Positions 1 to 64,000 of a DNA stretch of 64,000 nucleotides are shown piece after piece; position 1 is the first letter of the stretch; the number at the start of each line of letters is the position of its first letter. The position numbers and the translations under genes are program-made. The DNA lies in contig NZ_CP027706.1 in NCBI RefSeq assembly GCF_003850565.1, positions 3,410,001 through 3,474,000 on the forward strand. Reading direction: 5' to 3'. The stretch is from Pseudomonas sessilinigenes. Lineage in GTDB: Bacteria > Pseudomonadota > Gammaproteobacteria > Pseudomonadales > Pseudomonadaceae. The notes beneath the pieces were generated by a model that saw nothing but the letters and a program-made list of their open reading frames with translations, was not told the origin of the DNA and did not search any database.

Positions 1-1769
1 TTGCCGCACAGGTACTGATGTTCTGGCTCTGTCGTTGTTGAGGCGCTCGAGCGTGCTGATTGCATACGGAGTGAAGGAGCGTCTTTGAGCGATGACAGTT
101 CCCTCTGCAGGTGTTCGTAAAACTTGGAAACCACGGCGTTGTAGGTACTCTGGCCGTCAGCAATCTTGTCCAAGGCCCGTTCCATGCTGCTGGTGAACTG
201 GGTCTGCACGAAGCTAAACCGGCCTTCGAGTTGGGCAATGGTCTGCTCGCCGAGCGGGCCTGGTACAAGCTTTCGCGCCTCCTCAATCACTTGGGATCTG
301 CTGGTGATGTTCTTGATGATCGATGCGAAAGTTCCCGGCCGCCCAATGCCCTGACGCTCGAGCTCCTTGACCAGGCTGGCTTTCGTGTAGCGCGGCGGTG
401 CCTTGGTTTTCTGGTTCAGCACTTCGCCATTCAGCACCGGCAAGATCTGCTTTGGCTCCAGCTTTGGGATCTCGTTGTTGGCTGATTCAGCGCCCTCTTC
501 ATCCGTGTCGTCTCCCGCCAGAAGCTGCATCCATCCGCGGTAAGCAACAGTCCTACAAGATCCACTGAAACGCAGAGGGCGTTGATCTGGGCCTTTCGCC
601 AAGAGCTTCACAATCCTGGCGTCATAGATGGCATCTGCGAGCTGACTTGCCAGAGCTCGGATCCGGATGAGCTTGTACAACTGACGCTGCTCATCATCTT
701 CCCCTGCAACCTCGTCCGCCCAGGTCGTTGGGGCGATCGCGGGGTGACCCAGTTGGGCTCCCTCCGCTGCCCTGAACTCCCTTCGCTTCTCAACCGCTGG
801 TATACCAAGAGCTTGTGCAACAGCGCGGATGTCACCCATGACATCGTCACCGACGTTCGGGTTGTCTGTCCTGTGGTAGGTGATCACGCCCTGTTCATAC
901 AGTCTCTGAGCGATCTGCATGGTCTTGTCAGGGTCCCACTTCAACGCAACGCTCGCCGCTTGTTGAAGGGTTGAGGATATGTAGGGAGGGTAGGGGGCTC
1001 GGCGTTCCTTGGAGTCTTCGCAGGACTCCACAATGACGTTCCTGACCCCGGCGACCTGTGCAGCCAGGGTGCCATCCAGCACATACGGGTGTTCCTTGGA
1101 GGCGAAGTCTGGAACGGTCACCCAGTCAGCCGTCCAGGAGCTACCAGTCGTTTGGTTCTGGAACTGCAGGCGAACGCCAAAGTGGTGAATGACCTTGAAG
1201 TCGCGGATCTCGCGCTCCCTCAACACCACCAGGTAAACGGCAACCGACTGCACCCTGCCTGCTGTTGTGGGCAGTCCAAGCACCCTTCGTAGCTCACCAG
1301 TCACCAGATAGCCAACGAGCCTATCAAGGACTCGCCGGCACTCCTGGGAAGCCACCAGCTGGGCGTCAATCTTGCGCGGATTGGCCAGCGCCTCCTTCAC
1401 CCTCGATTGGGTGACCTCGTTAAAGGCAATGCGTTTGTAGTCGCGGATCCGCAGTGTCTGCTGGATGTGCCAAGCGATACTTTCACCTTCCCGATCGGGG
1501 TCAGTTGCGATGTAGATTTCTGTTGCCCGGGCCAGAGCTTCGCGCATCGTCTTGATCCTGCCGGAACTCTTATCCCTGATCGTGTACACGGGGCGTAGGT
1601 CCTTGAGCACTCCGGCAGTGATCATCGTGTCGTCGTGTCCCTTCTCGGGAAGATCCCGTATGTGGCCGCCACTGGCGACCACCTCCCAATGCTCGCCCGG
1701 CCGTAGTTTCTTGAGCATCGGGGCCAGCTTTTTCAGCTTGCCCGGCGCTTCGATGATCATGAGCTTCAT
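1..1769 (-). CDS. topA: Type IA DNA topoisomerase, C-terminus cut by window edge
   Basis: About 589 residues are visible and the frame runs off the left edge. The N-terminus has a TOPRIM-type start (MKLMIIEAPGKLKKL) and the metal-binding DPDREGE motif. TAGRVQSVAVYLV follows, then the active-site region GVITYHRTDN with the catalytic tyrosine at about residue 298. By family knowledge it relaxes negatively supercoiled DNA through a 5'-phosphotyrosine link. PFGI-1/PAPI-1 class ICEs carry such a gene near ssb. I chose the ATG at 1769 because GGGGA lies 5 bases upstream. A topoisomerase III-like role cannot be excluded without the missing C-terminus. Neighbouring ICE genes share its strand. Confidence 0.9.
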   Translation of the reverse strand, partial: MKLMIIEAPGKLKKLAPMLKKLRPGEHWEVVASGGHIRDLPEKGHDDTMITAGVLKDLRPVYTIRDKSSGRIKTMREALARATEIYIATDPDREGESIAWHIQQTLRIRDYKRIAFNEVTQSRVKEALANPRKIDAQLVASQECRRVLDRLVGYLVTGELRRVLGLPTTAGRVQSVAVYLVVLREREIRDFKVIHHFGVRLQFQNQTTGSSWTADWVTVPDFASKEHPYVLDGTLAAQVAGVRNVIVESCEDSKERRAPYPPYISSTLQQAASVALKWDPDKTMQIAQRLYEQGVITYHRTDNPNVGDDVMGDIRAVAQALGIPAVEKRREFRAAEGAQLGHPAIAPTTWADEVAGEDDEQRQLYKLIRIRALASQLADAIYDARIVKLLAKGPDQRPLRFSGSCRTVAYRGWMQLLAGDDTDEEGAESANNEIPKLEPKQILPVLNGEVLNQKTKAPPRYTKASLVKELERQGIGRPGTFASIIKNITSRSQVIEEARKLVPGPLGEQTIAQLEGRFSFVQTQFTSSMERALDKIADGQSTYNAVVSKFYEHLQRELSSLKDAPSLRMQSARSSASTTTEPEHQYLCG

Positions 1770-1864
1770 GTACGTCCCCGTAGTCGTATTCAGGACGCAC
1801 TGTTGCCTGCAGGTGAACGGCCCACAACGTGAAAAGGGTTCTTGAGGAGGGCTTAATTTGTGGA

Positions 1865-2062
1865 TCAGCTAAACGCAAATGTCAGCTGCTGGGCGCGCTT
1901 GTACCCTTTCAACCAGGAGCTGAGCATGGCAGGGTGCTTGTAGGGGCAGGCATGGACAGGGAACCCTTTCTGCGCGGCTGCTGCTCCAGCGGCTTCAACA
2001 GTGGGGTGGGGATTGTTGAACTTACGCCTGTCAATTTTGACTCGGGCAGGCTGGTCAGTCAT
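1865..2062 (-). CDS. Small Rmf/CrpP-like protein
   Basis: This is a 65-residue protein. Its second half reads GAAAAQKGFPVHACPY followed by SSWLKGYKRAQQ. That is the pattern of ribosome modulation factor and of CrpP: a helix, a CPY motif, then a W-L-x-G-x helix. RMF dimerises stationary-phase ribosomes. CrpP was reported as a ciprofloxacin-modifying protein on Pseudomonas mobile elements, a claim since disputed. The N-terminal 25 residues match neither family clearly. AGGAAG lies 6 bases before the ATG at 2062; a GTG one codon upstream is possible. Family membership is from motif reading only and the function on the ICE is unknown. Confidence 0.7.
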   Translation of the reverse strand: MTDQPARVKIDRRKFNNPHPTVEAAGAAAAQKGFPVHACPYKHPAMLSSWLKGYKRAQQLTFAFS

Positions 2063-2401
2063 CACAGCTTCCTCTCGGTCGTGACTGGCGATCTACGAAC
2101 AGAATGATCTTGCCAGCTGTAGGTTCGCGATGTGGCGCGATTTTTTGATTTAAGCGCTCCACATGCACACAAGTTAGACGTAGCAGGCCGAAGTTGCTAG
2201 CGAGAATAGAGTCCTTGAATAGGAGCGAATTTAACTCCCTTCCTGGGCAGCGCTGCTTGCAGCGCCCCTTCTGGTCACGTCTCATCCGTTCTTGCCGAAG
2301 TGACTTCCCGAAGTGCGCGGCGGATTTTCCAAAGGGGGGCAGTGCCAGCACCGAAGCGCTCAGTAATTCCGGCCTTGGGGGAGTGTTGCGGCCCGCAACA
2401 C
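2063..2401. other. ICE intergenic region with an outlying palindromic repeat
   Basis: I find no convincing gene here. The right end (about 2352-2402) holds a diverged copy of the repeat core of the 4700-4950 array, including the perfect palindrome GTGTTGCGGCCCGCAACAC at 2383-2401. The minus-strand frame across this stretch appears open only because of the repeat sequence. The promoter of the Rmf-like gene and topA may lie here, but I see no clear -35/-10 pair. Confidence 0.6.
2383..2401. repeat. Isolated copy of the 19-bp ICE palindrome
   Basis: GTGTTGCGG-C-CCGCAACAC is a perfect dyad. It is preceded by a diverged form of the same 40-bp leader found in the 99-bp array (GCGCTCAG, then ATTCCGG) with a 1-bp indel. 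It ends at the stop codon of the small gene starting near 2578. It is about 2.3 kb from the main array, so it is probably a second binding site for the same protein. Confidence 0.85.
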
Positions 2402-2578
2402 TCAATCCGAGCTGTCCTGCAAAGGGATCTGACGCAGCTTGTCTACGAACTCCATGGCTGTGAGTTTCCCGTCAATTCGATCCTCAAGGATGTCCGCCAA
2501 CAAGGCCTGCTGGTCCTTTGACAGCTTGCGATAGAGCTCCATTAGGTCTGGTTCGCTGGGGTTTCGTTTATGAGGCAT
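2402..2578 (-). CDS. Small hypothetical ICE protein
   Basis: The frame gives 58 residues from the ATG at 2578 (MPHKRNPSEPDLMELYRKL). It is mostly predicted helical and acidic, with LADILEDRIDGKLTAMEFVDKL near the C-terminus split over two helices. The frame is open further upstream, to a TTG at 2650 and an ATG at 2626. No start has a good ribosome site, so the start is uncertain. No family recognised. It lies between ssb and the Rmf-like gene on the common ICE strand. A coding role is plausible from its amino-acid composition and position but is not proven. Confidence 0.45.
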   Translation of the reverse strand: MPHKRNPSEPDLMELYRKLSKDQQALLADILEDRIDGKLTAMEFVDKLRQIPLQDSSD

Positions 2579-2767
2579 GGGACCAATGTTCTGTCGAGAG
2601 ATAACGGTGAAAAGCTCCCGCCACATAGGCTGCACGAAGAACGCCTCCAATGTCCCTATTGGAGGCGCAAGTGTGAAACAGGCAGGTTTATCGGTGAAGG
2701 ATAATCACGGATTAACGTCCTTGTCACCAGAGGCTGCACGAATGGCGCGCCAAAATTAAGGAGGGGG

Positions 2768-3274
2768 TCACACAGGAATATCGTCATCAAACCCATTGCC
2801 GTATTGGCTCAGGTCGTCAGTGTGTTGTACTGGTTGTTGGGCTGGGTTCTGCTGGCGTTCCGGTCTGCTGTTTTGCTGTGTGTTTTGCCGCTGGCCGGTA
2901 TTGCTCGATTGCGTCATGGTCACCTGGCTAACCCGGTGAGGCAGCATAGCCACACGGCTCGCTTCGACCTTCAGTGCCCAAACATCCTCCCCAGTTTCCT
3001 TGTCCTTCCATGTGTCCATGATGGCTCGCCCCGTGACGACGACTCGCATGCCTTTGCAGAACAATTGAGCAAACCGCTCAGCATCGGGATGCCACCATTC
3101 AACGTTCGCCCAAAAACCACCGCGGTCCTTGTAGCCCCCGGCGCCGTCGGGGATCGAGTTGTCGAACATCACATTCAACCGCAGCAATTGCCGCGGCTCG
3201 TTGTTGCCGTTGGGGAAGGATTTGTGTTCCGGCGGATTGCCGATGTTGCCTTCCCAGACTACGGGAGTACCCAT
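2768..3274 (-). CDS. ssb: ICE single-stranded DNA-binding protein
   Basis: This is a 168-residue protein. It has an N-terminal OB-fold region (GNIGNPPEHKSF, VANVEWWHPDAERF-like core, MRVVVTGRAI) followed by a low-complexity Q/N/P-rich linker and an acidic tip ending DDDIPV. It coats single-stranded DNA during ICE replication or transfer. The tip normally ends DDDIPF; here the last residue is Val (codon GTG), which is read directly. I chose the ATG at 3274 because GGAGA lies 7 bases upstream; an open frame continues to 3502 but has no support. It is followed by the small gene at 2402 and preceded by DUF3158, 14 bases away. Confidence 0.9.
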   Translation of the reverse strand: MGTPVVWEGNIGNPPEHKSFPNGNNEPRQLLRLNVMFDNSIPDGAGGYKDRGGFWANVEWWHPDAERFAQLFCKGMRVVVTGRAIMDTWKDKETGEDVWALKVEASRVAMLPHRVSQVTMTQSSNTGQRQNTQQNSRPERQQNPAQQPVQHTDDLSQYGNGFDDDIPV

Positions 3275-3288
3275 GGTTGAATCTCCGA

Positions 3289-3834
3289 TCAGTTGTGTTG
3301 GTTTTGGTTGGTGAGCTGCTGCAGTCGAGCTAGATATTCGGCCTCGGCCTGGCCCATCTTTGTTGCGCACTCGGCGGCCTGCTTGCCGATGAAATGGACA
3401 AGGCTGATTTGCATATTCAAGGTGATTCGGTGTTGCTCCAGGGCAAGCAGGTCCTGCAGCAAGTTGGCTGGTGTCTTGGGGTGTTGAACCATTGCCGCCC
3501 ATACACCGAACCCCATGCGCCGGTCTTGAACGCTTTGCCAGCGCAGGAAAGTTGTGCCAGCCGATGTGTTCTGCTCGATGAGTCGAACGGGTAGAAGGGC
3601 GAATGGATGTTCGCGGACCTGGGCCAGCACCTCATGAACTAGAGCGCGCAAACCTGCCTCCAGTGCTGTGCATTGCTCGGCTAACTGGTCCAGCTCCCCC
3701 TTACCTTTAAAGGGCTTTAAAAGGCCTTTTAGTGAGGCACCTTGTTGCAGCCCCTGATAGGCACCCTGTTGCAGAGGTTTGAAGGCACCCTGTTGCAGGT
3801 TTCCCAAGGCGCGGCCACCGATGCTTTGGGTCAT
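3289..3834 (-). CDS. DUF3158 family ICE protein
   Basis: This is a 181-residue protein with the character of the DUF3158 family found in PFGI-1-type integrating elements. The N-terminus is a short repeat series built on LQQGA (three units in residues 14-34), then a helical body with GKGELDQLAEQCTALEAGLRAL and a C-terminal LARLQQLTNQNQ tail. The ATG overlaps the stop of the PFL_4669 gene in an ATGA junction, so the two are translationally coupled. Function is unknown in the family. It sits next to ssb, which hints at a role in DNA processing (inference only). Confidence 0.8.
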   Translation of the reverse strand: MTQSIGGRALGNLQQGAFKPLQQGAYQGLQQGASLKGLLKPFKGKGELDQLAEQCTALEAGLRALVHEVLAQVREHPFALLPVRLIEQNTSAGTTFLRWQSVQDRRMGFGVWAAMVQHPKTPANLLQDLLALEQHRITLNMQISLVHFIGKQAAECATKMGQAEAEYLARLQQLTNQNQHN

Positions 3835-4568
3835 TCCTCACCTTCATCAAAAGGCTCAGCTTCGAGTCGTTCGGACAAGGTCGGTTGGCCACGTCGGATC
3901 TCGGGCGCGAAGGACGAGCGGCGAGTCCCTTCAAGGATGTCTTGAGGGATCTCGCCGGCCCGTTGGTACATCTGCCGGGCCTGCTCTGCCCGGGCGTTAT
4001 TGGCTGCGAAGTCATCGCGGCTTGCACCTGAGAAACGATATTGCTGGGCCAGTCCAAACAGGCTGCGCAGGATATGAGCCCCGTCATCGATCCAGACTTC
4101 GCCATCCCGTCTACCAATCAGACCGACATGCTTGGCCAGCAGAATGCGGCGCACGATCTCGTCGTATTTGGTCAGCAGGTAGACCGACTTGAAGCCCAGG
4201 GGGTTGGAGATGAAGAGGGGCAGTTTCATGGGGTGAGTCGACAGGTTGGTGCCGATGTCGATCATGGCCGGTAGCTGAGCCATGACATCATCGAGGCGCT
4301 TATCGATCTCTGTCAGGGCTGCATCAGACTCGGCGATCTTGTCTTCAATCCGGATGATCCACCAGTCCGAAAATGGGTCGTCCTGACTGGCACCACGGTC
4401 CATCTGATTGACTCTGGAGCAGAAGCCGGCGAGCCCAAGGATGCTGTTCTTGGATTCGCTTTGCTGGCGTCCCAGCCAGATCCTTGCAGCGTGGTGCGTG
4501 TGAAGGGTCAGTTGAACCTGGCTCCGAAGGGAGCCGATGTTGAGCTGAAAGTTGTCAGCCATGGGCAT
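3831..4568 (-). CDS. PFL_4669 family integrating conjugative element protein
   Basis: This 245-residue protein is of the type named after PFL_4669 of the Pf-5 island PFGI-1 (TIGR03761). Recognisable stretches are SILGLAGFCSRVNQM, DDPFSDWWIIRIEDKI and YDEIVRRILLAKHVGLIGRR. The C-terminus carries a Q-P-T-L-S-E-R segment. The family occurs only in integrating elements and has no known activity. The start at 4568 has AGGA a few bases upstream; an ATG two codons later is equally possible. The gene lies directly downstream of the 99-bp repeat array. Confidence 0.85.
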   Translation of the reverse strand: MPMADNFQLNIGSLRSQVQLTLHTHHAARIWLGRQQSESKNSILGLAGFCSRVNQMDRGASQDDPFSDWWIIRIEDKIAESDAALTEIDKRLDDVMAQLPAMIDIGTNLSTHPMKLPLFISNPLGFKSVYLLTKYDEIVRRILLAKHVGLIGRRDGEVWIDDGAHILRSLFGLAQQYRFSGASRDDFAANNARAEQARQMYQRAGEIPQDILEGTRRSSFAPEIRRGQPTLSERLEAEPFDEGEE

Positions 4569-5021
4569 GGATTCCTTGAATAAGGTGGGGAAGCCAGCCC
4601 ATGCTGCTTTTGTAGGGATGCGCGTGCAGTAGTAAATGGATAGCCGAGGTGTTTTGGTTTTGGGGATTGGCGTGTGAGTGTGTCGTGCCCCTTTCCACTG
4701 GAACGCTCAGCAGATTCCGGTCTTGGTGAGCTGTTGCGGGCCGCAACACTTGCTTGGCACCGGTGGCCGACTTTGGCAGCGTTGCCAGTGGTACCACTGG
4801 AGCGCTCAGCAGATTCCGGTCCTGGTGGAGTGTTGCGGGCCGCAACACTTTGTCGGCGCCGATGGTTGCCCCGGCCAGTGTTGCCAGTGGCAACACCGGA
4901 GCGCTCAGTAGATTCCGGTCCTGGTGAAGTGTTGCGGCCCGCAACACTTGCGAAGGCTCGATGACCGACACTGATCACCGATATCACTGACAGTAGTGAA
5001 TCGCTTATCAAGGCTATGTCC
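4569..5021. other. Gene-free ICE region holding the 99-bp repeat array
   Basis: Between the replication gene and the PFL_4669 gene there is no supported gene. Open frames on both strands here are artefacts of GC-rich palindromes repeated in phase (99 is divisible by 3). The stretch contains three repeat units (4700-4950) plus two further perfect palindromes in the spacers: CCAGTGGTACCACTGG at 4785-4800, and the pair of arms GTGTTGCC/GGCAACAC at 4878-4896. Confidence 0.8.
4700..4950. repeat. Three-unit 99-bp tandem array with 19-bp palindromes (candidate parS/oriV)
   Basis: Unit cores begin at 4700, 4799 and 4898. Each has a leader (GGAGCGCTCAG, then GATTCCGGTC) followed 40 bp on by the palindrome GTGTTGCGG-S-CCGCAACAC, centred at 4740, 4839 and 4938, exactly 99 bp apart. 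Unit 1 has one arm mismatch (CTGTTGCGG). About 46 bp of each period is variable. Such arrays are typical of centromere sites for ParB or of initiator-binding iterons. pKLC102 has a known repeat-type oriV, though I cannot say these are homologous. The assignment to ParB or Rep is inference. Confidence 0.9.
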
Positions 5022-6293
5022 TCACTCACTACGTCTACTACCGCGGATATTCAGCAGTTTCTGTAAGCCACTTAGCGCCAGTTGGGCAGCCTGAGTCGCC
5101 TCAGGGGTTGGAGGAATGCTCGGTGTAACTTCCGTCGGCAGGGCAGTGGTGGGAGGGGCTGCTGGAGCTACGATTGGCTGCCAGTCAGAGTTGAAGTCCC
5201 CACGTTTTGCTTTGTCAGCCAGGGTCTTGAGGTAGGCCAAGGGCTTGCTCAGTCCGCCCACTTGGCATCTGTGGGACCACTGGTTGATCACTGCATCGCG
5301 TAATGGCTCAGGTACTGACTGCATGATCACTCGAACTTTCCCTCGAGTGTCAGGTGGCAGCGATTCGAGAGCGATGAGCCAATTCGCGCCGATGGAGTCT
5401 TGATCTTGTACAAAGCTTTTAGATACAGACTTGTTTGTATTTGTATACGTACTATATGAGTTCGGATTCCGAACTGAGTCCGAACTCGGCTGTTTTCCAC
5501 TGAGTTCGGAATCCGAACTGAGGGGTAGAGCGGTCTGTTTTCCTGAGTTTTCACTGAGTTCGGAATCCGAACTCAGGCCAGACGCGGCAATATCTAACTG
5601 AGTTCGGATTCCGAACTCAGGTGCAGGAATCGCTTCAAGCTGACTTTTTACTGCCCAAGGTTGTGCGTTTAGCCGATCGCTTATGGTCTCGATGCGAGAG
5701 GGAAGACGGCGGCCGACATCCGCATCATCGGTGAACTCTCGCCAGGTCATTGCTGCGACTTCTTGGATCGCTCTGTTCTGATGTTCTTTAGACTGCATGA
5801 GCAATGTCATGTAGTCCTTATCGAACTCCAAGGCTTCGGCTGGCGTGACTGGTTCGTCATGCAGTAGATAAACGTTACCCTGCACCTGACCGCTGATCTC
5901 GTTGCGTACCTTGCGGCCAAGGCTCAACCACCTAGTAAGCCGAAGAACAGTCAGTGCCTTCGCAACGGTTTCACGTGAGGCATGTTTACCAGGTGTCATT
6001 CCAAGATATGGACGAAGTTGGTCATATGTTGGAAAGGCGGTTATGCCGTCTTCATTGATGAGCAAGCGAAACACTTGCCAGCAATTCCGCTCCAACGGAG
6101 TTAAACGGTCATCTAGAAGGAGTTTGCGCGGTACGGTTTCGTGCGGGTTACCACTAAAAATAATGCCCGCGTAGGTAGTCGGTGATGCGGTGTTGAGAGC
6201 GACATCTTCAGCTTTCTTTTTCAGCAGGTGTGCCTCGAGGTGACCCGAGGCAGAATCGAGTAGCGTAGAAATGGGGAACCGAGCAAGCTTCAT
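5022..6293 (-). CDS. STY4528-type ICE replication initiator
   Basis: This 423-residue protein resembles the STY4528 family of pathogenicity-island replication proteins. The N-terminal third has the signature IIFSGNPHETVPRKLLLDDR, then LTPLERNCWQVFRLL and a winged-helix-like region (FPTYDQLRPYLG, ASRETVAKALTVLRLTRW). Residues about 225-290 are low complexity (SSDSELS repeats) and coincide with DNA palindromes. The C-terminal region is a separate helical part (TRGKVRVIMQSVPEPLRDAVI). The expected role is origin binding and helicase recruitment for autonomous replication of the excised ICE. Its ATG overlaps the DUF2857 stop (ATGA). Confidence 0.8.
   Translation of the reverse strand: MKLARFPISTLLDSASGHLEAHLLKKKAEDVALNTASPTTYAGIIFSGNPHETVPRKLLLDDRLTPLERNCWQVFRLLINEDGITAFPTYDQLRPYLGMTPGKHASRETVAKALTVLRLTRWLSLGRKVRNEISGQVQGNVYLLHDEPVTPAEALEFDKDYMTLLMQSKEHQNRAIQEVAAMTWREFTDDADVGRRLPSRIETISDRLNAQPWAVKSQLEAIPAPEFGIRTQLDIAASGLSSDSELSENSGKQTALPLSSDSELSGKQPSSDSVRNPNSYSTYTNTNKSVSKSFVQDQDSIGANWLIALESLPPDTRGKVRVIMQSVPEPLRDAVINQWSHRCQVGGLSKPLAYLKTLADKAKRGDFNSDWQPIVAPAAPPTTALPTEVTPSIPPTPEATQAAQLALSGLQKLLNIRGSRRSE
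5457..5620. repeat. Four intragenic iteron-like palindromes in the replication gene
   Basis: The 17-bp sequence AGTTCGGA-W-TCCGAACT occurs perfectly at 5459-5475, 5503-5519, 5557-5573 and 5601-5617 (centres 5467, 5511, 5565, 5609; spacings 44, 54, 44). An extra half-site, GTCCGAACT, sits at about 5477-5485. The copies are read in different frames of the host gene (PEFGIRTQL; LSSDSELS twice; SVRNPNS), so the conservation is at DNA level. An AT-rich tract (5400-5458) adjoins them. This is the plan of a lambda-type origin; function as oriV is inferred. Confidence 0.9.
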
Positions 6294-6916
6294 TGCGTAT
6301 GTTCGCCTTGCTCAAGTCGCCTCGCTTGCCGATCTCGATGGTTGTTCTCGGGGTAGATGCGGTTTTCAATCCAGTGGGTAATGAAGGACCAGATCTGGGC
6401 CAGTGTTAACCCGTCAGCGATTAACTCTTCCGCTACCAGCATTGCAATATCGAGCATGGCCAGGCTGTCCTCTAGCGAAACCTGGTTTTGCTTCATCAAG
6501 TTAGTCCAGCGATACCAGATCTGATGTTCCTGATCCTCGGATACTGCCGGCCATCGGCCATGTGGGGCTTTGACGCCGATCACTGCTCTCTGCAACGCAA
6601 TTTCCTGCGGCGAGAGCCCAAAGAAGTTTTTGAGTAACTTGGTGGTCGCACCCAAACGAATTGCACGTTCAATAACGCGCGCTTCTTCTTCAGTCCGAGC
6701 TGCATTCGACAGCAGCTTCTGAATCATTGAACTGTTGATGCTGACGTTTACCCAGGTGACCGGCGTATTGCGAAGTAGGCTCAGCACTGTCGGGTGCTGG
6801 ATCTGGCCCAGCACCTCAGGTTCTAACCCCATTTCCCTACAACGTTGCAACTGGCCGTTGCGCACCAGGTCGAGAAGCTGAGACAGAACAGCCTCATTGA
6901 TCGTTGACTTGGTCAT
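6290..6916 (-). CDS. DUF2857 family ICE protein
   Basis: This 208-residue protein has the character of DUF2857 proteins, which sit between parB and the replication gene in this ICE class. It is mainly helical, with MTKSTINEAVLSQLLDLV at the start, LKNFFGLSPQEIALQRAVIG in the middle (a possible helix-turn-helix) and LAQIWSFITHWIENRIYP near the end. I chose the ATG at 6916 because GGAGGGGG lies 5 bases before it; an ATG six codons upstream lacks such a site. Its stop overlaps the initiator start, so the two are probably made in fixed ratio. Function unknown. Confidence 0.8.
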   Translation of the reverse strand: MTKSTINEAVLSQLLDLVRNGQLQRCREMGLEPEVLGQIQHPTVLSLLRNTPVTWVNVSINSSMIQKLLSNAARTEEEARVIERAIRLGATTKLLKNFFGLSPQEIALQRAVIGVKAPHGRWPAVSEDQEHQIWYRWTNLMKQNQVSLEDSLAMLDIAMLVAEELIADGLTLAQIWSFITHWIENRIYPENNHRDRQARRLEQGEHTQ

Positions 6917-6959
6917 GGACCCCCTCCTATTCATCCCATCCGGATTGTCCGGCCCTGGC

Positions 6960-8633
6960 CTACGCGGACTGCTTGATCTCGATGTCGATCAATCGGCGTG
7001 CAAGTCGGATGATTCTGAAAAGCTTCACTAGAGCGCCGTCGTTAATGCGACCTTGATCGTGAGGCTCAATATCTTTTGTTGATGGCTGACCGATGAGCAG
7101 TTGGCCCAGACCAGCTGCAAACTCAAAGTCTTCCAACGAGCTCAAGTCCGCATCAGGACTCTCCCTGATCATTTGCAATGCGATTGAAACTGCCCCGCTT
7201 AACGACTGGAGGAGGGTCATGGTGTGCACAGCCGTGGCAGTGACTTCAGACTCCTCAGTTGGCTGTCTATAGGAATATCCAATGCCGGCTGGAATTTCGG
7301 TAATTTGCCCTGGGGCATTCACCGACTCTTGAATCTCCAACGCCAGCTGTGCGATGTGTTTTCTGAGCTGTTCCGACGAATCAATCTCGCGTTCGATGTA
7401 CCAGAGGTCACTGATCGGGTTGAGCCCGCCTGCTTGCACGGGAATCGATTGAAGGCAGTTGGAGTTGAAGTCGGGTAACTGCTCACCTTCGATTGCGGCC
7501 AGCTTCTTTTTCATCTCGATAACTCGAGCAGTCTGTGTAACGGGCGAGGCTATATGTCCATCTATACGAGCCTGCATCTCGGGTGAAGGAGATCCAGGCT
7601 CGTTTGGACCAGAATTCGACTGGCTGGTATTTTGGCGAGAGGGTTGATTGTTTCCTGGGGCAGTGGATCCTTGAGGGGAGGGTGCCGGTTTCTCGCTCGG
7701 CGCCGACTGCAGAAGACCTGCGGCTGGCAAGGGGTCATTTGTTGGCAATTGGACAACTGGGGTGGATCGACGTAGCTGATCTTGCTGCTGAGTGATTTCT
7801 AGGAGGATGTCTTCGTATCCCAGCGGCAGGGACTTCTTCATCGTTCCGATCAATTCGTCTTGGAAGCGTTGATACAGGAACTCCTCTGCCTCTCCTTCGA
7901 ACTGAGCAAGTACATCCTGGAAGAGCATCTCGAAGTCAACACCCTCGCCTGTGTAGTGTTTTTCCCAACATGTGAAACTAGTTTTGCGAAGACTCAAAAT
8001 TTTGGTAATCCGGTCAACACCTAAACCGGAGTACAAGAGTCCTGGTATGGAGGGGAGGAGGTGTTGAAGAGTGTCAAGCATCCTACTGACATGTGAGGCG
8101 GAAATTGGATAGCCATCTTTTGCCAGCCGGCGTGACAACTCTCGAACCCCGATAGGCTCCCCTGATTCTGATTCGTACAGAGCTTTAGCTCGGCCAACCC
8201 CAACTGCACGTTCGATGAACTTGAGCTCGCCCTTCAGGTCCTCGGCCAAATGGCCCGTGAGCATGACGATCTCACCTCGAGCCTGGTCCCATGGCCTAAA
8301 CAGCAGATTGATCCGGTAATACTGCTCATCACCGGTTTCCTGGTAGAGCTCTTTCAGAATTGAGATGCGAGTATTACCGCCGTTGCGGATCCGATACTTC
8401 TCCTCACCTGGTCGACGAGTTACGGGTGGAGGTGTGTCCAGCCCCCGATTGCGGATCGACTCCTTGATCTCGTCATACTTCGGGTTACGGGTCGTCCTTG
8501 GGTTGTCCTCCCAAGGCAGTACCTCATCGATGGTAGCCACGATTGGAGTATCGGCTAAGGGATCGCTGAGGACCGTTGTAGCAGCAGAAGGGGAGAAACC
8601 CGGGGCTAATAGCCGTGCTTTAAGATCTGTCAC
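6960..8633 (-). CDS. parB: PFGI-1 class ParB family partition protein
   Basis: This 557-residue protein begins with GTG directly after the stop of the upstream ribbon-helix-helix gene. The N-terminal ParB/Srx-like region has VLPWEDNPRTTRNPKYDEI and IRNGGNTRISILKEL. A helix-turn-helix follows (VRELSRRLAKDGYPISASHV, about residues 160-185). A proline/serine-rich linker (about 300-355) separates a long C-terminal domain specific to the ICE class. ParB marks the centromere and works with the ParA ATPase at 16199-17071. The 19-bp palindrome array at 4700-4950 is a candidate target. It is much longer than chromosomal ParB (about 290 residues). Confidence 0.85.
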   Translation of the reverse strand: MTDLKARLLAPGFSPSAATTVLSDPLADTPIVATIDEVLPWEDNPRTTRNPKYDEIKESIRNRGLDTPPPVTRRPGEEKYRIRNGGNTRISILKELYQETGDEQYYRINLLFRPWDQARGEIVMLTGHLAEDLKGELKFIERAVGVGRAKALYESESGEPIGVRELSRRLAKDGYPISASHVSRMLDTLQHLLPSIPGLLYSGLGVDRITKILSLRKTSFTCWEKHYTGEGVDFEMLFQDVLAQFEGEAEEFLYQRFQDELIGTMKKSLPLGYEDILLEITQQQDQLRRSTPVVQLPTNDPLPAAGLLQSAPSEKPAPSPQGSTAPGNNQPSRQNTSQSNSGPNEPGSPSPEMQARIDGHIASPVTQTARVIEMKKKLAAIEGEQLPDFNSNCLQSIPVQAGGLNPISDLWYIEREIDSSEQLRKHIAQLALEIQESVNAPGQITEIPAGIGYSYRQPTEESEVTATAVHTMTLLQSLSGAVSIALQMIRESPDADLSSLEDFEFAAGLGQLLIGQPSTKDIEPHDQGRINDGALVKLFRIIRLARRLIDIEIKQSA

Positions 8634-8634
8634 G

Positions 8635-8961
8635 TTACACCCCCGCGCTCGAGTTCATAGCAGGGAATGCCGCACCCGGAGTACCGCACTTGAACAGCTC
8701 CAGAATCTCCTGGACGTCTTCAGTGGAAGGGCAGGTGGCTTGTAGCAACCGATCAATGATCCTGTATGCGCGCTCAAGATCTGCCTGGAGCGGGTTGGCT
8801 GTATCAACCTGGCCGACCAGGAGTGAATGTTCCAACCGGTTAATAATCTCGCTGTTCATGGAGCGGGTGTTGTCCCGTGCGACCTGGGCAATACGATCAC
8901 GCATGCCATCAGGAAGTCGGACGACGAATTTGTCTGCTGTGCGGGAAGTAGTCTGGTCCAT
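8635..8961 (-). CDS. Arc-type ribbon-helix-helix DNA-binding protein
   Basis: This is a 108-residue protein. Residues 10-45 carry the Arc/MetJ pattern: a strand ([15 protein letters not shown]) and two helices ([20 protein letters not shown]). It ends with a short helical tail. Such proteins bind operator DNA as dimers of dimers, often repressing their own operon. AGGAGA lies 6 bases before the ATG. It sits between dam and parB in the transcription direction and touches parB. A role as repressor of the parB-rep genes is inferred from position. Confidence 0.85.
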
Positions 8962-8986
8962 AAATTTTCTCCTGCTGATCCTGTGC

Positions 8987-9877
8987 TTAACGTTGGGCTG
9001 CTAAAGCTTTGTGTGAAAAAGCCTGAGATGAATCAGGTCGATGAAAGAAGTCGTGCTGTGACAGCCCTTCGAATGCAGCGTTGTTAAGCCATAGGCATTC
9101 AACCCGGTCTCTTGCGCCGTCAGCATGGGTATGGCGGCTAACGCGGTACCAGGTGCCGTAGAGCTCGTCATAGAGATGGCTGGGGTAACCGGATAGAACG
9201 ACCATGCCCTGCAGCTCTTTTAGGTGGAGTGCAAGCTCTGAGTGCTGTTGGTCGCTTAGCTCATGTCGATAGGATTTGCCCGTATCGTTATGGCGAACTT
9301 TATTGCTGCGCGTGGAGTGCACATAGGGTGGATCCACGTAGTACAAAGTGTTCGGGCGATCGTGATTCCCCAGGAGCGAAATCGCATCTCGGTGTTCGAG
9401 CACTACTCCCTGCAGGCGATCGATAATGGCTGTTAGGGTGGCTGGATAGTGACGCCAGTCGTGCGCCGGCGAAGTACCCGAACGGCTCGAGGTCGACCTG
9501 AAGCCTGTGCGTTCACCGCTAGCTGCTGAACTGGCGAAACCCTGGAAGGAACGCAGCACCATGCGCCTAGCACGTTCTAAGGCATCAGTTGAATCGTCGT
9601 AGCTGGCTACGAACTCTTCCCGTGCGAATGGCGTCAGCTCGAGGAGAGTACGCAACTCATGGCCACGGTCTCGTACCACACGAAATAGGTTGACCAACTC
9701 GCCGTCGAGGTCGTTATAGATCTCTGCAGGGCTGCGGGCCTTTCGTAGCAGAACGGACGCGGCGCCGCCGTATGGTTCAACGTAGGTGTGATGGGGCGGT
9801 AGGTGTTGGATAATCCACGTGGCCAGTTTCCACTTACCGCCGTGGTAACGGAGTATTGGTCTTTGAACAGTTTTCAC
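8987..9877 (-). CDS. dam: D12-class DNA adenine-N6 methyltransferase
   Basis: This is a 296-residue protein. Motif X/I appears as [13 protein letters not shown] and [13 protein letters not shown] (residues 33-45). Catalytic motif IV is DPPY at 182-185, followed by [14 protein letters not shown] and [13 protein letters not shown], as in Dam/D12 enzymes. It transfers methyl groups from AdoMet to adenine; specificity for GATC is likely but not proven. No restriction endonuclease is adjacent, so it is an orphan methylase. It starts with GTG overlapping the stop of the yejK-like gene, with AGGGGGA upstream. Such methylases may protect ICE DNA or time its replication. Confidence 0.85.
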
Positions 9878-10899
9878 ATGGATTCCCCCTGTTCCGACCT
9901 TGCCCTACGTAGTTGATCGAGTAACAAGGTTGGGAGTGAGCGGATCACCAGGGTGTTGTGTTCCTCGTCGTATTCAACCTTGGATCCCAGCAGGTGAGCT
10001 TCGAAAGTGATGGACAGGCCCTCGGCGCGGCCGGTGAAGCGGCGGAACTGGTTGAGGGTGCGCTTGTCTGCCGGGAATTCTGGCGACAGGCCGTAGTCCT
10101 TGTTGCGGATATGGTCGTAGAACGCCTTCGGCCGGTCTTCGTCAATCAACTCCGACAGTTCTTCTAGGCCTACCGGTTCGCCGAGCTTGGCCTGGCTGCT
10201 GGCGTAGTCCACCAGGGTCTTGGTCTTCTCTCGCGCCGAGTCCTCGGGCAGGTCTTCGGTTTCAACGAAGTCGCTGAAGGCCTTGAGCAGGGTGCGTGTC
10301 TCGCCTGGACCATCAACGCCTTCCTGGCAACCGATGAAGTCGCGGAAGTATTCCGTGGACTTTCTGCCGTTCTTGCCCTTGATGAACGATATGTACTGCT
10401 TGGACTGCTTGTTGTTCTGCCACTCGGAGACGTTGATCCGCGCCGCCAGGTGCAGTTGGCCCAGATCCAGGTGACGGGAGGGCGTCACGTCCAGCTGGTC
10501 GGTCACCGCCACGCCTTCGCTGTGGTGCAGTAGGGCGATGGCCAGGTAGTCGGTCATGCCCTGTTGGTAGTGGGCGAACAGCACGTGACCGCCCACCGAC
10601 AGGTTGGACTCCTCCATCAGTTTCTGCAGGTGGTCCACAGCCTTGTGACTGAAAGCTGTGAAGTCCAGCTCTCCGTTGAAGAACTCCTTTAGCCAGCCGC
10701 TGAGGGGAAAGGCGCCGGACTCTGGATGGAAAAGGCCCCAGGCCTTGCCCTGCTTGGCGTTATAGCTTTCGTTGAGGTCGACGAGCATGTTCTCGAGGAC
10801 GGCGGACTCTGCCAGTTCTGAGTCACGGCTGTGTAGAACCGCTGGGGTGCCGTCAGGTTGCTTGTCGATGTGATGGATAATGAGGTGACGAATTGGCAT
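9874..10899 (-). CDS. yejK: YejK/NdpA-type nucleoid-associated protein
   Basis: This 341-residue protein is close to the usual length (about 335). It opens [20 protein letters not shown], the typical YejK N-terminus, and retains LRDSELA-like [35 protein letters not shown] and [20 protein letters not shown]. Family members bind the nucleoid and interact with topoisomerases. On ICEs and plasmids such genes are viewed as chromatin-type factors that lower the cost of the incoming DNA. The start shares a base with the upstream stop (TGATG) and its own stop overlaps dam. The 3' portion is coded in higher GC than its ICE neighbours. Confidence 0.88.
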
Positions 10900-11129
10900 C
10901 AGCTGATTTCCTTCGAAAGTGGAGTGGTGCGGTCCGCACGGCGCAGGCGTGCTCGAGCATTTCGCTCTGATCTGTGATCGCCCGGTGTCGCGGACGTGTA
11001 GATGTCAGAGCAACCTGTCTTTTTGAATCTGAGGTGCCCCCCTGCCGAGCGGGAGACGGCCCAGCCATTGCTGATCGCAAACTCGACGAGATGGCGTAAG
11101 CGTTCGTGTACCTTCGGGGGCCTACTCAT
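10899..11129 (-). CDS. HicA-like small protein without a HicB partner
   Basis: This is a 76-residue basic protein. [19 protein letters not shown] followed by [20 protein letters not shown] gives the HicA-like dsRBD-fold pattern: a strand with the conserved G-x-H, then a strand ending in T/S-x-P, then a basic helix. HicA toxins are mRNA interferases paired with HicB. Neither flanking gene looks like HicB, so this may be an ICE protein that uses the fold differently. The chosen ATG at 11129 has AGGACAG upstream and lies inside the end of the preceding gene. It overlaps yejK by one base. Confidence 0.55.
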
Positions 11130-11640
11130 GAAGTTCTGTCCTGAGTTGGTTCCCTGCTTGTATGGCAATAATTTCTGGATCGTGGCCTGGGTACTTCGAG
11201 CCGAGATCCATGAGGAAGAACCTCGCGGCCTCTCTATCGCCAGGTATGCGAAACGCAACTGTGCAGTATTGAGTGATGGCGTCATCATCCAGTCGCGGAA
11301 GAACCGTGACCTTCATCGAGCACTCGAACAGGTGCCGCGGTACCCACACCGACCAGAAGTAATTCGACAGAAGCGGGCCAGGGCACAGAAGGGCAACCTC
11401 CAGTGTTCCGGATGAAGTTGGGGTCAGACGCACATAGCCAAGGTTCTCCATCTCTGCGAAGTTGTCGCACATGGCTCCAGGAACGATCGTGCTGTGGTCA
11501 CGTACCAGCCTGGTTATCGCTTGTGAAAGAAGATCCAGCTCCACTGCATTCACACCTGCTCTATGAGCGTGTACTAGTGCCGACTGATTGAACTCAGCGT
11601 CGGCATGGATCTTAGGAAAATAGGTGGTGCTACTTCTCAT
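11122..11640 (-). CDS. Hypothetical ICE protein (172 aa)
   Basis: No family recognised. It has 172 residues, a mixed alpha/beta composition and no signal or membrane segment. The middle contains LTPTSSGTLEVALLCPGPLLSNYFWSV split over two strands; the C-terminal half has PGDREAARFFLMDLGSKYPGHD. The ATG is preceded by AGGAGG at good spacing and lies in the last codons of the zinc-ribbon gene (11-base overlap). Its stop overlaps the HicA-like start. The tight coupling implies co-expression with dnaB and yejK. Nothing in the sequence shows what it does. Confidence 0.7.
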   Translation of the reverse strand: MRSSTTYFPKIHADAEFNQSALVHAHRAGVNAVELDLLSQAITRLVRDHSTIVPGAMCDNFAEMENLGYVRLTPTSSGTLEVALLCPGPLLSNYFWSVWVPRHLFECSMKVTVLPRLDDDAITQYCTVAFRIPGDREAARFFLMDLGSKYPGHDPEIIAIQAGNQLRTELHE

Positions 11641-11818
11641 CTAACACCTCCTGCAGTGGCTCGACGTCGTAGCTATTGCACAGTGGGCAGATCCACACCT
11701 CGGTCTCATCACAAAATTTGTGTGGCTCTGGAAGCCAGTGCTGAACTTGCTTGAGGGAGTGATGTGTGTTGCATGATCGGCACCAGTGAGTGGGTGCGCT
11801 TATGCTTTGCGAGGTCAT
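11630..11818 (-). CDS. Small zinc-ribbon protein
   Basis: This is a 62-residue protein with two CxxC knuckles: CRSCNTHH near residue 13 and CPLCNSYD near residue 45. A linker with a further Cys (KFCDETEVWIC) lies between them. This is a rubredoxin-like zinc ribbon suited to nucleic-acid or protein contacts. AAGGAGG sits 5 bases before the ATG. The ATG overlaps the dnaB stop (ATGA), so it is translated right after the helicase. Small zinc-ribbon genes of this kind are common in phages and ICEs, without assigned roles. Confidence 0.75.
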   Translation of the reverse strand: MTSQSISAPTHWCRSCNTHHSLKQVQHWLPEPHKFCDETEVWICPLCNSYDVEPLQEVLDEK

Positions 11819-13164
11819 GCGCAGCCTCCTTGCCAACTGGCAGGGGCCAGATTTTCGAAGCGAGTCTGCTGTGGGATGAAAGCCGCCCGTGCAAAACCGA
11901 CCGGGCCCTGACGTTGTTTGCCGATGATGATTTCGGCGATGCCTTTATGCTCGGACTCCGGGTGGTAATACTCATCTCGGTAAACGAACATGATCACGTC
12001 AGCGTCTTGTTCAATAGCACCGCTTTCGCGCAAATCAGCGTTGACTGGGCGTTTATTTGGACGTCCCTCAACACTCCGGTTGAGTTGAGAGAGGGCAATA
12101 ACTGGGCAGTCCATTTCTTTGCCAAGCGCTTTCAGTGAACGAGAAATCACACTGATTTCGTTGTTCCTGTTTTCCTCACCTACCGCGCTCATTAGCTGCA
12201 GGTAGTCGATGAGGATCAGCTTTGGCTTGCCGAAGCGCCGGCTTGCCCTCCTGGCCTTTGCCCGCAGCGCAGGTGGGGTCAGTGAGCTGCCGTCATCAAT
12301 TACCAGCCTATCCCCGAAGCCATTAAGCTGCTGGACTGCATTTGTTAGCTTCGGCCAATCCTCATCCTCAAGCTTCCCCTTTAAGAGCTTGGTCAGATCT
12401 ACGTGGCCGATACTGGAGATCAAACGAAATAGCAGGGCCTGGGCCGGCATTTCGATGCTGTAGACCTGGACCGATTCATTGTCTGAGCATTGACGTAAAG
12501 CCGCGTGGACGAACTTCAAGGCTAGAGCCGTTTTTCCCATCGACGGCCTGCCGGCAAGAATGATGAGGTCGGTCGGTTGAAAACCTGAGGTCATCTCGTC
12601 AAGATCGTCGATTCCGGACGACACTCCGGTCACAGTCACATTCCCGTTGAAATGCTCGTCAATCTTGTTGATCACCTCTCCGAGGGCTTGGTTGACGTCG
12701 ACGAAGTCGGAGCGTGTTCTGTTCTGAGCGAGTGCAAAGAGTTGCTGCTCGATCGATTCCTGGACGTCAGTAGCTACTGCCGTGCTTTCAGCGGCGTCGC
12801 GAGAGCATTGGTAGCCGAGGGACATGAGGCTGCGCAGGTGAGACCTGTTCCGAACGATTTCTGCGTAGCGTTCGATGTTGGCCACAGATGGAGTATTTCT
12901 TGCGAGATCTCCAAGGTAGGCCAGGCCACCAACTTCCTCTGGTTGAGACATCGACTCGGATACCGTCACGATATCGAATGGATGATCCTTATCGGCTAGT
13001 GAGGCGATGGCCTGGAAAATCAACCGATGCTCACGTTTGAAGAAGTCTTCAGGCACAAGCAGGTCGGCAATGAGATCCCATGTATTGTTGTCGAGCATCA
13101 GACCGCCCAGGACACCCTGTTCGGCTTCAGTCGAATGAGGCGGCGTAAAGTCGAGAGGGTTCAC
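11815..13164 (-). CDS. dnaB: ICE-encoded replicative DNA helicase DnaB
   Basis: This 449-residue protein is full length for DnaB. The N-terminal domain starts at PPHSTEAEQGVLGGLM and includes DFFKREHRLIFQAI. The RecA-like C-terminal domain has Walker A GRPSMGKT at 205-212, YSIEMPAQAL (DnaB 'LEM' region), Walker B-type LILIDYLQLM, ALSQLNRSVEGR and the DLRESGAIEQDAD arginine-finger region. It unwinds DNA at forks as a hexamer. The gene starts with GTG preceded by GGAGGTCACTCC and overlaps the previous stop. No separate helicase loader is recognised in the window, so the initiator protein may recruit it directly (inference). Confidence 0.93.
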   Translation of the reverse strand: MNPLDFTPPHSTEAEQGVLGGLMLDNNTWDLIADLLVPEDFFKREHRLIFQAIASLADKDHPFDIVTVSESMSQPEEVGGLAYLGDLARNTPSVANIERYAEIVRNRSHLRSLMSLGYQCSRDAAESTAVATDVQESIEQQLFALAQNRTRSDFVDVNQALGEVINKIDEHFNGNVTVTGVSSGIDDLDEMTSGFQPTDLIILAGRPSMGKTALALKFVHAALRQCSDNESVQVYSIEMPAQALLFRLISSIGHVDLTKLLKGKLEDEDWPKLTNAVQQLNGFGDRLVIDDGSSLTPPALRAKARRASRRFGKPKLILIDYLQLMSAVGEENRNNEISVISRSLKALGKEMDCPVIALSQLNRSVEGRPNKRPVNADLRESGAIEQDADVIMFVYRDEYYHPESEHKGIAEIIIGKQRQGPVGFARAAFIPQQTRFENLAPASWQGGCA

Positions 13165-13826
13165 GGAGTGACCTCCCGGCGTGCCCAGAAGCAGTAGGGG
13201 CCGCCTTCTTCAGTGTCATGAATAGCCAGGCAGAACCAGCCCTCGCCGGCAGGCATAGAGGGCTCCCAGTAACTGCAGTCGGGACTATCAGAAGCGAAGT
13301 AGCGATCGGCAATTTCTTCAGGCGCGTCTGTTTCAAGACTGACTGAACAGATTTCTAGGCCTTGCTCCTGCAGCCAGAGTTTGGATTTGTCAGGATCTTC
13401 TTCAAAGTTTGGCAGGTCGGGATGGGCGAACATCCCCTCTTCATCCCGCTGAACAGGGTAGGGCTGGATCAACTGTATCCGATCGAGTCGCTCGATCTCT
13501 GCAAGGATTAGAGCCCCCGCTTTCACTAAGTCGCGGCGACGGTCATCGCTGGGTTTGAATGTCTTTTTGTCCCATGGCCAGGCACTGCTGCTGCATCCAG
13601 GCTTTCCTGCCAAGACTGCGTACACCGCAGCGGCTTCTGCCAGCTCGTTTCGCACATACACGTCATCACGATGGATGGAGTAGCCTTCCTCTGTCACCTG
13701 GCGGTGACGCTCTGTGATCACGCTGTGTGCTGCCTTGTTCATACGAAGACCTTCGGGCATGGTGCATCCCCTCAGTGCATGGGAGGTTGGGAGCAGAGCT
13801 GGATGGGCTGTTGTGGTGTGAGTCAT
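13161..13826 (-). CDS. Phage/ICE protein with an ERxRQ-EGY-type helical domain
   Basis: This is a 221-residue protein. The central part (about residues 35-115) reads ERHRQVTEEGYSIHRDD, NELAEAAAVYAV, WPWDKKTFKPSDDRRRDLVK, AGALILAEIERLDR. That is a domain often seen in phage proteins of unknown role, sometimes compared with all-alpha NTP pyrophosphohydrolases. The C-terminal 90 residues are acidic and aromatic-rich and not recognised. I chose the ATG at 13826, which overlaps the DUF2786 stop (ATGA); an upstream extension in frame has no support. Its stop overlaps the GTG of dnaB. Function is not assigned. Confidence 0.72.
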   Translation of the reverse strand: MTHTTTAHPALLPTSHALRGCTMPEGLRMNKAAHSVITERHRQVTEEGYSIHRDDVYVRNELAEAAAVYAVLAGKPGCSSSAWPWDKKTFKPSDDRRRDLVKAGALILAEIERLDRIQLIQPYPVQRDEEGMFAHPDLPNFEEDPDKSKLWLQEQGLEICSVSLETDAPEEIADRYFASDSPDCSYWEPSMPAGEGWFCLAIHDTEEGGPYCFWARREVTP

Positions 13827-14515
13827 CGTCCACCCCCAATCGACATCCGTTCTTTGTGGCTGAGGCCTCGGCCCAAATTTGCTTGCTTGCCCTGTTGCCA
13901 ACCTGCCTGCTGGGACCGAATGTCATGTCCCTTGGCCTCTGGCCGGTCCAGGTCCATGTATTCAAGAGTTGGATGATGGAGGCTGATGTAAGCCTTGATT
14001 TCATCGCGGGGTTCCGCGTCAGCCCCTGCGAACTGGGCGACTTTGTAGCTGATAGCGCTCAACCAACCATCGACGAAGAGTTCCCCTCGGCGGCGTTTGG
14101 TTTTGAGCTGGCAGCGCTTCTGCAGAGCGACATGTGCCTTGCGTTGCATCACCAGTTGGTGGTGCAAGGCAGAGTACGCATAGGCCGCTAACTCAGGGCC
14201 TATGCCGATGCCCATGAACTTGATCGACCAGCCCGCCAGGCCCGAATGGAACGCTAAGTGCTCACAATCGAAGGCACGGGCACAGGTCGCCGCAAGACGG
14301 TGCAGCCAGTCTTTAGGCGGGCGAGCGGTGCGAGTGGGGACACAAACCTCCTCAACTGCATGTGCAGCCACCTCAAGGGACTCGAGGTTGTACTGTTTCA
14401 TGAGGTGGCGGGCCTGCCGAAGTGCTGTTTCTGCTTCGTTCGGACTGGCGCCACAGTCATTGGCCAGGGCGAGTAGTTTGCTGACTTTGTTTAGAACTTT
14501 TTGCCTATCCATCAT
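13823..14515 (-). CDS. DUF2786 domain protein
   Basis: This is a 230-residue protein. The N-terminal 40 residues (LNKVSKLLALANDCGASPNEAETALRQARHLM read in two helices, ending MKQYNL) are the DUF2786 signature, found in many phage and plasmid proteins. A second conserved region follows (WLHRLAATCARAFDCEH, IGPELAAYAYSAL, RRGELFVDGWLSAI), as in DUF7168-like C-terminal domains. Function unknown. Start and stop overlap both neighbours by 4 bases. The C-terminal GGGR tail is encoded across the overlap with the next ORF. Confidence 0.8.
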   Translation of the reverse strand: MMDRQKVLNKVSKLLALANDCGASPNEAETALRQARHLMKQYNLESLEVAAHAVEEVCVPTRTARPPKDWLHRLAATCARAFDCEHLAFHSGLAGWSIKFMGIGIGPELAAYAYSALHHQLVMQRKAHVALQKRCQLKTKRRRGELFVDGWLSAISYKVAQFAGADAEPRDEIKAYISLHHPTLEYMDLDRPEAKGHDIRSQQAGWQQGKQANLGRGLSHKERMSIGGGR

Positions 14516-14793
14516 GCAACCTCCGTCGAAGAGAGTGGAGGTAACTTCTCGATCGCTAACCGTTCTCCCTCACGCGTGGCGCGATAAACGACTTCATCCT
14601 GAGGGCAGAATGCGGGAGCTTTACCAACGATCATCAGACCCGCACTGACAAGGACGTCGAGCTGCCGTGCGTCTTCGTCGCCTGGGCCGGTAAGAAAATG
14701 GTTGCGACTCACGGTGCGCTTATGAGGATCGCTCGGAGAAAGGCCAAGCGTGTGCCAGAGAAGCTGGAGTTGAGGGGCGCTAATGTGCGTCAT
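14512..14793 (-). CDS. Hypothetical ICE/phage-type protein (93 aa)
   Basis: This is a 93-residue protein starting MTHISAPQLQLLWHTLGLSP. The pattern 'HTLGL...RNHFLTGPGDEDARQLDVLVSAGLM' followed by VYRATREGERLAIE is seen in small phage proteins that are probably winged-helix-like. No function is known. It is coupled on both sides by ATGA overlaps within the parA-to-dam gene string. Confidence 0.65.
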   Translation of the reverse strand: MTHISAPQLQLLWHTLGLSPSDPHKRTVSRNHFLTGPGDEDARQLDVLVSAGLMIVGKAPAFCPQDEVVYRATREGERLAIEKLPPLSSTEVA

Positions 14794-15074
14794 GGCTTCA
14801 GCTCCTGGTGCAGAGGAGCTTGGCCAGCTCTAGCTGACAGTACGGCTGCTTTTGCATGCCAACGGGCCGCAGCCAAGACAGTCACGCACACCAGGGTAAG
14901 GACGCACAGCGCAGCAAGAAGGTATGCGCAGAAGATGGCGCCCTGCAGCGCTAAGCCTGCGTAAGGCTCCTTGTAGATCGAAGCGAGGCAATAGGCCAAC
15001 GCAAACGCTACTGAACAGTTCATGGCGTACAGGCATAGAAAGCCCGCACAGTGAAACAGACGTCTTGGGCTCAT
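14790..15074 (-). CDS. Small ICE membrane protein, two predicted TM segments
   Basis: This is a 94-residue protein with two hydrophobic stretches, about residues 8-30 (FHCAGFLCLYAMNCSVAF) and 42-68 (LQGAIFCAYLLAALCVLTLV). A basic, charged C-terminal tail follows. The topology would place both short ends on the same side of the inner membrane. No family recognised. Start and stop overlap both neighbours by 4 bases, which supports real translation. Possible roles such as exclusion or transfer cannot be told from the sequence. Confidence 0.65.
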   Translation of the reverse strand: MSPRRLFHCAGFLCLYAMNCSVAFALAYCLASIYKEPYAGLALQGAIFCAYLLAALCVLTLVCVTVLAAARWHAKAAVLSARAGQAPLHQELKP

Positions 15075-15454
15075 GAGCGATCCTCCATAACCTTGTGGAG
15101 AGGGTCGGCGCCGATGAATACCTCTTCAGGTACGTCATCCCATTCTTGGCGTATTGCCTCGAAGTCGCCGGAGTTCCAGCAGCGAAGAAAATCCAGAGGG
15201 GACTCACATGGATTGGCCAGGGCGTAGGCTATGGCAGCTACAGCAGCATTGGGCTGGTAGAGCTCCAGCTCGATTACTCCGTCGTCGCTGATCTTCAGGT
15301 TGTCGCTGTCTACCGGATATTTCTGCCCATCCAGGCACAGCATCAGTTGCTTGTTCGTGAGGGCTTCATTTCGGCGAATGATGGTGCCCAGCCGGGTACG
15401 TAGCATCTGAAGGGTGACAGGCCGGATACTTTTACTTGCAGAGGAGCGGCTCAT
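15071..15454 (-). CDS. Hypothetical ICE protein (127 aa)
   Basis: This 127-residue cytoplasmic protein has a basic N-terminus (VTLQMLRTRLGTIIRRNEAL), a short beta-rich segment (KISDDGVIELELYQPN) and an acidic C-terminal half (FEAIRQEWDDVPEEVFIG). The frame is supported by ATGA overlaps at both ends. No family recognised and no motif that points to a function. Confidence 0.65.
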   Translation of the reverse strand: MSRSSASKSIRPVTLQMLRTRLGTIIRRNEALTNKQLMLCLDGQKYPVDSDNLKISDDGVIELELYQPNAAVAAIAYALANPCESPLDFLRCWNSGDFEAIRQEWDDVPEEVFIGADPLHKVMEDRS

Positions 15455-16197
15455 ACTTCACCCCACGCATTCAGGGTCAAAGCGCTCTTCCAATGCAGAA
15501 GCGTTGTTTCTTCCGCAGCGGTGAGGGGAGCCCGGGCCAGGCAGTCAGCTACCTTCTGTTTCAGTACGTTCAGACGCTCTTCAACGTCTGAGCCATCGTC
15601 ATAGGCAATATCACTGCTTAGGGATTGAATGAGCTCGGAGCGTGCTGAGACGATGTGGCTTTTCAGGTATCCCAGGGGAGTTGTCCAACTTCCGGCTTTA
15701 TGGGCGTCATCCAGGCACTTCATCCATTCCTGGTTGTACTTAATCGGATCGCAGAAGCCGATATGGACCCCGGCCCGGTTGAATACCAGAGCGTCTTTCA
15801 GCACTTCTAATTGCTGCTCAACTGTTTCGTGGAGCAGTGGGAACTTAGCAGCGATCAACTGTTTCGCCCGCGCATTACGCGCATCTTGACGGCGTTTGGT
15901 GGCTTTTTCGTCCCGAACACGCTTCTCCTTGGCGTGCTCAATGTGGTTGTTCACTGACTCGATGAGCGTGGCGGCATCAAGTAGTAGTTGGCGTTGCTCG
16001 TAGCTGAGCTGCTCGCTAATCCGCCCCGATAGGCCGGAACCCATGGGGCCTCCGGAACCGAGCTTGCGCACTTCGCGTGCGGTACTGGTGAATTTGGTCT
16101 GGACACTGCGCAGCTCAGTCGAGCTGTAACGACTATTCAACTTCTGCAGGAACTCAGGTGTGATCCCTGTTGGCTGGGTTATGGGGGATTTAGCCAC
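15451..16197 (-). CDS. Hypothetical ICE protein following parA
   Basis: This 248-residue protein starts with GTG one base after the parA stop. It is strongly helical, with a basic central coiled-coil-like stretch (HIEHAKEKRVRDEKATKRRQ, residues about 85-105) and a Q/L/E-rich C-terminal half. Position beside parA in this ICE class suggests a role with the partition ATPase, but that is inference. It is not similar in pattern to ParB, which is present elsewhere. No known motif is seen. Confidence 0.68.
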   Translation of the reverse strand: MAKSPITQPTGITPEFLQKLNSRYSSTELRSVQTKFTSTAREVRKLGSGGPMGSGLSGRISEQLSYEQRQLLLDAATLIESVNNHIEHAKEKRVRDEKATKRRQDARNARAKQLIAAKFPLLHETVEQQLEVLKDALVFNRAGVHIGFCDPIKYNQEWMKCLDDAHKAGSWTTPLGYLKSHIVSARSELIQSLSSDIAYDDGSDVEERLNVLKQKVADCLARAPLTAAEETTLLHWKSALTLNAWGEV

Positions 16198-16198
16198 T

Positions 16199-17071
16199 TC
16201 AGTTCCCCCCTTTGACGATCTGGGCTACACGCTCCTCAGTCATTGCAGCGAAGCGTTCATGCCATTCCGGAAAGGCCTCAGTGGCCAATTGTCGGAGGAT
16301 GCTCAGCGCCGAGGGCGCAAGGCGATTCGATGGCTGCCGGTACTCCAAGCGGTGTGCCGGGATGCCTTTGGATGCGGCGGTTTTGAAAACAACAGCGTGG
16401 GGTATGGTGGTGTGGAGCACGGAAACTTCAGGGGTGCCGTCAAACACTTCCCTGACTGTTTCGTGTATTTGGCGGGCATCAACGGTTTGATCCAACCCAT
16501 TGATGATTATGTTGATATGAGGAATGGTCAGGCCGAGGCGGGCATAACTGCGCAGGCCTTCCATCATGTGGATGGTGCCGCGGTTGAACTCGCGTGCCGC
16601 CAGCATGTTAGGAGGGAGGGGGGATAAAATTATGTCAGAAGCCAGAACGACCATCTCAAGCATGGCCGAGCGGGCGCCCTGAGTATCGAAGATAATCAGG
16701 TCGTACTGGGACTCGAACTCCGGCATCAGATTAGCCAGGCGAAGCCGGCCATCAGGTGCCTGTAGCAGGAGGTTGTTGAGCTGATTGTTGACGTCGTTCG
16801 AGACTATGACATCGAGGTTGGGGATGTTGGTACGGGAAATAACCCGGCCCGGATCGGTTTCATTGAAGGCCAGGAGCTCATAAATTCCGCCCGGAGCTTC
16901 GTGAATCAGGGGGAAATAGGATGACGCTGAGGGTTGGACGGGATCCAGATCGATCAGCAGAGTGCGCAAACCTGCATCTGCAGTGAACGCACCGAGGTTG
17001 GTCGAGCCGGTTGTTTTGCCAGTTCCACCTTTGGTGGAGATTTTTCCTGCTTTTTTCGCCTTCTTTTTCAT
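16199..17071 (-). CDS. parA: ParA/Soj-family partition ATPase
   Basis: This 290-residue protein has the deviant Walker A motif KGGTGKTT at residues 14-21, Walker A' LLIDLDPVQPSAS and Walker B YDLIIFDTQGA. These are all standard for ParA/Soj. The N-terminus is short and lysine-rich (MKKKAKKAGK) without a helix-turn-helix, as in type Ib/Soj proteins. In PAPI-1-class elements the gene next to the att site is called soj and is needed to keep the excised ICE. It is the first gene of the string. Its GAGG ribosome site lies in the right arm of a 10-bp inverted repeat (17078-17104). Confidence 0.93.
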   Translation of the reverse strand: MKKKAKKAGKISTKGGTGKTTGSTNLGAFTADAGLRTLLIDLDPVQPSASSYFPLIHEAPGGIYELLAFNETDPGRVISRTNIPNLDVIVSNDVNNQLNNLLLQAPDGRLRLANLMPEFESQYDLIIFDTQGARSAMLEMVVLASDIILSPLPPNMLAAREFNRGTIHMMEGLRSYARLGLTIPHINIIINGLDQTVDARQIHETVREVFDGTPEVSVLHTTIPHAVVFKTAASKGIPAHRLEYRQPSNRLAPSALSILRQLATEAFPEWHERFAAMTEERVAQIVKGGN

Positions 17072-17077
17072 CGTGAT

Positions 17078-17104
17078 GCCTCTAATGTGAATGTCATTAG
17101 AGGC
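17078..17104 (-). promoter_or_regulatory. Inverted repeat covering the parA ribosome-binding site
   Basis: The perfect 10-bp arms GCCTCTAATG (17078-17087) and CATTAGAGGC (17095-17104) flank a 7-base loop, 6 bases upstream of the parA ATG. In the mRNA the ATG-proximal arm contains GAGG, the only ribosome-site candidate, so a hairpin would hide it. It could alternatively be a DNA operator for ParA or the Arc-like protein. Function is inferred; the repeat itself is certain. Confidence 0.75.
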
Positions 17105-17172
17105 TGCTGGGCTCGCAAACTAGTCCTAGGGTGCCGTGAAAACCCCTTCCTAGAGCAGTTCAGTCCAATTGT

Positions 17173-17217
17173 CTTTTAACCAATTGGTCGTAGGTTCGAA
17201 TCCCACACGACCCACCA
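17173..17217 (+). repeat. ICE attachment repeat: 3' part of tRNA-Lys(UUU)
   Basis: From the anticodon (CTTTTAA) to the terminal CCA at 17217 the sequence matches a tRNA-Lys 3' half: CAATTGGTCG stem, GGTTCGAATCC T-loop, CGACCCACCA acceptor end. Upstream, only a scrambled TAGAGCAGTT remains and no D-arm or 5' acceptor strand is seen. So it is the direct-repeat end left by integration, not a functional tRNA gene. The intact tRNA should be at the other ICE end, outside the window. The ICE is to the left and the chromosome to the right. Confidence 0.88.
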
Positions 17218-17319
17218 TATTCATGGTCGGATGCGGTACTAGGAAAAGGCGTTTTAGTCATTCACTAGTTCGCGGCGATCAGGAATGTGCAAGGCACGTT
17301 CCTAGGTGATGTAGATATG

Positions 17320-17357
17320 AAAAAGCCCACTGCCGGTCACGGTTAGTGGGCTTTTTT
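17320..17357 (+). terminator. Rho-independent terminator just outside the ICE
   Basis: The stem AGCCCACT / AGTGGGCT (17324-17331 and 17345-17352) has an A-run before it and TTTTTT after it. It could work in both directions. It probably ended the original tRNA-Lys transcript and now separates the ICE end from the gene at 17400. Confidence 0.85.
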
Positions 17358-17399
17358 GCTTTTAGCTGTTCAAAATGCTGAGACCGGAAATCATCATCG

Positions 17400-17699
17400 A
17401 TGACTGATCAGTTGATCGAGACTTTCATTGAAAAGTGGCTGGACTTTGATCGGCGGTTGCGTGAAAAGCGCGGTCTGGATCGTGATTCGCTTCAGGCACT
17501 GATGGACTTGCTGGAGCAGATCGAAATCGGCCTGGGTCATCAGGACGCCATTCCCAAGAACCTTGCCGGCATCTTCCTCGACATGTGGGGAGCAATGACC
17601 AGCAGCGCCCACCTGTACGACAGTGATATGCAGAATGAAATCTATCTGGCAGCCGACCATTTGACCGACTGCGCCCGAAAGATCTGTTGTACGGTTTGA
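17400..17699 (+). CDS. Hypothetical protein, first copy of a tandem duplication
   Basis: This 99-residue, acidic, helical protein starts MTDQLIETFIEKWLDF. No family recognised. It lacks a signal peptide and membrane segment. A second copy lies at 17896-18192; the two differ at only about 8 of the first 95 positions, mostly at residues 17-19 (DRR here, SLQ there), then diverge in the last few residues. GGAAA precedes the ATG in both. The duplication lies directly at the ICE boundary. Small duplicated acidic proteins are often immunity factors, but no toxin is visible here. Confidence 0.7.
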   Translation: MTDQLIETFIEKWLDFDRRLREKRGLDRDSLQALMDLLEQIEIGLGHQDAIPKNLAGIFLDMWGAMTSSAHLYDSDMQNEIYLAADHLTDCARKICCTV

Positions 17700-17895
17700 T
17701 CAGTTTAAGGAGCTAGCGGCCAGGTACTGGCCTGTGCAGGCCAGCCTGATTCTCGAGAAGTAGCTGCACAGCTGTTGAGCATGCAATCGCCATTGGTGCA
17801 GAAACAACCAACTCTTGGGGCCTGAACAGCGATGCAATCGCGCAAGAGCACCGCTGTCGCACATATCCTTTTCCCATCTACGGAAAACATCATTG

Positions 17896-18192
17896 ATGAC
17901 TGATCAGTTGATCGAGATCTTTATCGAAAAGTGGCTGGATTTTTCCCTGCAACTGCGTGAAAAGCGCGGTCTGGATCGTGATTCGCTTCAGGCACTGATG
18001 GACTTGTTGGAGCAGATCGAAATCGGCCTGGGTCATCAGCACGCCATTCCCAAGAACCTTGCCGGCATCTTCCTCGACATGTGGGGAGCAATGACCAGCA
18101 GCGCCCACCTGTATGACAGTGATATGCAAAGTGAAATCTATCTGGCAGCCGACCATTTGACCGATCACGCCAGGGGTATCTGTGCCGATTGA
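17896..18192 (+). CDS. Hypothetical protein, second copy of a tandem duplication
   Basis: This 98-residue paralogue of the gene at 17400 keeps the central block from LREKRGLDRDSL to MTSSAHLYDSDM nearly unchanged, with D49H and N79S. The C-terminus ends HARGICAD instead of CARKICCTV. The ATG is at 17896, preceded by GGAAAACATC; an open frame continues upstream but the paralogue starts here. The 196-bp spacer between the copies is not repeated, which argues for an old duplication or gene conversion rather than an assembly artefact. Confidence 0.7.
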   Translation: MTDQLIEIFIEKWLDFSLQLREKRGLDRDSLQALMDLLEQIEIGLGHQHAIPKNLAGIFLDMWGAMTSSAHLYDSDMQSEIYLAADHLTDHARGICAD

Positions 18193-18531
18193 TCTTTGTG
18201 CGGGCCTGTCGGCTGAGTCGAGAGTCCTTGGTCTCTGGCGAACGATCGCTGGCGCAATGGAGCTACTCAAGCCAGGTACTTCATTGAGGTGAGAATGCTC
18301 GCCAGGTGGACGTACCGGGTGAACAAGTAAGCCCGCTCTTTTCTCGTGCAGGCCTTGTAGCCGGGCTTTCGCGGGAGCGATCAGCATCGAGTAATGGGCG
18401 CAGTCGCGACGGGTATTCGTTTGCACCCTGCCTGTCATCCGATGCACTCTGGCACATATTGCGCTGCGTGCCCCCAGCCAGTAATCATGGCCGCTCGACG
18501 TCCCGTACCAACGCTTATCAAGGATCGATAC
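18193..18531. other. Gene-free stretch before the first lipoprotein
   Basis: I see no supported gene in these 339 bases. Open frames on both strands cross the stretch but have no ribosome site and read into the lipoprotein gene's other frames. A loose sigma-54-like match (TGGCAC at 18450) has wrong -12 spacing. The lipoprotein promoter presumably lies here. Confidence 0.5.
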
Positions 18532-19575
18532 ATGAAACTGTCCTGGCCGCGTTTTACCCTGCCCGCCGCATTGCTTCTCTCTCTTTCCCTTTCCGGCTGC
18601 GTGTCCGACCTCGGTTCGGGCGCTTACGTCACCCAGGACGATCAGCGTTACGCGCAGTTGCTGGACCAGGTGGACGCGGCGCTGAAGGCGAACATGGCGG
18701 TGGTGCTGGTGGCCGACGTGATGCCGCACAAGTCGCTGAGCGATGCGCTGACCATGATGCAGTGGACGCCAACAGCGATCTGGGAATACGAGAAGGACCC
18801 GAAGATCACCTTCGGCCGCAAATTCCAGACCAACGAGTTGCAGAGAAAGCCTGGCGAGACCTATCTGTTCAAGGCCTTCGAGGTGCATATCCTGCCTCCC
18901 GGCAAATACCTGCTGACCGGTGGCGACGACTACCAGATCCACGGCTTGCTCGACCAGATCGGCGCCCGTAGCGGCCCGCCCGGTTCGGGTCGTGGTGCCA
19001 ATGGCACCGCCTACCTGTCCCCCGAGCTGTATCGCGAGTACTACCGGGAAGAGGTCTGGAAGGACGCCACCTATGGCAGCGAGCTCAAGACCGAGAAGGT
19101 CTGTACCACCGTGCACGTGGCCTCTGGCGCCTGCGTGGCCTGGGGCGAGCAGCAATATACCCAGACCACGCAGGGCTCTGGAGCCGGGTATTACCAACAG
19201 ACCGATTCCCGCGATGTGCCGTCGATCAAGGTCCAGGCGCGCCTGCCGGTCGACAAGGCGCTGGCCAGCTTCACCGTCCAGGGCGGGCAATTGCTGCTGG
19301 CCCCGCGCATGCACCTCAAGACCCCTGGCTACAAGTACCAGCAGTCCAAGTGCCGGGCGATCGATCCGAAGAAGATCGAGTGTCCGCTGGATAACCTGAC
19401 CGTCTACACCTGGCCGGCGCCCATGAGCTTTACGCAGAATCTCATCGAGCAACGAGTCCTGAGCGACAAGCACCGGCAACTGCTGTCCAGGCTCCAGGCC
19501 ATGCAGATCACGCCACTGGGCAAGCAAGGCATGGAAGACCCGATCTGGGGCGTACCGTTGTCGTTATCCAAGTAG
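18532..19575 (+). CDS. Lipoprotein of unknown function, copy 1
   Basis: This is a 347-residue protein. The signal peptide MKLSWPRFTLPAALLLSLS ends in the lipobox L-S-G-C with Cys23, so it is a lipoprotein. The body shares a clear pattern with the protein at 24996-26030: VDAALKANMAVVLVADVMPHKS, PPGKYLLTGGDDYQI, VCTTVHVASGACVAWGEQQY, MHLKTPGYKY, and the end QGMEDPIWGVPLSLSK. Conserved Cys pairs suggest disulphides in the periplasm. Function is unknown. The start at 18532 is preferred over upstream in-frame starts because it alone gives a clean signal sequence. Confidence 0.85.
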   Translation: MKLSWPRFTLPAALLLSLSLSGCVSDLGSGAYVTQDDQRYAQLLDQVDAALKANMAVVLVADVMPHKSLSDALTMMQWTPTAIWEYEKDPKITFGRKFQTNELQRKPGETYLFKAFEVHILPPGKYLLTGGDDYQIHGLLDQIGARSGPPGSGRGANGTAYLSPELYREYYREEVWKDATYGSELKTEKVCTTVHVASGACVAWGEQQYTQTTQGSGAGYYQQTDSRDVPSIKVQARLPVDKALASFTVQGGQLLLAPRMHLKTPGYKYQQSKCRAIDPKKIECPLDNLTVYTWPAPMSFTQNLIEQRVLSDKHRQLLSRLQAMQITPLGKQGMEDPIWGVPLSLSK

Positions 19576-19782
19576 CAGCGTTGAGCCCTGCCACTCCAAG
19601 GCCGTCGCGAGACGACCTTGAAGGGCTTGCCGCAGTGCAAAGGCCGGGGGGCGTCTACCTCGGCCCCGACACCAGATCCTCTCGCTTCCCTTCGCCAGGC
19701 CCTGCCCCGAGTACCGGGACAATCTCCACCCGCAGCAATCATCGGGGCATCGACCCGCAGACCGGGTGTCGCAGCCCTGGTT

Positions 19783-20547
19783 TCAAGTCACCTGCCCAAA
19801 TGCGTCCCTGAGTGCCTTGGCGCCACTCACCAGCAGCCCCACATCGGAGCCGACGGCGACAAACACGGCACCCAGCTGCAGGTAGCGCCGGGCCATGGCC
19901 GCGTCGCTGGTGAGAATCCCCGGGGCCTTGCCGGCCGCGCGGATTTCCCGGATGGCCCCTGCGATGGCGTCCTGCACCTCGGGATGTGCCGGGTTGCCCA
20001 GGTGACCGAGGGAGGCGGCCAGGTCGGCAGGCCCGATGAACACGCCATCGACCCCCGGGACCCTGGCAATCTCCGCCAAGGCCTGGATGCCGGCCCGGCT
20101 TTCCACTTGCACCAGGGTGCAAATCTGTTCATCGGCCGTCGCCAGGTAGCCGGGGATCTGCTGCCATCGCGAGGCGCGGGCCAATGCCGCTCCCACGCCG
20201 CGGATGCCATGGGGAGGGTAGCGGGTGGCGGCAACGATGCTGGCCGCCTGCTCGGCGCTTTCCACCATGGGAACCAGTAACGTCTGGGCCCCCAGGTCGA
20301 GCAAGTGCTTGATCTCCACGGCATCGTCGCCGGCCGCCCGGACCACCGCATGGGTAGGGGACGCCGCCAGGCACTGCAACTGGGCGAGGGTCGATTGCAG
20401 CGTATTGGGAGCATGTTCGTTGTCGATCACCAACCAGTCATAACCGATGTCCCCGAGCATTTCCGCGGTGTACCCGTTGGCCAGGCCGAGCCACAGGCCG
20501 ATCAGGGGAGCCCCCGTCACCAGGGCCTGCTTGAATTCGTTATGCAT
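19783..20547 (-). CDS. hpaI: HpcH/HpaI-family aldolase
   Basis: This is a 254-residue class II pyruvate aldolase. Signatures are [11 protein letters not shown] (catalytic His), [22 protein letters not shown] and [17 protein letters not shown], the last typical of 4-hydroxy-2-oxoheptanedioate aldolase. It would split 4-hydroxy-2-oxo acids to pyruvate and an aldehyde (succinic semialdehyde in the homoprotocatechuate route). AGGAGA precedes the ATG at 20547. It is the last gene of a four-gene minus-strand operon after hpaH. Related 2-keto-3-deoxy-sugar acid aldolases share the fold, so the substrate is inferred from hpaH beside it. Confidence 0.88.
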
Positions 20548-20571
20548 GACTATCTCCTGCACATGCAGTAC

Positions 20572-21375
20572 TCAGATAAAACGGCAGCCCACGCTGCCCA
20601 ATGGACCGAAGTCGGCGTGGAATGTATCGCCGGCCTCCGCCCGCACCGGGCGAGTGAAGGAGCCGGACAGCACGATGTGTCCTTTCTCCAGGGCGGTGTC
20701 GAATACCGCCAGGCGCCGGGAGAGCCAGGCAACGCCGTTGGCCGGATGGTTCAGCACGCCTGCCGCCAGGCCGGTTTCCTCTATCACGCCGTTGCGCAGG
20801 AGCATGGCGCCGATCCAGCGCAGGTCCAGGTCGTCGACGCGCACCGGGCGCCCGCCGAGGATGATCCCGGCATTGGCGGCGTTGTCGGAAATGGTATCGA
20901 CCACCTTGCGCGGCCGCTGGGTGTCGCGGTCGAGCTGTTCCGAACGTGCATCGATGATCTCCAGCGCCGGCACGACATAGCGCGTCGCATCCAGCACATC
21001 CAGCATCGTCACCTCCGGCCCCACCAGGCGACGATCGAGGATGAAGGCCAGTTCGACCTCGACTCGGGGCAATATCAGGCGCTCGCGGGCAATCTCGCCG
21101 CCATCGGGCCAGAGCATGTCGTCGAGCAGCACGCCGTAGTCGGGCTCGTCGATCTGCGAGGCCATCTGCATCGCCCTGGAGGTCAGGCCGATCTTGTGCC
21201 CGATGATCCTCCGGCCACGGTCCAGTTTCGTCTCGACCCAGGCACGCTGGATGGCGTAGGCATCGGCGATGGTCATGTCCGGATGGCTCAGGGAGAGCTG
21301 GCGAATCTGTTCGCGCGAGCGTTCGGCGGCATCCAGGCGATTGGCGCATTCCTGTATTTCATGGGCATTCAGCAT
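20572..21375 (-). CDS. hpaH: HpaH-type 2-oxohept-4-ene-1,7-dioate hydratase
   Basis: The 267 residues match the usual HpaH length. [33 protein letters not shown] (metal-binding acids), [13 protein letters not shown] and [10 protein letters not shown] form the hydratase/decarboxylase signature. It adds water to 2-oxohept-4-ene-1,7-dioate to make the HpaI substrate. The ATG at 21375 overlaps the end of the flavin reductase gene; a longer upstream frame is not needed. The MhpD/XylJ-type hydratases are related, so the exact carbon skeleton is uncertain. No upper-pathway genes (hpaD, E, F, G) are nearby. Confidence 0.87.
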
Positions 21376-22073
21376 CGTTCTTTTGCGCCTGTTTGCGAGG
21401 TGGATGGTTCCCGCCATGCCAGCAGTTCCTGCTCTCGGCCCTGGGCCTTCAAGGACTGCCAGGCCTGTGGCGTCGGTGTCGGCATCTGGAAGTCCGCAGA
21501 CACTTCGCAGTACCAGCCGGGGCTGTGCAGTCGGCCGATCAAGGCCATGGACGTCGGGTCGATGAACATGCGGGTCACGTCGACGATCGCTTCCTCGCAC
21601 AGGTGCGTACCGACGATGTCGGCGAGGATGAAGGTACGCACGCCATCGATGTCGATCAGTTGGCGAACCCGGCACTCCATCGAGCAAGGGCTCGAGGCGA
21701 TGCGTGGAATGCTCACTTGCTGGCCGGGCAGCATCTGCAGGCCGGCCTCGAGGGCCTCGTTGACCTGGGCATCGAAATCGATGGAGGTGACGGTCATGCG
21801 CCCGGCCATCGGGGCCGAGACCAGGTTAACCACGAACTCTCCACGCTCGATGATGTTGCGCGCGGTGTCCTTGGGTTCTCCCGAGCGCGAGCCGATGCAC
21901 AGGCACAGCAGCGGTGGGTCTCCCGACATCACGTTGAAAAAGGAAAATGGCGCGACATTGACCGCCCCCGATCCATCGCAGGAACTGACCCAGGCGATGG
22001 GGCGGGGGATCACGGTGGAGTGCACCAGGTTGCTGCGCTGCTCCGGGCTCAGCGCCTTCATATCAAAATACAT
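21369..22073 (-). CDS. Flavin-reductase-like (split-barrel FMN) protein
   Basis: This is a 234-residue protein. [51 protein letters not shown] and [16 protein letters not shown] segments form the DIM6/NTAB flavin reductase-like domain. Such proteins either supply reduced FMN to monooxygenases or act on their own bound flavin. It is longer than HpaC (about 170 residues), with an extra C-terminal tail rich in Q and T. AGGACATAGCC precedes the ATG. It lies between the VOC gene and hpaH. No two-component monooxygenase partner is visible. Confidence 0.8.
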
Positions 22074-22092
22074 GGCTATGTCCTGAACGGTT

Positions 22093-22551
22093 TCAGCGAT
22101 TGGCGGTGGGGGTCTTGTCCTGGTTGGCCGAGTCGACGCCGGGGCGCCGCTCGCTGGCCTGGTGCAACTCGATGAGGTTGCCGGCCGGATCGCGCAGGAA
22201 CAGCTGTTTCAAGGAGGGCGAGGCCACATTGTCGAGGGTGAAGTACTCGATACCCCGCTCCACGAGCACCTTCTCGGCTGCCAGCACATCCTCCACCGCA
22301 AGCGCGAAGTGGTTGGAGACCGGGTCCTGGTCAGGGCGCTTGGCATATTGCGAAACGCCATCGCACCCGAGGATGTGCAACTGGGTGCCATTGGGCAGGT
22401 TGAACCACGAGCCGTAGATACCCGGGATCTTCCAGCGGGCCGGGTCCTGGGGCAGTGAAAGGACATCGCGATAGAAGTCCAGCATGGCATCGGCCTGGGC
22501 GTTGTTCACGCCGAAGCCTACGTGGTGAAGCTCAACAACTTTCACGGACAT
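22093..22551 (-). CDS. VOC-superfamily protein
   Basis: This is a 152-residue single-module VOC protein: ELHHVGFGVNNAQADAMLDF opens a beta-alpha-beta-beta-beta unit, SNHFALAVEDVLAAEKVL opens the second, and FLRDPAGNLIELHQ ends it with the metal-binding Glu. It is half the size of classical extradiol ring-cleavage dioxygenases, so it is more likely a glyoxalase/fosfomycin-fold lyase, isomerase or small dioxygenase. AAGGAAAACGCA precedes the ATG at 22551. It is the first gene of the operon. A perfect 9-bp inverted repeat lies 64 bases upstream, between it and the divergent marR. Confidence 0.8.
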   Translation of the reverse strand: MSVKVVELHHVGFGVNNAQADAMLDFYRDVLSLPQDPARWKIPGIYGSWFNLPNGTQLHILGCDGVSQYAKRPDQDPVSNHFALAVEDVLAAEKVLVERGIEYFTLDNVASPSLKQLFLRDPAGNLIELHQASERRPGVDSANQDKTPTANR

Positions 22552-22614
22552 TGCGTTTTCCTTGTTGGTTTGCACGCGCTGGCCCCGGGAAGGGGCGTGA
22601 TAGCAATATCGAAA

Positions 22615-22637
22615 TATAGTACGAGTGACGTACTATA
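22615..22637. promoter_or_regulatory. Palindromic operator between VOC operon and marR
   Basis: TATAGTACG-AGTGA-CGTACTATA has perfect 9-bp arms in the 138-bp divergent intergenic space. Size and symmetry suit a MarR dimer. The likely reading is autorepression of marR and repression of the VOC-hpaI operon, lifted by an aromatic ligand. The repeat is seen; the binding protein is inferred. Confidence 0.75.
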
Positions 22638-22689
22638 CGGAAAAAATAATATTTCCCCTTGGTATGATTGGCAACCTCCTCATTGACCC

Positions 22690-23277
22690 ATGTCGCCCAT
22701 GTCCCGCTCAAAACCACCTGCATCCAAGCCTGTCGCCAGTCCCGAGCAAGGCTCCGGAACATCTTTCGCCGCATCCGCCGCGACCCGTCCCCACCTTGCC
22801 CTGATGCGCGATACCGCCCAAGGCGCGACCGATCGATCCCGTGCCGGATTGGGCCTGCTGATGCTCTGGCTGTGCGATGACATCGAGCAACGCGCCAATG
22901 CCAGCCTGGCGCCGTTCGGGCTATCGGAAAGCAAGTTCGACCTGCTGATGTTCTTCGGCCTGGCCGAGCGGGGCCTGATAGAAAGCCAGGCGGTCACGCC
23001 GTCCTACATCGCGGATTACTTTGGCGTGACCCGTTCGACGGTGACTGGCCTGCTGGATTGGCTGGAGAAGCGCGACCTGCTCAGGCGCCGCCTGAGTACC
23101 GAGGACCGGCGCAGCTTCGCCCTGGAGTTGACCGAGCAGGGGCGCGAGTTGCTGGAGCGGTCCTTGCCGGTGTTCTGGGGGATGTGCGAATCCCTGACCA
23201 GCAGCCTGGACCAGGACGAATGCGCGCTGCTGCAAAAGGTTCTTGGCAAGCTCTGGGTGCAGTTGAAAGCGGATTGA
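22690..23277 (+). CDS. MarR-family transcriptional regulator
   Basis: This is a 195-residue protein with a serine/alanine-rich N-terminal extension of about 50 residues. The MarR winged helix follows: LTPSYIADYFGV-like segment AVTPSYIADYFGVTRSTVTG, then LLDWLEKRDLLRRRLSTEDR (wing with the DxR motif), then ALELTEQGRELLE. It is transcribed divergently from the VOC-flavin reductase-hpaH-hpaI operon and is the natural candidate for its ligand-responsive repressor. The ATG at 22690 has no clear ribosome site; an internal ATG such as the one before RDTAQ could be the true start. Confidence 0.85.
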   Translation: MSPMSRSKPPASKPVASPEQGSGTSFAASAATRPHLALMRDTAQGATDRSRAGLGLLMLWLCDDIEQRANASLAPFGLSESKFDLLMFFGLAERGLIESQAVTPSYIADYFGVTRSTVTGLLDWLEKRDLLRRRLSTEDRRSFALELTEQGRELLERSLPVFWGMCESLTSSLDQDECALLQKVLGKLWVQLKAD

Positions 23278-23443
23278 GATCAGTCGCCCGCAGGGCTGCA
23301 AGGCCATCCGCTGTCGCCTGCGCCTGTCTAGCGCTGGCAACCCCAAGGCCAGATGGCGTAGCCTCGTGCGCCAGGCCCGCTGGGCCGCACACCACGACCG
23401 GCCGGCAATGCCTGGCCCTCATTTCGCACCAGGGATCGCTTCG

Positions 23444-24157
23444 ATGACATGGAAAAAGCTGGCCGCACTCCCCGAGCATCAATTCGTCGGTGCCTACGGG
23501 ATCCAATACTGGGCCATTCGCGAGGGCAAGGTCTGGCATCAAGGGCGCAAGTTGGCGGCCGCTGATCCGCAGACATTCGAGTTCTGCGAGGAGCAGTATT
23601 TCCTGGGCCGGGATGCTTCCTGCATTTACCACGCCTGGAGCCGTTTGCCGAAAATAGACCGCGACAGCTTTCGCCGAGTCGGCCTGTATTGGCTGGACCG
23701 GCAGCATGTCTACTTCGAATATGAAACCTCGTTCAAGGCCCTGCGGGACGTCGATCCCGGCAGCTTTCGCCATGTGGGCGGCAGTTACGGCGCCGACGAC
23801 CACAGCGCCTGGTACTACGGCCGGAAGATGAGCGGCAACCCACGGTGCATGGACTTGCGGGTCATTGCCGAGAACGACCTGTATGCCTGTGATGGCGAGG
23901 CCGTCTACTACGATGGCAAGCCGCTCAAGGGCGTGCTCGCCGCACAATGGCGAATCCTCACCGAGGAGTTTTCGGGTGATGGCAAGAACCTCTATTTCGC
24001 CGAGAGAAAACTGGCGCGGGCCGACTTTGCGACCTGGCGGCATGTTCATGGCGCCTGGTCGAAAGACCAGCACCGGGTCTTCCACATGAATCTTGTGATG
24101 AAGGACTTGGCGCCCGAGGGCTTCGATGAAACCCAGGCCAGGCACCTGTCCAGATGA
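23444..24157 (+). CDS. DKNYY family protein
   Basis: This 237-residue protein is built of repeats of about 20-25 residues of the type 'F...G..YG.D...Y.Y..GR...': DPQTFEFCEEQYFLGRDAS, DRDSFRRVGLYWLDRQHV, DPGSFRHVGGSYGADDHS, then DLYACDGEAVYYDGKPLKG and GDGKNLYFAERKL. This matches the DKNYY family, which is of unknown function and often beside toxin-immunity loci. There is no signal peptide, so it is cytosolic. The ATG at 23444 follows AGGGATCGCTTCG. The downstream SMI1-like gene is on the same strand. Confidence 0.75.
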   Translation: MTWKKLAALPEHQFVGAYGIQYWAIREGKVWHQGRKLAAADPQTFEFCEEQYFLGRDASCIYHAWSRLPKIDRDSFRRVGLYWLDRQHVYFEYETSFKALRDVDPGSFRHVGGSYGADDHSAWYYGRKMSGNPRCMDLRVIAENDLYACDGEAVYYDGKPLKGVLAAQWRILTEEFSGDGKNLYFAERKLARADFATWRHVHGAWSKDQHRVFHMNLVMKDLAPEGFDETQARHLSR

Positions 24158-24209
24158 TGGCGCCTGCACTCCAGGCCCTGCGCCCATACCCGCCAGGATG
24201 ATCCGCCGT

Positions 24210-24971
24210 ATGTCCAGCACCGACCAGGACCACCTCCCTGACCCCATGCCGGGCGAGGTCGCAGAGTTCATTGCCGCTGCCATCGTCACCGGCGACCTCG
24301 AGTTGCCGGATAGCTATCCGACGCTAGACGAGTGGGCGCGCTTCCAGATCGGCTATCGCTCCCATGGCCTGACCGGCGAAAGCCTTGTCGCCTCTAGCTG
24401 CGGCGCCTGGCAGCCGGGCTGGTACGTGATCGCCAGGAACTACTTCGACGATCCGTTCTTCATCGATATCCATGAGCAGGCCGCGGGCTTTCCCGTGTAC
24501 TTTGCCCGGCATGGAGCGGGTCGTTGGGAGGCGACGATGATCGCCCCCAGCCTCCAGGGTTTCGCCCAGTTGTTGTCGGCATTGCACGATCTGGCCCCGG
24601 CAAGTCCGCAAGCCCTGCACTTGATCGAGAATGAAACCGACCTGGCCCTTGAGCTGTGGCGCGAAGTCCATCGGCAACGCAGCGAGTGCGACCAGCCAGC
24701 AGAGCCGGACGTCGAGCAGCCAGTGCTGGACCAGAGCCTCTACCAATGCGGCCAATTGCTCATCACCGGCATCGGCCCGCAGAAGATCAAGGTGGTGAAG
24801 ATTTTCCGCGCCGCGCTCGATGTACCCCTGGCACAGGCCCTGGCATTGGCGCAGCTGGACGAAATCCTGGTCGGCAGTGGCTTGCGCATACGCCTGCTGG
24901 CGCTGCAGGAGCAACTGCAGGCCGCAGGGGCAACGGTGGAGTTCCGGCCCGATGGCGAGCCGGTTCCCTAG
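24210..24971 (+). CDS. SMI1/KNR4-like protein fused to an L7/L12-like C-terminal domain
   Basis: This is a 253-residue protein. The first 150 residues resemble SMI1/KNR4-type proteins (PDSYPTLDEWARFQIGYR, WYVIARNYFDDPFFIDI, FPVYFARHGAG). The last 70 residues (QKIKVVKIFRAALDVPLAQ, LDEILVGSGLRIRLLALQEQ, AAGATVEF) have the IKVVKxxR...AGATVE pattern of the ribosomal protein L7/L12 C-terminal domain. SMI1-like proteins are frequent immunity factors against polymorphic toxins. The L7/L12 CTD recruits translation GTPases. The start could be the ATG at 24198 or 24210. Function is inferred only. Confidence 0.72.
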   Translation: MSSTDQDHLPDPMPGEVAEFIAAAIVTGDLELPDSYPTLDEWARFQIGYRSHGLTGESLVASSCGAWQPGWYVIARNYFDDPFFIDIHEQAAGFPVYFARHGAGRWEATMIAPSLQGFAQLLSALHDLAPASPQALHLIENETDLALELWREVHRQRSECDQPAEPDVEQPVLDQSLYQCGQLLITGIGPQKIKVVKIFRAALDVPLAQALALAQLDEILVGSGLRIRLLALQEQLQAAGATVEFRPDGEPVP

Positions 24972-24995
24972 GCTGGGTGCGGTGCGGCGACGGGT

Positions 24996-26030
24996 CTACT
25001 TGCCTGGTTTCTTAAGGCTGATCGGCAGGCCCCACACCAGGTCCTCCATGCCTTTCTCACCCAGTACCTGGGTCTTCATCGGCTGGATGCGCGCCAGCAC
25101 CTGGCGGCCTGTCTCGGAGAGTTTCGGTTGCTCGTGATCGATGAACTTCTGCGTAAACTCCATGGGCGCGGGTCGCATGTAGACCTGGATGTCCCGCAGG
25201 GCGCACTTGATGTTTTGCGTGTCCACGGCCTTGCAGGTTTTCGGGTCGTAGTGCACGCCCGGAGTCTTCAGGTGGAAGCGGTCGCTGAGCAGGATCTGGC
25301 CCGGTTTGATGGTGAAGGCCAGCGGGGCATAGGCGTCGGGTATCTGCGCTTGCAGTTTGATGGACTGGACGTCCTGAATCTTCGTGCCTTCGGTCCAACC
25401 GCCCTGGGAGACCTGCTCGCGCTGGGTGTAGTTCTGTTGTGACCAGCTCACGCATTGGCCGGACGCCATGTGCACGGCGCTGCAGACGTTCTGGGAGTAG
25501 GTCCTGTCGGCATAGGAGGCATCACGCCAATACTCTTCCTTGACGAACCGGCGATACAGCACGGCGGACAGGTTCACCGCGCCCAAGGGCGTGGCCCCCG
25601 GCTGGCCCTTGGGCGCCTTGATGTCGGCCAGGGTGCTGTCGATCTTGTAGTCGATCCCGCCGGACAACAGGTAGGTCCCCGGCGGGATGATGTTGACCTC
25701 GAGGAAGTCCCACAGGTAGACGGCGTCCTTGATCTTCTCCAGGTCGTTGTTGGCGAAGGCCTGCATGTAGGCGATGCCGGGCATGTCCTTGTTCTTGAAG
25801 ATGACCCGGTGCGAATAGCTGGAAAGATCGGTCACGCTCTTGTTGGGCATCAGCGTCGGCACCAGCACCACGGACATGCCTTCGCGGGTGGCCTGGTCGA
25901 GCATGTCCAGCAGTTGGCTGGTAGGGTTCTTTTGCGCGGGGCTGGCAGGGCCGCCAATCGATGCGCAGGCGGCCAACAAGCTGGCGGGGGCCAGGATCGC
26001 CAAGGAACGCAGGCTTTTTAGAGTTTTCAT
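24996..26030 (-). CDS. Lipoprotein of unknown function, copy 2
   Basis: This is a 344-residue protein. The signal MKTLKSLRSLAILAPAS ends in L-A-A-C with Cys22. It is paralogous to the protein at 18532: REGMSVVLVPTLMPNKS, PPGTYLLSGGIDYKI, VCSAVHMASGQCVSWSQQNY, FHLKTPGVHY, RPAPMEFTQKFI, KGMEDLVWGLPISL. The shared Cys positions support a common fold. AAGGACATCCA precedes the ATG. The two copies are 6 kb apart on opposite strands with a catabolic operon between. No function is known. Confidence 0.85.
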   Translation of the reverse strand: MKTLKSLRSLAILAPASLLAACASIGGPASPAQKNPTSQLLDMLDQATREGMSVVLVPTLMPNKSVTDLSSYSHRVIFKNKDMPGIAYMQAFANNDLEKIKDAVYLWDFLEVNIIPPGTYLLSGGIDYKIDSTLADIKAPKGQPGATPLGAVNLSAVLYRRFVKEEYWRDASYADRTYSQNVCSAVHMASGQCVSWSQQNYTQREQVSQGGWTEGTKIQDVQSIKLQAQIPDAYAPLAFTIKPGQILLSDRFHLKTPGVHYDPKTCKAVDTQNIKCALRDIQVYMRPAPMEFTQKFIDHEQPKLSETGRQVLARIQPMKTQVLGEKGMEDLVWGLPISLKKPGK

Positions 26031-26411
26031 TGGATGTCCTTATCGGCACGAGGCCATGACTGGGTACTGGGGTTGCGGCGACCGAAATTAGTGGATGGGC
26101 AGCACCGGGAGTTCCAGCCTGCCGTCGACTGGGTCACTGTCGAACAGCCTGATCGGCGTTTTCAATAGCACTAAAGCCCTAGGGATGGAAAGCGCAAGGC
26201 GCTCTTGTCGTACGGCGTGCCAGCAGGCGCCAGGGGACGAACAAATCGCCAATTGCCATGAACAGTGAATTTTTTCGGATTCCTGGCTATCTGATGGCAT
26301 GGAGCCCCGGCCGGTAGAACACTGGCCATCTCGCTGTCCGCTCGTACCTGCCACCATCCGGGCCCGGGGCAAAGGTATGCATGAGCACAGTCCAGCCATA
26401 GGGAAACTGCT
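26031..26411. other. Upstream region of proP
   Basis: No gene is supported in these 381 bases between the divergent lipoprotein 2 and proP genes. A short run ATTTTTTCGG occurs near 26270 without a stem. The proP ribosome site AGGGAAA lies at 26398-26404. Promoters for both genes should be here but none is clear by eye. Confidence 0.5.
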
Positions 26412-27914
26412 ATGAAGTCGCGCAAGAAAAGGGTCAAGCCGATCGGCTTGAAGGACATCACCATCGTCGACGACGCCAAGATGCGCAAGGCGATCACCGC
26501 CGCCGCGCTGGGCAATGCCATGGAGTGGTTCGACTTTGGTGTCTATGGTTTCGTCGCCTATGCGCTGGGCAAGGTGTTTTTCCCCAATGCCAGCCCCAGC
26601 GTGCAGATGATCGCTGCCCTGGCGACCTTCTCCGTGCCCTTCCTGATCCGCCCCCTGGGCGGGTTGTTCTTCGGGGTCCTGGGCGACCGCTACGGACGGC
26701 AGAAGGTCCTGGCGGCGACCATCGTGATCATGTCCCTGAGCACCTTCGCCATCGGCCTGATCCCGTCCTATGCCTCGATCGGCATCTGGGCGCCGATCCT
26801 GTTGTTGCTGGCCAAGATGGCCCAGGGCTTTTCCGTGGGCGGGGAGTACACCGGCGCCTCGATCTTCGTCGCCGAATACGCCCCGGACCGCAAGCGCGGG
26901 TTCCTCGGCAGCTGGCTGGACTTCGGCTCGATCGCCGGCTTCGTCCTCGGCGCGGGCCTGGTGGTGCTGATCTCCACCATCCTGGGTGAAGAGAAGTTCC
27001 TCGAGTGGGGCTGGCGCCTGCCGTTCTTCCTGGCCTTGCCGCTGGGCCTCATCGGCCTCTACCTGCGCCATGCCCTGGAGGAGACCCCGGCCTTCCAGCA
27101 GCATGTCGAGAAGCTCGAGCAAGGTGACCGCGAAGGCCTGGCTTCGGGCCCGGCGGTGTCGTTCAAGGAAGTGGCGACCCAGCACTGGCGCAGCCTGGTG
27201 ACCTGTGTCGGCGTGGTGGTGGCGACCAACGTCACCTACTACATGCTGCTGACCTACATGCCCAGCTACCTGTCGCACAACCTGCACTACAGCGAAGACC
27301 ACGGGGTGCTGATCATTATCGCGATCATGGTCGGCATGCTGTTCGTGCAACCGCTGATCGGCTTCATGAGCGACAAGGTCGGACGCCGGCCCTTCATCAT
27401 CTTCGGCAGCGTCGGCCTGTTCGTGCTGGCCATCCCGGCCTTCATGCTGATCAACAGCGGGGTACTGGGGGTGATCTTCGCCGGCCTGTTGATCCTGGCC
27501 GTGTTGCTCAACTTCTTCATCGGCGTGATGGCCTCCACGTTGCCGGCGATGTTCCCCACGCGCATCCGCTACAGCGCCCTGGCCAGCGCCTTCAACATCT
27601 CGGTGCTGATCGCGGGCCTGACCCCGACGATCGCCGCCTGGCTGGTGGAAACCACCGAGAACCTGTACATGCCGGCCTACTACCTGATGGTGATCGCGGT
27701 GATCGGCTTGATCACCGGTATTTCCATGCGCGAGACGGCCAACAAGCCATTGCGTGGCGCGGCCCCGGCGGCGGCCGATATCGAGGAGGCCCGGGAGTTG
27801 CTCCAGGAGCACCACGACAACATCGAGCAGAAGATCGAAGACATCGATACGCAGATCGCCGAGCTCGAGGCCAAGCGCAAGAACCTGGTGCAGCAGCACC
27901 CGCGGATCGACTAG
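26412..27914 (+). CDS. proP: ProP-type osmoprotectant:proton symporter
   Basis: The 500 residues are the same length as E. coli ProP. It is an MHS-family MFS protein: KAITAAALGNAMEWFDFGVY (TM1), PLGGLFFGVLGDRYGRQK (loop 2-3 motif), FSVGGEYTGASIF, and 12 predicted helices. The last 45 residues (about 452-496: EARELLQEHHDNIEQKIEDI, AELEAKRKNL) form a heptad coiled coil, the osmosensory tail of ProP orthologues. It imports proline, betaine or ectoine under osmotic stress. A GC-rich inverted repeat follows the stop at 27921-27943. Confidence 0.92.
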   Translation: MKSRKKRVKPIGLKDITIVDDAKMRKAITAAALGNAMEWFDFGVYGFVAYALGKVFFPNASPSVQMIAALATFSVPFLIRPLGGLFFGVLGDRYGRQKVLAATIVIMSLSTFAIGLIPSYASIGIWAPILLLLAKMAQGFSVGGEYTGASIFVAEYAPDRKRGFLGSWLDFGSIAGFVLGAGLVVLISTILGEEKFLEWGWRLPFFLALPLGLIGLYLRHALEETPAFQQHVEKLEQGDREGLASGPAVSFKEVATQHWRSLVTCVGVVVATNVTYYMLLTYMPSYLSHNLHYSEDHGVLIIIAIMVGMLFVQPLIGFMSDKVGRRPFIIFGSVGLFVLAIPAFMLINSGVLGVIFAGLLILAVLLNFFIGVMASTLPAMFPTRIRYSALASAFNISVLIAGLTPTIAAWLVETTENLYMPAYYLMVIAVIGLITGISMRETANKPLRGAAPAAADIEEARELLQEHHDNIEQKIEDIDTQIAELEAKRKNLVQQHPRID

Positions 27915-27920
27915 GACCTG

Positions 27921-27943
27921 GGGCCCGGCTCGGCGCCGGGCCC
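27921..27943. terminator. GC-rich hairpin between convergent proP and SIP genes
   Basis: GGGCCCGGC and GCCGGGCCC form a perfect 9-bp stem with a 5-base loop, 7 bases after the proP stop. No T-run follows on either side, so termination would be weak or Rho-aided. It is a plausible transcript end for two convergent operons. Confidence 0.4.
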
Positions 27944-27985
27944 ACGACTGGACGTCGCGGCCCAGGAGAGTGGCAGCAGGGCGCT

Positions 27986-28702
27986 TCAGTCGCGGTCGCG
28001 GTGGTCGGCGACGCCGCGCATCCAGTAGCCCTTGCTGCGTACCAGGCGGCGCTGGATCGAACAGGCGTCGGTGAGGTAGTCGCGGACTTCGTTGATCGCC
28101 TGGGCTTCGGCGGCGATCCAGAACTGCCCGACCCCCGAAGGCAACTGGAGCTTGTCGATGCCTTCGAGCAGCAGGTTGGTGGCGTGCGGATGCTCGTCGC
28201 GGAACATCCATTCGTAGTTGACCGTGGCCAGGGTGTCCATGGCCTGCAGCTCGGTCATGCTCGCCGCTTCCAGCACCACCACCGCGCGGTCGCCGGGGGC
28301 CAGGCTCTCGAGGATGCTCATCACCGCCGGGGTGCCGGTTTCATCGGCGGCCAGCAGCAACCATTCGGCCTCTTCCTGGGGCTGGAAACCACCACGCAAT
28401 GCCGAACAGCCGATCCAGTCGCCGACCCGGGCCTGCTCCGCCCAGCGTCCGGCCGGGCCATGGCCATGGCGGACGAAGTCGATATCGACGCTGGACGAAT
28501 GCCGGTGATGCCGGCGGATGGTGTAGGCACGACTGGCGGGGGTGTCACCATTGGGCAGGAACAGCTTCAGCCATTGGGCCGGCTGGCACTCCAGGTCGTC
28601 GCCGAACAGCTCGCCCCTGAAGGTGACGCGCCGTACCAGGGGGGTGAGGTCATGGAGGGCGGTGACTTCGAGGTCGTATTTCATTTTTTTACGCAGGAAC
28701 AT
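27986..28702 (-). CDS. Siderophore-interacting FAD/NAD(P)H ferric reductase
   Basis: This 238-residue protein is of the SIP family. The FAD region has LVRRVTFRGELF, PAQWLKLFLP and the R-x-Y-T motif in SRAYTIRRHH. The NAD(P)H side has LLLAADETGTPAVMSILESL and FWIAAEAQAINEVRDYL. It would reduce Fe(III)-siderophore to release iron in the cytoplasm. GGAG precedes the ATG at 28702. The gene follows emrB by 13 bases on the same strand, so it is the last gene of an efflux operon rather than of an uptake operon. Confidence 0.85.
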   Translation of the reverse strand: MFLRKKMKYDLEVTALHDLTPLVRRVTFRGELFGDDLECQPAQWLKLFLPNGDTPASRAYTIRRHHRHSSSVDIDFVRHGHGPAGRWAEQARVGDWIGCSALRGGFQPQEEAEWLLLAADETGTPAVMSILESLAPGDRAVVVLEAASMTELQAMDTLATVNYEWMFRDEHPHATNLLLEGIDKLQLPSGVGQFWIAAEAQAINEVRDYLTDACSIQRRLVRSKGYWMRGVADHRDRD

Positions 28703-28715
28703 GAATACTCCGGAT

Positions 28716-30242
28716 CTACTTGGCTTTCGCCTTGGGTGAATGAGCCAGCCAGACGATGCTGAGCACGGCGAAGAACAGCCATGCGCTGGCCAGCGAGAAG
28801 TCGTTGAGCGCCAACATGTGGGCCTGGCGATCGATGGCCCGGCCTAGCCATTCCAGGGCGCCCTCGGGTGACAGGCCGAGGCTGTCGAGGTTGGCCCGGG
28901 CCTGCCCGCTCCAGTGATCGAAAGAGCTCATGCGTTCGGCCAGGTCGACCTGGTGGCCGCGGGCCCGGTGATCCCAGAACGCCGGGCCGAGGGATACGGC
29001 GAAGCTGGCGCCGGTCATGCGCAGGGCGTTCTGCAAGCCGAGGGCCGCGGGGATCTTTTCCGGTGGCAGGCGCGACAGCGAAATGGCCACCAGCGGCGTG
29101 AACAGGAAGGCCGTGCCGGCGCCCATCAGCACCGAGTTCCAACCGATGAACTGAATGTCCAGGCCGGTCTCGAAGCCCATGCGCCACAACGAGGCGCCGA
29201 TCCAGCAGATGAAGGCCATGCTCGCCAGCATCCGCGCATCCAGGTGCTGCATCAGCCGCCCGATGAAGGGCGCCAGCACCACCCCGGCGATCCCCAGGGG
29301 CGCGGTGGCGATCCCGGCCCAGGTCGCGGTGTAGCCCATCTCGGTCTGTAGCCACAGTGGCACCAGCACCAGCGAGGCGAAGTACAGGGAGAAACCCAGG
29401 GTCACGCACAGGGTGCCGATGGCGTAGTTGCGCTCCTTGAACAGGCGCAGATCGAGAATCGGATGCTGCTCGGTCAGTTCCCAGCTGATCAATGACGCAA
29501 AACCCAGCACCGCCACCGCCGCGAGTACGCGGATCGGCGTGGAGGCGAACCAGTCCAGGTCCTGGCCCTTGTCGAGGAGAATCTGCAGCGAACCGACCGC
29601 GACCATCAGCAACAACAAGCCGATCACATCCACTGGCAGTTTGCGGGTCGGGTTGTCCCGGCCATGCAGGACCTGACTGAGGGTCAGCAGGATGAACGCC
29701 CCGACCGGCACGTTGATGTAGAAGATCCATGGCCAGCTGATGTTATCGGTCAGGTAGCCGCCCAGGATCGGGCCGCACACCGGCCCGAGGAAGGTAGTCA
29801 TCGACCACACCACCAGCGCCGAGGTGCGTCGCTCGGGCGGGAAGATCGCCACCAGCAGGGCCTGGGACAGCGGGGCCAGGGGGCCGCACACCGCGCCCTG
29901 GAAGATCCGGAACAACAGCAGCGAACCAAGGTTCGGCGCCAGGCCGCAGCACACCGAGGCCAGCACGAACAGGGCGACCGCGGTCATGAACAGCTTGACC
30001 TGGCCGAAGCGCTGCACCAGCCAGCCGGTCAGTGGCAGGCCGATGGCCAGGGAGATGCTGAACGAGGTCAGCACCCAGGTGCCCTGGTCGGGGGCCACGC
30101 CGAGGTTGCCGGAAATGGTCGGCACCGCGACGTTGGCGATGGTGGTATCGAGCACCATCATGAAATTGGCCATGCCGATCGCCAGCGCGCCCAGGAGCAG
30201 CGTGCCGCCGCTCAGTGGTTCGATGGGACGCTTGGCGATCAT
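28716..30242 (-). CDS. emrB: EmrB/QacA-type DHA2 efflux permease
   Basis: This is a 508-residue MFS protein with 14 predicted helices. MMVLDTTIANVAVPTISGNL (motif D1), WVLTSFSISLAIGLPLTGWL, RIFQGAVCGPLAPLSQALL and LGPVCGPILGGYLTD (motif C, typical of antiporters) are all present. It would export lipophilic compounds by proton antiport with EmrA and an outer-membrane channel. The ATG overlaps the emrA stop (ATGA). The NodT-type channel is in the same operon, so a complete tripartite pump is encoded. Confidence 0.9.
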   Translation of the reverse strand: MIAKRPIEPLSGGTLLLGALAIGMANFMMVLDTTIANVAVPTISGNLGVAPDQGTWVLTSFSISLAIGLPLTGWLVQRFGQVKLFMTAVALFVLASVCCGLAPNLGSLLLFRIFQGAVCGPLAPLSQALLVAIFPPERRTSALVVWSMTTFLGPVCGPILGGYLTDNISWPWIFYINVPVGAFILLTLSQVLHGRDNPTRKLPVDVIGLLLLMVAVGSLQILLDKGQDLDWFASTPIRVLAAVAVLGFASLISWELTEQHPILDLRLFKERNYAIGTLCVTLGFSLYFASLVLVPLWLQTEMGYTATWAGIATAPLGIAGVVLAPFIGRLMQHLDARMLASMAFICWIGASLWRMGFETGLDIQFIGWNSVLMGAGTAFLFTPLVAISLSRLPPEKIPAALGLQNALRMTGASFAVSLGPAFWDHRARGHQVDLAERMSSFDHWSGQARANLDSLGLSPEGALEWLGRAIDRQAHMLALNDFSLASAWLFFAVLSIVWLAHSPKAKAK

Positions 30243-31417
30243 CGTTCGTTCCTCGACAGGTTGAGTTTCGACGCTTGCAGGTTCTGCGCGATGATCTGCT
30301 CGACCAGCGCCTGGCTACCTTGCTGGAGGTTGTCGTAGACCCCGGTGCTGTCTTGCAGCTTGGCTGGCTCGGGTTGCTCCCCGGGATCGCCGAGGATCGC
30401 CTTGGCGCTCATCGACAGGCCGATGCGCAGCGGGTGGCGCAGTACTTCCTCGCGGTCCAGGGCGATGCGCACCGGCACCCGTTGCACCACCTTGATCCAG
30501 TTGCCGGTGGCGTTCTGCGCCGGGATGGTGGCGAAGGCGGCGCCGCTGCCAGCCTCGATGCCCTGGATACGCCCGTGGTAGGTGACTCTCTCGCCATACA
30601 AGTCGGCGAACAGTTCCACCGCCTGGCCGACCTTGATCTGCCCCAACTGCGATTCCTTGAAGTTGGCTTCCACCCAGACCCTGTCCAGCGGTACCAACCC
30701 CATCAGTACGGTGCCGGGCTCGATATGCTGGCCCACTTGTACGGCGCGCTTGGTGACCAGGCCATCGGCCGGCGCGGGAACCTTGGTCCGGGCCAGGGCC
30801 AGGTAGGCTTCGCGCACCCGTTCGGCCGCCGCGCTAACCTGCGGATGATTCTCCACCGTGGTCCCCTGGATCCGTGCCTGCAGGGCCGCCAGCTTGGCCT
30901 CGGCGGCACGCAATCCGGACTGGGCCACCTGCGCCGCTTCCTCGGCGTGGTGCAGGTCCTCGCCGGAGACCCCGCCCTGGGCGATCACCGCGCGGCGCCG
31001 CTGCAGGTCCTGGCTGGCGCGGCTGGCCTCGGCCTGGCGCAACCTGACCTGGGCCGCCAGGTCGTTCTCCTCGGCATACAGGCTGCTGACCGTGCGCACG
31101 GTCAGGGCCAGTTGATGACTGGCGGCGTCCAGGCCCAGGCGGGCATCGGCCGGGTCGATTTCGACCAGGGCGTCACCGGCCTTCACGGTGTCGGTGTTCT
31201 GGACATGCACCGCCGTAGCGGTGCCGCGCGCCTGGGCCGAGACCAGGATCACGTCGCCTCGCACGTAGGCGTTGTCGGTGCTTTCGTAGAGGCGGCCATA
31301 GAGCAGCCACCAGGCGCCGGCCGCGAGAATCAGGGCCAGGGCCACCAGGGTGATGATCAGGAAGTTCAGGCCACGGCGCGACTTGGCCGGGGTCGGGGTT
31401 GGGGAGGCGTCAGTCAT
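30239..31417 (-). CDS. emrA: EmrA/HlyD-type periplasmic adaptor
   Basis: This 392-residue protein has one N-terminal membrane anchor (GLNFLIITLVALALILAAGA), then the lipoyl half YESTDNAYVRGDVILVSAQ and a coiled-coil hairpin of about 110 residues rich in Q/R/A. The second lipoyl half is KVPAPADGLVTKRAVQVGQH, and the barrel includes VWVEANFKESQLGQIKVGQ. It links EmrB to the outer-membrane channel. The ATG at 31417 lies inside the end of the nodT-type gene. The C-terminus is longer than E. coli EmrA by a Q-rich tail. Confidence 0.9.
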   Translation of the reverse strand: MTDASPTPTPAKSRRGLNFLIITLVALALILAAGAWWLLYGRLYESTDNAYVRGDVILVSAQARGTATAVHVQNTDTVKAGDALVEIDPADARLGLDAASHQLALTVRTVSSLYAEENDLAAQVRLRQAEASRASQDLQRRRAVIAQGGVSGEDLHHAEEAAQVAQSGLRAAEAKLAALQARIQGTTVENHPQVSAAAERVREAYLALARTKVPAPADGLVTKRAVQVGQHIEPGTVLMGLVPLDRVWVEANFKESQLGQIKVGQAVELFADLYGERVTYHGRIQGIEAGSGAAFATIPAQNATGNWIKVVQRVPVRIALDREEVLRHPLRIGLSMSAKAILGDPGEQPEPAKLQDSTGVYDNLQQGSQALVEQIIAQNLQASKLNLSRNER

Positions 31418-32876
31418 GGGAGGTCTCTGCAAGTCGGGTGACGTTCGTGTCGGTTTCGGTCCGGCCGCCTAGTGCACGCAACAGGCCGGCGTGGTTCTGT
31501 TGTGCGGCCGTCTTGAGCTGGACCAGTTGCATGCGGGTATCGAGCACCCGGGTCTGGGCGTCGAGCACATGCAGGAAGTCGGTGAGGCTCTGGCGGTAGC
31601 GCAGGTGTTCCAGCTCATAGGCCTGTTCGGCTTCGTCCAGGCCCTGCACGGTCTTCACTCGCTGGCCCTCCAGGGCCTGCAGTTGCGAGAGATAGCGGGC
31701 GACGTCGGCCAGGGCATCCACCAGCACCTGGTTGTAGTTCGCCACGGCCTCGGCATAGCCGGCCTGTTGGGCCTGGTACTGGCCGCGCAGGCGGCCGGCA
31801 TCGAAGATCGGCAGGGTCAGCGCCGGACCGACGCCGTAGGTACGGCTGTCGTGGTGGAACAGGTCCTGGAAGCCAAAGCTCTGGAATCCGGCGAAGGCCA
31901 GCAGGTCGATGTTTGGGTAGAACGCCGCGCGTGCCGCGCCAATGCGCTGGGCCTGGGCCTCGACGCGCCAGCGCTGGGCGATGACGTCCGGGCGGTTGCC
32001 TACCAGGTCGGCTGGCAGTTGCCCGGGCAATACCACGGCGCGTCGCAGGTCCGTGCCGCGGGGCCGCCATTGTTCGCCCCAGCCCGGGCCTTTGCCGGCC
32101 AGGGCTGCCAGGCGCAGTTGATAACCGCGGGCAGCGCCCTGCAGCCGGGCCTGCTCGGCCTCGAGCAAAGGGATGGGGCCGCGGGCACGGACCACGTCGA
32201 CCTGGGTGCCCAATCCGGATTGCAAGCGTTGTTCGCTGATGCGGTAGATGCTGCGCCGTTGCTCCAGGGCCTGGTCGACCACGGTCTGTTGTTCCAGCAC
32301 GCCGGCCAGGGCGAACCAGGTTTCCACCAGGCTGCCGCTCAGGGCCAGGCGTGCCACCGCGCGGTCGGCCTCGGCGGCCCGCAGGCTACCCACCGCCGCT
32401 TCGTTCAGCGCGTGGTTCAGGCCCCAGAGGTCGAGGTTGTAGCGACCTTGCAGCAACGCCTGGCCGTCGGTATGCCAGCTGCCGGACTCGCTGGCGCTGG
32501 TCTTGTAGTGCTCGGAATCCTGGCTGCGCAGGATCTGGGTCATGGCCGACAGACCGGGCCGGGTATTGGCCTGGGCGACGTTGGCCTCGGCCTCGGCCCG
32601 GCTGATGCGCGCACTGGCGATCGCCAGGCTGGGCGAATTGTCCAGGGCTGCCTCGAGCAGGCGATCCAGGTCCGGGTCCCGGAAGGTTCGCCACCACAGG
32701 TCGTGGTCGCTGGCCGGTGTCCAGAGGGTGGCCTGGGTGATGTCCTGGCCGGCAGCGAGAGCGTCGGCGAACAGGAGCTTGGGCGGTTCGGGCGTGCGCC
32801 CTGGGCTGATGCAGGCCGGCAGCGTCAGCAGCAGGCCCAGCAGCGTGGCTGACTGGATCAAGCGATAAGGAGCCAT
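31410..32876 (-). CDS. NodT/OprM-type outer-membrane efflux lipoprotein
   Basis: This is a 488-residue protein. The lipoprotein signal ends L-P-A-C with Cys22. Two OEP repeats follow, each with long amphipathic helices: LLEAALDNSPSLAIASARIS opens the first, and ADLVGNRPDVIAQRWRVEAQ opens the second. This is the standard TolC-fold plan of RND/MFS outer-membrane partners. AAGGACG precedes the ATG at 32876. It is the first gene of the nodT-emrA-emrB-SIP operon and is divergent from a LysR gene, 112 bases away. Confidence 0.9.
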   Translation of the reverse strand: MAPYRLIQSATLLGLLLTLPACISPGRTPEPPKLLFADALAAGQDITQATLWTPASDHDLWWRTFRDPDLDRLLEAALDNSPSLAIASARISRAEAEANVAQANTRPGLSAMTQILRSQDSEHYKTSASESGSWHTDGQALLQGRYNLDLWGLNHALNEAAVGSLRAAEADRAVARLALSGSLVETWFALAGVLEQQTVVDQALEQRRSIYRISEQRLQSGLGTQVDVVRARGPIPLLEAEQARLQGAARGYQLRLAALAGKGPGWGEQWRPRGTDLRRAVVLPGQLPADLVGNRPDVIAQRWRVEAQAQRIGAARAAFYPNIDLLAFAGFQSFGFQDLFHHDSRTYGVGPALTLPIFDAGRLRGQYQAQQAGYAEAVANYNQVLVDALADVARYLSQLQALEGQRVKTVQGLDEAEQAYELEHLRYRQSLTDFLHVLDAQTRVLDTRMQLVQLKTAAQQNHAGLLRALGGRTETDTNVTRLAETSHD

Positions 32877-32939
32877 CACAACGTCCTTGAACGGTTAGGT
32901 TGTGATGGGATGCTAGAGACGCCGGGGTCTATTGAAAAT

Positions 32940-32976
32940 TGCAAATATCAGAGTTTAGATTTGCACAAAATGCAAA
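32940..32976. promoter_or_regulatory. TGCAAA half-site cluster between efflux operon and lysR
   Basis: TGCAAAT (32940-32946) and ATTTGCA (32959-32965) form one dyad; TTTGCA-CAAAA-TGCAAA (32960-32976) forms a second, sharing an arm. This agrees with LysR recognition (T-N11-A dyads, two adjacent sites) and sits in the divergent promoter space. Binding by the LysR protein is inferred. Confidence 0.6.
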
Positions 32977-32988
32977 CGAGACGCTGCG

Positions 32989-33885
32989 ATGAACTTCCCC
33001 GACCTCAACCTGCTCTTGACCTTCGACGCGATGTTGCGCGAAGGCAGCGTCACCGGCGCCGCCGAACGCATGAACCTGAGTATCCCGGCCATGAGCCGGC
33101 GCCTTGCCAACTTGCGCGAAACCCTGGGCGATCCGCTGTTCGTCCTGGCCGGCCGACGCCTGGTACCCACGCCGCTGGCCCTGGAGCTGGCGCCCCAGGT
33201 CCACAATCTCCTGGAGGAGGCACGCAATGTCCTGGGCAACAAGCAGGTGCTCAACCTGGGCACCATCAAGCGCGTGTTCACCCTGCGCACCGAGGATGGT
33301 TTCACCGGTGCCTGGGCCCTGCGCTTGAGCCAGCGCATCGCCGAGCAGGCGCCCCATGTCACCCTGCGCTTCATGTCCCAGGGTAACGAGGATGTCGCCG
33401 CCTTGCGCGACGGCCTGAGCGACCTCGATATCGGCATTGCCGGGCCGCTGGGCCCAGAGGTGTACAAGCAGCGCTTGTACATCGACAGCTTCGTCGGCGT
33501 GGTCAACAACCAGCATCCACTGGCCCGACAGGCCAAGGTCAGCGCCGAGGACCTGGTGGCCTATCCGCACCTGTCGGTCTCGCGCCGGGGGCGAACCCGT
33601 GGTCCGCTGGACCTGGAGCTGGAGAAGATCGGCTTGCAACGCAAGGTGCAATTGGTGGTGCCCGGTTTCCAGGCTGCCATGCAGTTGGCCAGTACCTCGG
33701 AACTGATCGCCGTGATCCCACGGCGTTTCGTCGAATGGTCCTTGCCGCTGCTGCCGCTGAGCATCTTCACCTTGCCAGTGGTGACTCCCAGCGGTGAGTT
33801 CTCCCAGGCCTGGCACCCACGGGTGAACAACGACCAGGTGCATCGCTGGTTGCGCCAGCAAGTGCAGGAGTGTTCCAGCAGTTGA
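32989..33885 (+). CDS. LysR-family regulator of the efflux operon
   Basis: This is a 298-residue protein. The N-terminal helix-turn-helix is GSVTGAAERMNLSIPAMSRR (about residues 20-39), followed by LRETLGDPLFVLAGRRLVPT and a linker helix. The effector domain contains LGTIKRVFTLRTEDGFTG and ISDFD-like LSDLDIGIAGPL. It is divergent from nodT-emrA-emrB-SIP, so it is the likely activator or repressor of that pump. The ligand is unknown. The region upstream contains paired TGCAAA dyads. Confidence 0.88.
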   Translation: MNFPDLNLLLTFDAMLREGSVTGAAERMNLSIPAMSRRLANLRETLGDPLFVLAGRRLVPTPLALELAPQVHNLLEEARNVLGNKQVLNLGTIKRVFTLRTEDGFTGAWALRLSQRIAEQAPHVTLRFMSQGNEDVAALRDGLSDLDIGIAGPLGPEVYKQRLYIDSFVGVVNNQHPLARQAKVSAEDLVAYPHLSVSRRGRTRGPLDLELEKIGLQRKVQLVVPGFQAAMQLASTSELIAVIPRRFVEWSLPLLPLSIFTLPVVTPSGEFSQAWHPRVNNDQVHRWLRQQVQECSSS

Positions 33886-34069
33886 ACGGGGCGGGCTTGC
33901 CGCTGGTTGGTCCTGGCGCTTCGGCAGAGGGGCGATATGGCCCCCGTGCAGGCCGCCAAAAGATTCCGTCAGGGTTTCGGGAAGGGCGTTGGGTTGTCTA
34001 CCATGTCGCGCCCTTGCCAATGATGATGGGGCGCCTGGAGTTGGAAACTTGAGCGGGAGAGTGGCTGCA

Positions 34070-34606
34070 ATGATGTTCGACCATGGAAGGCTGCAGGGCA
34101 TGCCCAGGGCGCAAGCCGGGTTGTTCTGCCTGCTGGCTGCGGAGCGGCTGGTGCCGGTCTACCGGGCTTTTTCCGAGAAATACCGTTCAGGCACGGACGT
34201 CAACGCCGAGGTCCTGGACCTGCTGTTCCAGCAGGTCGGCCACTGGCACGACTTGCCGTTGCAGGCGCTGCATCAGCAGCTGTACCTGATGGTTCCGGAC
34301 ACTGAAGACTACAGCGACGAGTTGGCCGACCAGGCCCAATGCGCGGTGATCGGCACGTGTTATTGCATCGAGTACCTGCTTTGGGGCGAGGCTGACAAGG
34401 CACGCTGGGCCATCGGCAAGGTGCTCGAGGCCATCGATGTACTGGATGAGCCGGTGGAGCGGGAAGCGCCCCGGGAGTTTGCCTGGTGTGCCACCCTGCT
34501 GGAGCTTCTGGAACAGGGCGACCTGGGGGATCTGGATTTCATCGCACAGCTGCGCCGGGACAACCAGGAGCATTGCGTGCAAGTGGTGGACAGCCGTGGC
34601 CGATAA
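34070..34606 (+). CDS. DUF416-like protein
   Basis: This 178-residue all-helical protein is similar in plan to YjaG/DUF416: AGLFCLLAAERLVPVYRAFS, VLDLLFQQVGHWHDLPLQ, CAVIGTCYCIEYLLWGEADK, EFAWCATLLELLEQGDLGDL. Function in the family is unknown. A GGGAGAG site lies about 10 bases before the ATG pair at 34070/34073. The next two genes on the same strand are DUF2750-like and another DUF416-like protein, giving an unusual trio. There is no signal peptide. Confidence 0.7.
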   Translation: MMFDHGRLQGMPRAQAGLFCLLAAERLVPVYRAFSEKYRSGTDVNAEVLDLLFQQVGHWHDLPLQALHQQLYLMVPDTEDYSDELADQAQCAVIGTCYCIEYLLWGEADKARWAIGKVLEAIDVLDEPVEREAPREFAWCATLLELLEQGDLGDLDFIAQLRRDNQEHCVQVVDSRGR

Positions 34607-34658
34607 CCTGGCGCCCCGGGCCCCATTACCGTTCGACAAGGAGCAGCAGGTACCCAGG

Positions 34659-35036
34659 ATGCATGAACGTAAACGGCATAACCTCCTGGCCATGGCGCCG
34701 CAAGAGCGACTCGATTATTTCGTGCGCAAGATCGTGGATTTCGAGCAGGCCTGGGGGCTGTATCAGGACGGTTGGGCCACCTCGGCCTTTGACGGTGGCG
34801 AGGCCGTGCCCTTCTGGCCCGAAGCGGCGCTTGCCCAGGCCTGTGCCACGGGGGCCTGGGCCGGTTTCGTGGCGCGGCCGATATCCCTCGATGACTTTCG
34901 CGGCCGATGGTTGCCGGGGCTGCGCGCGGATGACCGGGTCTGCCAGGTGTTTCCCGTGCCGACGCAGCAGGGTGTGGTGATATGCCCCGACGACCTGGGC
35001 GGCCTGATCCACGACGAGCTGCAGCCGTATCTTTGA
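34659..35036 (+). CDS. DUF2750-like protein
   Basis: This 125-residue protein shows the DUF2750 pattern: LAMAPQERLDYFVRKIVDFE, then WGLYQDGWATSAFDGGEAVP and FWPEAALAQACATGAWAGF, ending PDDLGGLIHDELQPY. Function unknown. The start at 34659 is the first in-frame ATG; the ribosome site is not obvious (AAGGAG lies about 20 bases upstream). It is located between two DUF416-like genes with short spacers, so it is probably cotranscribed with them. Confidence 0.7.
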   Translation: MHERKRHNLLAMAPQERLDYFVRKIVDFEQAWGLYQDGWATSAFDGGEAVPFWPEAALAQACATGAWAGFVARPISLDDFRGRWLPGLRADDRVCQVFPVPTQQGVVICPDDLGGLIHDELQPYL

Positions 35037-35057
35037 TCCGAGGATTGAGCAGGTTCC

Positions 35058-35573
35058 ATGCAAGCACTAGAGCGTATTGAGCTGTACGTCGCCTTGAAGT
35101 CCCTTGACCGTTTGGCGGGGCTCCAGGGGCCCCGGGCGCTGGCTGTCCCCGGGTTCTGCCGGGATTTCATCGACCAGGCCTGGACCTGCCTGGCCGGAGG
35201 GCCGGCGCCGGACTGCGAAGGCCTGGAGGCGGCGGTAGATGCAGTGGTGGTGGACGAGCAGGATGCAACCAGCGCCCAGGTCATCAGCAACCTGTACCTG
35301 TATGCCTTCTCCGACCTGTTGCTGTACTTCGAGCAAGGGGAGGGGCAGAGCCTGGAGTGCGTCCAGGCGTCGATCATCGACCTGCATGACTACCTGGCCG
35401 CCCAAGCCTTCCTGGAGCGGGCGGGCATCAGCGATGGCGTGGTGCTGAGCCCGTCCCAGGAGCAGCAGATCGCAGCGGACCCTGTCTATGCCCGGGAACG
35501 GCAACTGTTGGAAACCGACCGGCTACACGCGCAACAGCTTGGCAACTGGCAGGTCGTCATCACGATGCGCTGA
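35058..35573 (+). CDS. Second DUF416-like protein
   Basis: This 171-residue helical protein has RIELYVALKSLDRLAGLQGP, AVPGFCRDFIDQAWTCLAGG, ATSAQVISNLYLYAFSDLLL and VYARERQLLETDRLHAQQLG. This follows the DUF416 layout (an N-terminal helical pair, an 'A-x-x-x-x-N-x-L-Y' central helix and a long C-terminal helix). It is distant in sequence from the gene at 34070. AGGTTCC lies just before the ATG. Function unknown. Confidence 0.68.
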   Translation: MQALERIELYVALKSLDRLAGLQGPRALAVPGFCRDFIDQAWTCLAGGPAPDCEGLEAAVDAVVVDEQDATSAQVISNLYLYAFSDLLLYFEQGEGQSLECVQASIIDLHDYLAAQAFLERAGISDGVVLSPSQEQQIAADPVYARERQLLETDRLHAQQLGNWQVVITMR

Positions 35574-36116
35574 AACCTGGCCCTGCATGGCACTGCCCGG
35601 CCAGTTTCGAGCGAACAGCGAGCGTGCTGGCTTGTTTGCACGCTGCGTAAATAGGGGCAATTTTTTACTTATATTTACACATGGGTTTTTCCTCGATTGT
35701 TAATGTGGAACTTCCAGTGGCTTGCGACTTAGTTCAATAAACAGGTGTGCTCATAAAGTCTTCGATTGTATGACGAGTGTTGCTCGGCCTTGGCAATCGA
35801 TGCGTTATCGATGGTTTTTGAGTATCCCTGGTTAATCTGTGTGCCTGACCTTAAGCCCAGGTAAACCGGTGGCCTGATGCCTGTTCGAAGCTGGCGTTGG
35901 CTGGCTTTTGGCTTATGTCGGCCAAGTATCAATAACTTGGGAAAGTTTGAGTCGGTTATTGAAATCAGCCTGGGGCTGGAGTCGCAAGTTGTCCTGCTGG
36001 TATTTGAGCTCTCGGTAAGTTTGCTGCGTGGTGCATGGGACCCCGAGTGAGTGAATATAAGTTTCTGCATGGTACAAGGCCGCACCATTCGGATGTTTAG
36101 TCCTGGAGTAGGTGCC
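35574..36116. other. Low-GC gene-free stretch before the amine oxidase
   Basis: No gene is supported. From about 35640 to 36060 the base composition is clearly more AT-rich than both flanks, with TTTTTTACTTATATTTACAC near 35660. A minus-strand open frame crosses it into the amine oxidase gene but has no ribosome site and no recognisable protein pattern. It may be a horizontally acquired scar or a long regulatory leader; nothing specific can be shown. Confidence 0.5.
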
Positions 36117-37502
36117 ATGCCGTCTTTTTCCCGTAGAGCCTTGATGAAATTGAGCCTGTTGGCGGCGTCGCCGCTAGTGGTGCCTGCCATTGCCAGTGGC
36201 GGCCCCGCGCTCAGCAGCAAGACCGTCCTGGTGATCGGTGCCGGGATTTCCGGGCTGGCCGCCGCCAGGATGCTGCACACGGCTGGCTATCGAGTGACAG
36301 TGATCGAAGGGCGTGACCGGGTGGGCGGTCGGATCTGGACCAATCGTAGCTGGAAGGAGGTACCGGTGGACCTGGGGGCCTCCTGGATCCACGGTGTGGA
36401 TGGCAACCCGGTCGCTGCCCTGTCCAGGCAGTTCGGTATCGAGACTGTGGTGTACGACGTGGAAAATCCCACTTCCAATCAGGTCTATGACGCCAATGGG
36501 CGAGCGCTGGGCAGCCAGGAGTCGGAGCAACTCGCGCAGCTCTACGAACAGGCCAGCAAGCTACTCGCCCAGAAGGTGCAGGGGGCTGCGTCGCAATTGA
36601 GCGCCCAGGAGGCCATGCAGCAGGTGCTCGCCGGGTTGGGAGGGACGCCGGCGCAGAAAGCCACGGTCCTGGAGCTGTTCAGTCGCCAGATGGAGGATGG
36701 GCTGGCCGCCGATCCGCAGGACATCGCTGCCTGGGGCCTCAACGAAGGCAGTGCCTTCGGCGGGCATGAAGTGGTTTTCCCCAACGGGTATGGGCAACTG
36801 GTGGACAGGTTGGCCGCAGGCCTGGACATCCGCCTCAAGCACCGGGTCACGCGTATCCAGCACGGTGTTTCGGGCGTACGGGTGCACACCACCGAAGGCG
36901 AGCTGGCGGGTGATATCGCGATCGTTACCTTGCCCTTGGGAGTCCTGAAGGAGGGTGGGGTCGAGTTCTCGCCGGCACTGCCTGTGGCCAAGCGCGGAGC
37001 CATCGAGCGCCTGGGCATGGGGGTCTACAACAAGGCGGTGTTCCTGTTCCCGGAAGTGTTCTGGGGCGAAGCTGCGGTCATCAGCCAGTTGAACACCGAC
37101 AAGGGCCTGTGGGCCAACTGGTACCCCTTGAATCACTACGCCAAGAAACCCGTGCTCTGCGCCCTGCATGGCGGCACCCCGGCGCGGTTGCTCGAGGGCA
37201 TGTCGAACCAGGAGATCCAGGACGACGCCATGGCCCACCTGCGCCAGATATTCGGCTCCTCGATCCCGTTGCCGACGGGCCTGCACGTGACCCGCTGGCA
37301 CGCGGACCCCTTTGCCCGGGGCAGCTATTCATTTCCCCAGGTCGGGGCGCGGCCTACCGACCGGCGCGACCTTGCCAGTCCGGCCAGTGCCACGTTGCTG
37401 TTTGCCGGCGAAGCCACGCACCCGGACTACAGCGGTACGGTCCATGGCGCACTGTTGTCGGGTTGGCGCGAGGCGCGCCGGGTATTGGGTGAGCCGGTCT
37501 GA
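36117..37502 (+). CDS. Flavin monoamine/polyamine oxidase with Tat-like signal
   Basis: This is a 461-residue protein. The N-terminus SRRALMKLSLLAASPLVVPA resembles a twin-arginine signal, so export of the folded flavoprotein is likely. FAD binding is shown by VLVIGAGISGLAAARML (GAGISG at 41-46), DRVGGRIWT and the C-terminal LLFAGEATHPDYSGTVHGAL. It would oxidise an amine (polyamine, aromatic amine or amino acid) to aldehyde, ammonia and peroxide. GGAG lies 8 bases before the ATG at 36117. No neighbour fixes the substrate. L-amino-acid oxidases share this fold. Confidence 0.85.
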   Translation: MPSFSRRALMKLSLLAASPLVVPAIASGGPALSSKTVLVIGAGISGLAAARMLHTAGYRVTVIEGRDRVGGRIWTNRSWKEVPVDLGASWIHGVDGNPVAALSRQFGIETVVYDVENPTSNQVYDANGRALGSQESEQLAQLYEQASKLLAQKVQGAASQLSAQEAMQQVLAGLGGTPAQKATVLELFSRQMEDGLAADPQDIAAWGLNEGSAFGGHEVVFPNGYGQLVDRLAAGLDIRLKHRVTRIQHGVSGVRVHTTEGELAGDIAIVTLPLGVLKEGGVEFSPALPVAKRGAIERLGMGVYNKAVFLFPEVFWGEAAVISQLNTDKGLWANWYPLNHYAKKPVLCALHGGTPARLLEGMSNQEIQDDAMAHLRQIFGSSIPLPTGLHVTRWHADPFARGSYSFPQVGARPTDRRDLASPASATLLFAGEATHPDYSGTVHGALLSGWREARRVLGEPV

Positions 37503-37515
37503 ACCAACGGGGCGC

Positions 37516-38301
37516 TCAGGGCAGCTCGCCGATACACCCGAGCAAGTGCTCCATCAACTGCCGTGCCTGGACCTGCTGCTCGCTCCAGTCGTCTATCAGC
37601 TGGCCCAGGTAGGCGCGGCGCGCGTAGTCCAGGGTGCGGGCTTGGGGGGTGGGGAGTTGCGCGATGGCCCAGGCCGCAGCGCGCTCCTTGTCGAGGAAGT
37701 CTTCGCAGCAAGCCGTGCGCCAGATCCTGGCCAGGGTCAACAGGACGTTCCGCTCATCTCCATGTAACCCCTGCAGCAGTGCTGGCAGTGCCTGGCTCAT
37801 GGCCTGGCGCACCTGTTGTGGCGAGATCTCGGGCAAGCGCAGCGGATCGCTGCCAGGCAGCAGGGGCAGGGCCTGGTGCCGTGCCTGGGCCAGCAGCAGA
37901 GCGTATTCGGGGTCGCCATGGGGCATGGGTAGCTTGCCGTTCTCGACATCGTCGCGCAGCCACTCGCCGTAGACCAGCTCGGCTCGTGGGGCAACGCCCG
38001 GTTCCTCCAGGTCGGCCTGGCTGAAGACCAGCAGTTCCAGGCAGCGTGGACCAGGGGCAACGGCCGGGTGCCGGGCAGAAATCTGCAACAGGCCGGTGCT
38101 CAGCACGCGGCGCTGCGCCAGGTTGAGCGAGTGCCCGACGACCGCCAGCAAATCGATATCGCTTTGCGGTTGCAGGCCTGCGCCGACCGCCGAGCCATGC
38201 AGGTACAGCGCCTGCAGGTCGTGGCCTAGGGTCTGTTGCAGCAGGGCTACAGTGGCGAGCAACTGCCGGTCGTTTTCCAGGGGATGGGGGGCTCGGGTCA
38301 A
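37516..38301 (-). CDS. AadA-like aminoglycoside nucleotidyltransferase
   Basis: The frame gives 261 residues from a TTG start, the usual length for ANT(3'')-type AadA. The nucleotidyltransferase motif is LHGSAVGAGLQPQSDIDLL (GS at 36-37, D-x-D at 48-50). The C-terminal helical domain includes LARIWRTACCEDFLDKERAA and WAIAQLPTPQ, both typical of AadA. It would adenylylate streptomycin/spectinomycin-type drugs. I chose the TTG at 38301 because AGGAAG lies at proper spacing; further upstream the frame overlaps the LysR gene. It is not in a cassette or integron context, so it is intrinsic. Confidence 0.82.
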   Translation of the reverse strand: MTRAPHPLENDRQLLATVALLQQTLGHDLQALYLHGSAVGAGLQPQSDIDLLAVVGHSLNLAQRRVLSTGLLQISARHPAVAPGPRCLELLVFSQADLEEPGVAPRAELVYGEWLRDDVENGKLPMPHGDPEYALLLAQARHQALPLLPGSDPLRLPEISPQQVRQAMSQALPALLQGLHGDERNVLLTLARIWRTACCEDFLDKERAAAWAIAQLPTPQARTLDYARRAYLGQLIDDWSEQQVQARQLMEHLLGCIGELP

Positions 38302-38315
38302 CTCGCTTCTTCCTG

Positions 38316-39254
38316 TTAGGGGGAGTCGGTTATCTGGCCGGCCTGTTCCTTGAGGAAGGCCAGGCAACTGTCGACCGCTGGGGTACGTGGCCCATGGCAG
38401 GTTTCGAACAGCACGATGTCGCGGTGGATACGCGGCTTGACGATGGGCCGCCAGGTCAGCTCGTCGCCCAGCAGGCCCTCTGCGGTCAGGCGCGGCACGA
38501 TACCGACGCAGAAGCCGGAGCTGATCAGGCTGTACAGCGTTTCGGTAAAGGAGACTCGGTACGCCGCCTTGACGATGACTTCCTGGGCCTTGGGCGAGCC
38601 CAGGGCCAGGTCGGCGACGCTGCCGAGCAAAAAGTGCGCCACAGGCCGGGTATCGAGCTGGGCCCAGCTGACGCTGCGAGCGCTGCAGAACGGATCGTCC
38701 TTGCGCAGTACCACCACCAGTTCGTCCACCAGCAGTCGGTGCATGGGCAGTCCGGCCGTCGCGTCACCGGCGCCGATGCCGAAGTCGACCCTGGCGCTGC
38801 GCACATCGTTGATCAGGGCCCGGGTGGGCAAGTCGACGAAGTCGAACTTGAGGTCGGCATGCTGGCGTTGCAGGAGCCGGAGCAGGGGGAGGATGCGGTG
38901 GGCCACCGATGGCACCAGCCCGATGCGGACCGTCTGCTGGTGTTCCTGGCTGATGTGGACCATGTCGGCCATGGCATTGCCGGCGGTGTTCAACAGGTGC
39001 TCGGCGATGGGCAGGATCGCTGCGCCGATCTCCGACAGCGTGACCTGGTGGCCCTTGCGGATGAACAGCTGGGCGCCGATCAGGCGTTCGGTCTCCCGGA
39101 TCGAAGTACTGAGAGCGGAGGCCGTCAGCGCCAGCTCCTCGGCCGCGAGGCGAAAGTGCAGGACCCGAGCGAGCGTGAGGAAGTAATGCAAGTGACGCAG
39201 CGACAGGGCTGCGAGCAGACGCTTGGAGACGCCTGTGCTTTCTTTGGTTTTCAT
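38316..39254 (-). CDS. LysR-family regulator facing the deaminase operon
   Basis: This is a 312-residue protein. The helix-turn-helix lies in FRLAAEELALTASALSTSIR, preceded by LSLRHLHYFLTLARVLHF and followed by ETERLIGAQLFIRKGHQVTL. The effector domain begins HQQTVRIGLVPSVAHRILPL. It is divergent from the 39445-42909 operon, 190 bases away, and so is the probable regulator of the two deaminases and transporter. The ATG at 39254 has GGGGGA upstream. The AadA-like gene follows at 14 bases on the same strand. Confidence 0.87.
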   Translation of the reverse strand: MKTKESTGVSKRLLAALSLRHLHYFLTLARVLHFRLAAEELALTASALSTSIRETERLIGAQLFIRKGHQVTLSEIGAAILPIAEHLLNTAGNAMADMVHISQEHQQTVRIGLVPSVAHRILPLLRLLQRQHADLKFDFVDLPTRALINDVRSARVDFGIGAGDATAGLPMHRLLVDELVVVLRKDDPFCSARSVSWAQLDTRPVAHFLLGSVADLALGSPKAQEVIVKAAYRVSFTETLYSLISSGFCVGIVPRLTAEGLLGDELTWRPIVKPRIHRDIVLFETCHGPRTPAVDSCLAFLKEQAGQITDSP

Positions 39255-39444
39255 GGATCGGTCCCCCAACGGGAAAGGTGTTGACCAGTGTGGCTGAACA
39301 TCAAGAAAAATCTAATGAATATGAATAATTAACAACTTTTTCTAATAAATCGCAGGCCTATACTCGATTCACCGGTTGCCGAGCTGGTAAGCCGCAAGGA
39401 TGGGCTGGATGACCGTAGAACAATAATCAGAGGAGCGCTCGTCC

Positions 39445-40530
39445 ATGATTCAAGACCCTGTCTTGAGTGACTTCCTGCGTCGTCTTCCCAAGACCGACCT
39501 GCATATCCACCTGCTGGGCGCCATCCGCCCGACAACCCTCGTGGCCCTTGCCCACAAGCATGGCCTGGCGCTGCCGGAAGCGGGCGCCCGGGAGGTCTAT
39601 GAGTACCGCGACTTTCCTGGCTTCCTGGAGGTCCTGCGCCTGGCGGGCCTGTGCCTGGTGGATCGGGAAGATTTCTCCCGGGTGGCCTACGAGCTGCTGG
39701 AGGATGCCTGGCGCAAGGGTAATTGCCGGCACCTGGAGCTGTCGTTCAATCCCACGGTGTTCTTCGACAACCAGGTGCGCTACCCCACGGTGGTGGATGG
39801 CCTGCTCGACGGCATGGCCGCGGCCCGACGCGACTTCGCCATCTCCAGCCTGTTGATACCCTGTATCGACCGCGAGCGCCCGGCAGAGGTGGCACGGGCC
39901 ATGGTCGAGGAAGTGCTGTTGCATCGACGTGATGCCGTGGCCGGCATCGGCATGGACTTCGCCGAAGGCAAGGGCCCGCCCCTGCGCTTCGTCGAGGCTT
40001 ATCGGTTGGCCGCGCGCCACGGGCTGCGACGCACCGCCCATGTCTGCGAGGATAACCAGCCACTGGCCCTGGCTCCGCCCGCTCACTTGCGGATCTGTAT
40101 CGAGGACCTGGCTTGCGACCGCGTCGACCATGGCTACAACCTGCTGGCCGATCCGCAGGCGGTCATCGCGGCGCGCGAGCAGGGCATCGCCTTCGACGTC
40201 ACCGTTTGCACCGCCAAGAAGAGCAACCTGGGCAACCGGATGGACGCGATCAAGCTGATGCACGATGCCGGCTTGCGCCTGAACATCGGCACCGACGATC
40301 CCTACCTGCATCACACCGACCTGGAGCACTCCTGGGCCAAGTTGTTCCATCACTGTGGCTGGGGCATCCACCAGGCCCGTGAGCTGGCGCTGGCCGGGGT
40401 CGATGCCTGTTGGTTGGACGAGGGCGACAAGCGGGCGCTGCGCGAGACGTTTTCCCGGGAGATCGACCGACTCATGCTGCAGGCCTGGCCCCTGATCAAA
40501 CCGCCCTACATCGATGAACAGGCCGCGTAG
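39445..40530 (+). CDS. Adenosine-deaminase-family amidohydrolase, copy 1
   Basis: This is a 361-residue protein. Metal and catalytic residues of the ADA family can be placed: H20 and H22 (TDLHIHLLGA), H199 with E202 (HVCED), H229 (DRVDHG) and D284-D285 (GTDDP). It should deaminate a purine or related ring. The second residue block HLLGA replaces the usual HLEG, so the substrate may not be adenosine. The transporter and second deaminase follow at once. AGGAGCG lies upstream of the ATG. Confidence 0.82.
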   Translation: MIQDPVLSDFLRRLPKTDLHIHLLGAIRPTTLVALAHKHGLALPEAGAREVYEYRDFPGFLEVLRLAGLCLVDREDFSRVAYELLEDAWRKGNCRHLELSFNPTVFFDNQVRYPTVVDGLLDGMAAARRDFAISSLLIPCIDRERPAEVARAMVEEVLLHRRDAVAGIGMDFAEGKGPPLRFVEAYRLAARHGLRRTAHVCEDNQPLALAPPAHLRICIEDLACDRVDHGYNLLADPQAVIAAREQGIAFDVTVCTAKKSNLGNRMDAIKLMHDAGLRLNIGTDDPYLHHTDLEHSWAKLFHHCGWGIHQARELALAGVDACWLDEGDKRALRETFSREIDRLMLQAWPLIKPPYIDEQAA

Positions 40531-40562
40531 GCCAACCTGGTCCGATTCCCGAGGCTACCGTG

Positions 40563-41888
40563 ATGAGTCCTATGAACACCCTGAGCCTGCGTCGCTCGCA
40601 ATGGACCGCCGTGGTGCTGTTGATGCTGATGGGCATCATCAACTACTTCGACAGAAGCACCGTGGCGATCGCCAACCATCTGCTCAGCCGCGACTTGGCC
40701 CTGAGCGCCACGCAGATGGGCTGGATCTTCTCGGCGTTCTCCTGGGCCTATGCCTTTGCGCAACTGCCCACCGGTGCCCTGGTGGATCGCAAAGGGGCTC
40801 GGCTGGTCCTTGGCTGGGCCCTGGCGGCCTGGTCGGTTGCACAGGCGGTCTGTGGCCTGACCACCTCGATGTTGCAATTGCTGGCGGCGCGAGTCTGCCT
40901 CGGTATCGGCGAGTCGCCGCAGTACACCGGCGGGGTCAAGGTGATCAGCGACTGGTTCCGGGTGAGCGAGCGTGGCCTGCCTACTGGCGTGTTCCTGGCT
41001 TCCACCACCATTGGCTCGATGATTGCGCCACCGTTGCTGACCAGCTTGATGGTCACCTTCGGCTGGCGCGGCATGTTCGTCATCATGGGCGTGGTGGGCG
41101 GCTTGCTGGCGGTGGTCTGGCTGGTGGTTTATCGCGATCGCAACGAGGTGCGGCTCGCACCCGAGGACCAGGCCTACTTCCAGGACGACACCGAGGTAGC
41201 GGTGCCCAAGGCCAGCTTCGCCGACTGGAAGGGCTTGTTCCTGCATCGCACCACCTGGGGCATCGCCCTGGGGTTCGTCGGCGTGATGTACATGGTGCTG
41301 CTGACCCTGGCGTGGTTGCCCGGGTACCTGGCCGGAGAGCGCCAATTGAGCGTGGAAGGCACCGGCTGGGTGCTGACCATTCCCTACCTGTTCGCGACAC
41401 TGGGCATGTTCAGCAGCGGCTGGGTGGCCGATCGCTTGATCGCAGCCGGTATCCGTCCCATCGCCAGCAGGAAGCTGCCATTGATCGCCGGCTTGTTGGG
41501 CGGCGCGTTGTTCAGCGTGCCTTCGGTGTTCGTCGACAGCATCGTTGCCTGCATCGCCTACCTGTCCGTGGCGATGTTCTTCGTCAATCTGGCGGGTGGT
41601 TCGGCCTGGGGCCTGGTGAGCGTGGCGGCGCCGCGCCAGCTCGTGGCGTCGCTGGGCAGCATCCAGAATTTCATCGGCTTTTTCGGCGGCTCGTTCGCCC
41701 CGGTGGTGAGCGGCTGGATCATCGACCGTACCCACTCCATTGCCCTGGCCTTCGTGTTGGCGGCGGGCGTGGCCTGCCTGTCGGCCCTGGCCTATTTCCT
41801 GTTGGTCGACCGGCCGATAGCCGCCACGGGTGACCAGGGCACCACTCAACGCAATGAACCCGACGTAATAATAAAAACAGGAGCCTGA
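40563..41888 (+). CDS. MFS transporter of the ACS (anion:cation symporter) type
   Basis: This 441-residue protein has 12 predicted helices. It has LMGIINYFDRSTVAIANHLL (TM1 with D-R), FSWAYAFAQLPTGALVDRKG (motif A), LGIGESPQYTGGVKVISDWF and PRQLVASLGSIQNFIGFFGG. This is the pattern of the ACS family (tartrate, glucarate, galactonate and other organic anions). GAGG lies 8 bases before the ATG at 40563; the preceding GTG is less likely. It lies between two deaminase-like genes, so it probably imports their substrate. That the substrate is a purine-like anion is inference. Confidence 0.85.
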   Translation: MSPMNTLSLRRSQWTAVVLLMLMGIINYFDRSTVAIANHLLSRDLALSATQMGWIFSAFSWAYAFAQLPTGALVDRKGARLVLGWALAAWSVAQAVCGLTTSMLQLLAARVCLGIGESPQYTGGVKVISDWFRVSERGLPTGVFLASTTIGSMIAPPLLTSLMVTFGWRGMFVIMGVVGGLLAVVWLVVYRDRNEVRLAPEDQAYFQDDTEVAVPKASFADWKGLFLHRTTWGIALGFVGVMYMVLLTLAWLPGYLAGERQLSVEGTGWVLTIPYLFATLGMFSSGWVADRLIAAGIRPIASRKLPLIAGLLGGALFSVPSVFVDSIVACIAYLSVAMFFVNLAGGSAWGLVSVAAPRQLVASLGSIQNFIGFFGGSFAPVVSGWIIDRTHSIALAFVLAAGVACLSALAYFLLVDRPIAATGDQGTTQRNEPDVIIKTGA

Positions 41889-41892
41889 TCCG

Positions 41893-42909
41893 ATGTTGCC
41901 AACCACCCTTACCCACGATTTCATCAAGGGCCTGCCGAAGGCCGAATTGCACCTGCACCTGGAGGGCACGCTGGAGCCTGAGCTGAAGCTGGCCCTGGCA
42001 GAGAGGAACCGGGTCGATATCGGCCAAACCACCATCGAGGAGGTCAAGCGCAGCTATCAGTTCGATTCGCTGTCGTCATTCCTGCAGGTGTATTACCCGG
42101 CGATGAATGTCCTGCAGAGGGAGGAGGACTTCTATCAACTGGCCATGGCCTATCTGCACAAGGCCCGGGAGCACAATATTCGCTACGTCGAGTTGTTCTT
42201 CGATCCCCAGGCCCACACCAGCCGCGGCGTCGCTTTCGAAACCGTTATCAACGGCTATCACTGGGCAGTCCGCGAGAGCGGTGCCCTTGGCGTGGAAACC
42301 GCCCTGGTCATGTGCTTTTTGCGGGACATGTCCGCGCAGTCGGCCGCCGACACCTTGGAGCAGGCCCTGGCGCACCGGGACAAGATCCTCGGGGTCGGCC
42401 TGGATTCCGATGAGAACGGCAACCCGCCGGGCAAGTTCCGCGAGGTGTTCCACAAGGCCAGGCAGGCGGGTTTGCACCTGACCATGCATTGCGACATCGA
42501 CCAGCACAACTCCATCGGCAACATTCGCCAGGCCTTGCTGGACATCCAGGTCGATCGCCTGGATCACGGTACCAACATCGTCGAGGACCCGGAGCTGGTG
42601 GCCTATGTGCGCGACCGGGGCATCGGCCTGACTTGCTGCCCGGTATCCAATGGTTTTGTCGGTGACATGAAGGGCAACGAGATCCTGCAATTGCTGCGGG
42701 CCGGGGTGAAGGTCACGGTCAACTCCGATGACCCGGCGTACTTCCAGAGCTATGTGTCCGACGATATGTTCGCCCTGGCGCAAAACTACCCGATGACTCC
42801 TGCCGAGATGGTGCAACTGGCACGAAACTCCTTCGACGCCAGCTGGCTGTCGGACGACAGGAAGGCGGCGTACCAGCAGGAGATTACCGACTACGTGGCG
42901 GGTTATTGA
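41893..42909 (+). CDS. Adenosine-deaminase-family amidohydrolase, copy 2, altered active site
   Basis: This 338-residue protein is closest in pattern to bacterial adenine deaminases: H20-H22 in KAELHLHLEGTLEPEL, YVELFFDPQAHTSRG, H225 in DRLDHGTN, D279-D280 in VNSDDPAYF. The usual H-x-G-E box (zinc His and catalytic Glu) reads H199-C-D-I-D203, so the Glu position holds Ile, with Asp at +2 and +4 from the His. It may use an Asp as proton shuttle or have another chemistry. It starts 2 bases after the MFS gene's stop. Members of this subgroup also act on N6-substituted adenines. Confidence 0.83.
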   Translation: MLPTTLTHDFIKGLPKAELHLHLEGTLEPELKLALAERNRVDIGQTTIEEVKRSYQFDSLSSFLQVYYPAMNVLQREEDFYQLAMAYLHKAREHNIRYVELFFDPQAHTSRGVAFETVINGYHWAVRESGALGVETALVMCFLRDMSAQSAADTLEQALAHRDKILGVGLDSDENGNPPGKFREVFHKARQAGLHLTMHCDIDQHNSIGNIRQALLDIQVDRLDHGTNIVEDPELVAYVRDRGIGLTCCPVSNGFVGDMKGNEILQLLRAGVKVTVNSDDPAYFQSYVSDDMFALAQNYPMTPAEMVQLARNSFDASWLSDDRKAAYQQEITDYVAGY

Positions 42910-43013
42910 GAGCAGAGCCCCAGGACCGATACCGCACGGCTTGGCATCGGTCCCGGAGCCTGTCGATCAGGTACTGCATGGAAGGGGCTACGGGCCCCCT
43001 GCGCGCCAGGGCA

Positions 43014-44300
43014 TCACCAGCCGAAAGAGACGATCATGCCCAGGAAGGTCTGCATGCCGCTTTCTCCGTAGAGCGCCTTGGCACCCTGTTGTGGCTTCCA
43101 CAAACCGACGATTGGGATGACCAGCAAATTGGCAGTCGGGGTGATCTGGAAGTACAGGTCCAACTCATCCCCCAGGTGCTCACGGCTCCTCTGGCTGCTG
43201 AAGCGATAGGCCATGGCAGTGATCGCCAACTGATCGTTGAGGGTGGTCCGCAAGGAGGCCCTGTGGATGCGCGCGTTGGTGTTGATCGCAGCAAAGGTCC
43301 CGGCGATTTCGCCCTGGACCCAGGCCGGGTTGCCAACGATCGATCCATAGAACAATGGATCGAACTGTTCCGATTTCTGGGTCGTGGGGTCATCGCCGGA
43401 GAAGCGGGAATAGCGGTAGCCAACTTCGGGTGTCAGGGGCATGGAGTCGAACTGATAGCGGGCGCCGGCATACCAGGCATTGGCCTGTACTGTGCTGGAG
43501 CGCTCTGCGGCATACCCTCCTTCGATCGATAGCGCCTCGAAACCCAGGTTGGTCTTGCCGCGAAGGTTGTACACATCGAGCCCTTGGCGCAGGGAGAACA
43601 TGCCTTTGGCTCGTTGCCGGTCGACGTTATCGACTCGCAAATACGCGCCCGCGATGTTGTTTCCGACACTGGGGTCATATTCGATGTTGATGCCCTTGAG
43701 CTGGGGCGAGCCCTGCCCGTCGTTATCCGATTCCAGATGGAACCCCTCGATCCGCAGCGTCTGGGTGGGTTGCAGGCGCAGCAGTGTCGCCTGGGCGAAA
43801 GAGCGTCGGCCAGCCAGGTAGTACAGCCCCCCGCGATTGAAGCCGTTGCCAGCTCGTTCGCCAAAGTTGAGCTGGTCGCCAGCAATCAGGAATGCGTCGC
43901 CCATCACATAAGGCTGGCGCCCGGTGGAGATTTCCAGCCAGTCGTTCTTCCAGCCGACATAGGCATTGTCGACGTCGGTCCGGTATTCGTGTCCGGTGCT
44001 GGAGCCGGCCGGGTCGCCATCACCGAACAGTTTGGAACTGATGAAACCCAACTTGGCAAAGGCGCTACCGTCAGCAACGGGTGTCGTACCGCTGAAGGTG
44101 CCGCGGGCATAACTCTCTACCCAGGTACGTGAATGTTCTTTGGCCGCTGCGAAATCGAAGGAGCTGTAGAGGCTGGCCGCGGTGAGTTCCAGATTGAAGT
44201 CCAGGGTGCTGGTCTCGTCACGGTAGAGGGACTGCGCATGAGCGCCGGCGGCGCCACTCAACATGCAGGACAACGCCAGGTTTCTTGTAGTTGTTTTCAT
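43014..44300 (-). CDS. Outer-membrane porin, alginate-export/AlgE-like
   Basis: This is a 428-residue protein. The signal peptide MKTTTRNLALSCMLSGAAGAHA is cleaved after Ala22. The body shows alternating beta strands with aromatic girdles (NAYVGWKNDWLEISTGRQPY, GGLYYLAGRRSF, YAGARYQFDSMPLTPEVGYR) and a C-terminal strand ending VSFGW. This fits the 'alginate export' porin family, which serves uptake of many small anions besides alginate. No alginate genes are nearby. It is transcribed after the cupin/DMFase/permease genes on the same strand, so it may let their substrate in. Confidence 0.78.
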   Translation of the reverse strand: MKTTTRNLALSCMLSGAAGAHAQSLYRDETSTLDFNLELTAASLYSSFDFAAAKEHSRTWVESYARGTFSGTTPVADGSAFAKLGFISSKLFGDGDPAGSSTGHEYRTDVDNAYVGWKNDWLEISTGRQPYVMGDAFLIAGDQLNFGERAGNGFNRGGLYYLAGRRSFAQATLLRLQPTQTLRIEGFHLESDNDGQGSPQLKGINIEYDPSVGNNIAGAYLRVDNVDRQRAKGMFSLRQGLDVYNLRGKTNLGFEALSIEGGYAAERSSTVQANAWYAGARYQFDSMPLTPEVGYRYSRFSGDDPTTQKSEQFDPLFYGSIVGNPAWVQGEIAGTFAAINTNARIHRASLRTTLNDQLAITAMAYRFSSQRSREHLGDELDLYFQITPTANLLVIPIVGLWKPQQGAKALYGESGMQTFLGMIVSFGW

Positions 44301-44376
44301 GGGTTTGCCTTCTTGAGGATGAACGAAGCTGCTCCCCCGTCTCGACCGAGCAGGGGGAGGGACGTGGTTCAGTGGG

Positions 44377-44736
44377 TCAAGGCGTGTCGAGGGCGACGAA
44401 AATCTTGCTGGACGGTTCCAGCGTCAGCCAGATACCGGTAAAGCCACGGGGGACGAAGAACGCATCCCCGGTCTTGAAGTCCTTGCGTCCGCCATCGGGA
44501 TCGATCAGGGCGACATGCCCACCGAGCATCACGCAGATTTCGTTGTACGGGTACGACTCCAGTAGCAACTGGCCCGGCTCCCCGGACCAGGTACCACCAA
44601 ACAGGCTGCCGCTGCTGTTGGCAAAACAGCGGTATTCGGTTTCGCGCCAATCGCTCGAGGCCATGCCATCCGGCCATTCGGGATTGATGGCCTGACCCTG
44701 GCCCAGGGTGATGCTGATGATGTTTTCGATAGACAT
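44377..44736 (-). CDS. Cupin-domain protein
   Basis: This 119-residue single-cupin protein has the conserved region LESYPYNEICVMLGGHVALI, then DGGRKDFKTGDAFFVPRGFT and GIWLTLEPSSKIFVAL. This resembles the DUF861/ureidoglycine-type cupins. It lacks the classical first-motif His pair, so it may bind metal through Glu or not at all. The ATG at 44736 is 2 bases after the stop of the DMFase-like gene, with GGGAGAA upstream. It is likely an accessory or second-step enzyme of that pathway; the activity is not assignable. Confidence 0.8.
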   Translation of the reverse strand: MSIENIISITLGQGQAINPEWPDGMASSDWRETEYRCFANSSGSLFGGTWSGEPGQLLLESYPYNEICVMLGGHVALIDPDGGRKDFKTGDAFFVPRGFTGIWLTLEPSSKIFVALDTP

Positions 44737-44738
44737 GG

Positions 44739-46349
44739 CTAGTTCTCCCTTGTTGGATTGCCAATGAAACGGTCGAGCACGTTGCGGGTGATGATTTCGG
44801 TGAAGATGTCGTGTCGGATCAGGCCGTTGACCCATTCACAGCTGCCAGCGTTGAACACCTCGCCAGCGCCTCTCTTGAAGGTGGCGACCATGCCGCTGCC
44901 ATAACGCTTGTCCTTGAGATGAGCGGGGGGCGTGTCGCCGTACACCGCTTCGAGCAAACTGTCGAACTCCCAGGCTGGGGCTCCCAGCGGGACCTGGCCC
45001 TCCCAGCGGTCGTCGGCGCCCACCACGGCTGGCGCCATGGCGAGGATCTCCAGTGAATCTGGGGCGCCATCTTCATGGGTGGGGTAGGGCAGGCCACGCC
45101 GGAAGGTGTATTCGACGCCGTCCAGTTCGAAGGCCGCGATGCAGGTCGGGGCTGCGCCGAACTGGTCGCCGTAGTACAGGTCGGTGTTGGCGAATGCCCA
45201 GTGCCCGGGGCGATAGACGGTGAACCCGCCGCTGGAGCGCGGCGTGGTGCTGCCATAGCGGTTGTAGCAGCCGGCGATTCCGGTAAGTCCCATGGTGCTG
45301 GCGCCGGGGCGACCGACCTGGGGACTGTCCCAAAAGGTCGTGACGCGCTCGGGATGGATAGTGGCCTGTGGGTCCAGGCGCGGGTCCTTGTAGCAGACCT
45401 GGGTCGTACCATCGGCACTCAGGCGTACCTGCCAGATGAAGTTGCCGGCGAAGCGAGCCAGGTGCCCACCTGCATCCAGGTAGTGGTCCAGGGCGTCGCG
45501 CATCTCCCAGGACCAGTATTCGTCATGGCCAACGATGATCACACAGCGGTAGGAGGCAAGCGTCTCGGGAGAGAAATGCAGGTCCCACTGGGTGAGAAAG
45601 TCGAAGGCGTAACCCTGTTCTTCGGCCCAGACCAGGAAGGGTCGCTCATAGGTGGCCCAGAAGGCATCGGCGTGGTGGCGCGAGTAACCATTGGCCTTGG
45701 CCCATTCGTACACCTCATGCCGGGGTTCCCAGCCTGGTGGCGGGGTCGTGGAGTGGGCATTGCGCGGGGCGCCGTCGGGCTTGCTCAGGAAGCCTCGCCC
45801 CAGCGGGCGCATCAGGGACAGTTCGGCGCAGGGGCCATCATCTTCCGGGGCGCCACGATAGCTGTTGGCGCCTCCCCAATCGTTGTAGGCCGCCAACGTG
45901 CTGGTCGTCAGCAGCATGACGGCATCACGTCTGCGTGCGCCGGCCTTGACCACGAAGTAATGTTCGGTGTCCAGGGTCTCCCCGGGAAACTCTGCACTCA
46001 GGCGCACCAGGTAGAAACCGCTGCTCCAGCTTTCATCGATCGTGATGCTGGTGGCGTACGGCCAGTTGCAGCCCTGGGTGTAGGCATCGGTGGGCGTCGC
46101 CTGGCGAAAGTCTCCCTCGAGTGTGCGTTGCAACACGCAGTGTGTCGCCAGGCCATCGCGGACGATGCTCAGTTGCAGGCGCCTGGCGGTGGAGTGGATC
46201 GCCAGTTGGACGCATTCACCGGCGCTATACGACGGTTTGTCGGTATAGCACCAGACTTCGCGGGCCTGTGGCGCCTCGCAAGGTCGTTCCGACGCCCAGC
46301 CGGGAATGCTCCATGCGTGCCGGGCACGCCCAGAGGATGAGACGGTCAT
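44739..46349 (-). CDS. N,N-dimethylformamidase beta-subunit-like protein
   Basis: This is a 536-residue protein. The N-terminal beta domain (EVWCYTDKPSYSAGECVQLA, SGFYLVRLSAEFPGETLDTE) is followed by the family core: TTSTLAAYNDWGGANSY, WAEEQGYAFDFLTQWDLHF, CVIIVGHDEYWSWEMRDALD, GGHLARFAGNFIWQVRL. This is the conserved core of the large subunit of dimethylformamidase, an iron amidohydrolase. No small subunit gene is seen, so it may work alone or on another amide. AAGGAGAAACC precedes the ATG. It lies between an APC permease and a cupin gene. Confidence 0.85.
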   Translation of the reverse strand: MTVSSSGRARHAWSIPGWASERPCEAPQAREVWCYTDKPSYSAGECVQLAIHSTARRLQLSIVRDGLATHCVLQRTLEGDFRQATPTDAYTQGCNWPYATSITIDESWSSGFYLVRLSAEFPGETLDTEHYFVVKAGARRRDAVMLLTTSTLAAYNDWGGANSYRGAPEDDGPCAELSLMRPLGRGFLSKPDGAPRNAHSTTPPPGWEPRHEVYEWAKANGYSRHHADAFWATYERPFLVWAEEQGYAFDFLTQWDLHFSPETLASYRCVIIVGHDEYWSWEMRDALDHYLDAGGHLARFAGNFIWQVRLSADGTTQVCYKDPRLDPQATIHPERVTTFWDSPQVGRPGASTMGLTGIAGCYNRYGSTTPRSSGGFTVYRPGHWAFANTDLYYGDQFGAAPTCIAAFELDGVEYTFRRGLPYPTHEDGAPDSLEILAMAPAVVGADDRWEGQVPLGAPAWEFDSLLEAVYGDTPPAHLKDKRYGSGMVATFKRGAGEVFNAGSCEWVNGLIRHDIFTEIITRNVLDRFIGNPTREN

Positions 46350-46376
46350 GGTTTCTCCTTGGAAAACGGGGTGGGA

Positions 46377-47840
46377 TCAGTGGACAGGGGGTTCGTGGCA
46401 GGTGGATACCTGCCCATTGAGTCGAAGGCTGCGAATGACACCCGCACCGAAGGCGAGTACCAGAGGCAGCAGGATCGCGGCATTCAAGGGTTGGGAGAGG
46501 CCGGTGAGCAATGGCATATCCCGTACCAGCAGGCCCAGCACCGATAGCAGCATGACGCTGGCGCTGGCGGGGGCGATGAAGCGCTGCCAATACGTTGTGC
46601 CGCTAGCCTTGCCATGGAAGTGACGTATCGCCGCCAGGGAGGCGAGCACCTGCAGGATGAGGACGCCCACCAGGGTCGGTGTGTTGGTCCAGATGATCAG
46701 TTGGCGGTAGGGGTCGATATCGGCGCAGTAGGCCAGCAGTATGACCAGGCCAACCAGGACCGCCTGGAAAAGTCCGGCGAAGCTCGGAACACCATGACGG
46801 TTGCGCCTGGCGAAAGGTGCCGGGAGCATTCGTTCCTGTGCAATGGACAGCAGGTAACGGGAGCTGGCGTTTTGCAGGGCCAGCACGCCGGCGAAGAAAC
46901 TGGTCACCACCAGTATCAGCATCAGCGATGACCAGAAGGAACCCAGGTAGCGGTTAGCGAGGTTGAAGACCAGGTTGGTGGTATCGACCGCCAGCACTTG
47001 CTGGAACTGGTCAGGCCCGATGGCGATGTAGATGCTCCAGGACGTGAAGAGATAGAACAGCGTCAGGAATCCGATCGCCAGGTAGGTGGCGCGGGGGATT
47101 GTGCGCTTGGGGTCATGCACCTCTTCGCTGTATAGGGCGGCCTGCTCGAAGCCGATGAATACGACGAAGGCCAGGACCAGCAGCGTTCCGGTACCGGGAG
47201 ACAGCAGGGCGCTTGGGTCGAGGCTTTCAAAGCGTATGCCTTGGGCTCCCCCCTTGATGAAAACCACGGTGGCGAACAGCGCGAGGATGCCGATTTCCGC
47301 AAGGATCAGCAGGGCCATGACGCGTGCGTTGAACTCGATGCGGTGATAAGCCATCAGGCCACAAAGGAACGTGAGCCCCAGTGCGCAAGCGCCCCAGGAG
47401 GGGGCTGTGCCGAACATCCCGTGGATCGCCTCGCGAGTGAACAGGCCTGCTGCGGCACAGAAACCCACCTGGCCCAGGGTATAGGCCACATAGGCCATCA
47501 ACGCCGCCCCCAGACCGAGGTGTGGCCCCAAGCCGATGCTGACGTAGGTATAGAAGGCTCCCCCCCGGGTCGTATGCCGGACAAAGTTGAGGAAACCAAT
47601 GGCAAAGACCAGGTAGACACTGCCTGCCACGATAAAACCCAGGGGCGTCGCCGGGCCGCCAATCAGGAAGGCCAGTGGTGCGAAGCCCGCGATGGATGTC
47701 AGCGGCGCGGCGGCAGCGATGACAAAGAAAAACAGACTGCTGGTACCCAGGGAAGAACGCACAGGATTTCTGTTTTGTGTGGACATGGGCTGCTCGACGA
47801 TGCCATCAGGCATCTGTTCTGTTGCTGTATTTCCAGGCAT
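46377..47840 (-). CDS. APC-superfamily amino-acid/amine permease
   Basis: This 487-residue protein has 12 predicted helices. The opening SLGTSSLFFFVIAAAAPLTS and GGAFYTYVSIGLGPHLGLGA, then FVVFIGFEQAALYSEEVHDP and IPRATYLAIGF, are standard APC features. It imports amino acids, amines or related cations. The start is uncertain: ATG 47840 or ATG 47786, neither with a strong ribosome site. It is upstream of the DMFase-like gene by 27 bases and divergent from a tetR gene. A substrate made into an amide or amine product is plausible. Confidence 0.82.
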   Translation of the reverse strand: MPGNTATEQMPDGIVEQPMSTQNRNPVRSSLGTSSLFFFVIAAAAPLTSIAGFAPLAFLIGGPATPLGFIVAGSVYLVFAIGFLNFVRHTTRGGAFYTYVSIGLGPHLGLGAALMAYVAYTLGQVGFCAAAGLFTREAIHGMFGTAPSWGACALGLTFLCGLMAYHRIEFNARVMALLILAEIGILALFATVVFIKGGAQGIRFESLDPSALLSPGTGTLLVLAFVVFIGFEQAALYSEEVHDPKRTIPRATYLAIGFLTLFYLFTSWSIYIAIGPDQFQQVLAVDTTNLVFNLANRYLGSFWSSLMLILVVTSFFAGVLALQNASSRYLLSIAQERMLPAPFARRNRHGVPSFAGLFQAVLVGLVILLAYCADIDPYRQLIIWTNTPTLVGVLILQVLASLAAIRHFHGKASGTTYWQRFIAPASASVMLLSVLGLLVRDMPLLTGLSQPLNAAILLPLVLAFGAGVIRSLRLNGQVSTCHEPPVH

Positions 47841-48015
47841 GAGCCGAACCGGACCTTCACGAGCAATGCGTGAAGCGATGCGCAACGGCGGGCTGGCGTG
47901 ATGAGAGACGACACACCGAAAGTGTGCTTCCCGGGGATCAGGGGACGGTATGTGGCGGCATGGGGGACCTCTTATTGTTGTTGTGGTCGTGGTTATTTTT
48001 TAGTTCATGAAAAAC

Positions 48016-48031
48016 TTATAGTCAACTATAA
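48016..48031. promoter_or_regulatory. TetR-type operator palindrome
   Basis: TTATAGT-CA-ACTATAA is a perfect 16-bp palindrome in an AT-rich spot between the permease and tetR genes. Its size and divergent location suit a TetR dimer that controls both directions. Binding is inferred. Confidence 0.65.
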
Positions 48032-48102
48032 ATTTTTCTCGGTTAAACTGGCGACGCTAATGCGCCCGGGGCGATTTCATTTACGGACATAAAGGATGAT
48101 CA

Positions 48103-48714
48103 GTGGCAGGGTTGAGAGAGCGGCAGAAGGAAGAGCGTCGCAAGGCCATCATCGACGCGGCATTGGGTCTGTTTTCCCAGCAGGGTTTCCACGGCACCAC
48201 CATCGAGCAGATTGCCGCAGGGGCGGGGGTCTCCGTGCCGACCGTATTCAACTACTTCGGTAGCAAGCAGCAGATCCTTCTCGACATCCTCAGTGGATCG
48301 GACGAGTTGGTGGTGCTGGACTCGCGTACCGCACTGGAAGGATTTGAAAACGCGGTGGAGGCGCTGTGTTACCTGGAGAGCCATGGCATCTTGCATACCT
48401 TGCAGATCCTTCCGGCCTCGATATGGCGGGAAATCCTTCCGCTGATGCTGACGCCAGGCAGTGCATTCTTCGATGCCTACCAGGACTCCCTGAAGAGCCA
48501 CCAGCAGCAGATGTCCGGCCTGGTGGAGCGCCTGATGGAGAAGGGCATGCTGGATCCTCAGCTGGATGTGGCGCTATGCATCCAGGGCTTGATGGACATC
48601 AGCTTCATGCAACTGATTCGATTGGTGGCCGAAGATCCGCCCGATCTGGAGGCGCATCAGGACTACATCCGGGGGGTGATCCAGATGCTGGTCCGGGGCA
48701 TCAAGGTTGGTTAG
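48103..48714 (+). CDS. TetR-family repressor
   Basis: This is a 203-residue protein. The TetR helix-turn-helix is GFHGTTIEQIAAGAGVSVPT followed by VFNYFGSKQQILLDIL, in the first 60 residues. The C-terminal ligand domain is typical in length. The GTG at 48103 has AAGGATGATCA before it. It is divergent from the permease-DMFase-cupin-porin genes and probably represses them until their substrate is present. A 16-bp palindrome lies 72 bases upstream. The ligand is unknown. Confidence 0.88.
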   Translation: MAGLRERQKEERRKAIIDAALGLFSQQGFHGTTIEQIAAGAGVSVPTVFNYFGSKQQILLDILSGSDELVVLDSRTALEGFENAVEALCYLESHGILHTLQILPASIWREILPLMLTPGSAFFDAYQDSLKSHQQQMSGLVERLMEKGMLDPQLDVALCIQGLMDISFMQLIRLVAEDPPDLEAHQDYIRGVIQMLVRGIKVG

Positions 48715-48738
48715 AACCTGCTTTGCCCTTGCCAACTG

Positions 48739-49065
48739 ATGGACGGCCGAGCTGGCTACTCATGCGGTCAAGGCCTGTCTGGCGCCATGCAAATCCTGGT
48801 GATCAAGGCGGAAGAACACTACGTGCGCATCACCACCAGTCGTGGGGAAGAACTGGTTCTCTACCGTTTCAGCAATGCACTGGCCGATGTTGCCGAGGAA
48901 GATGGTTCTCGCGTGCATCGATCCTACTGGGTACGCCGGTGTGCCGTTGTTTCCAGGCGCACCCATGGCAAGAACATGGAGCTGCTGATGAGCAACGGCG
49001 TGGTAGTACCGGTAAGCCGTTGCTATCACGAACTGGTGAACAAAATGGTCAGGGTACAAGGCTAG
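48739..49065 (+). CDS. Stand-alone LytTR DNA-binding domain protein
   Basis: The 108 residues hold little more than a LytTR domain: MQILVIKAEEHYVRITTSRG, ELVLYRFSNALADV, GSRVHRSYWVRRCAVVSRRT, GVVVPVSRCYHELVNKM. This follows the pattern 'I-x-A-E-x-x-Y-V-x-I ... H-R-S-Y-x-V ... V-P-V-S-R'. There is no receiver or membrane domain, so it is a one-domain regulator or the remnant of a longer one. The start may be 48739 or the ATG at 48787. It lies between tetR and the convergent araC gene. Targets unknown. Confidence 0.78.
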   Translation: MDGRAGYSCGQGLSGAMQILVIKAEEHYVRITTSRGEELVLYRFSNALADVAEEDGSRVHRSYWVRRCAVVSRRTHGKNMELLMSNGVVVPVSRCYHELVNKMVRVQG

Positions 49066-49110
49066 AGGCAGTGCGGCGTCGAGTCCTCGATGGGGCGAGC
49101 CGAGCGGCCA

Positions 49111-50133
49111 TCAGTCAGCTCGGCTCGAGCGCCGTCCACCGCGATAGGCCCCTGGCGCAAGCCCGGTCCATTGCTTGAAGGCGCGTTGGAACGCACTGGG
49201 TTCGGAGTAGCCCAGCAGGTGTGCCAGGTCGGCGACGCTCATCGAGCCACGTGCCAGTTGGGCGCAGGCCAAGTCGCGCCGCAGGTCTTCGCGGATACCG
49301 AGGAAGCTGGTGCCCAGGCTTGCCAGCTTGCGCGCCAGGGTTTGTCGGGAAAGCCCCAGGGCCTGGGCGGCAGCGATCTCGGACAGGCTGGCGAAGGGCT
49401 CGGCTGCGCACAGCAGGCTGCGCAACTGCGTCTCGAGGTGGGGCGCGGGAGCTTGCGCGATCAGGGTCGGCAACAAGTGGCGGGTGAAACGTGCTACTTC
49501 CTCGGGGCGCCGCAGGATCGGGGCACGCAAGCTGGCCACTGGTAGTTCCAGCAGGGCCCTGGTACCGCACCGGGGCTGGTGGCCGAACAGGAAGCGCGAT
49601 TGCGGGGCGAACGTGGCGAGGTGCTCGGGAAGGACGATCTGGCGCAACGGCAGGGTTTGCCCTGTGAGCCAGCTTGCGCTGTGCCAGAGCGCCAGTAGCA
49701 ACATATGGGGCCAGAGCGTGGAGTCGGCCTGGGCTGTCGTTCGCGGAACCAGTACCAGGCGGGCACTGTTGAGGTCCTTTTCCAGCTGCCAGGGCCGTGC
49801 ACCATCGAACAATTGGTAAAAACGCGCTGCTTCTTCAAGAGCGTCGGCCAGGGTGGGCAGGTGCACCAGCAGTCGCAGCAATTGCGCGAAGCTGCCCAGG
49901 GGAACGGGCCGGGCGAAGAATCCGAAGGCTTCGTCGTGACTGGCTCCCACGGCCAGCCGGCTCAAGGCCCGGTAGGTGAGGGGAGCCAGCCGATGACCGT
50001 CATGCAGCATCTCCCTGGACAGCCCGCAGCGTTGCAGCAGGGCGTCGTGGGTGGTTGCATCCAGGCGCAACTGAGCCAGCAGTTCGCGGGCAAAGCGGGC
50101 GGGAATGGTCGGGGCAACGATCCAGTCGGTCAT
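49111..50133 (-). CDS. AraC-family regulator
   Basis: The 340 residues are typical of the OruR/ArgR-like AraC branch with an N-terminal Arabinose_bd-type domain (HRLAPLTYRALSRLAVGASH, FGFFARPVPLGSFAQLLRLL). The C-terminal double helix-turn-helix has EIAAAQALGLSRQTLARKLA and SVADLAHLLGYSEPSAFQRA, then FKQWTGLAPGAYR. It is divergent from the PhyH-type dioxygenase gene, 79 bases away, which it most likely activates. The inducer is not known. Confidence 0.88.
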   Translation of the reverse strand: MTDWIVAPTIPARFARELLAQLRLDATTHDALLQRCGLSREMLHDGHRLAPLTYRALSRLAVGASHDEAFGFFARPVPLGSFAQLLRLLVHLPTLADALEEAARFYQLFDGARPWQLEKDLNSARLVLVPRTTAQADSTLWPHMLLLALWHSASWLTGQTLPLRQIVLPEHLATFAPQSRFLFGHQPRCGTRALLELPVASLRAPILRRPEEVARFTRHLLPTLIAQAPAPHLETQLRSLLCAAEPFASLSEIAAAQALGLSRQTLARKLASLGTSFLGIREDLRRDLACAQLARGSMSVADLAHLLGYSEPSAFQRAFKQWTGLAPGAYRGGRRSSRAD

Positions 50134-50212
50134 GTCAGTTGAGGCAAAGCGTCATTGGCGGTTGCGCCAGGGTCCTACAAATTGAGGCGACCTACCACCC
50201 GGGAGCAGAGCA

Positions 50213-51091
50213 ATGAATAACAAGACCTTGCCCGAGCAGCACGACTACATGCACAGCGGTTATGCCAGGACCCATCCATCGACTGCTGGCAGCCAGGAAG
50301 CCGTGGCACCGGCGCTGCTGGAAAACCTTGCCAGGGGCTTGCAGCGCGATGGCTTCGTGGTGCTCGAACGCCTGTTCGATGAGCAGCAGGTGGATGAGAT
50401 GCGCAGGGCGCTTGGTGGGCTCTTTTCGCATCACACCGGACGCAATGCCTTCGAGGGCATGCGCACCCAACGCCTGTACGCGGTGATCGCCAAGACCTTG
50501 GCTTGCAACCCTTTGGTGGAGCATCCGCTGGTGCTCGGCCTGCTGGATCGGATCCTGGCACCGAACTACCTGCTGTCCCAGCTGCAGGCCATCAATATCC
50601 TGCCGGGAGAGGCCGCGCAGAGCCTGCATTACGATGATGCGTTCTATCCGATGGCGCGTCCGCGGCCACCTTATGGCGCAGCCACGGTCATGGCGGTGGA
50701 TGACTTCACCACGGACAACGGCGCCACCCTGGTCATCCCCGGTAGCCATCTCTGGGATGGTCGCCTACCCACCGAGGCGGAGCGGGCCTGCGCGCAACCG
50801 GTGGTGATGCCCAAGGGATCGGTGGTGTTCTTTCTCGGCACGCTTTGGCATGGCGGTGGCGCCAATCACAGCCAGGCACCGCGCTTGGCCCTGACTGCAC
50901 AGTATTGCGAGCCCTGGGCACGCCAGCAGGAGAACTTCAGCCTGTCGATCCCGCGCGATACCGTGCGCCAGTGCAGCGAACACATCCAGCGCTTGCTGGG
51001 CTACTCGATCCATGCGCCGTTCATGGGCATGGTCAATGGCATGCATCCCAAGCGAGTGCTGGAGGAGCCGTCCAGCGTGGGCGCCGACTGA
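50213..51091 (+). CDS. Phytanoyl-CoA dioxygenase family protein
   Basis: This is a 292-residue Fe(II)/2-oxoglutarate oxygenase. The facial triad can be placed: H139-x-D141 in SLHYDDAF, and H213 in GTLWHGGGANHS; R224 (APRLALT) would hold 2-oxoglutarate. The start LARGLQRDGFVVLERLFDEQ is typical of the PhyH family. It would hydroxylate a small acid, amine or secondary metabolite. The divergent AraC gene is the only linked gene; nadA downstream is unrelated. Confidence 0.85.
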   Translation: MNNKTLPEQHDYMHSGYARTHPSTAGSQEAVAPALLENLARGLQRDGFVVLERLFDEQQVDEMRRALGGLFSHHTGRNAFEGMRTQRLYAVIAKTLACNPLVEHPLVLGLLDRILAPNYLLSQLQAINILPGEAAQSLHYDDAFYPMARPRPPYGAATVMAVDDFTTDNGATLVIPGSHLWDGRLPTEAERACAQPVVMPKGSVVFFLGTLWHGGGANHSQAPRLALTAQYCEPWARQQENFSLSIPRDTVRQCSEHIQRLLGYSIHAPFMGMVNGMHPKRVLEEPSSVGAD

Positions 51092-51340
51092 GTGCCAATG
51101 GCCGTTGGCCCGGTCGAGCCGCTAGCCGGGCCAACAGCGTTTTGCCCGTCAGTCGGTATGCGCTGTGAAGATCAGCCGGCGGACAGAATAAGCTTTTGAA
51201 TACCCGGGATATTCTGTAGCCTTGCGCGGCTCCAACGTTGTCCGTGCCTGATGAATTCACTCTCCCGGCGGGGCCCTGAGCGGTCCGGAGCCGGTGGTAT
51301 ACTCGACTTTCGCGCCCAAGCGCCTGCAGGTCTTGCGAAC

Positions 51341-52399
51341 ATGACGCAAATTTCCGAACGCCTTCTGGTTCAAGCCCACCTCGACGCCAAACAGCCTGTG
51401 CCCCTGAGTGCTGAGCAAGAGGCTCATTTCCGTGCCGCCATCGCGGCTGAGCTCAAGGCTCAAGATGCGGTGCTGGTTGCCCACTTCTATTGCGACCCGG
51501 TGATCCAGGCCCTGGCCGAAGAGACCGGTGGCTGTGTTTCCGATTCCCTGGAAATGGCCCGCTTTGGCAATGCCCATCCGGCCAAGACCGTGGTGGTGGC
51601 CGGCGTACGCTTCATGGGCGAGACGGCGAAGATCCTCAATCCCGAAAAGCGCGTGCTGATGCCGACGCTGGAGGCTACCTGCTCCCTGGACCTGGGGTGC
51701 CCGGTGGATGAGTTCTCCGCCTTCTGCGACCAGCATCCCGAGCGTACGGTAGTGGTGTACGCCAACACTTCCGCTGCGGTGAAGGCCCGGGCCGACTGGG
51801 TGGTGACATCCAGCTGCGCCCTGGAGATCGTCGAGAGCCTGATGGACAACGGCGAGAAGATCATCTGGGGCCCGGACAAGCACCTGGGCACCTATATCCA
51901 GCGCCAGACCGGTGCCGACATGCTGCTCTGGGACGGTGCCTGCATCGTGCATGAAGAGTTCAAGTCCAAGCAGCTCGAAGACATGCGGGCCCTGTACCCG
52001 GATGCGGCGATCCTGGTGCATCCAGAGTCGCCAAGCTCGGTGATCGAGTTGGCCGATGCGGTGGGTTCCACCAGCCAGTTGATTGCCGCGGCGCAGCGCC
52101 TGCCGAACAAGACCTTCATCGTCGCAACCGATCGCGGCATCTTCTACAAGATGCAGCAGCTGTGCCCGGACAAGGTCTTCATCGAGGCACCTACTGCCGG
52201 TAATGGCGCGGCTTGCCGCAGTTGTGCCCATTGCCCGTGGATGGCCATGAACACCCTGGAGCGCACCCTGCATTGCCTGCAACAGGGCAGCAACGAGATC
52301 CATGTGGACCCGGCGCTGATCCCCAATGCCATTCGCCCACTCAAGCGCATGCTGGATTTCACCCAGGCTGCGCGGATGAAGCTGGCTGGCAACGCCTGA
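51341..52399 (+). CDS. nadA: Quinolinate synthase A
   Basis: The 352 residues are normal for NadA. The three [4Fe-4S] ligands are C114 (LEATCSLD), C201 ([10 protein letters not shown]) and C298 (CRSCAHCPW). It also has [30 protein letters not shown] and [16 protein letters not shown]. It condenses iminoaspartate with dihydroxyacetone phosphate to quinolinate in NAD synthesis. I chose the ATG at 51341 from family length; the frame is open upstream. A strong terminator follows. Confidence 0.96.
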
Positions 52400-52416
52400 A
52401 GGTTGTTGTCACGGAC

Positions 52417-52450
52417 AAAAAAAACGCCCCGATCTGTCGGGGCGTTTTCA
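52417..52450 (+). terminator. Rho-independent terminator of nadA
   Basis: AACGCCCC and GGGGCGTT (52423-52446) form the stem with loop GATCTGTC. An A-run precedes it and TTTT is in the stem end, so it may serve nadA and the convergent RDD gene. Confidence 0.9.
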
Positions 52451-52461
52451 TATGGGGCAGA

Positions 52462-52950
52462 TCATTTTTTCCGCTTGGGGATACGCACCAGCTGGGTGTT
52501 GGAGTAGATGTCGTGCCAGCTGCGTTTCTGCTTGTCTATCAGCACCCAGAAAAAGCCCAGCCCGGCACACAGCCACGAGGCAATGGACACCATGAAGCGC
52601 AGCAGCGCTTGCCACAGGTTGATGCGGCTGCCATCGGCGTTCTGCACGCGAATGCCCCAGACTTGCATGCCCAGGGTCTGGCCGGTGTGAGTCCAGAACT
52701 TGGCGAAGAAACCGAACAACACGAACAAAAGGACGGTGGAGTACAAAGGATCACCGTCCAGCGCCCCGGACTCGGTCAGGGTCCGCATACGGGCTTCACC
52801 GATGATCTGCATCTGGATCAGTTTGTAGATGCCGCCCGTGACGATCAGCAAGGCGACGCACAGCAGGAAATCATAGAACATCGCTGCCAGGCGACGACCC
52901 AGGCCGGCGGCGGGGAATTCGCCTTGGGGGCTTAGCAGATGTTTCGACAT
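52462..52950 (-). CDS. RDD-family membrane protein
   Basis: This is a 162-residue protein. AAGLGRRLAAMFYDFLLCVA gives the RDD signature (R...D in TM1). Further segments are LYSTVLLFVLFGFFAKFWTH with GQTLGMQVWGIRVQ, and FMVSIASWLCAGLGFFWVLI. It has three to four membrane segments and a basic C-terminal tail ending RIPKRKK. Members may be ion exchangers or small transporters; the function is not certain. It is convergent with nadA. Confidence 0.88.
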   Translation of the reverse strand: MSKHLLSPQGEFPAAGLGRRLAAMFYDFLLCVALLIVTGGIYKLIQMQIIGEARMRTLTESGALDGDPLYSTVLLFVLFGFFAKFWTHTGQTLGMQVWGIRVQNADGSRINLWQALLRFMVSIASWLCAGLGFFWVLIDKQKRSWHDIYSNTQLVRIPKRKK

Positions 52951-52998
52951 GACAGGCTCTCATCTGAAAAAAGAAGCCATTTTACGGAATTGCACGCA

Positions 52999-53036
52999 CG
53001 AAAAAGCCCCTGATGTCAGCATCAGGGGCTTTTTCG
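52999..53036 (-). terminator. Bidirectional-looking terminator after the cold-shock gene
   Basis: AAAAAGCCCCTGAT (53001-53014) pairs with ATCAGGGGCTTTTT (53021-53034) over 14 bp, ending in T-runs on both strands. It is 11 bases after the cold-shock gene stop and also bounds the RDD gene's promoter. Confidence 0.92.
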
Positions 53037-53046
53037 TTACAGACGA

Positions 53047-53259
53047 TTAAGCTTCTGCTTGTACTTCGTCAGCCTGCATGCCTTTTTGGCCTTGCACAGC
53101 GATGAAGGTCACTTTCTGGCCTTCTTTCAGGCTTTTGAAGCCGTTGCCTTGAATGGCGCGGAAGTGTACGAACAGATCCGGACCGCTCTCTGGAGTGATA
53201 AAACCAAAACCTTTCTCGTCGTTAAACCACTTGACGGTACCGCTCTGACGTTGGGACAT
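53047..53259 (-). CDS. cspA: Cold-shock domain protein
   Basis: The 70 residues form a single [22 protein letters not shown] with RNP1 KGFGFI at 16-21, RNP2 LFVHF at 29-33, then [20 protein letters not shown]. It binds single-stranded RNA and keeps it open in the cold. The symbol is by type; Pseudomonas has several Csp genes. The region upstream is long (390 bases to gcvT), as expected for a structured leader of csp mRNAs. Confidence 0.92.
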
Positions 53260-53649
53260 TTCTTATTTCCTTTGACGCTAAAAAATTAATGACAGTCTCT
53301 TCCTTTGGAAGAGTACTGGGCTGGGTTGCAGGAAAGTAAGAGACGTCGAACGGGTGTAGCAAACTTGTTAGCTACTGCCCAGGTCACGATTCCAAGCGAC
53401 CCATGCAAACACAGTGGGGAAACTCTACGCCAACTATGGGAGAAAAAACAAGCCCCGCGAAGCCCCGGTTTTACGCAGCTTGCCGAGGTTTGGCAGAACT
53501 AGCGCATGATGCTTATTCGATAGGATTGTTCAATTCTTTTCGGGGGTTATAAGTGACTTTCAGTATCGAAAATATGCACTGTTTTATGGCGGTTGCGTTA
53601 CAGATTAGTGCACTTTTAACGCAACCGCGTTACTTATAGAAACAGTCCT
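53260..53649. other. Leader of the cold-shock gene and gcvT 3' end
   Basis: No gene is supported here. The part near the cold-shock gene should be its long 5' untranslated leader. A 12-bp perfect inverted repeat (53589-53628) lies 21 bases beyond the gcvT stop. The rest is of average composition with several A-runs. Short open frames (for example 53305-53502) lack ribosome sites. Confidence 0.55.
53589..53628. terminator. 12-bp inverted repeat after gcvT
   Basis: GCGGTTGCGTTA (53589-53600) and TAACGCAACCGC (53617-53628) are perfect arms around a 16-base loop. It begins 22 bases past the gcvT stop, so it may be the operon's terminator or an RNA-stabilising hairpin. There is no long T-run on the minus strand. 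An alternative is an operator for the cold-shock gene. Confidence 0.5.
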
Positions 53650-54774
53650 TTAGCCACGGTAGTAGCGTTGTGGGACGAATGGCATTTTGCTTACAAGCAT
53701 TGGCACCTTTTTCCCACGAACTATTGCGGCGACCGGCGTATCGAGAGCGGTGTACTGGATATCCAGGTAACCCATGGCCAATGGTCCACCCAGGGTCGGG
53801 CCAAAGCCGCCACTGCACACGCTACCGATGATGTTGTCGTCGGCATCGACGATTTCCGCGCCTTCGCGTACCGGTGTGCGTTCCTGGGGCAGCAGGCCGA
53901 CACGCTTGCGCGCCACGCCTTCTTGTTGCTGGGCGAAGATCACTTCGGCACCGGGGAAACCACCGGCCCGGGCACCATCGGCGCGGCGGACCTTGGAGAT
54001 GGCCCAGAGCAGGCTGGCCTGGATCGGTGTGGTCTGCTCGTTCATGTCATGGCCATAGAGGCACAGGCCGGCTTCCAGGCGCAGGGAGTCGCGGGCGCCC
54101 AGGCCAATGGGCCCCACTTCTGGTTCGGCCAGCAGGGCGCGGGCGATCTTTTCCGCCTGGTCGGCGGGAATCGAAATCTCGAAACCGTCTTCACCGGTGT
54201 AGCCCGAACGGCTGACGAAGCAATCCACCCCTAGTAGCGTTACTGGCTTGAACTGCATGAAGGTCATCTGCGCCACTTGCGGTGCCAGGCGCGCCAGCAC
54301 CGTGACCGCCGCCGGGCCTTGCAAGGCCAGCAGGGCGCGCTCTTCGAACAACGGCTGAATATCGCATTGCTCGCCGATATGCCGGCGCAGGTGGGCCAGG
54401 TCCTGGTCCTTGCAGGCGGCATTGACCACCAGGAACAGCTGCTCGTCGCCCAGGTTGGCCACCATCAGGTCGTCGAGGATGCCGCCTTGCTCATTGGTGA
54501 ACATGGCATAGCGCTGCATGCCCACAGGCAGGTCGATGATGTCTACCGGCACCAGGGTTTCCAGGGCCTGGGCGGTGTTGGCGCCACGCAACAGGATCTG
54601 GCCCATGTGGGACACATCGAACAACCCGGCTTGCTCACGGCTGTGCTGATGTTCCTTCATTACCCCCAGCGGGTACTGCACCGGCATGTCGTAGCCGGCG
54701 AACGGCACCATGCGCGCCCCCAGTTCCAGGTGCAGGTTGTGCAGCGGGGTTTTCAACAGTGTTTCGGTGGACAT
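53650..54774 (-). CDS. gcvT: Glycine cleavage T protein (aminomethyltransferase)
   Basis: The 374 residues are standard. LHLELGARMVPFAGYDMPVQ, GLFDVSHMGQI, GYTGEDGFEISIP and LGARDSLRLEAGLCLYGHDM are GcvT signatures for folate binding and catalysis. It transfers the methylene from aminomethyl-lipoyl-GcvH to tetrahydrofolate, releasing ammonia. CAGGAG is upstream of the ATG at 54774. It is the last gene of gcvH-gcvP-sdaA-gcvT. Confidence 0.96.
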   Translation of the reverse strand: MSTETLLKTPLHNLHLELGARMVPFAGYDMPVQYPLGVMKEHQHSREQAGLFDVSHMGQILLRGANTAQALETLVPVDIIDLPVGMQRYAMFTNEQGGILDDLMVANLGDEQLFLVVNAACKDQDLAHLRRHIGEQCDIQPLFEERALLALQGPAAVTVLARLAPQVAQMTFMQFKPVTLLGVDCFVSRSGYTGEDGFEISIPADQAEKIARALLAEPEVGPIGLGARDSLRLEAGLCLYGHDMNEQTTPIQASLLWAISKVRRADGARAGGFPGAEVIFAQQQEGVARKRVGLLPQERTPVREGAEIVDADDNIIGSVCSGGFGPTLGGPLAMGYLDIQYTALDTPVAAIVRGKKVPMLVSKMPFVPQRYYRG

Positions 54775-54813
54775 GGGCAACTCCTGAAAATGAGCCGATA
54801 CCTGGCTTGGGTA

Positions 54814-56190
54814 TCAGCACTCGATAATGTTCACGGCCAAACCGCCACGGGCGGTTTCCTTGTATTTGCTTTTCATGTCGGCGCCCGTCTGGCGCATGGT
54901 GCGGATCACCTTGTCCAGGGAGACGAAATGTTGTCCGTCTCCGCGCAAGGCCATGCGCACCGCATTGATGGCTTTCACCGAGCCCATGGCATTGCGTTCG
55001 ATGCAGGGCACCTGCACCAGCCCGCCAATGGGGTCGCAAGTCAGTCCGAGGTTGTGTTCCATGCCGATTTCCGCGGCGTTCTCCACCTGCTGCACGCTGC
55101 CACCCAGTACCTCGCACAGGGCGCCGGCGGCCATCGAACAGGCCACGCCCACTTCCCCCTGGCAACCGACTTCGGCGCCGGAGATCGAGGCGTTTTCCTT
55201 GTAGAGGATGCCAATGGCGGCGGCGGTCAGGAGAAAACGCACCACCCCGTCCTCGTTGGCCCCGGGGATGAAGCGCATGTAGTAGTGCAGGACCGCCGGG
55301 ATGATGCCGGCGGCACCGTTGGTGGGCGCGGTGACCACCCGGCCGCCATTGGCGTTTTCCTCGTTGACCGCCAAGGCATAGAGGTTGACCCAGTCCAGTA
55401 CCGACAGCGCATCGCGCAGGGCCGCTTCCGGGTGCTTGCACAGCTGGCGGTACAGGGCCGGGGCCCGGCGCTTGACCTTGAGCCCGCCCGGCAGCACGCC
55501 TTCATGGCGGCAACCGGCGTCCACGCAGTCCTGCATGACTTGCCAGATCTTCAGCAAGCCTTCGCGGGTCTGGGCTTCCGGGCGCCAGGCACTTTCGTTG
55601 CCCAGCATGACCTGGCTGATGGACAGGCCATAGGTGCTGCAGTGCAGCATCAGCTCCTTGGCGGTCTTGAAGGGAAAGGTCAGGGGCGTGGTGTCCTCGA
55701 CGATGCGGTCGGCGCCGGCGGCATCCTCATCGACGACGAAACCACCACCCACGGAGTAGTACTCGCGGCTGCGGATCTGCAGGCCGGCGCTATCGAAGGC
55801 ACGAAAGATCATGCCGTTGGGGTGATAGGGCAGGGGCTTGCGGATCAGTGCCAGGTGTTCTTTCTCGTTGAACGCGATGCGCTGTTCGCCGAGCAGGTTG
55901 ATGCTGGCGCTGCTACGTATGGCTTGCAGGCGCGCGGCAATATTCTCGGTATCCACGGTGTCCGGCTGTTCGCCTTCCAGGCCCAGCAGCACGGCCTTGT
56001 CGCTGCCGTGGCCCTTGCCGGTGGCGCCCAGCGAGCCGTACAGCTCGACCTTGACGCTGGTGGTGGCGGCCAGTAGCTGCTCACGGCGCAAGCCCTCGAC
56101 GAAGCGCGCGGCTGCGCGCATCGGGCCAACGGTGTGGGAGCTGGAGGGGCCGATGCCAATCTTGAACAGGTCGAACACACTCAGGGACAT
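54814..56190 (-). CDS. sdaA: L-serine ammonia-lyase (4Fe-4S)
   Basis: This is a 458-residue single-chain enzyme. [20 protein letters not shown] opens the beta domain; [20 protein letters not shown] and [19 protein letters not shown] hold the cluster cysteines. It converts serine to pyruvate and ammonia. Inside the glycine cleavage operon it links glycine breakdown to pyruvate through serine. In P. aeruginosa glyA2 lies before sdaA in the homologous operon; here no glyA is present between gcvP and sdaA. Confidence 0.95.
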
Positions 56191-56236
56191 GTGGGGTTCT
56201 CCGGTTTCTTGTTATAGCGGCAGCGGTAAGTCACAA

Positions 56237-56287
56237 GCCGCAAGCTGCAAGTCAGAAGTCGGGCGACTCTTGCTTGCAGCTTGAGGC
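56237..56287. repeat. Inverted repeat between gcvP and sdaA
   Basis: GCCGCAAGCTGCAAG and CTTGCAGCTTGAGGC pair over 15 positions with one mismatch (11 perfect in the middle) around a 21-base loop. It fills the 115-bp spacer. It looks like the CAAGCTGCAAG-type intergenic repeats common in fluorescent pseudomonads and may form an mRNA hairpin that sets the expression ratio. Confidence 0.7.
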
Positions 56288-56305
56288 TATTAGCTTGTTG
56301 CTGCC

Positions 56306-59155
<2,850 letters not shown>

Positions 59156-59165
59156 GGCGGACTCC

Positions 59166-59549
59166 TCAGGCCTGGGCGTTGGCTTGGATCAGGCGGTCGT
59201 AGGCGTCCTGGTCCAGCAGTTGGCCAACGGCAGCGGCGTCGGCAGGAATGAAGCGGAAGAACCAGCCTTCGCCCAGCGGGTCTTCGTTGACCAGCTCCGG
59301 GCTGTCTTCCAGGGCCGGGTTGGTGGCTACCACTTCGCCATCCAGGGGCATGTACACGCCGCTTGCCGCCTTTACCGATTCCACGGTGGCCGCTTCGGCC
59401 CCTTTTTCGTAACCCTGCAGTTCAGGCAGTTGCACAAACACCACATCGCCCAAGGCGTTCTGGGCGAAAGCCGTGATGCCGACGGTGACGCTGCCATCGG
59501 CTTCGGTACGCAGCCATTCGTGATCTTCAGTGAAACGCAACTCGCTCAT
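59166..59549 (-). CDS. gcvH: Glycine cleavage H protein
   Basis: This is a 127-residue lipoyl carrier. The lipoylated lysine is K60 in [35 protein letters not shown] at the start and [14 protein letters not shown] are family marks. It shuttles the aminomethyl group among P, T and L proteins. It is the first gene of the operon. A sigma-54-type promoter sits about 80 bases upstream and three GcsR-like sites lie further upstream. Confidence 0.96.
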
Positions 59550-59629
59550 GGAAACTCCTTAGGGCCAGATTTCGTCTGGTGGACGCGATTGAATGCTCGG
59601 GCCAGGCCGAGCCGAATGACGATGTCCAT

Positions 59630-59645
59630 AGCAAGAATGTGGCCA
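59630..59645 (-). promoter_or_regulatory. Sigma-54 promoter of gcvH-gcvP-sdaA-gcvT
   Basis: On the minus strand TGGCCACATTCTTGCT keeps the invariant GG and GC with exactly 10 bases between them (consensus TGGCAC-N5-TTGCA). The start of transcription would be near 59620, giving a leader of about 70 bases. It agrees with a sigma-54 activator (gcsR) nearby. Confidence 0.8.
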
Positions 59646-59710
59646 ATATTGATTTATTTCTTATAAATCAATTGGTTATTGATGTTTTTAGGATCTGGGG
59701 ATTTGTTCGC

Positions 59711-59728
59711 TGTAGCGAAATCGCTACA
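59711..59728 (-). promoter_or_regulatory. GcsR-like binding site 1
   Basis: TGTAGCGAAATCGCTACA is an 18-bp dyad with arms TGTAGCG/CGCTACA. It lies 66 bp upstream of the -24 element. It resembles the TGTAACG-N4-CGTTCCG sites reported for GcsR in P. aeruginosa. Confidence 0.75.
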
Positions 59729-59791
59729 GTAGAGAGCCCTGAAAAAACGCTTTGGGTATCAAAGCCTTGGGCGACGGTGCTTGGCTCTGGC

Positions 59792-59828
59792 TGTATCGAA
59801 ATCGTTCCACTGTAGCGCTTTCAGTACA
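59792..59828 (-). promoter_or_regulatory. GcsR-like binding sites 2 and 3 (tandem)
   Basis: TGTATCGAAATCGTTCCA (59792-59809) and TGTAGCGCTTTCAGTACA (59811-59828) are two 18-bp imperfect dyads spaced by one base, on the same helix face as a pair. With site 1 they give three upstream sites, the number described for the P. aeruginosa operon. Confidence 0.72.
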
Positions 59829-59935
59829 GGTAAAGGTCGTTTCCAGGCGTGCAGCCGGTGATGGAGCCTGGCAGGGCCGACAACCAAACTCTTCGGCCCC
59901 CAGGCTCATTGGCCCTGGCCTGCGGTCACTGGGAT

Positions 59936-60349
59936 TCAATCGAGAATGCCGTGCAGCACTTCATAGATCACCCCAGTGGCGATCGTCACCAGGATCAGGT
60001 CGGTTCCGGCTTGCTGCCATTCATAACCGTCGTAGCGAGGCAGATGCCCGAGCAGCCGGCCATCGAGTTTCTTCGCAATGCCGGGTGGGAGCGGTTTGCC
60101 CCGAGCGAGTTTTTTCTGGATACCGGGAGGCAGTGACGGGCCGGGGCTCCAGTACCCCCGGTTGCCCTCGAGGATGCCGCGTATCCCGCCTGGGTCGATG
60201 GATGGACCCGCCTGGCTGTCACCGGCATTTCCTTGATGGCCATGCTGTTCGCCATGGCCTTTGCCTTTTCCCGGGTCTGCCTGCGGTGAAAGGCAGGTGC
60301 CGACCAGGGCCGCGCCCAATGCGACCACCAGCAGAGACTTGGTTTTCAT
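59936..60349 (-). CDS. CigR-like exported protein
   Basis: This is a 137-residue protein. The signal peptide MKTKSLLVVALGAALVGTCL is followed by a G/H/K-rich disordered part. The C-terminal domain has LPPGIQKKLARGKPLPPGIA, LPRYDGYEWQQAGTDLILV and ATGVIYEVL. This 'PPGI-x-K-K-L ... GYEW' pattern is shared by CigR/RcnB-like periplasmic proteins; a C-terminal hydrophobic helix may anchor it. CigR was described as an anti-virulence factor in Salmonella. The role here is unknown. Confidence 0.75.
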   Translation of the reverse strand: MKTKSLLVVALGAALVGTCLSPQADPGKGKGHGEQHGHQGNAGDSQAGPSIDPGGIRGILEGNRGYWSPGPSLPPGIQKKLARGKPLPPGIAKKLDGRLLGHLPRYDGYEWQQAGTDLILVTIATGVIYEVLHGILD

Positions 60350-60467
60350 GCCCGGTCATCCTCGTATGCCTGCCCGAGTGTTTGAGCGTAGCTGCTGTTC
60401 AATAGGGCGTAAGGATGAAGGTGCCGCAGGGGCTCATCGGGCGTGGAGCAACAGGCATGAGGGGCTT

Positions 60468-61976
60468 TCAGGCCTTGCCGGGGATACCGTATTTGCGCAG
60501 GCGATGGGCGATGGCGGTGTGGGACGTTTGCAGTCGGCTGGCCAATTGCCGGGTGGAGGGGTAGTTGACGTAGAGGCTTTCCAGCAGCTCCTTCTCGAAG
60601 CTTTCCACGGCCTGTTCCAGGCTCTGTACCTCGACATCGTTCTGGCGTGCCACCGACGTACCGGCGATATCCAGGTCACCGATGTCCACCAGGTTGCTCT
60701 CGCAGATCGCTGCGGCCCGGAAGATCACGTTCTGCAACTGGCGCACGTTGCCTGGCCAGCGATTGCCCAGCAGCGCCGGGTAGGTGCCCGGCGTCAGGCG
60801 GCATACCGGTCGCTGGATCTGGGTACAGGCCTGCTGCATGAAGTAGCGGGCCAGGAGCAGGATGTCCTGGCCGCGCTCGCGCAACGGCGGTACCTCGATG
60901 TTCAGCACATTGAGGCGGTAGAACAGGTCCTCGCGGAAACTGTCCTCGCTGACCATTTTCTCCAGGTCGCGATGGGTCGCGCTGAGGATGCGCACATTGA
61001 CCTTGATCTCGCGGTCGCCGCCGACGCGACGAAAGCTGCCGTCGTTGAGAAAGCGCAGGAGCTTGGCTTGCAGGTAGGGCGACATCTCGCCGATTTCATC
61101 GAGGAATACCGTGCCCTGGTTGGCCAGCTCCATCAGCCCTGGCTTGCCCCCGCGCTGGGCCCCGGTGAAGGCCCCCGGGGCATAGCCGAACAACTCGCTC
61201 TCGGCGAGGTTTTCCGGCAGCGCGGCGCAGTTCAGCGCCAGGAACGGCGCGCTGTGGCGGGTACTGATGGCGTGACAGGCCCGGGCCACCAGTTCCTTGC
61301 CGGTCCCGGTTTCACCCTGGATCAGCAACGGGGCATCCAGGGCCGCTACCCGCTGGGCCCGGGCCTTGAGGGTACGGATCGCTGGCGATTCGCCGAGCAG
61401 GGCGTCGAAGCCTTCGGCGTGATCGTGGTGCAGCGCCGACAACTGCTCGCCAATACGGTTGGGCTGGTACAGGGTCAGCAGCGCACCGGCATCGGTGATG
61501 GGGGTGGCATCGAGTAGCAGGGTCTGGCCATTGAGGATGATTTCCCGAAGGGGCAGGCGAAAGCCGTTTTCCAGGAGGGAGGCGAGCAGGCCAGGGTCGG
61601 CAAACAATTCGGCGACGCTTTCTCCCGCAGGTTCGCGACCGCACAGGGCAATCAGCGCCGGGTTGGCCAGCAGGACCTTGCCGGCGCTGTCCAGGGCCAG
61701 CACTGGATCGGTCATGGCTGCCAACAGGGCATCGAGCTGCAGGTGGCGACGTTGGCCGGGCAGGATGTCGACCACGGTCACTGCCTGTACACCTCGTACG
61801 TTGAACAGGGCGTCGCGCAGCTCTTCCAGGACTTCGGGGCTCAGTGTCGGGGCGTCGATGTAGACGTTGGGTGGCACCATTTCCACCGCATCCAGGTTGA
61901 GATTACGTCCACCCAGCAGGGCCAGGACTTCCTGGGTGATGCCGACGCGGTCGATGAAGCTGACATGGATACGCAT
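60468..61976 (-). CDS. gcsR: GcsR: TyrR-like sigma-54 activator of glycine cleavage
   Basis: This is a 502-residue protein. An ACT domain covers residues 1-75 (VSFIDRVGITQEVLALLGGR) and a PAS domain about 78-170. The AAA+ core follows with Walker A GETGTGKE at 221-228, GAFTGA loop at 268-273 and Walker B FLDEIGEM at 291. A TyrR/Fis-type helix-turn-helix (STRQLASRLQTSHTAIAHRL) closes the protein. By homology it senses glycine and activates gcvH-gcvP-sdaA-gcvT with RpoN. The three sites and the promoter upstream of gcvH fit. Confidence 0.92.
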   Translation of the reverse strand: MRIHVSFIDRVGITQEVLALLGGRNLNLDAVEMVPPNVYIDAPTLSPEVLEELRDALFNVRGVQAVTVVDILPGQRRHLQLDALLAAMTDPVLALDSAGKVLLANPALIALCGREPAGESVAELFADPGLLASLLENGFRLPLREIILNGQTLLLDATPITDAGALLTLYQPNRIGEQLSALHHDHAEGFDALLGESPAIRTLKARAQRVAALDAPLLIQGETGTGKELVARACHAISTRHSAPFLALNCAALPENLAESELFGYAPGAFTGAQRGGKPGLMELANQGTVFLDEIGEMSPYLQAKLLRFLNDGSFRRVGGDREIKVNVRILSATHRDLEKMVSEDSFREDLFYRLNVLNIEVPPLRERGQDILLLARYFMQQACTQIQRPVCRLTPGTYPALLGNRWPGNVRQLQNVIFRAAAICESNLVDIGDLDIAGTSVARQNDVEVQSLEQAVESFEKELLESLYVNYPSTRQLASRLQTSHTAIAHRLRKYGIPGKA

Positions 61977-62141
61977 GGGGTGACGGAAGGTTCTGGGACA
62001 CTGAGGGGCGCCAGTATGCCTTGGACGAAGGGCTTAGTCGAAATCGTCGCGGCTATCGTGCAGCCCTGCGGGGCGCTTGCATCAGGCACGGAGCCGATGC
62101 CAGGCAGGGGGGGCCGGCCGACTCCTGCGCAAGGCGAGGTG

Positions 62142-62501
62142 CTATTCCAGATGCTCGGGTTTCATCGGGTCGCCGGGCTTGATGTCCAGTTGCCTGCGCA
62201 CGTCTTCGAACATCTCGTCGTAGTACTTGTGCAAGGACGAAATATTCGCGCTCTTGGGCATCCCGTGTTGCTGGGCGATACGCGCGGCATGGCGGGCGAA
62301 GTCGAAGGCCTGGTCCTTGGCCAGGAAGAACTGCTCCTTGAGGGGCTTGTCCTCGATGGTGCCGTGCAGGGTGAACTGCATGCCGCGACCCTCCTTGGGG
62401 TCCTGGGCCAGTTCATAGTCGATGCACAGGTTGTAGCTGTAGTCGTCCTTGTTCAGCGCATGGCGCTCGATATGCAGGTGACCGGGCTCAAACATGGCCA
62501 T
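62142..62501 (-). CDS. DUF5064-like protein
   Basis: This is a 119-residue cytosolic protein: MFEPGHLHIERHALNKDDYS, YNLCIDYELAQDPKEGRGMQ, FTLHGTIEDKPLKEQFFLAK, and a C-terminal helical half. I believe it is a Pseudomonas-specific family (DUF5064) often beside arc genes; the function is unknown. AGGAGGACAACGCCT precedes the ATG at 62501. It follows arcC by 68 bases on the same strand. Confidence 0.75.
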   Translation of the reverse strand: MAMFEPGHLHIERHALNKDDYSYNLCIDYELAQDPKEGRGMQFTLHGTIEDKPLKEQFFLAKDQAFDFARHAARIAQQHGMPKSANISSLHKYYDEMFEDVRRQLDIKPGDPMKPEHLE

Positions 62502-62569
62502 AGGCGTTGTCCTCCTGGGCGTTGAAGAGGGGCAGGCGATGGGCCTGCCCGTGTTCCAGCAGCGGGCGT

Positions 62570-63499
62570 CTACAGGTAGCTGATGCCGGGTTTGCCTGTG
62601 CTGATGCGCGTACCGGCCTGGCCCTGGACGATGGCTTCAATGTCCGAGAGTGAACCGATCACCGCGACTTTTCCAGTCTGCCGGGCGAATTCGCAGGCCG
62701 CCTGGACCTTGGGTCCCATGGAGCCGGCGGCAAAGCCGAGCTTCTCGATTTCGTCCGGATGGGCCTGGGCAATGGCCTTCTGGGTCGGCTTGCCGAAGTC
62801 GACGAACGCCGCGTTGACGTCGGTGGCGATCACCAGCAGGTCGGCTTCCAGTTGCCGGGCCAGCAGTGCCGAGCACAGGTCCTTGTCGATCACCGCCTCG
62901 ATGCCCTTGAGCTTGCCGTCCTCGCCATACAGGGTCGGGATACCGCCGCCACCGGCGCAGATCACGATGCTGCTTTTTTCCAGCAGCCACTTGATCGGAC
63001 GGATCTCGAAGATGCGCTTGGGTTTCGGGCTCGCCACTACACGGCGGTACTTGTCACCGTCCGGGGCAATGGCCCAGCCTTTTTCCTTGGCCAGCTTCTC
63101 GGCTTCTTCCTTGTCGTAGACCGGGCCGATGGGCTTGGTCGGGTTCTTGAAGGCCGGGTCCTTGGCATCCACTTCCACTTGGGTCAGCAGCGTGGCGAAC
63201 GGCACCTCGAAGTCCAGCAGGTTGCCCAGTTCCTGTTCGATGATGTAGCCGATCATGCCCTCGGTCTCGGCGCCGAGTACGTCCAGCGGGTAGGGCGAGA
63301 CCTGGGTGTAGGCCGCCGCCTGCAGCGACAGCAGTCCCACTTGCGGACCATTGCCGTGGGCGATCACCAGCTGGTTGCCGGGATGGATCTTGGCGATCTG
63401 TTCGGTGGCGATGCGGATGTTGGCGCGCTGGTTGTCCGCGGTCATGGGTTCACCACGGCGGAGCAGGGCGTTACCGCCCAATGCAACGACGATACGCAT
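62570..63499 (-). CDS. arcC: Carbamate kinase
   Basis: The 309 residues are standard. [60 protein letters not shown] and [20 protein letters not shown] are family marks of the amino-acid-kinase fold. It makes ATP from carbamoyl phosphate in the arginine deiminase pathway, for anaerobic energy. It follows arcB by 62 bases with a hairpin between, as in the Pseudomonas arcDABC order. Confidence 0.97.
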
Positions 63500-63520
63500 A
63501 ATGCAGTCCTTCTAGAGTCC

Positions 63521-63552
63521 GGTGCCGGCGCTACCTGGGCAGCGCCGGTGCC
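63521..63552. repeat. Hairpin between arcB and arcC
   Basis: GGTGCCGGCGCT and AGCGCCGGTGCC pair over 12 positions with two mismatches (G-U on the plus strand), with an 8-base loop. It lies in the 62-bp spacer. A role in mRNA processing of the arc transcript is possible; the evidence is only the pairing. Confidence 0.5.
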
Positions 63553-63561
63553 GAAGGGGAA

Positions 63562-64000
63562 TTACAGGTCGGCCAGGGTCGAGACCAGGATCGCCTTGAT
63601 GGTGTGCATGCGGTTCTCCGCCTGCTCGAAGGCGATGCAGGCCGGGGACTCGAACACGTCATCGGTGACTTCGATGCCGTTGGCCAGGTGCGGATACTGC
63701 TCGGCGATCTGCTTGCCGACCTTGGTATCGCTGTTGTGGAAGGCCGGCAGGCAGTGCATGAACTTGGTCCGTGGGTTGCCGGTGGCCTTCATCAGCTGGG
63801 TGTTGACCTGGTAGGGCAGCAGTTGCTCGATGCGCTCGGCCCAGGCTTCCACCGGCTCGCCCATGGAGACCCAGACGTCGGTGTGGATGAAGTCCACGCC
63901 CTTGACCGCGGCTTTCGGGTCCTCGGTGAGGGTGATGCGCGCGCCGCTTTCCTCAGCGTATTTCTTGCAGCGCTCGACCAGGTCGTCATGGGGCCACAGG
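63562..64000 (-). CDS. arcB: Ornithine carbamoyltransferase, catabolic; N-terminus beyond window
   Basis: The visible C-terminal 145 residues include [53 protein letters not shown] (HCLP catalytic motif), and [20 protein letters not shown]. This matches ArcB, which makes carbamoyl phosphate and ornithine from citrulline. The gene runs off the right edge, so length and start cannot be judged. The arcC gene follows it. Confidence 0.96.

Follow-up and report, generated by a model that had tools for sequence, protein, structure and literature searches.

ICEs of the PFGI-1/pKLC102 group carry resistance and catabolic genes, and one such element in Pseudomonas sessilinigenes raises the question of how the excised form replicates. 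The matter is unsettled, with an oriV proposed in the absence of a Rep protein (PMC2647930) and a relaxase route shown in ICEclc (PMC6561031). The DNA analysed here is a stretch of 64,000 nucleotides, referred to as the window, in which an earlier note had pointed to a lambda-type replication origin inside a gene of the STY4528 type. Positions 5406-5621 are, in our view, likely to be the vegetative origin (oriV) of this PFGI-1/pKLC102-type ICE or the core of that origin, with the initiator encoded by the enclosing gene. The precise 216-bp element and its candidate initiator make the question directly testable by silent mutations. The features of the gene are as follows.

5022-6293, minus strand: STY4528-family gene, 423 aa, candidate replication initiator (NF040582)
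5850-6146, minus strand: predicted winged helix at about residues 50-148 (from AlphaFold2 models and from matches in VIA)
5937-5975, minus strand: predicted recognition helix, residues 107-119 (a helix in the model, its role suggested by its place in the winged helix)
5601-5617: palindrome 1, first in transcription order, exact AGTTCGGAWTCCGAACT, with a 23-bp perfect extension at 5598-5620
5557-5573: palindrome 2, exact AGTTCGGAWTCCGAACT, with a 23-bp perfect extension at 5554-5576
5503-5519: palindrome 3, exact AGTTCGGAWTCCGAACT
5476-5487: partial extra site (GAGTCCGAACTC), seen among inverted repeats
5459-5475: palindrome 4, exact AGTTCGGAWTCCGAACT
5400-5458, minus strand: A+T-rich tract that follows palindrome 4, a possible unwinding element (71% A+T; codons 280-296 constrained)
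5406-5621, minus strand: candidate oriV, a stretch whose synonymous codons are constrained at residues 225-296 (excess codon identity)
5202-5396, minus strand: C-terminal helical domain, residues 300-364 (AlphaFold2 model)

Palindromes within the STY4528 gene

The sequence AGTTCGGAWTCCGAACT is a perfect 17-bp palindrome that is present four times inside the gene, starting at 5459, 5503, 5557 and 5601 with the 44-54-44 spacing that the earlier note had described; two of the four copies (1 and 2) widen to a perfect 23-bp palindrome. The window contains no further match at up to three mismatches, and 100 shuffled versions of it give a mean of 0.05 matches and a maximum of one. At up to two mismatches the whole 6.9-Mb genome has no copy besides the four; the reversed pattern used as a control has five near-matches at this threshold, so that chance near-matches of AGTTCGGAWTCCGAACT would have been unsurprising. 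The palindromes are followed, 3' in the direction of transcription, by the A+T-rich tract at 5400-5458, which at 71% A+T against 48% for the gene agrees with the initial reading of the sequence, and the A+T content of 5406-5455 is equalled in just 0.18% of the 50-bp windows of the 64 kb.

The four copies are translated in three phases (PEFGIRTQ, LSSDSELS twice, and SVRNPNS), as had been noticed at the outset. It had been argued from this that selection must act on the DNA, and a drift of the frames between homologues had been proposed as a check. There is no such drift: the frame of a given site is constant between homologues and a single frame pattern is shared by 21 of the 22 four-site genes. 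Selection on the DNA is upheld, but the evidence for it comes from the synonymous codons instead.

Synonymous constraint and distribution among homologues

Removal of near-duplicates from 142 matching loci left 85 for a codon-shuffle test, of which 71 entered a codon alignment and 62 of those 71 the set A3. In the shuffle test the best pair of repeated palindromes was compared with those in 200 shuffles preserving both protein and codon usage, p being the better of two window lengths, uncorrected; 65 of the 85 genes reach the minimum p of 0.005, six more have p<=0.05, and 14 are not significant. In one locus (L118) the top pair sits in the C-terminal part, outside the linker. Repeated palindromes are common to most of the homologues tested, and their sequence is clade-specific. 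Klebsiella and Serratia genes contain GTTCGGAAACCGAAC and those of Citrobacter a related CGGGTTCGGAAACCG repeat, the in-gene palindrome of ICEhin1056 is GTTCCAAAANGGAAC, other distant relatives have AGGGAAAWTTTCCCT and GTTCAAAATTTGAAC, and Pantoea and Erwinia, where protein identity is about 30%, still have sites resembling GTTCGGNWTCCGAAC. Among 15 divergent homologues lacking the TCGG site, linker repeats reach p<=0.05 in 11, some of which depend on triplet runs, and do not reach it in four.

A search of 194 genomes with STTCGGAWTCCGAAS finds 65 places, the reversed control giving single matches in nine genomes. Symmetric sites lie within an NF040582 gene in 50 of 51 cases and asymmetric sites in 1 of 14. 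The spacing is also retained: of the 22 genes with four sites, 21 have 44-54-44, and of the 25 with two sites, 22 have 44. Plasmid pKLC102 has four sites with the 44-54-44 spacing within its own STY4528 gene, the 19-bp strings starting at 13790, 13834, 13888 and 13932. In two loci (L028, and L054 from Pseudomonas taeanensis) a stop splits the STY4528 gene, and the L028 palindrome remains past the stop.

The codon alignment of 71 homologues was used to map the excess of synonymous-codon identity per 8-codon block, with blocks or columns having too few comparable codons left blank. The rows were split by identity into a first class (22 rows, at least 44%), a second class (27 rows, 36-43%) and a remainder (22 rows, below 36%). 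Across the 49 rows at 36% or above, residues 225-296 score 0.30-0.54 per block and the rest of the gene -0.02 to 0.15. Blocks in this region score 0.34-0.65 in the first class, with the exception of the spacer block 249-256 (0.13), and 0.35-0.47 in the second, which has no value before residue 233; the remaining rows score 0.16-0.44 at residues 241-296 and nil at 225-240. By part, palindrome codons, spacers, A+T tract and remaining gene score 0.63, 0.32, 0.53 and 0.08 in the first class, and 0.52, 0.33, 0.45 and 0.10 in the second. Beyond the constrained block, 10-codon means peak at 0.18 in the first class and 0.19 in the second. In these two classes constraint is confined to about residues 225-296, and the element is therefore about 216 bp long, at window positions 5406-5621. 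This comparison of homologues provides strong in silico evidence for a DNA element inside the STY4528 gene.

DnaA boxes accompany the element in part of the family. The sequence TTATCCAC or its complement is present in 22 of the 71 genes, whereas 60 codon shuffles give a mean of 5.4 and a maximum of 11. Of the 14 genes in the CTTCGG class, which we take to be ICEclc-like, 12 have a TTATNCACA box at a distance of exactly 76 bp ahead of the first palindrome core; of the other two, L101 has a box 120 bp before its sole intact core and L115 has no DnaA box in the gene. In seven genes of a GTTCGG two-site class a box follows the first core of the 44-bp pair at a distance of 114 bp, and two further box-bearing genes (L030 and L031) have theirs at other positions. 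Near the window element there is no TTWTNCACA; a DnaA box is not required by all origins. We note that inverted repeats GTACNGTACGTA ... TACGTACNGTAC flank the A+T tract in the CTTCGG class (for example in L092, L102 and L006), as seen by eye in the alignment.

The predicted protein and origins of similar layout

The gene product matches NF040582 with 376.5 bits against a cut-off of 130 and so belongs to the STY4528 family; all 62 members of A3 match this profile at E up to 0.01. AlphaFold2 models predict an initiator-like winged helix, a low-confidence linker that is encoded by the element and is probably disordered, and a C-terminal helical domain, in keeping with the suggestion that a winged-helix-like N-terminus precedes the repeats and a separate domain follows them. 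Residue 107, at the start of the predicted recognition helix, is R or K with outer base G in 41 of 41 rows and H with outer base C in 14 of 14, a count from which a single row (outer base T) and the 15 rows lacking the site are left out. This covariation is compatible with direct DNA contact, although phylogeny may explain it: nine columns in all separate both classes without error, so that the residue-107 signal is confounded with phylogeny.

Searches with the window protein find no PHROG, no Pfam family (E up to 1), and a single weak ribosomal match (E 0.029) among the sequences of solved structures. The 62 members match 28 Pfam families, and RepA_N is not among the 25 of these that were listed. 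Of the RepC profiles, PF11800 is weakly matched by 18 of the 62 (best E 0.0023) and NF040974 by one of the 62 at 0.0021, and the window protein matches neither. Two O-like PHROGs are each weakly matched by five of them, with a best E of 3.4e-5. Foldseek comparison of both models with the PDB gives nothing at E up to 0.001, and the whole model gives nothing against viral models at this threshold, the best match (1.4e-3) being an uncharacterized phage protein. With VIA, RctB and DnaD are among the matches of the whole model and neither is among the 50 listed for the N domain alone. Structural matches of the protein include 4pql and 5kbj, which we take to be RepA_N proteins. In viral contigs searched with the window protein, two stretches fit a pattern and neither encodes a relative.

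The layout is best explained by an oriV of the iteron type that lies inside the gene of its own candidate initiator, as in lambda O and in the RepA_N plasmids of Gram-positive bacteria. Gene O of phage lambda contains four central sites with an A+T-rich tract adjoining, and the C-terminal part of its product recruits the helicase. The window gene shares with it the repeated sites inside a candidate initiator gene, followed by an A+T-rich tract; it differs in that its product matches no O-like PHROG and that DnaB is encoded by the ICE. The designation 'lambda-type' in the earlier note fits the layout (mid-gene sites, flanking domains and A+T tract) but names one of several likenesses: RepA_N and RepC genes likewise contain their own origins, and the window protein has neither a PHROG nor a Pfam match. 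In the RepA_N plasmid pSK41, rep is reported to have its four Rep boxes mid-gene, and its product an N-terminal winged helix, a linker encoded by the ori and a separate C-terminal domain (PMC5703833). The likeness of the window gene to this is one of layout; its product lacks a Pfam match, the ICE encodes its own DnaB and the sites are perfect palindromes. In repABC plasmids oriV lies within repC and includes a large A+T-rich region in which silent changes abolish replication, and the paper on p42d repC reports neither iterons nor DnaA boxes, unlike the STY4528 family with its repeats and, in two classes, DnaA boxes (PMC3155836). An origin within the initiator gene has also been postulated for P1 repL.

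In a plausible scenario, dimers of the winged-helix domain would occupy the palindromes, one dimer on each; several of them together would open the A+T tract, and the C-terminal domain, assisted by DnaA in some classes, would help to bring or load the ICE's own DnaB on the opened DNA, whereby the excised circle would replicate as a plasmid. Because every element has a site sequence and a protein of its own, initiator and origin would travel together. We lean towards a broader proposal, that a single superfamily of proteobacterial ICEs and plasmids, extending from Haemophilus and the enterobacteria to Pseudomonas, shares a self-contained replicon whose initiator gene doubles as the origin, and that the missing Rep of the PFGI-1 group is the STY4528 protein; sites and winged helix would diversify together, and compatibility groups could therefore be read from the palindromes alone. 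In the STY4528 family one stretch of DNA is strongly constrained as linker code and, probably, as an origin, and such dual constraint counsels caution against treating codon changes in such genes as neutral.

The earlier note knew of no description of these sites as the oriV of this ICE class, but for PFGI-1 of P. fluorescens Pf-5 the palindromes had already been proposed as oriV by Mavrodi et al. in 2009 (PMC2647930). PFGI-1 is an ICE of the same kind, with four repeats of the same 23-bp palindrome, and its putative oriV of about 1,100 bp, upstream of PFL_4669, is formed by an A+T-rich half together with a G+C-rich palindrome half. Where the text of that paper is accessible it states that PFGI-1 encodes no Rep protein and, unlike here, does not place the palindromes within a candidate initiator gene. 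An oriV with iteron-like repeats has been proposed for ICEHin1056 (PMC2258188), and one has reportedly been postulated for pKLC102 (PMC7685784). The location of the oriV is thus already published as putative, and the NCBI name of NF040582, 'pathogenicity island replication protein', already refers to replication. The open-licence literature searched names STY4528 in passing mentions, as far as its accessible text goes, and yielded neither a description of the protein as the initiator of an in-gene origin nor an assay of binding or replication, although other papers may exist. New, as far as the searches show, are the link between the oriV and a candidate Rep, the exact element, the constraint map and the breadth among homologues.

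The replication module and alternative readings

The STY4528 gene lies in a module with the order DnaB, YejK, Arc-type regulator, ParB, DUF2857, STY4528, PFL_4669/AcaB, DUF3158 and SSB, and this gene order together with the ICE DnaB identifies it as a replication module of the PFGI-1/pKLC102 type. The neighbouring features are as follows.

2768-3502, minus strand: ORF with the ICE single-strand-binding protein, from the first possible start, with the match from residue 77 (NF006039)
3289-3834, minus strand: DUF3158 gene (PF11358)
3831-4568, minus strand: PFL_4669/AcaB-family gene (TIGR03761, PF08900)
4695-4991: three 99-bp units with another palindrome (GTGTTGC...GCAACAC), downstream of the STY4528 gene
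6290-6934, minus strand: DUF2857 gene (PF11198)
6960-8633, minus strand: ICE ParB (TIGR03764)
11815-13164, minus strand: ICE-encoded DnaB helicase (TIGR00665, 492.8 bits, cut-off 385.25)

The presence of an ICE DnaB, noted at the start, is borne out by the TIGR00665 match; against NF040583 the protein scores 590.8 bits, below the cut-off of 655. The Arc-type ribbon-helix-helix protein at 8635-8961 matches the ICE regulator TprA with 56.9 bits, below the cut-off of 150. The module has the same order in pKLC102, with extra small genes between, and in ICEhin1056, with extra small genes and without YejK and the Arc-type regulator. GC skew in pKLC102, ICEhin1056, two Pantoea plasmids and the window is uninformative and lends no support to an origin.

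The alternative that survives best, and is compatible with an origin inside the gene, is that oriV is larger or lies next door, with the array at 4695-4991 as the origin or its essential half. We regard this as possible but less probable. The array is the counterpart of the second, G+C-rich half of the oriV put forward by Mavrodi et al., who treat both halves as one (PMC2647930). Its palindrome is confined to the ICE, with five copies genome-wide at up to one mismatch, and palindromes recur downstream in many relatives at a spacing of 36-100 bp (often 36-39, 57-58 or 99-100 bp), with arms that vary yet stay symmetric. However, at least three odd-centred palindromes (arms of at least 7) are present in up to 1,600 bp downstream in 32 of 76 loci, as against significant in-gene repeats in 71 of 85 homologues, and the array is G+C-rich and outside the gene. 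It could serve the ICE ParB as a centromere, or AcaB as an operator. A lone copy of GTGTTGC...GCAACAC lies at 2383-2401.

The in-gene palindromes might themselves be operators or partition sites, for ParB, the Arc-type regulator or PFL_4669/AcaB, rather than parts of an origin. Perfect dyads are typical of dimeric regulators, and the neighbouring genes include those for ParB and an Arc-type protein. We think this unlikely, as constraint extends to the spacers and the A+T tract, DnaA boxes stand at fixed distances in two classes, and the product of the gene that holds the palindromes has a predicted initiator-like winged helix.

A further reading is replication of the excised ICE by relaxase and oriT (rolling circle) only, the in-gene element being a relic or of minor use. 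The copy number of ICEclc in transfer-competent cells falls when traI or oriT1 is deleted, and the oriT1 mutant does not differ from non-competent cells (P = 0.1994); the traI mutant still has more foci than non-competent cells (P = 0.0195), and its authors mention that further replication mechanisms are possible (PMC6561031). Since ICEclc copy number needs both TraI and oriT1, an in-gene origin there would account for no more than one of two routes. Silent sites are under purifying selection in two classes, which suggests that the element is in use today, and we judge replication by the relaxase alone to be improbable.

It is most improbable that the repeats are mobile or peptide-level and palindromic by accident, for although a probably disordered linker would be tolerant of insertions, there are no copies elsewhere in the genome, three reading frames are used and synonymous sites are constrained. 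The absence of any other genomic copy rules out a mobile or REP-type repeat, and the codon shuffles and synonymous map rule out selection on the peptide alone.

Returning to the STY4528 protein as candidate initiator, we note several replicons in which other replication genes are present. Two Pantoea plasmids (L162 and L163) have the STY4528 module and a separate annotated replication initiation protein, and may be fusions of two replicons. Circular records from Citrobacter and Stutzerimonas, which could be excised ICE circles, list in an incomplete gene table no initiator other than STY4528, apart from DnaB and a 'replication protein' of the STY4534 type. In pKLC102 the protein of this type, which NCBI also names a replication protein, matches only DUF3577 in Pfam and no PHROG, and it therefore neither provides a rival initiator nor excludes one. 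Among other features of the module, TAAAAGGCCTTTTA is a perfect 14-bp palindrome at 3718-3731 in the DUF3158 gene; it is also present in 12 of 28 other loci, about 1-1.5 kb downstream of the STY4528 gene.
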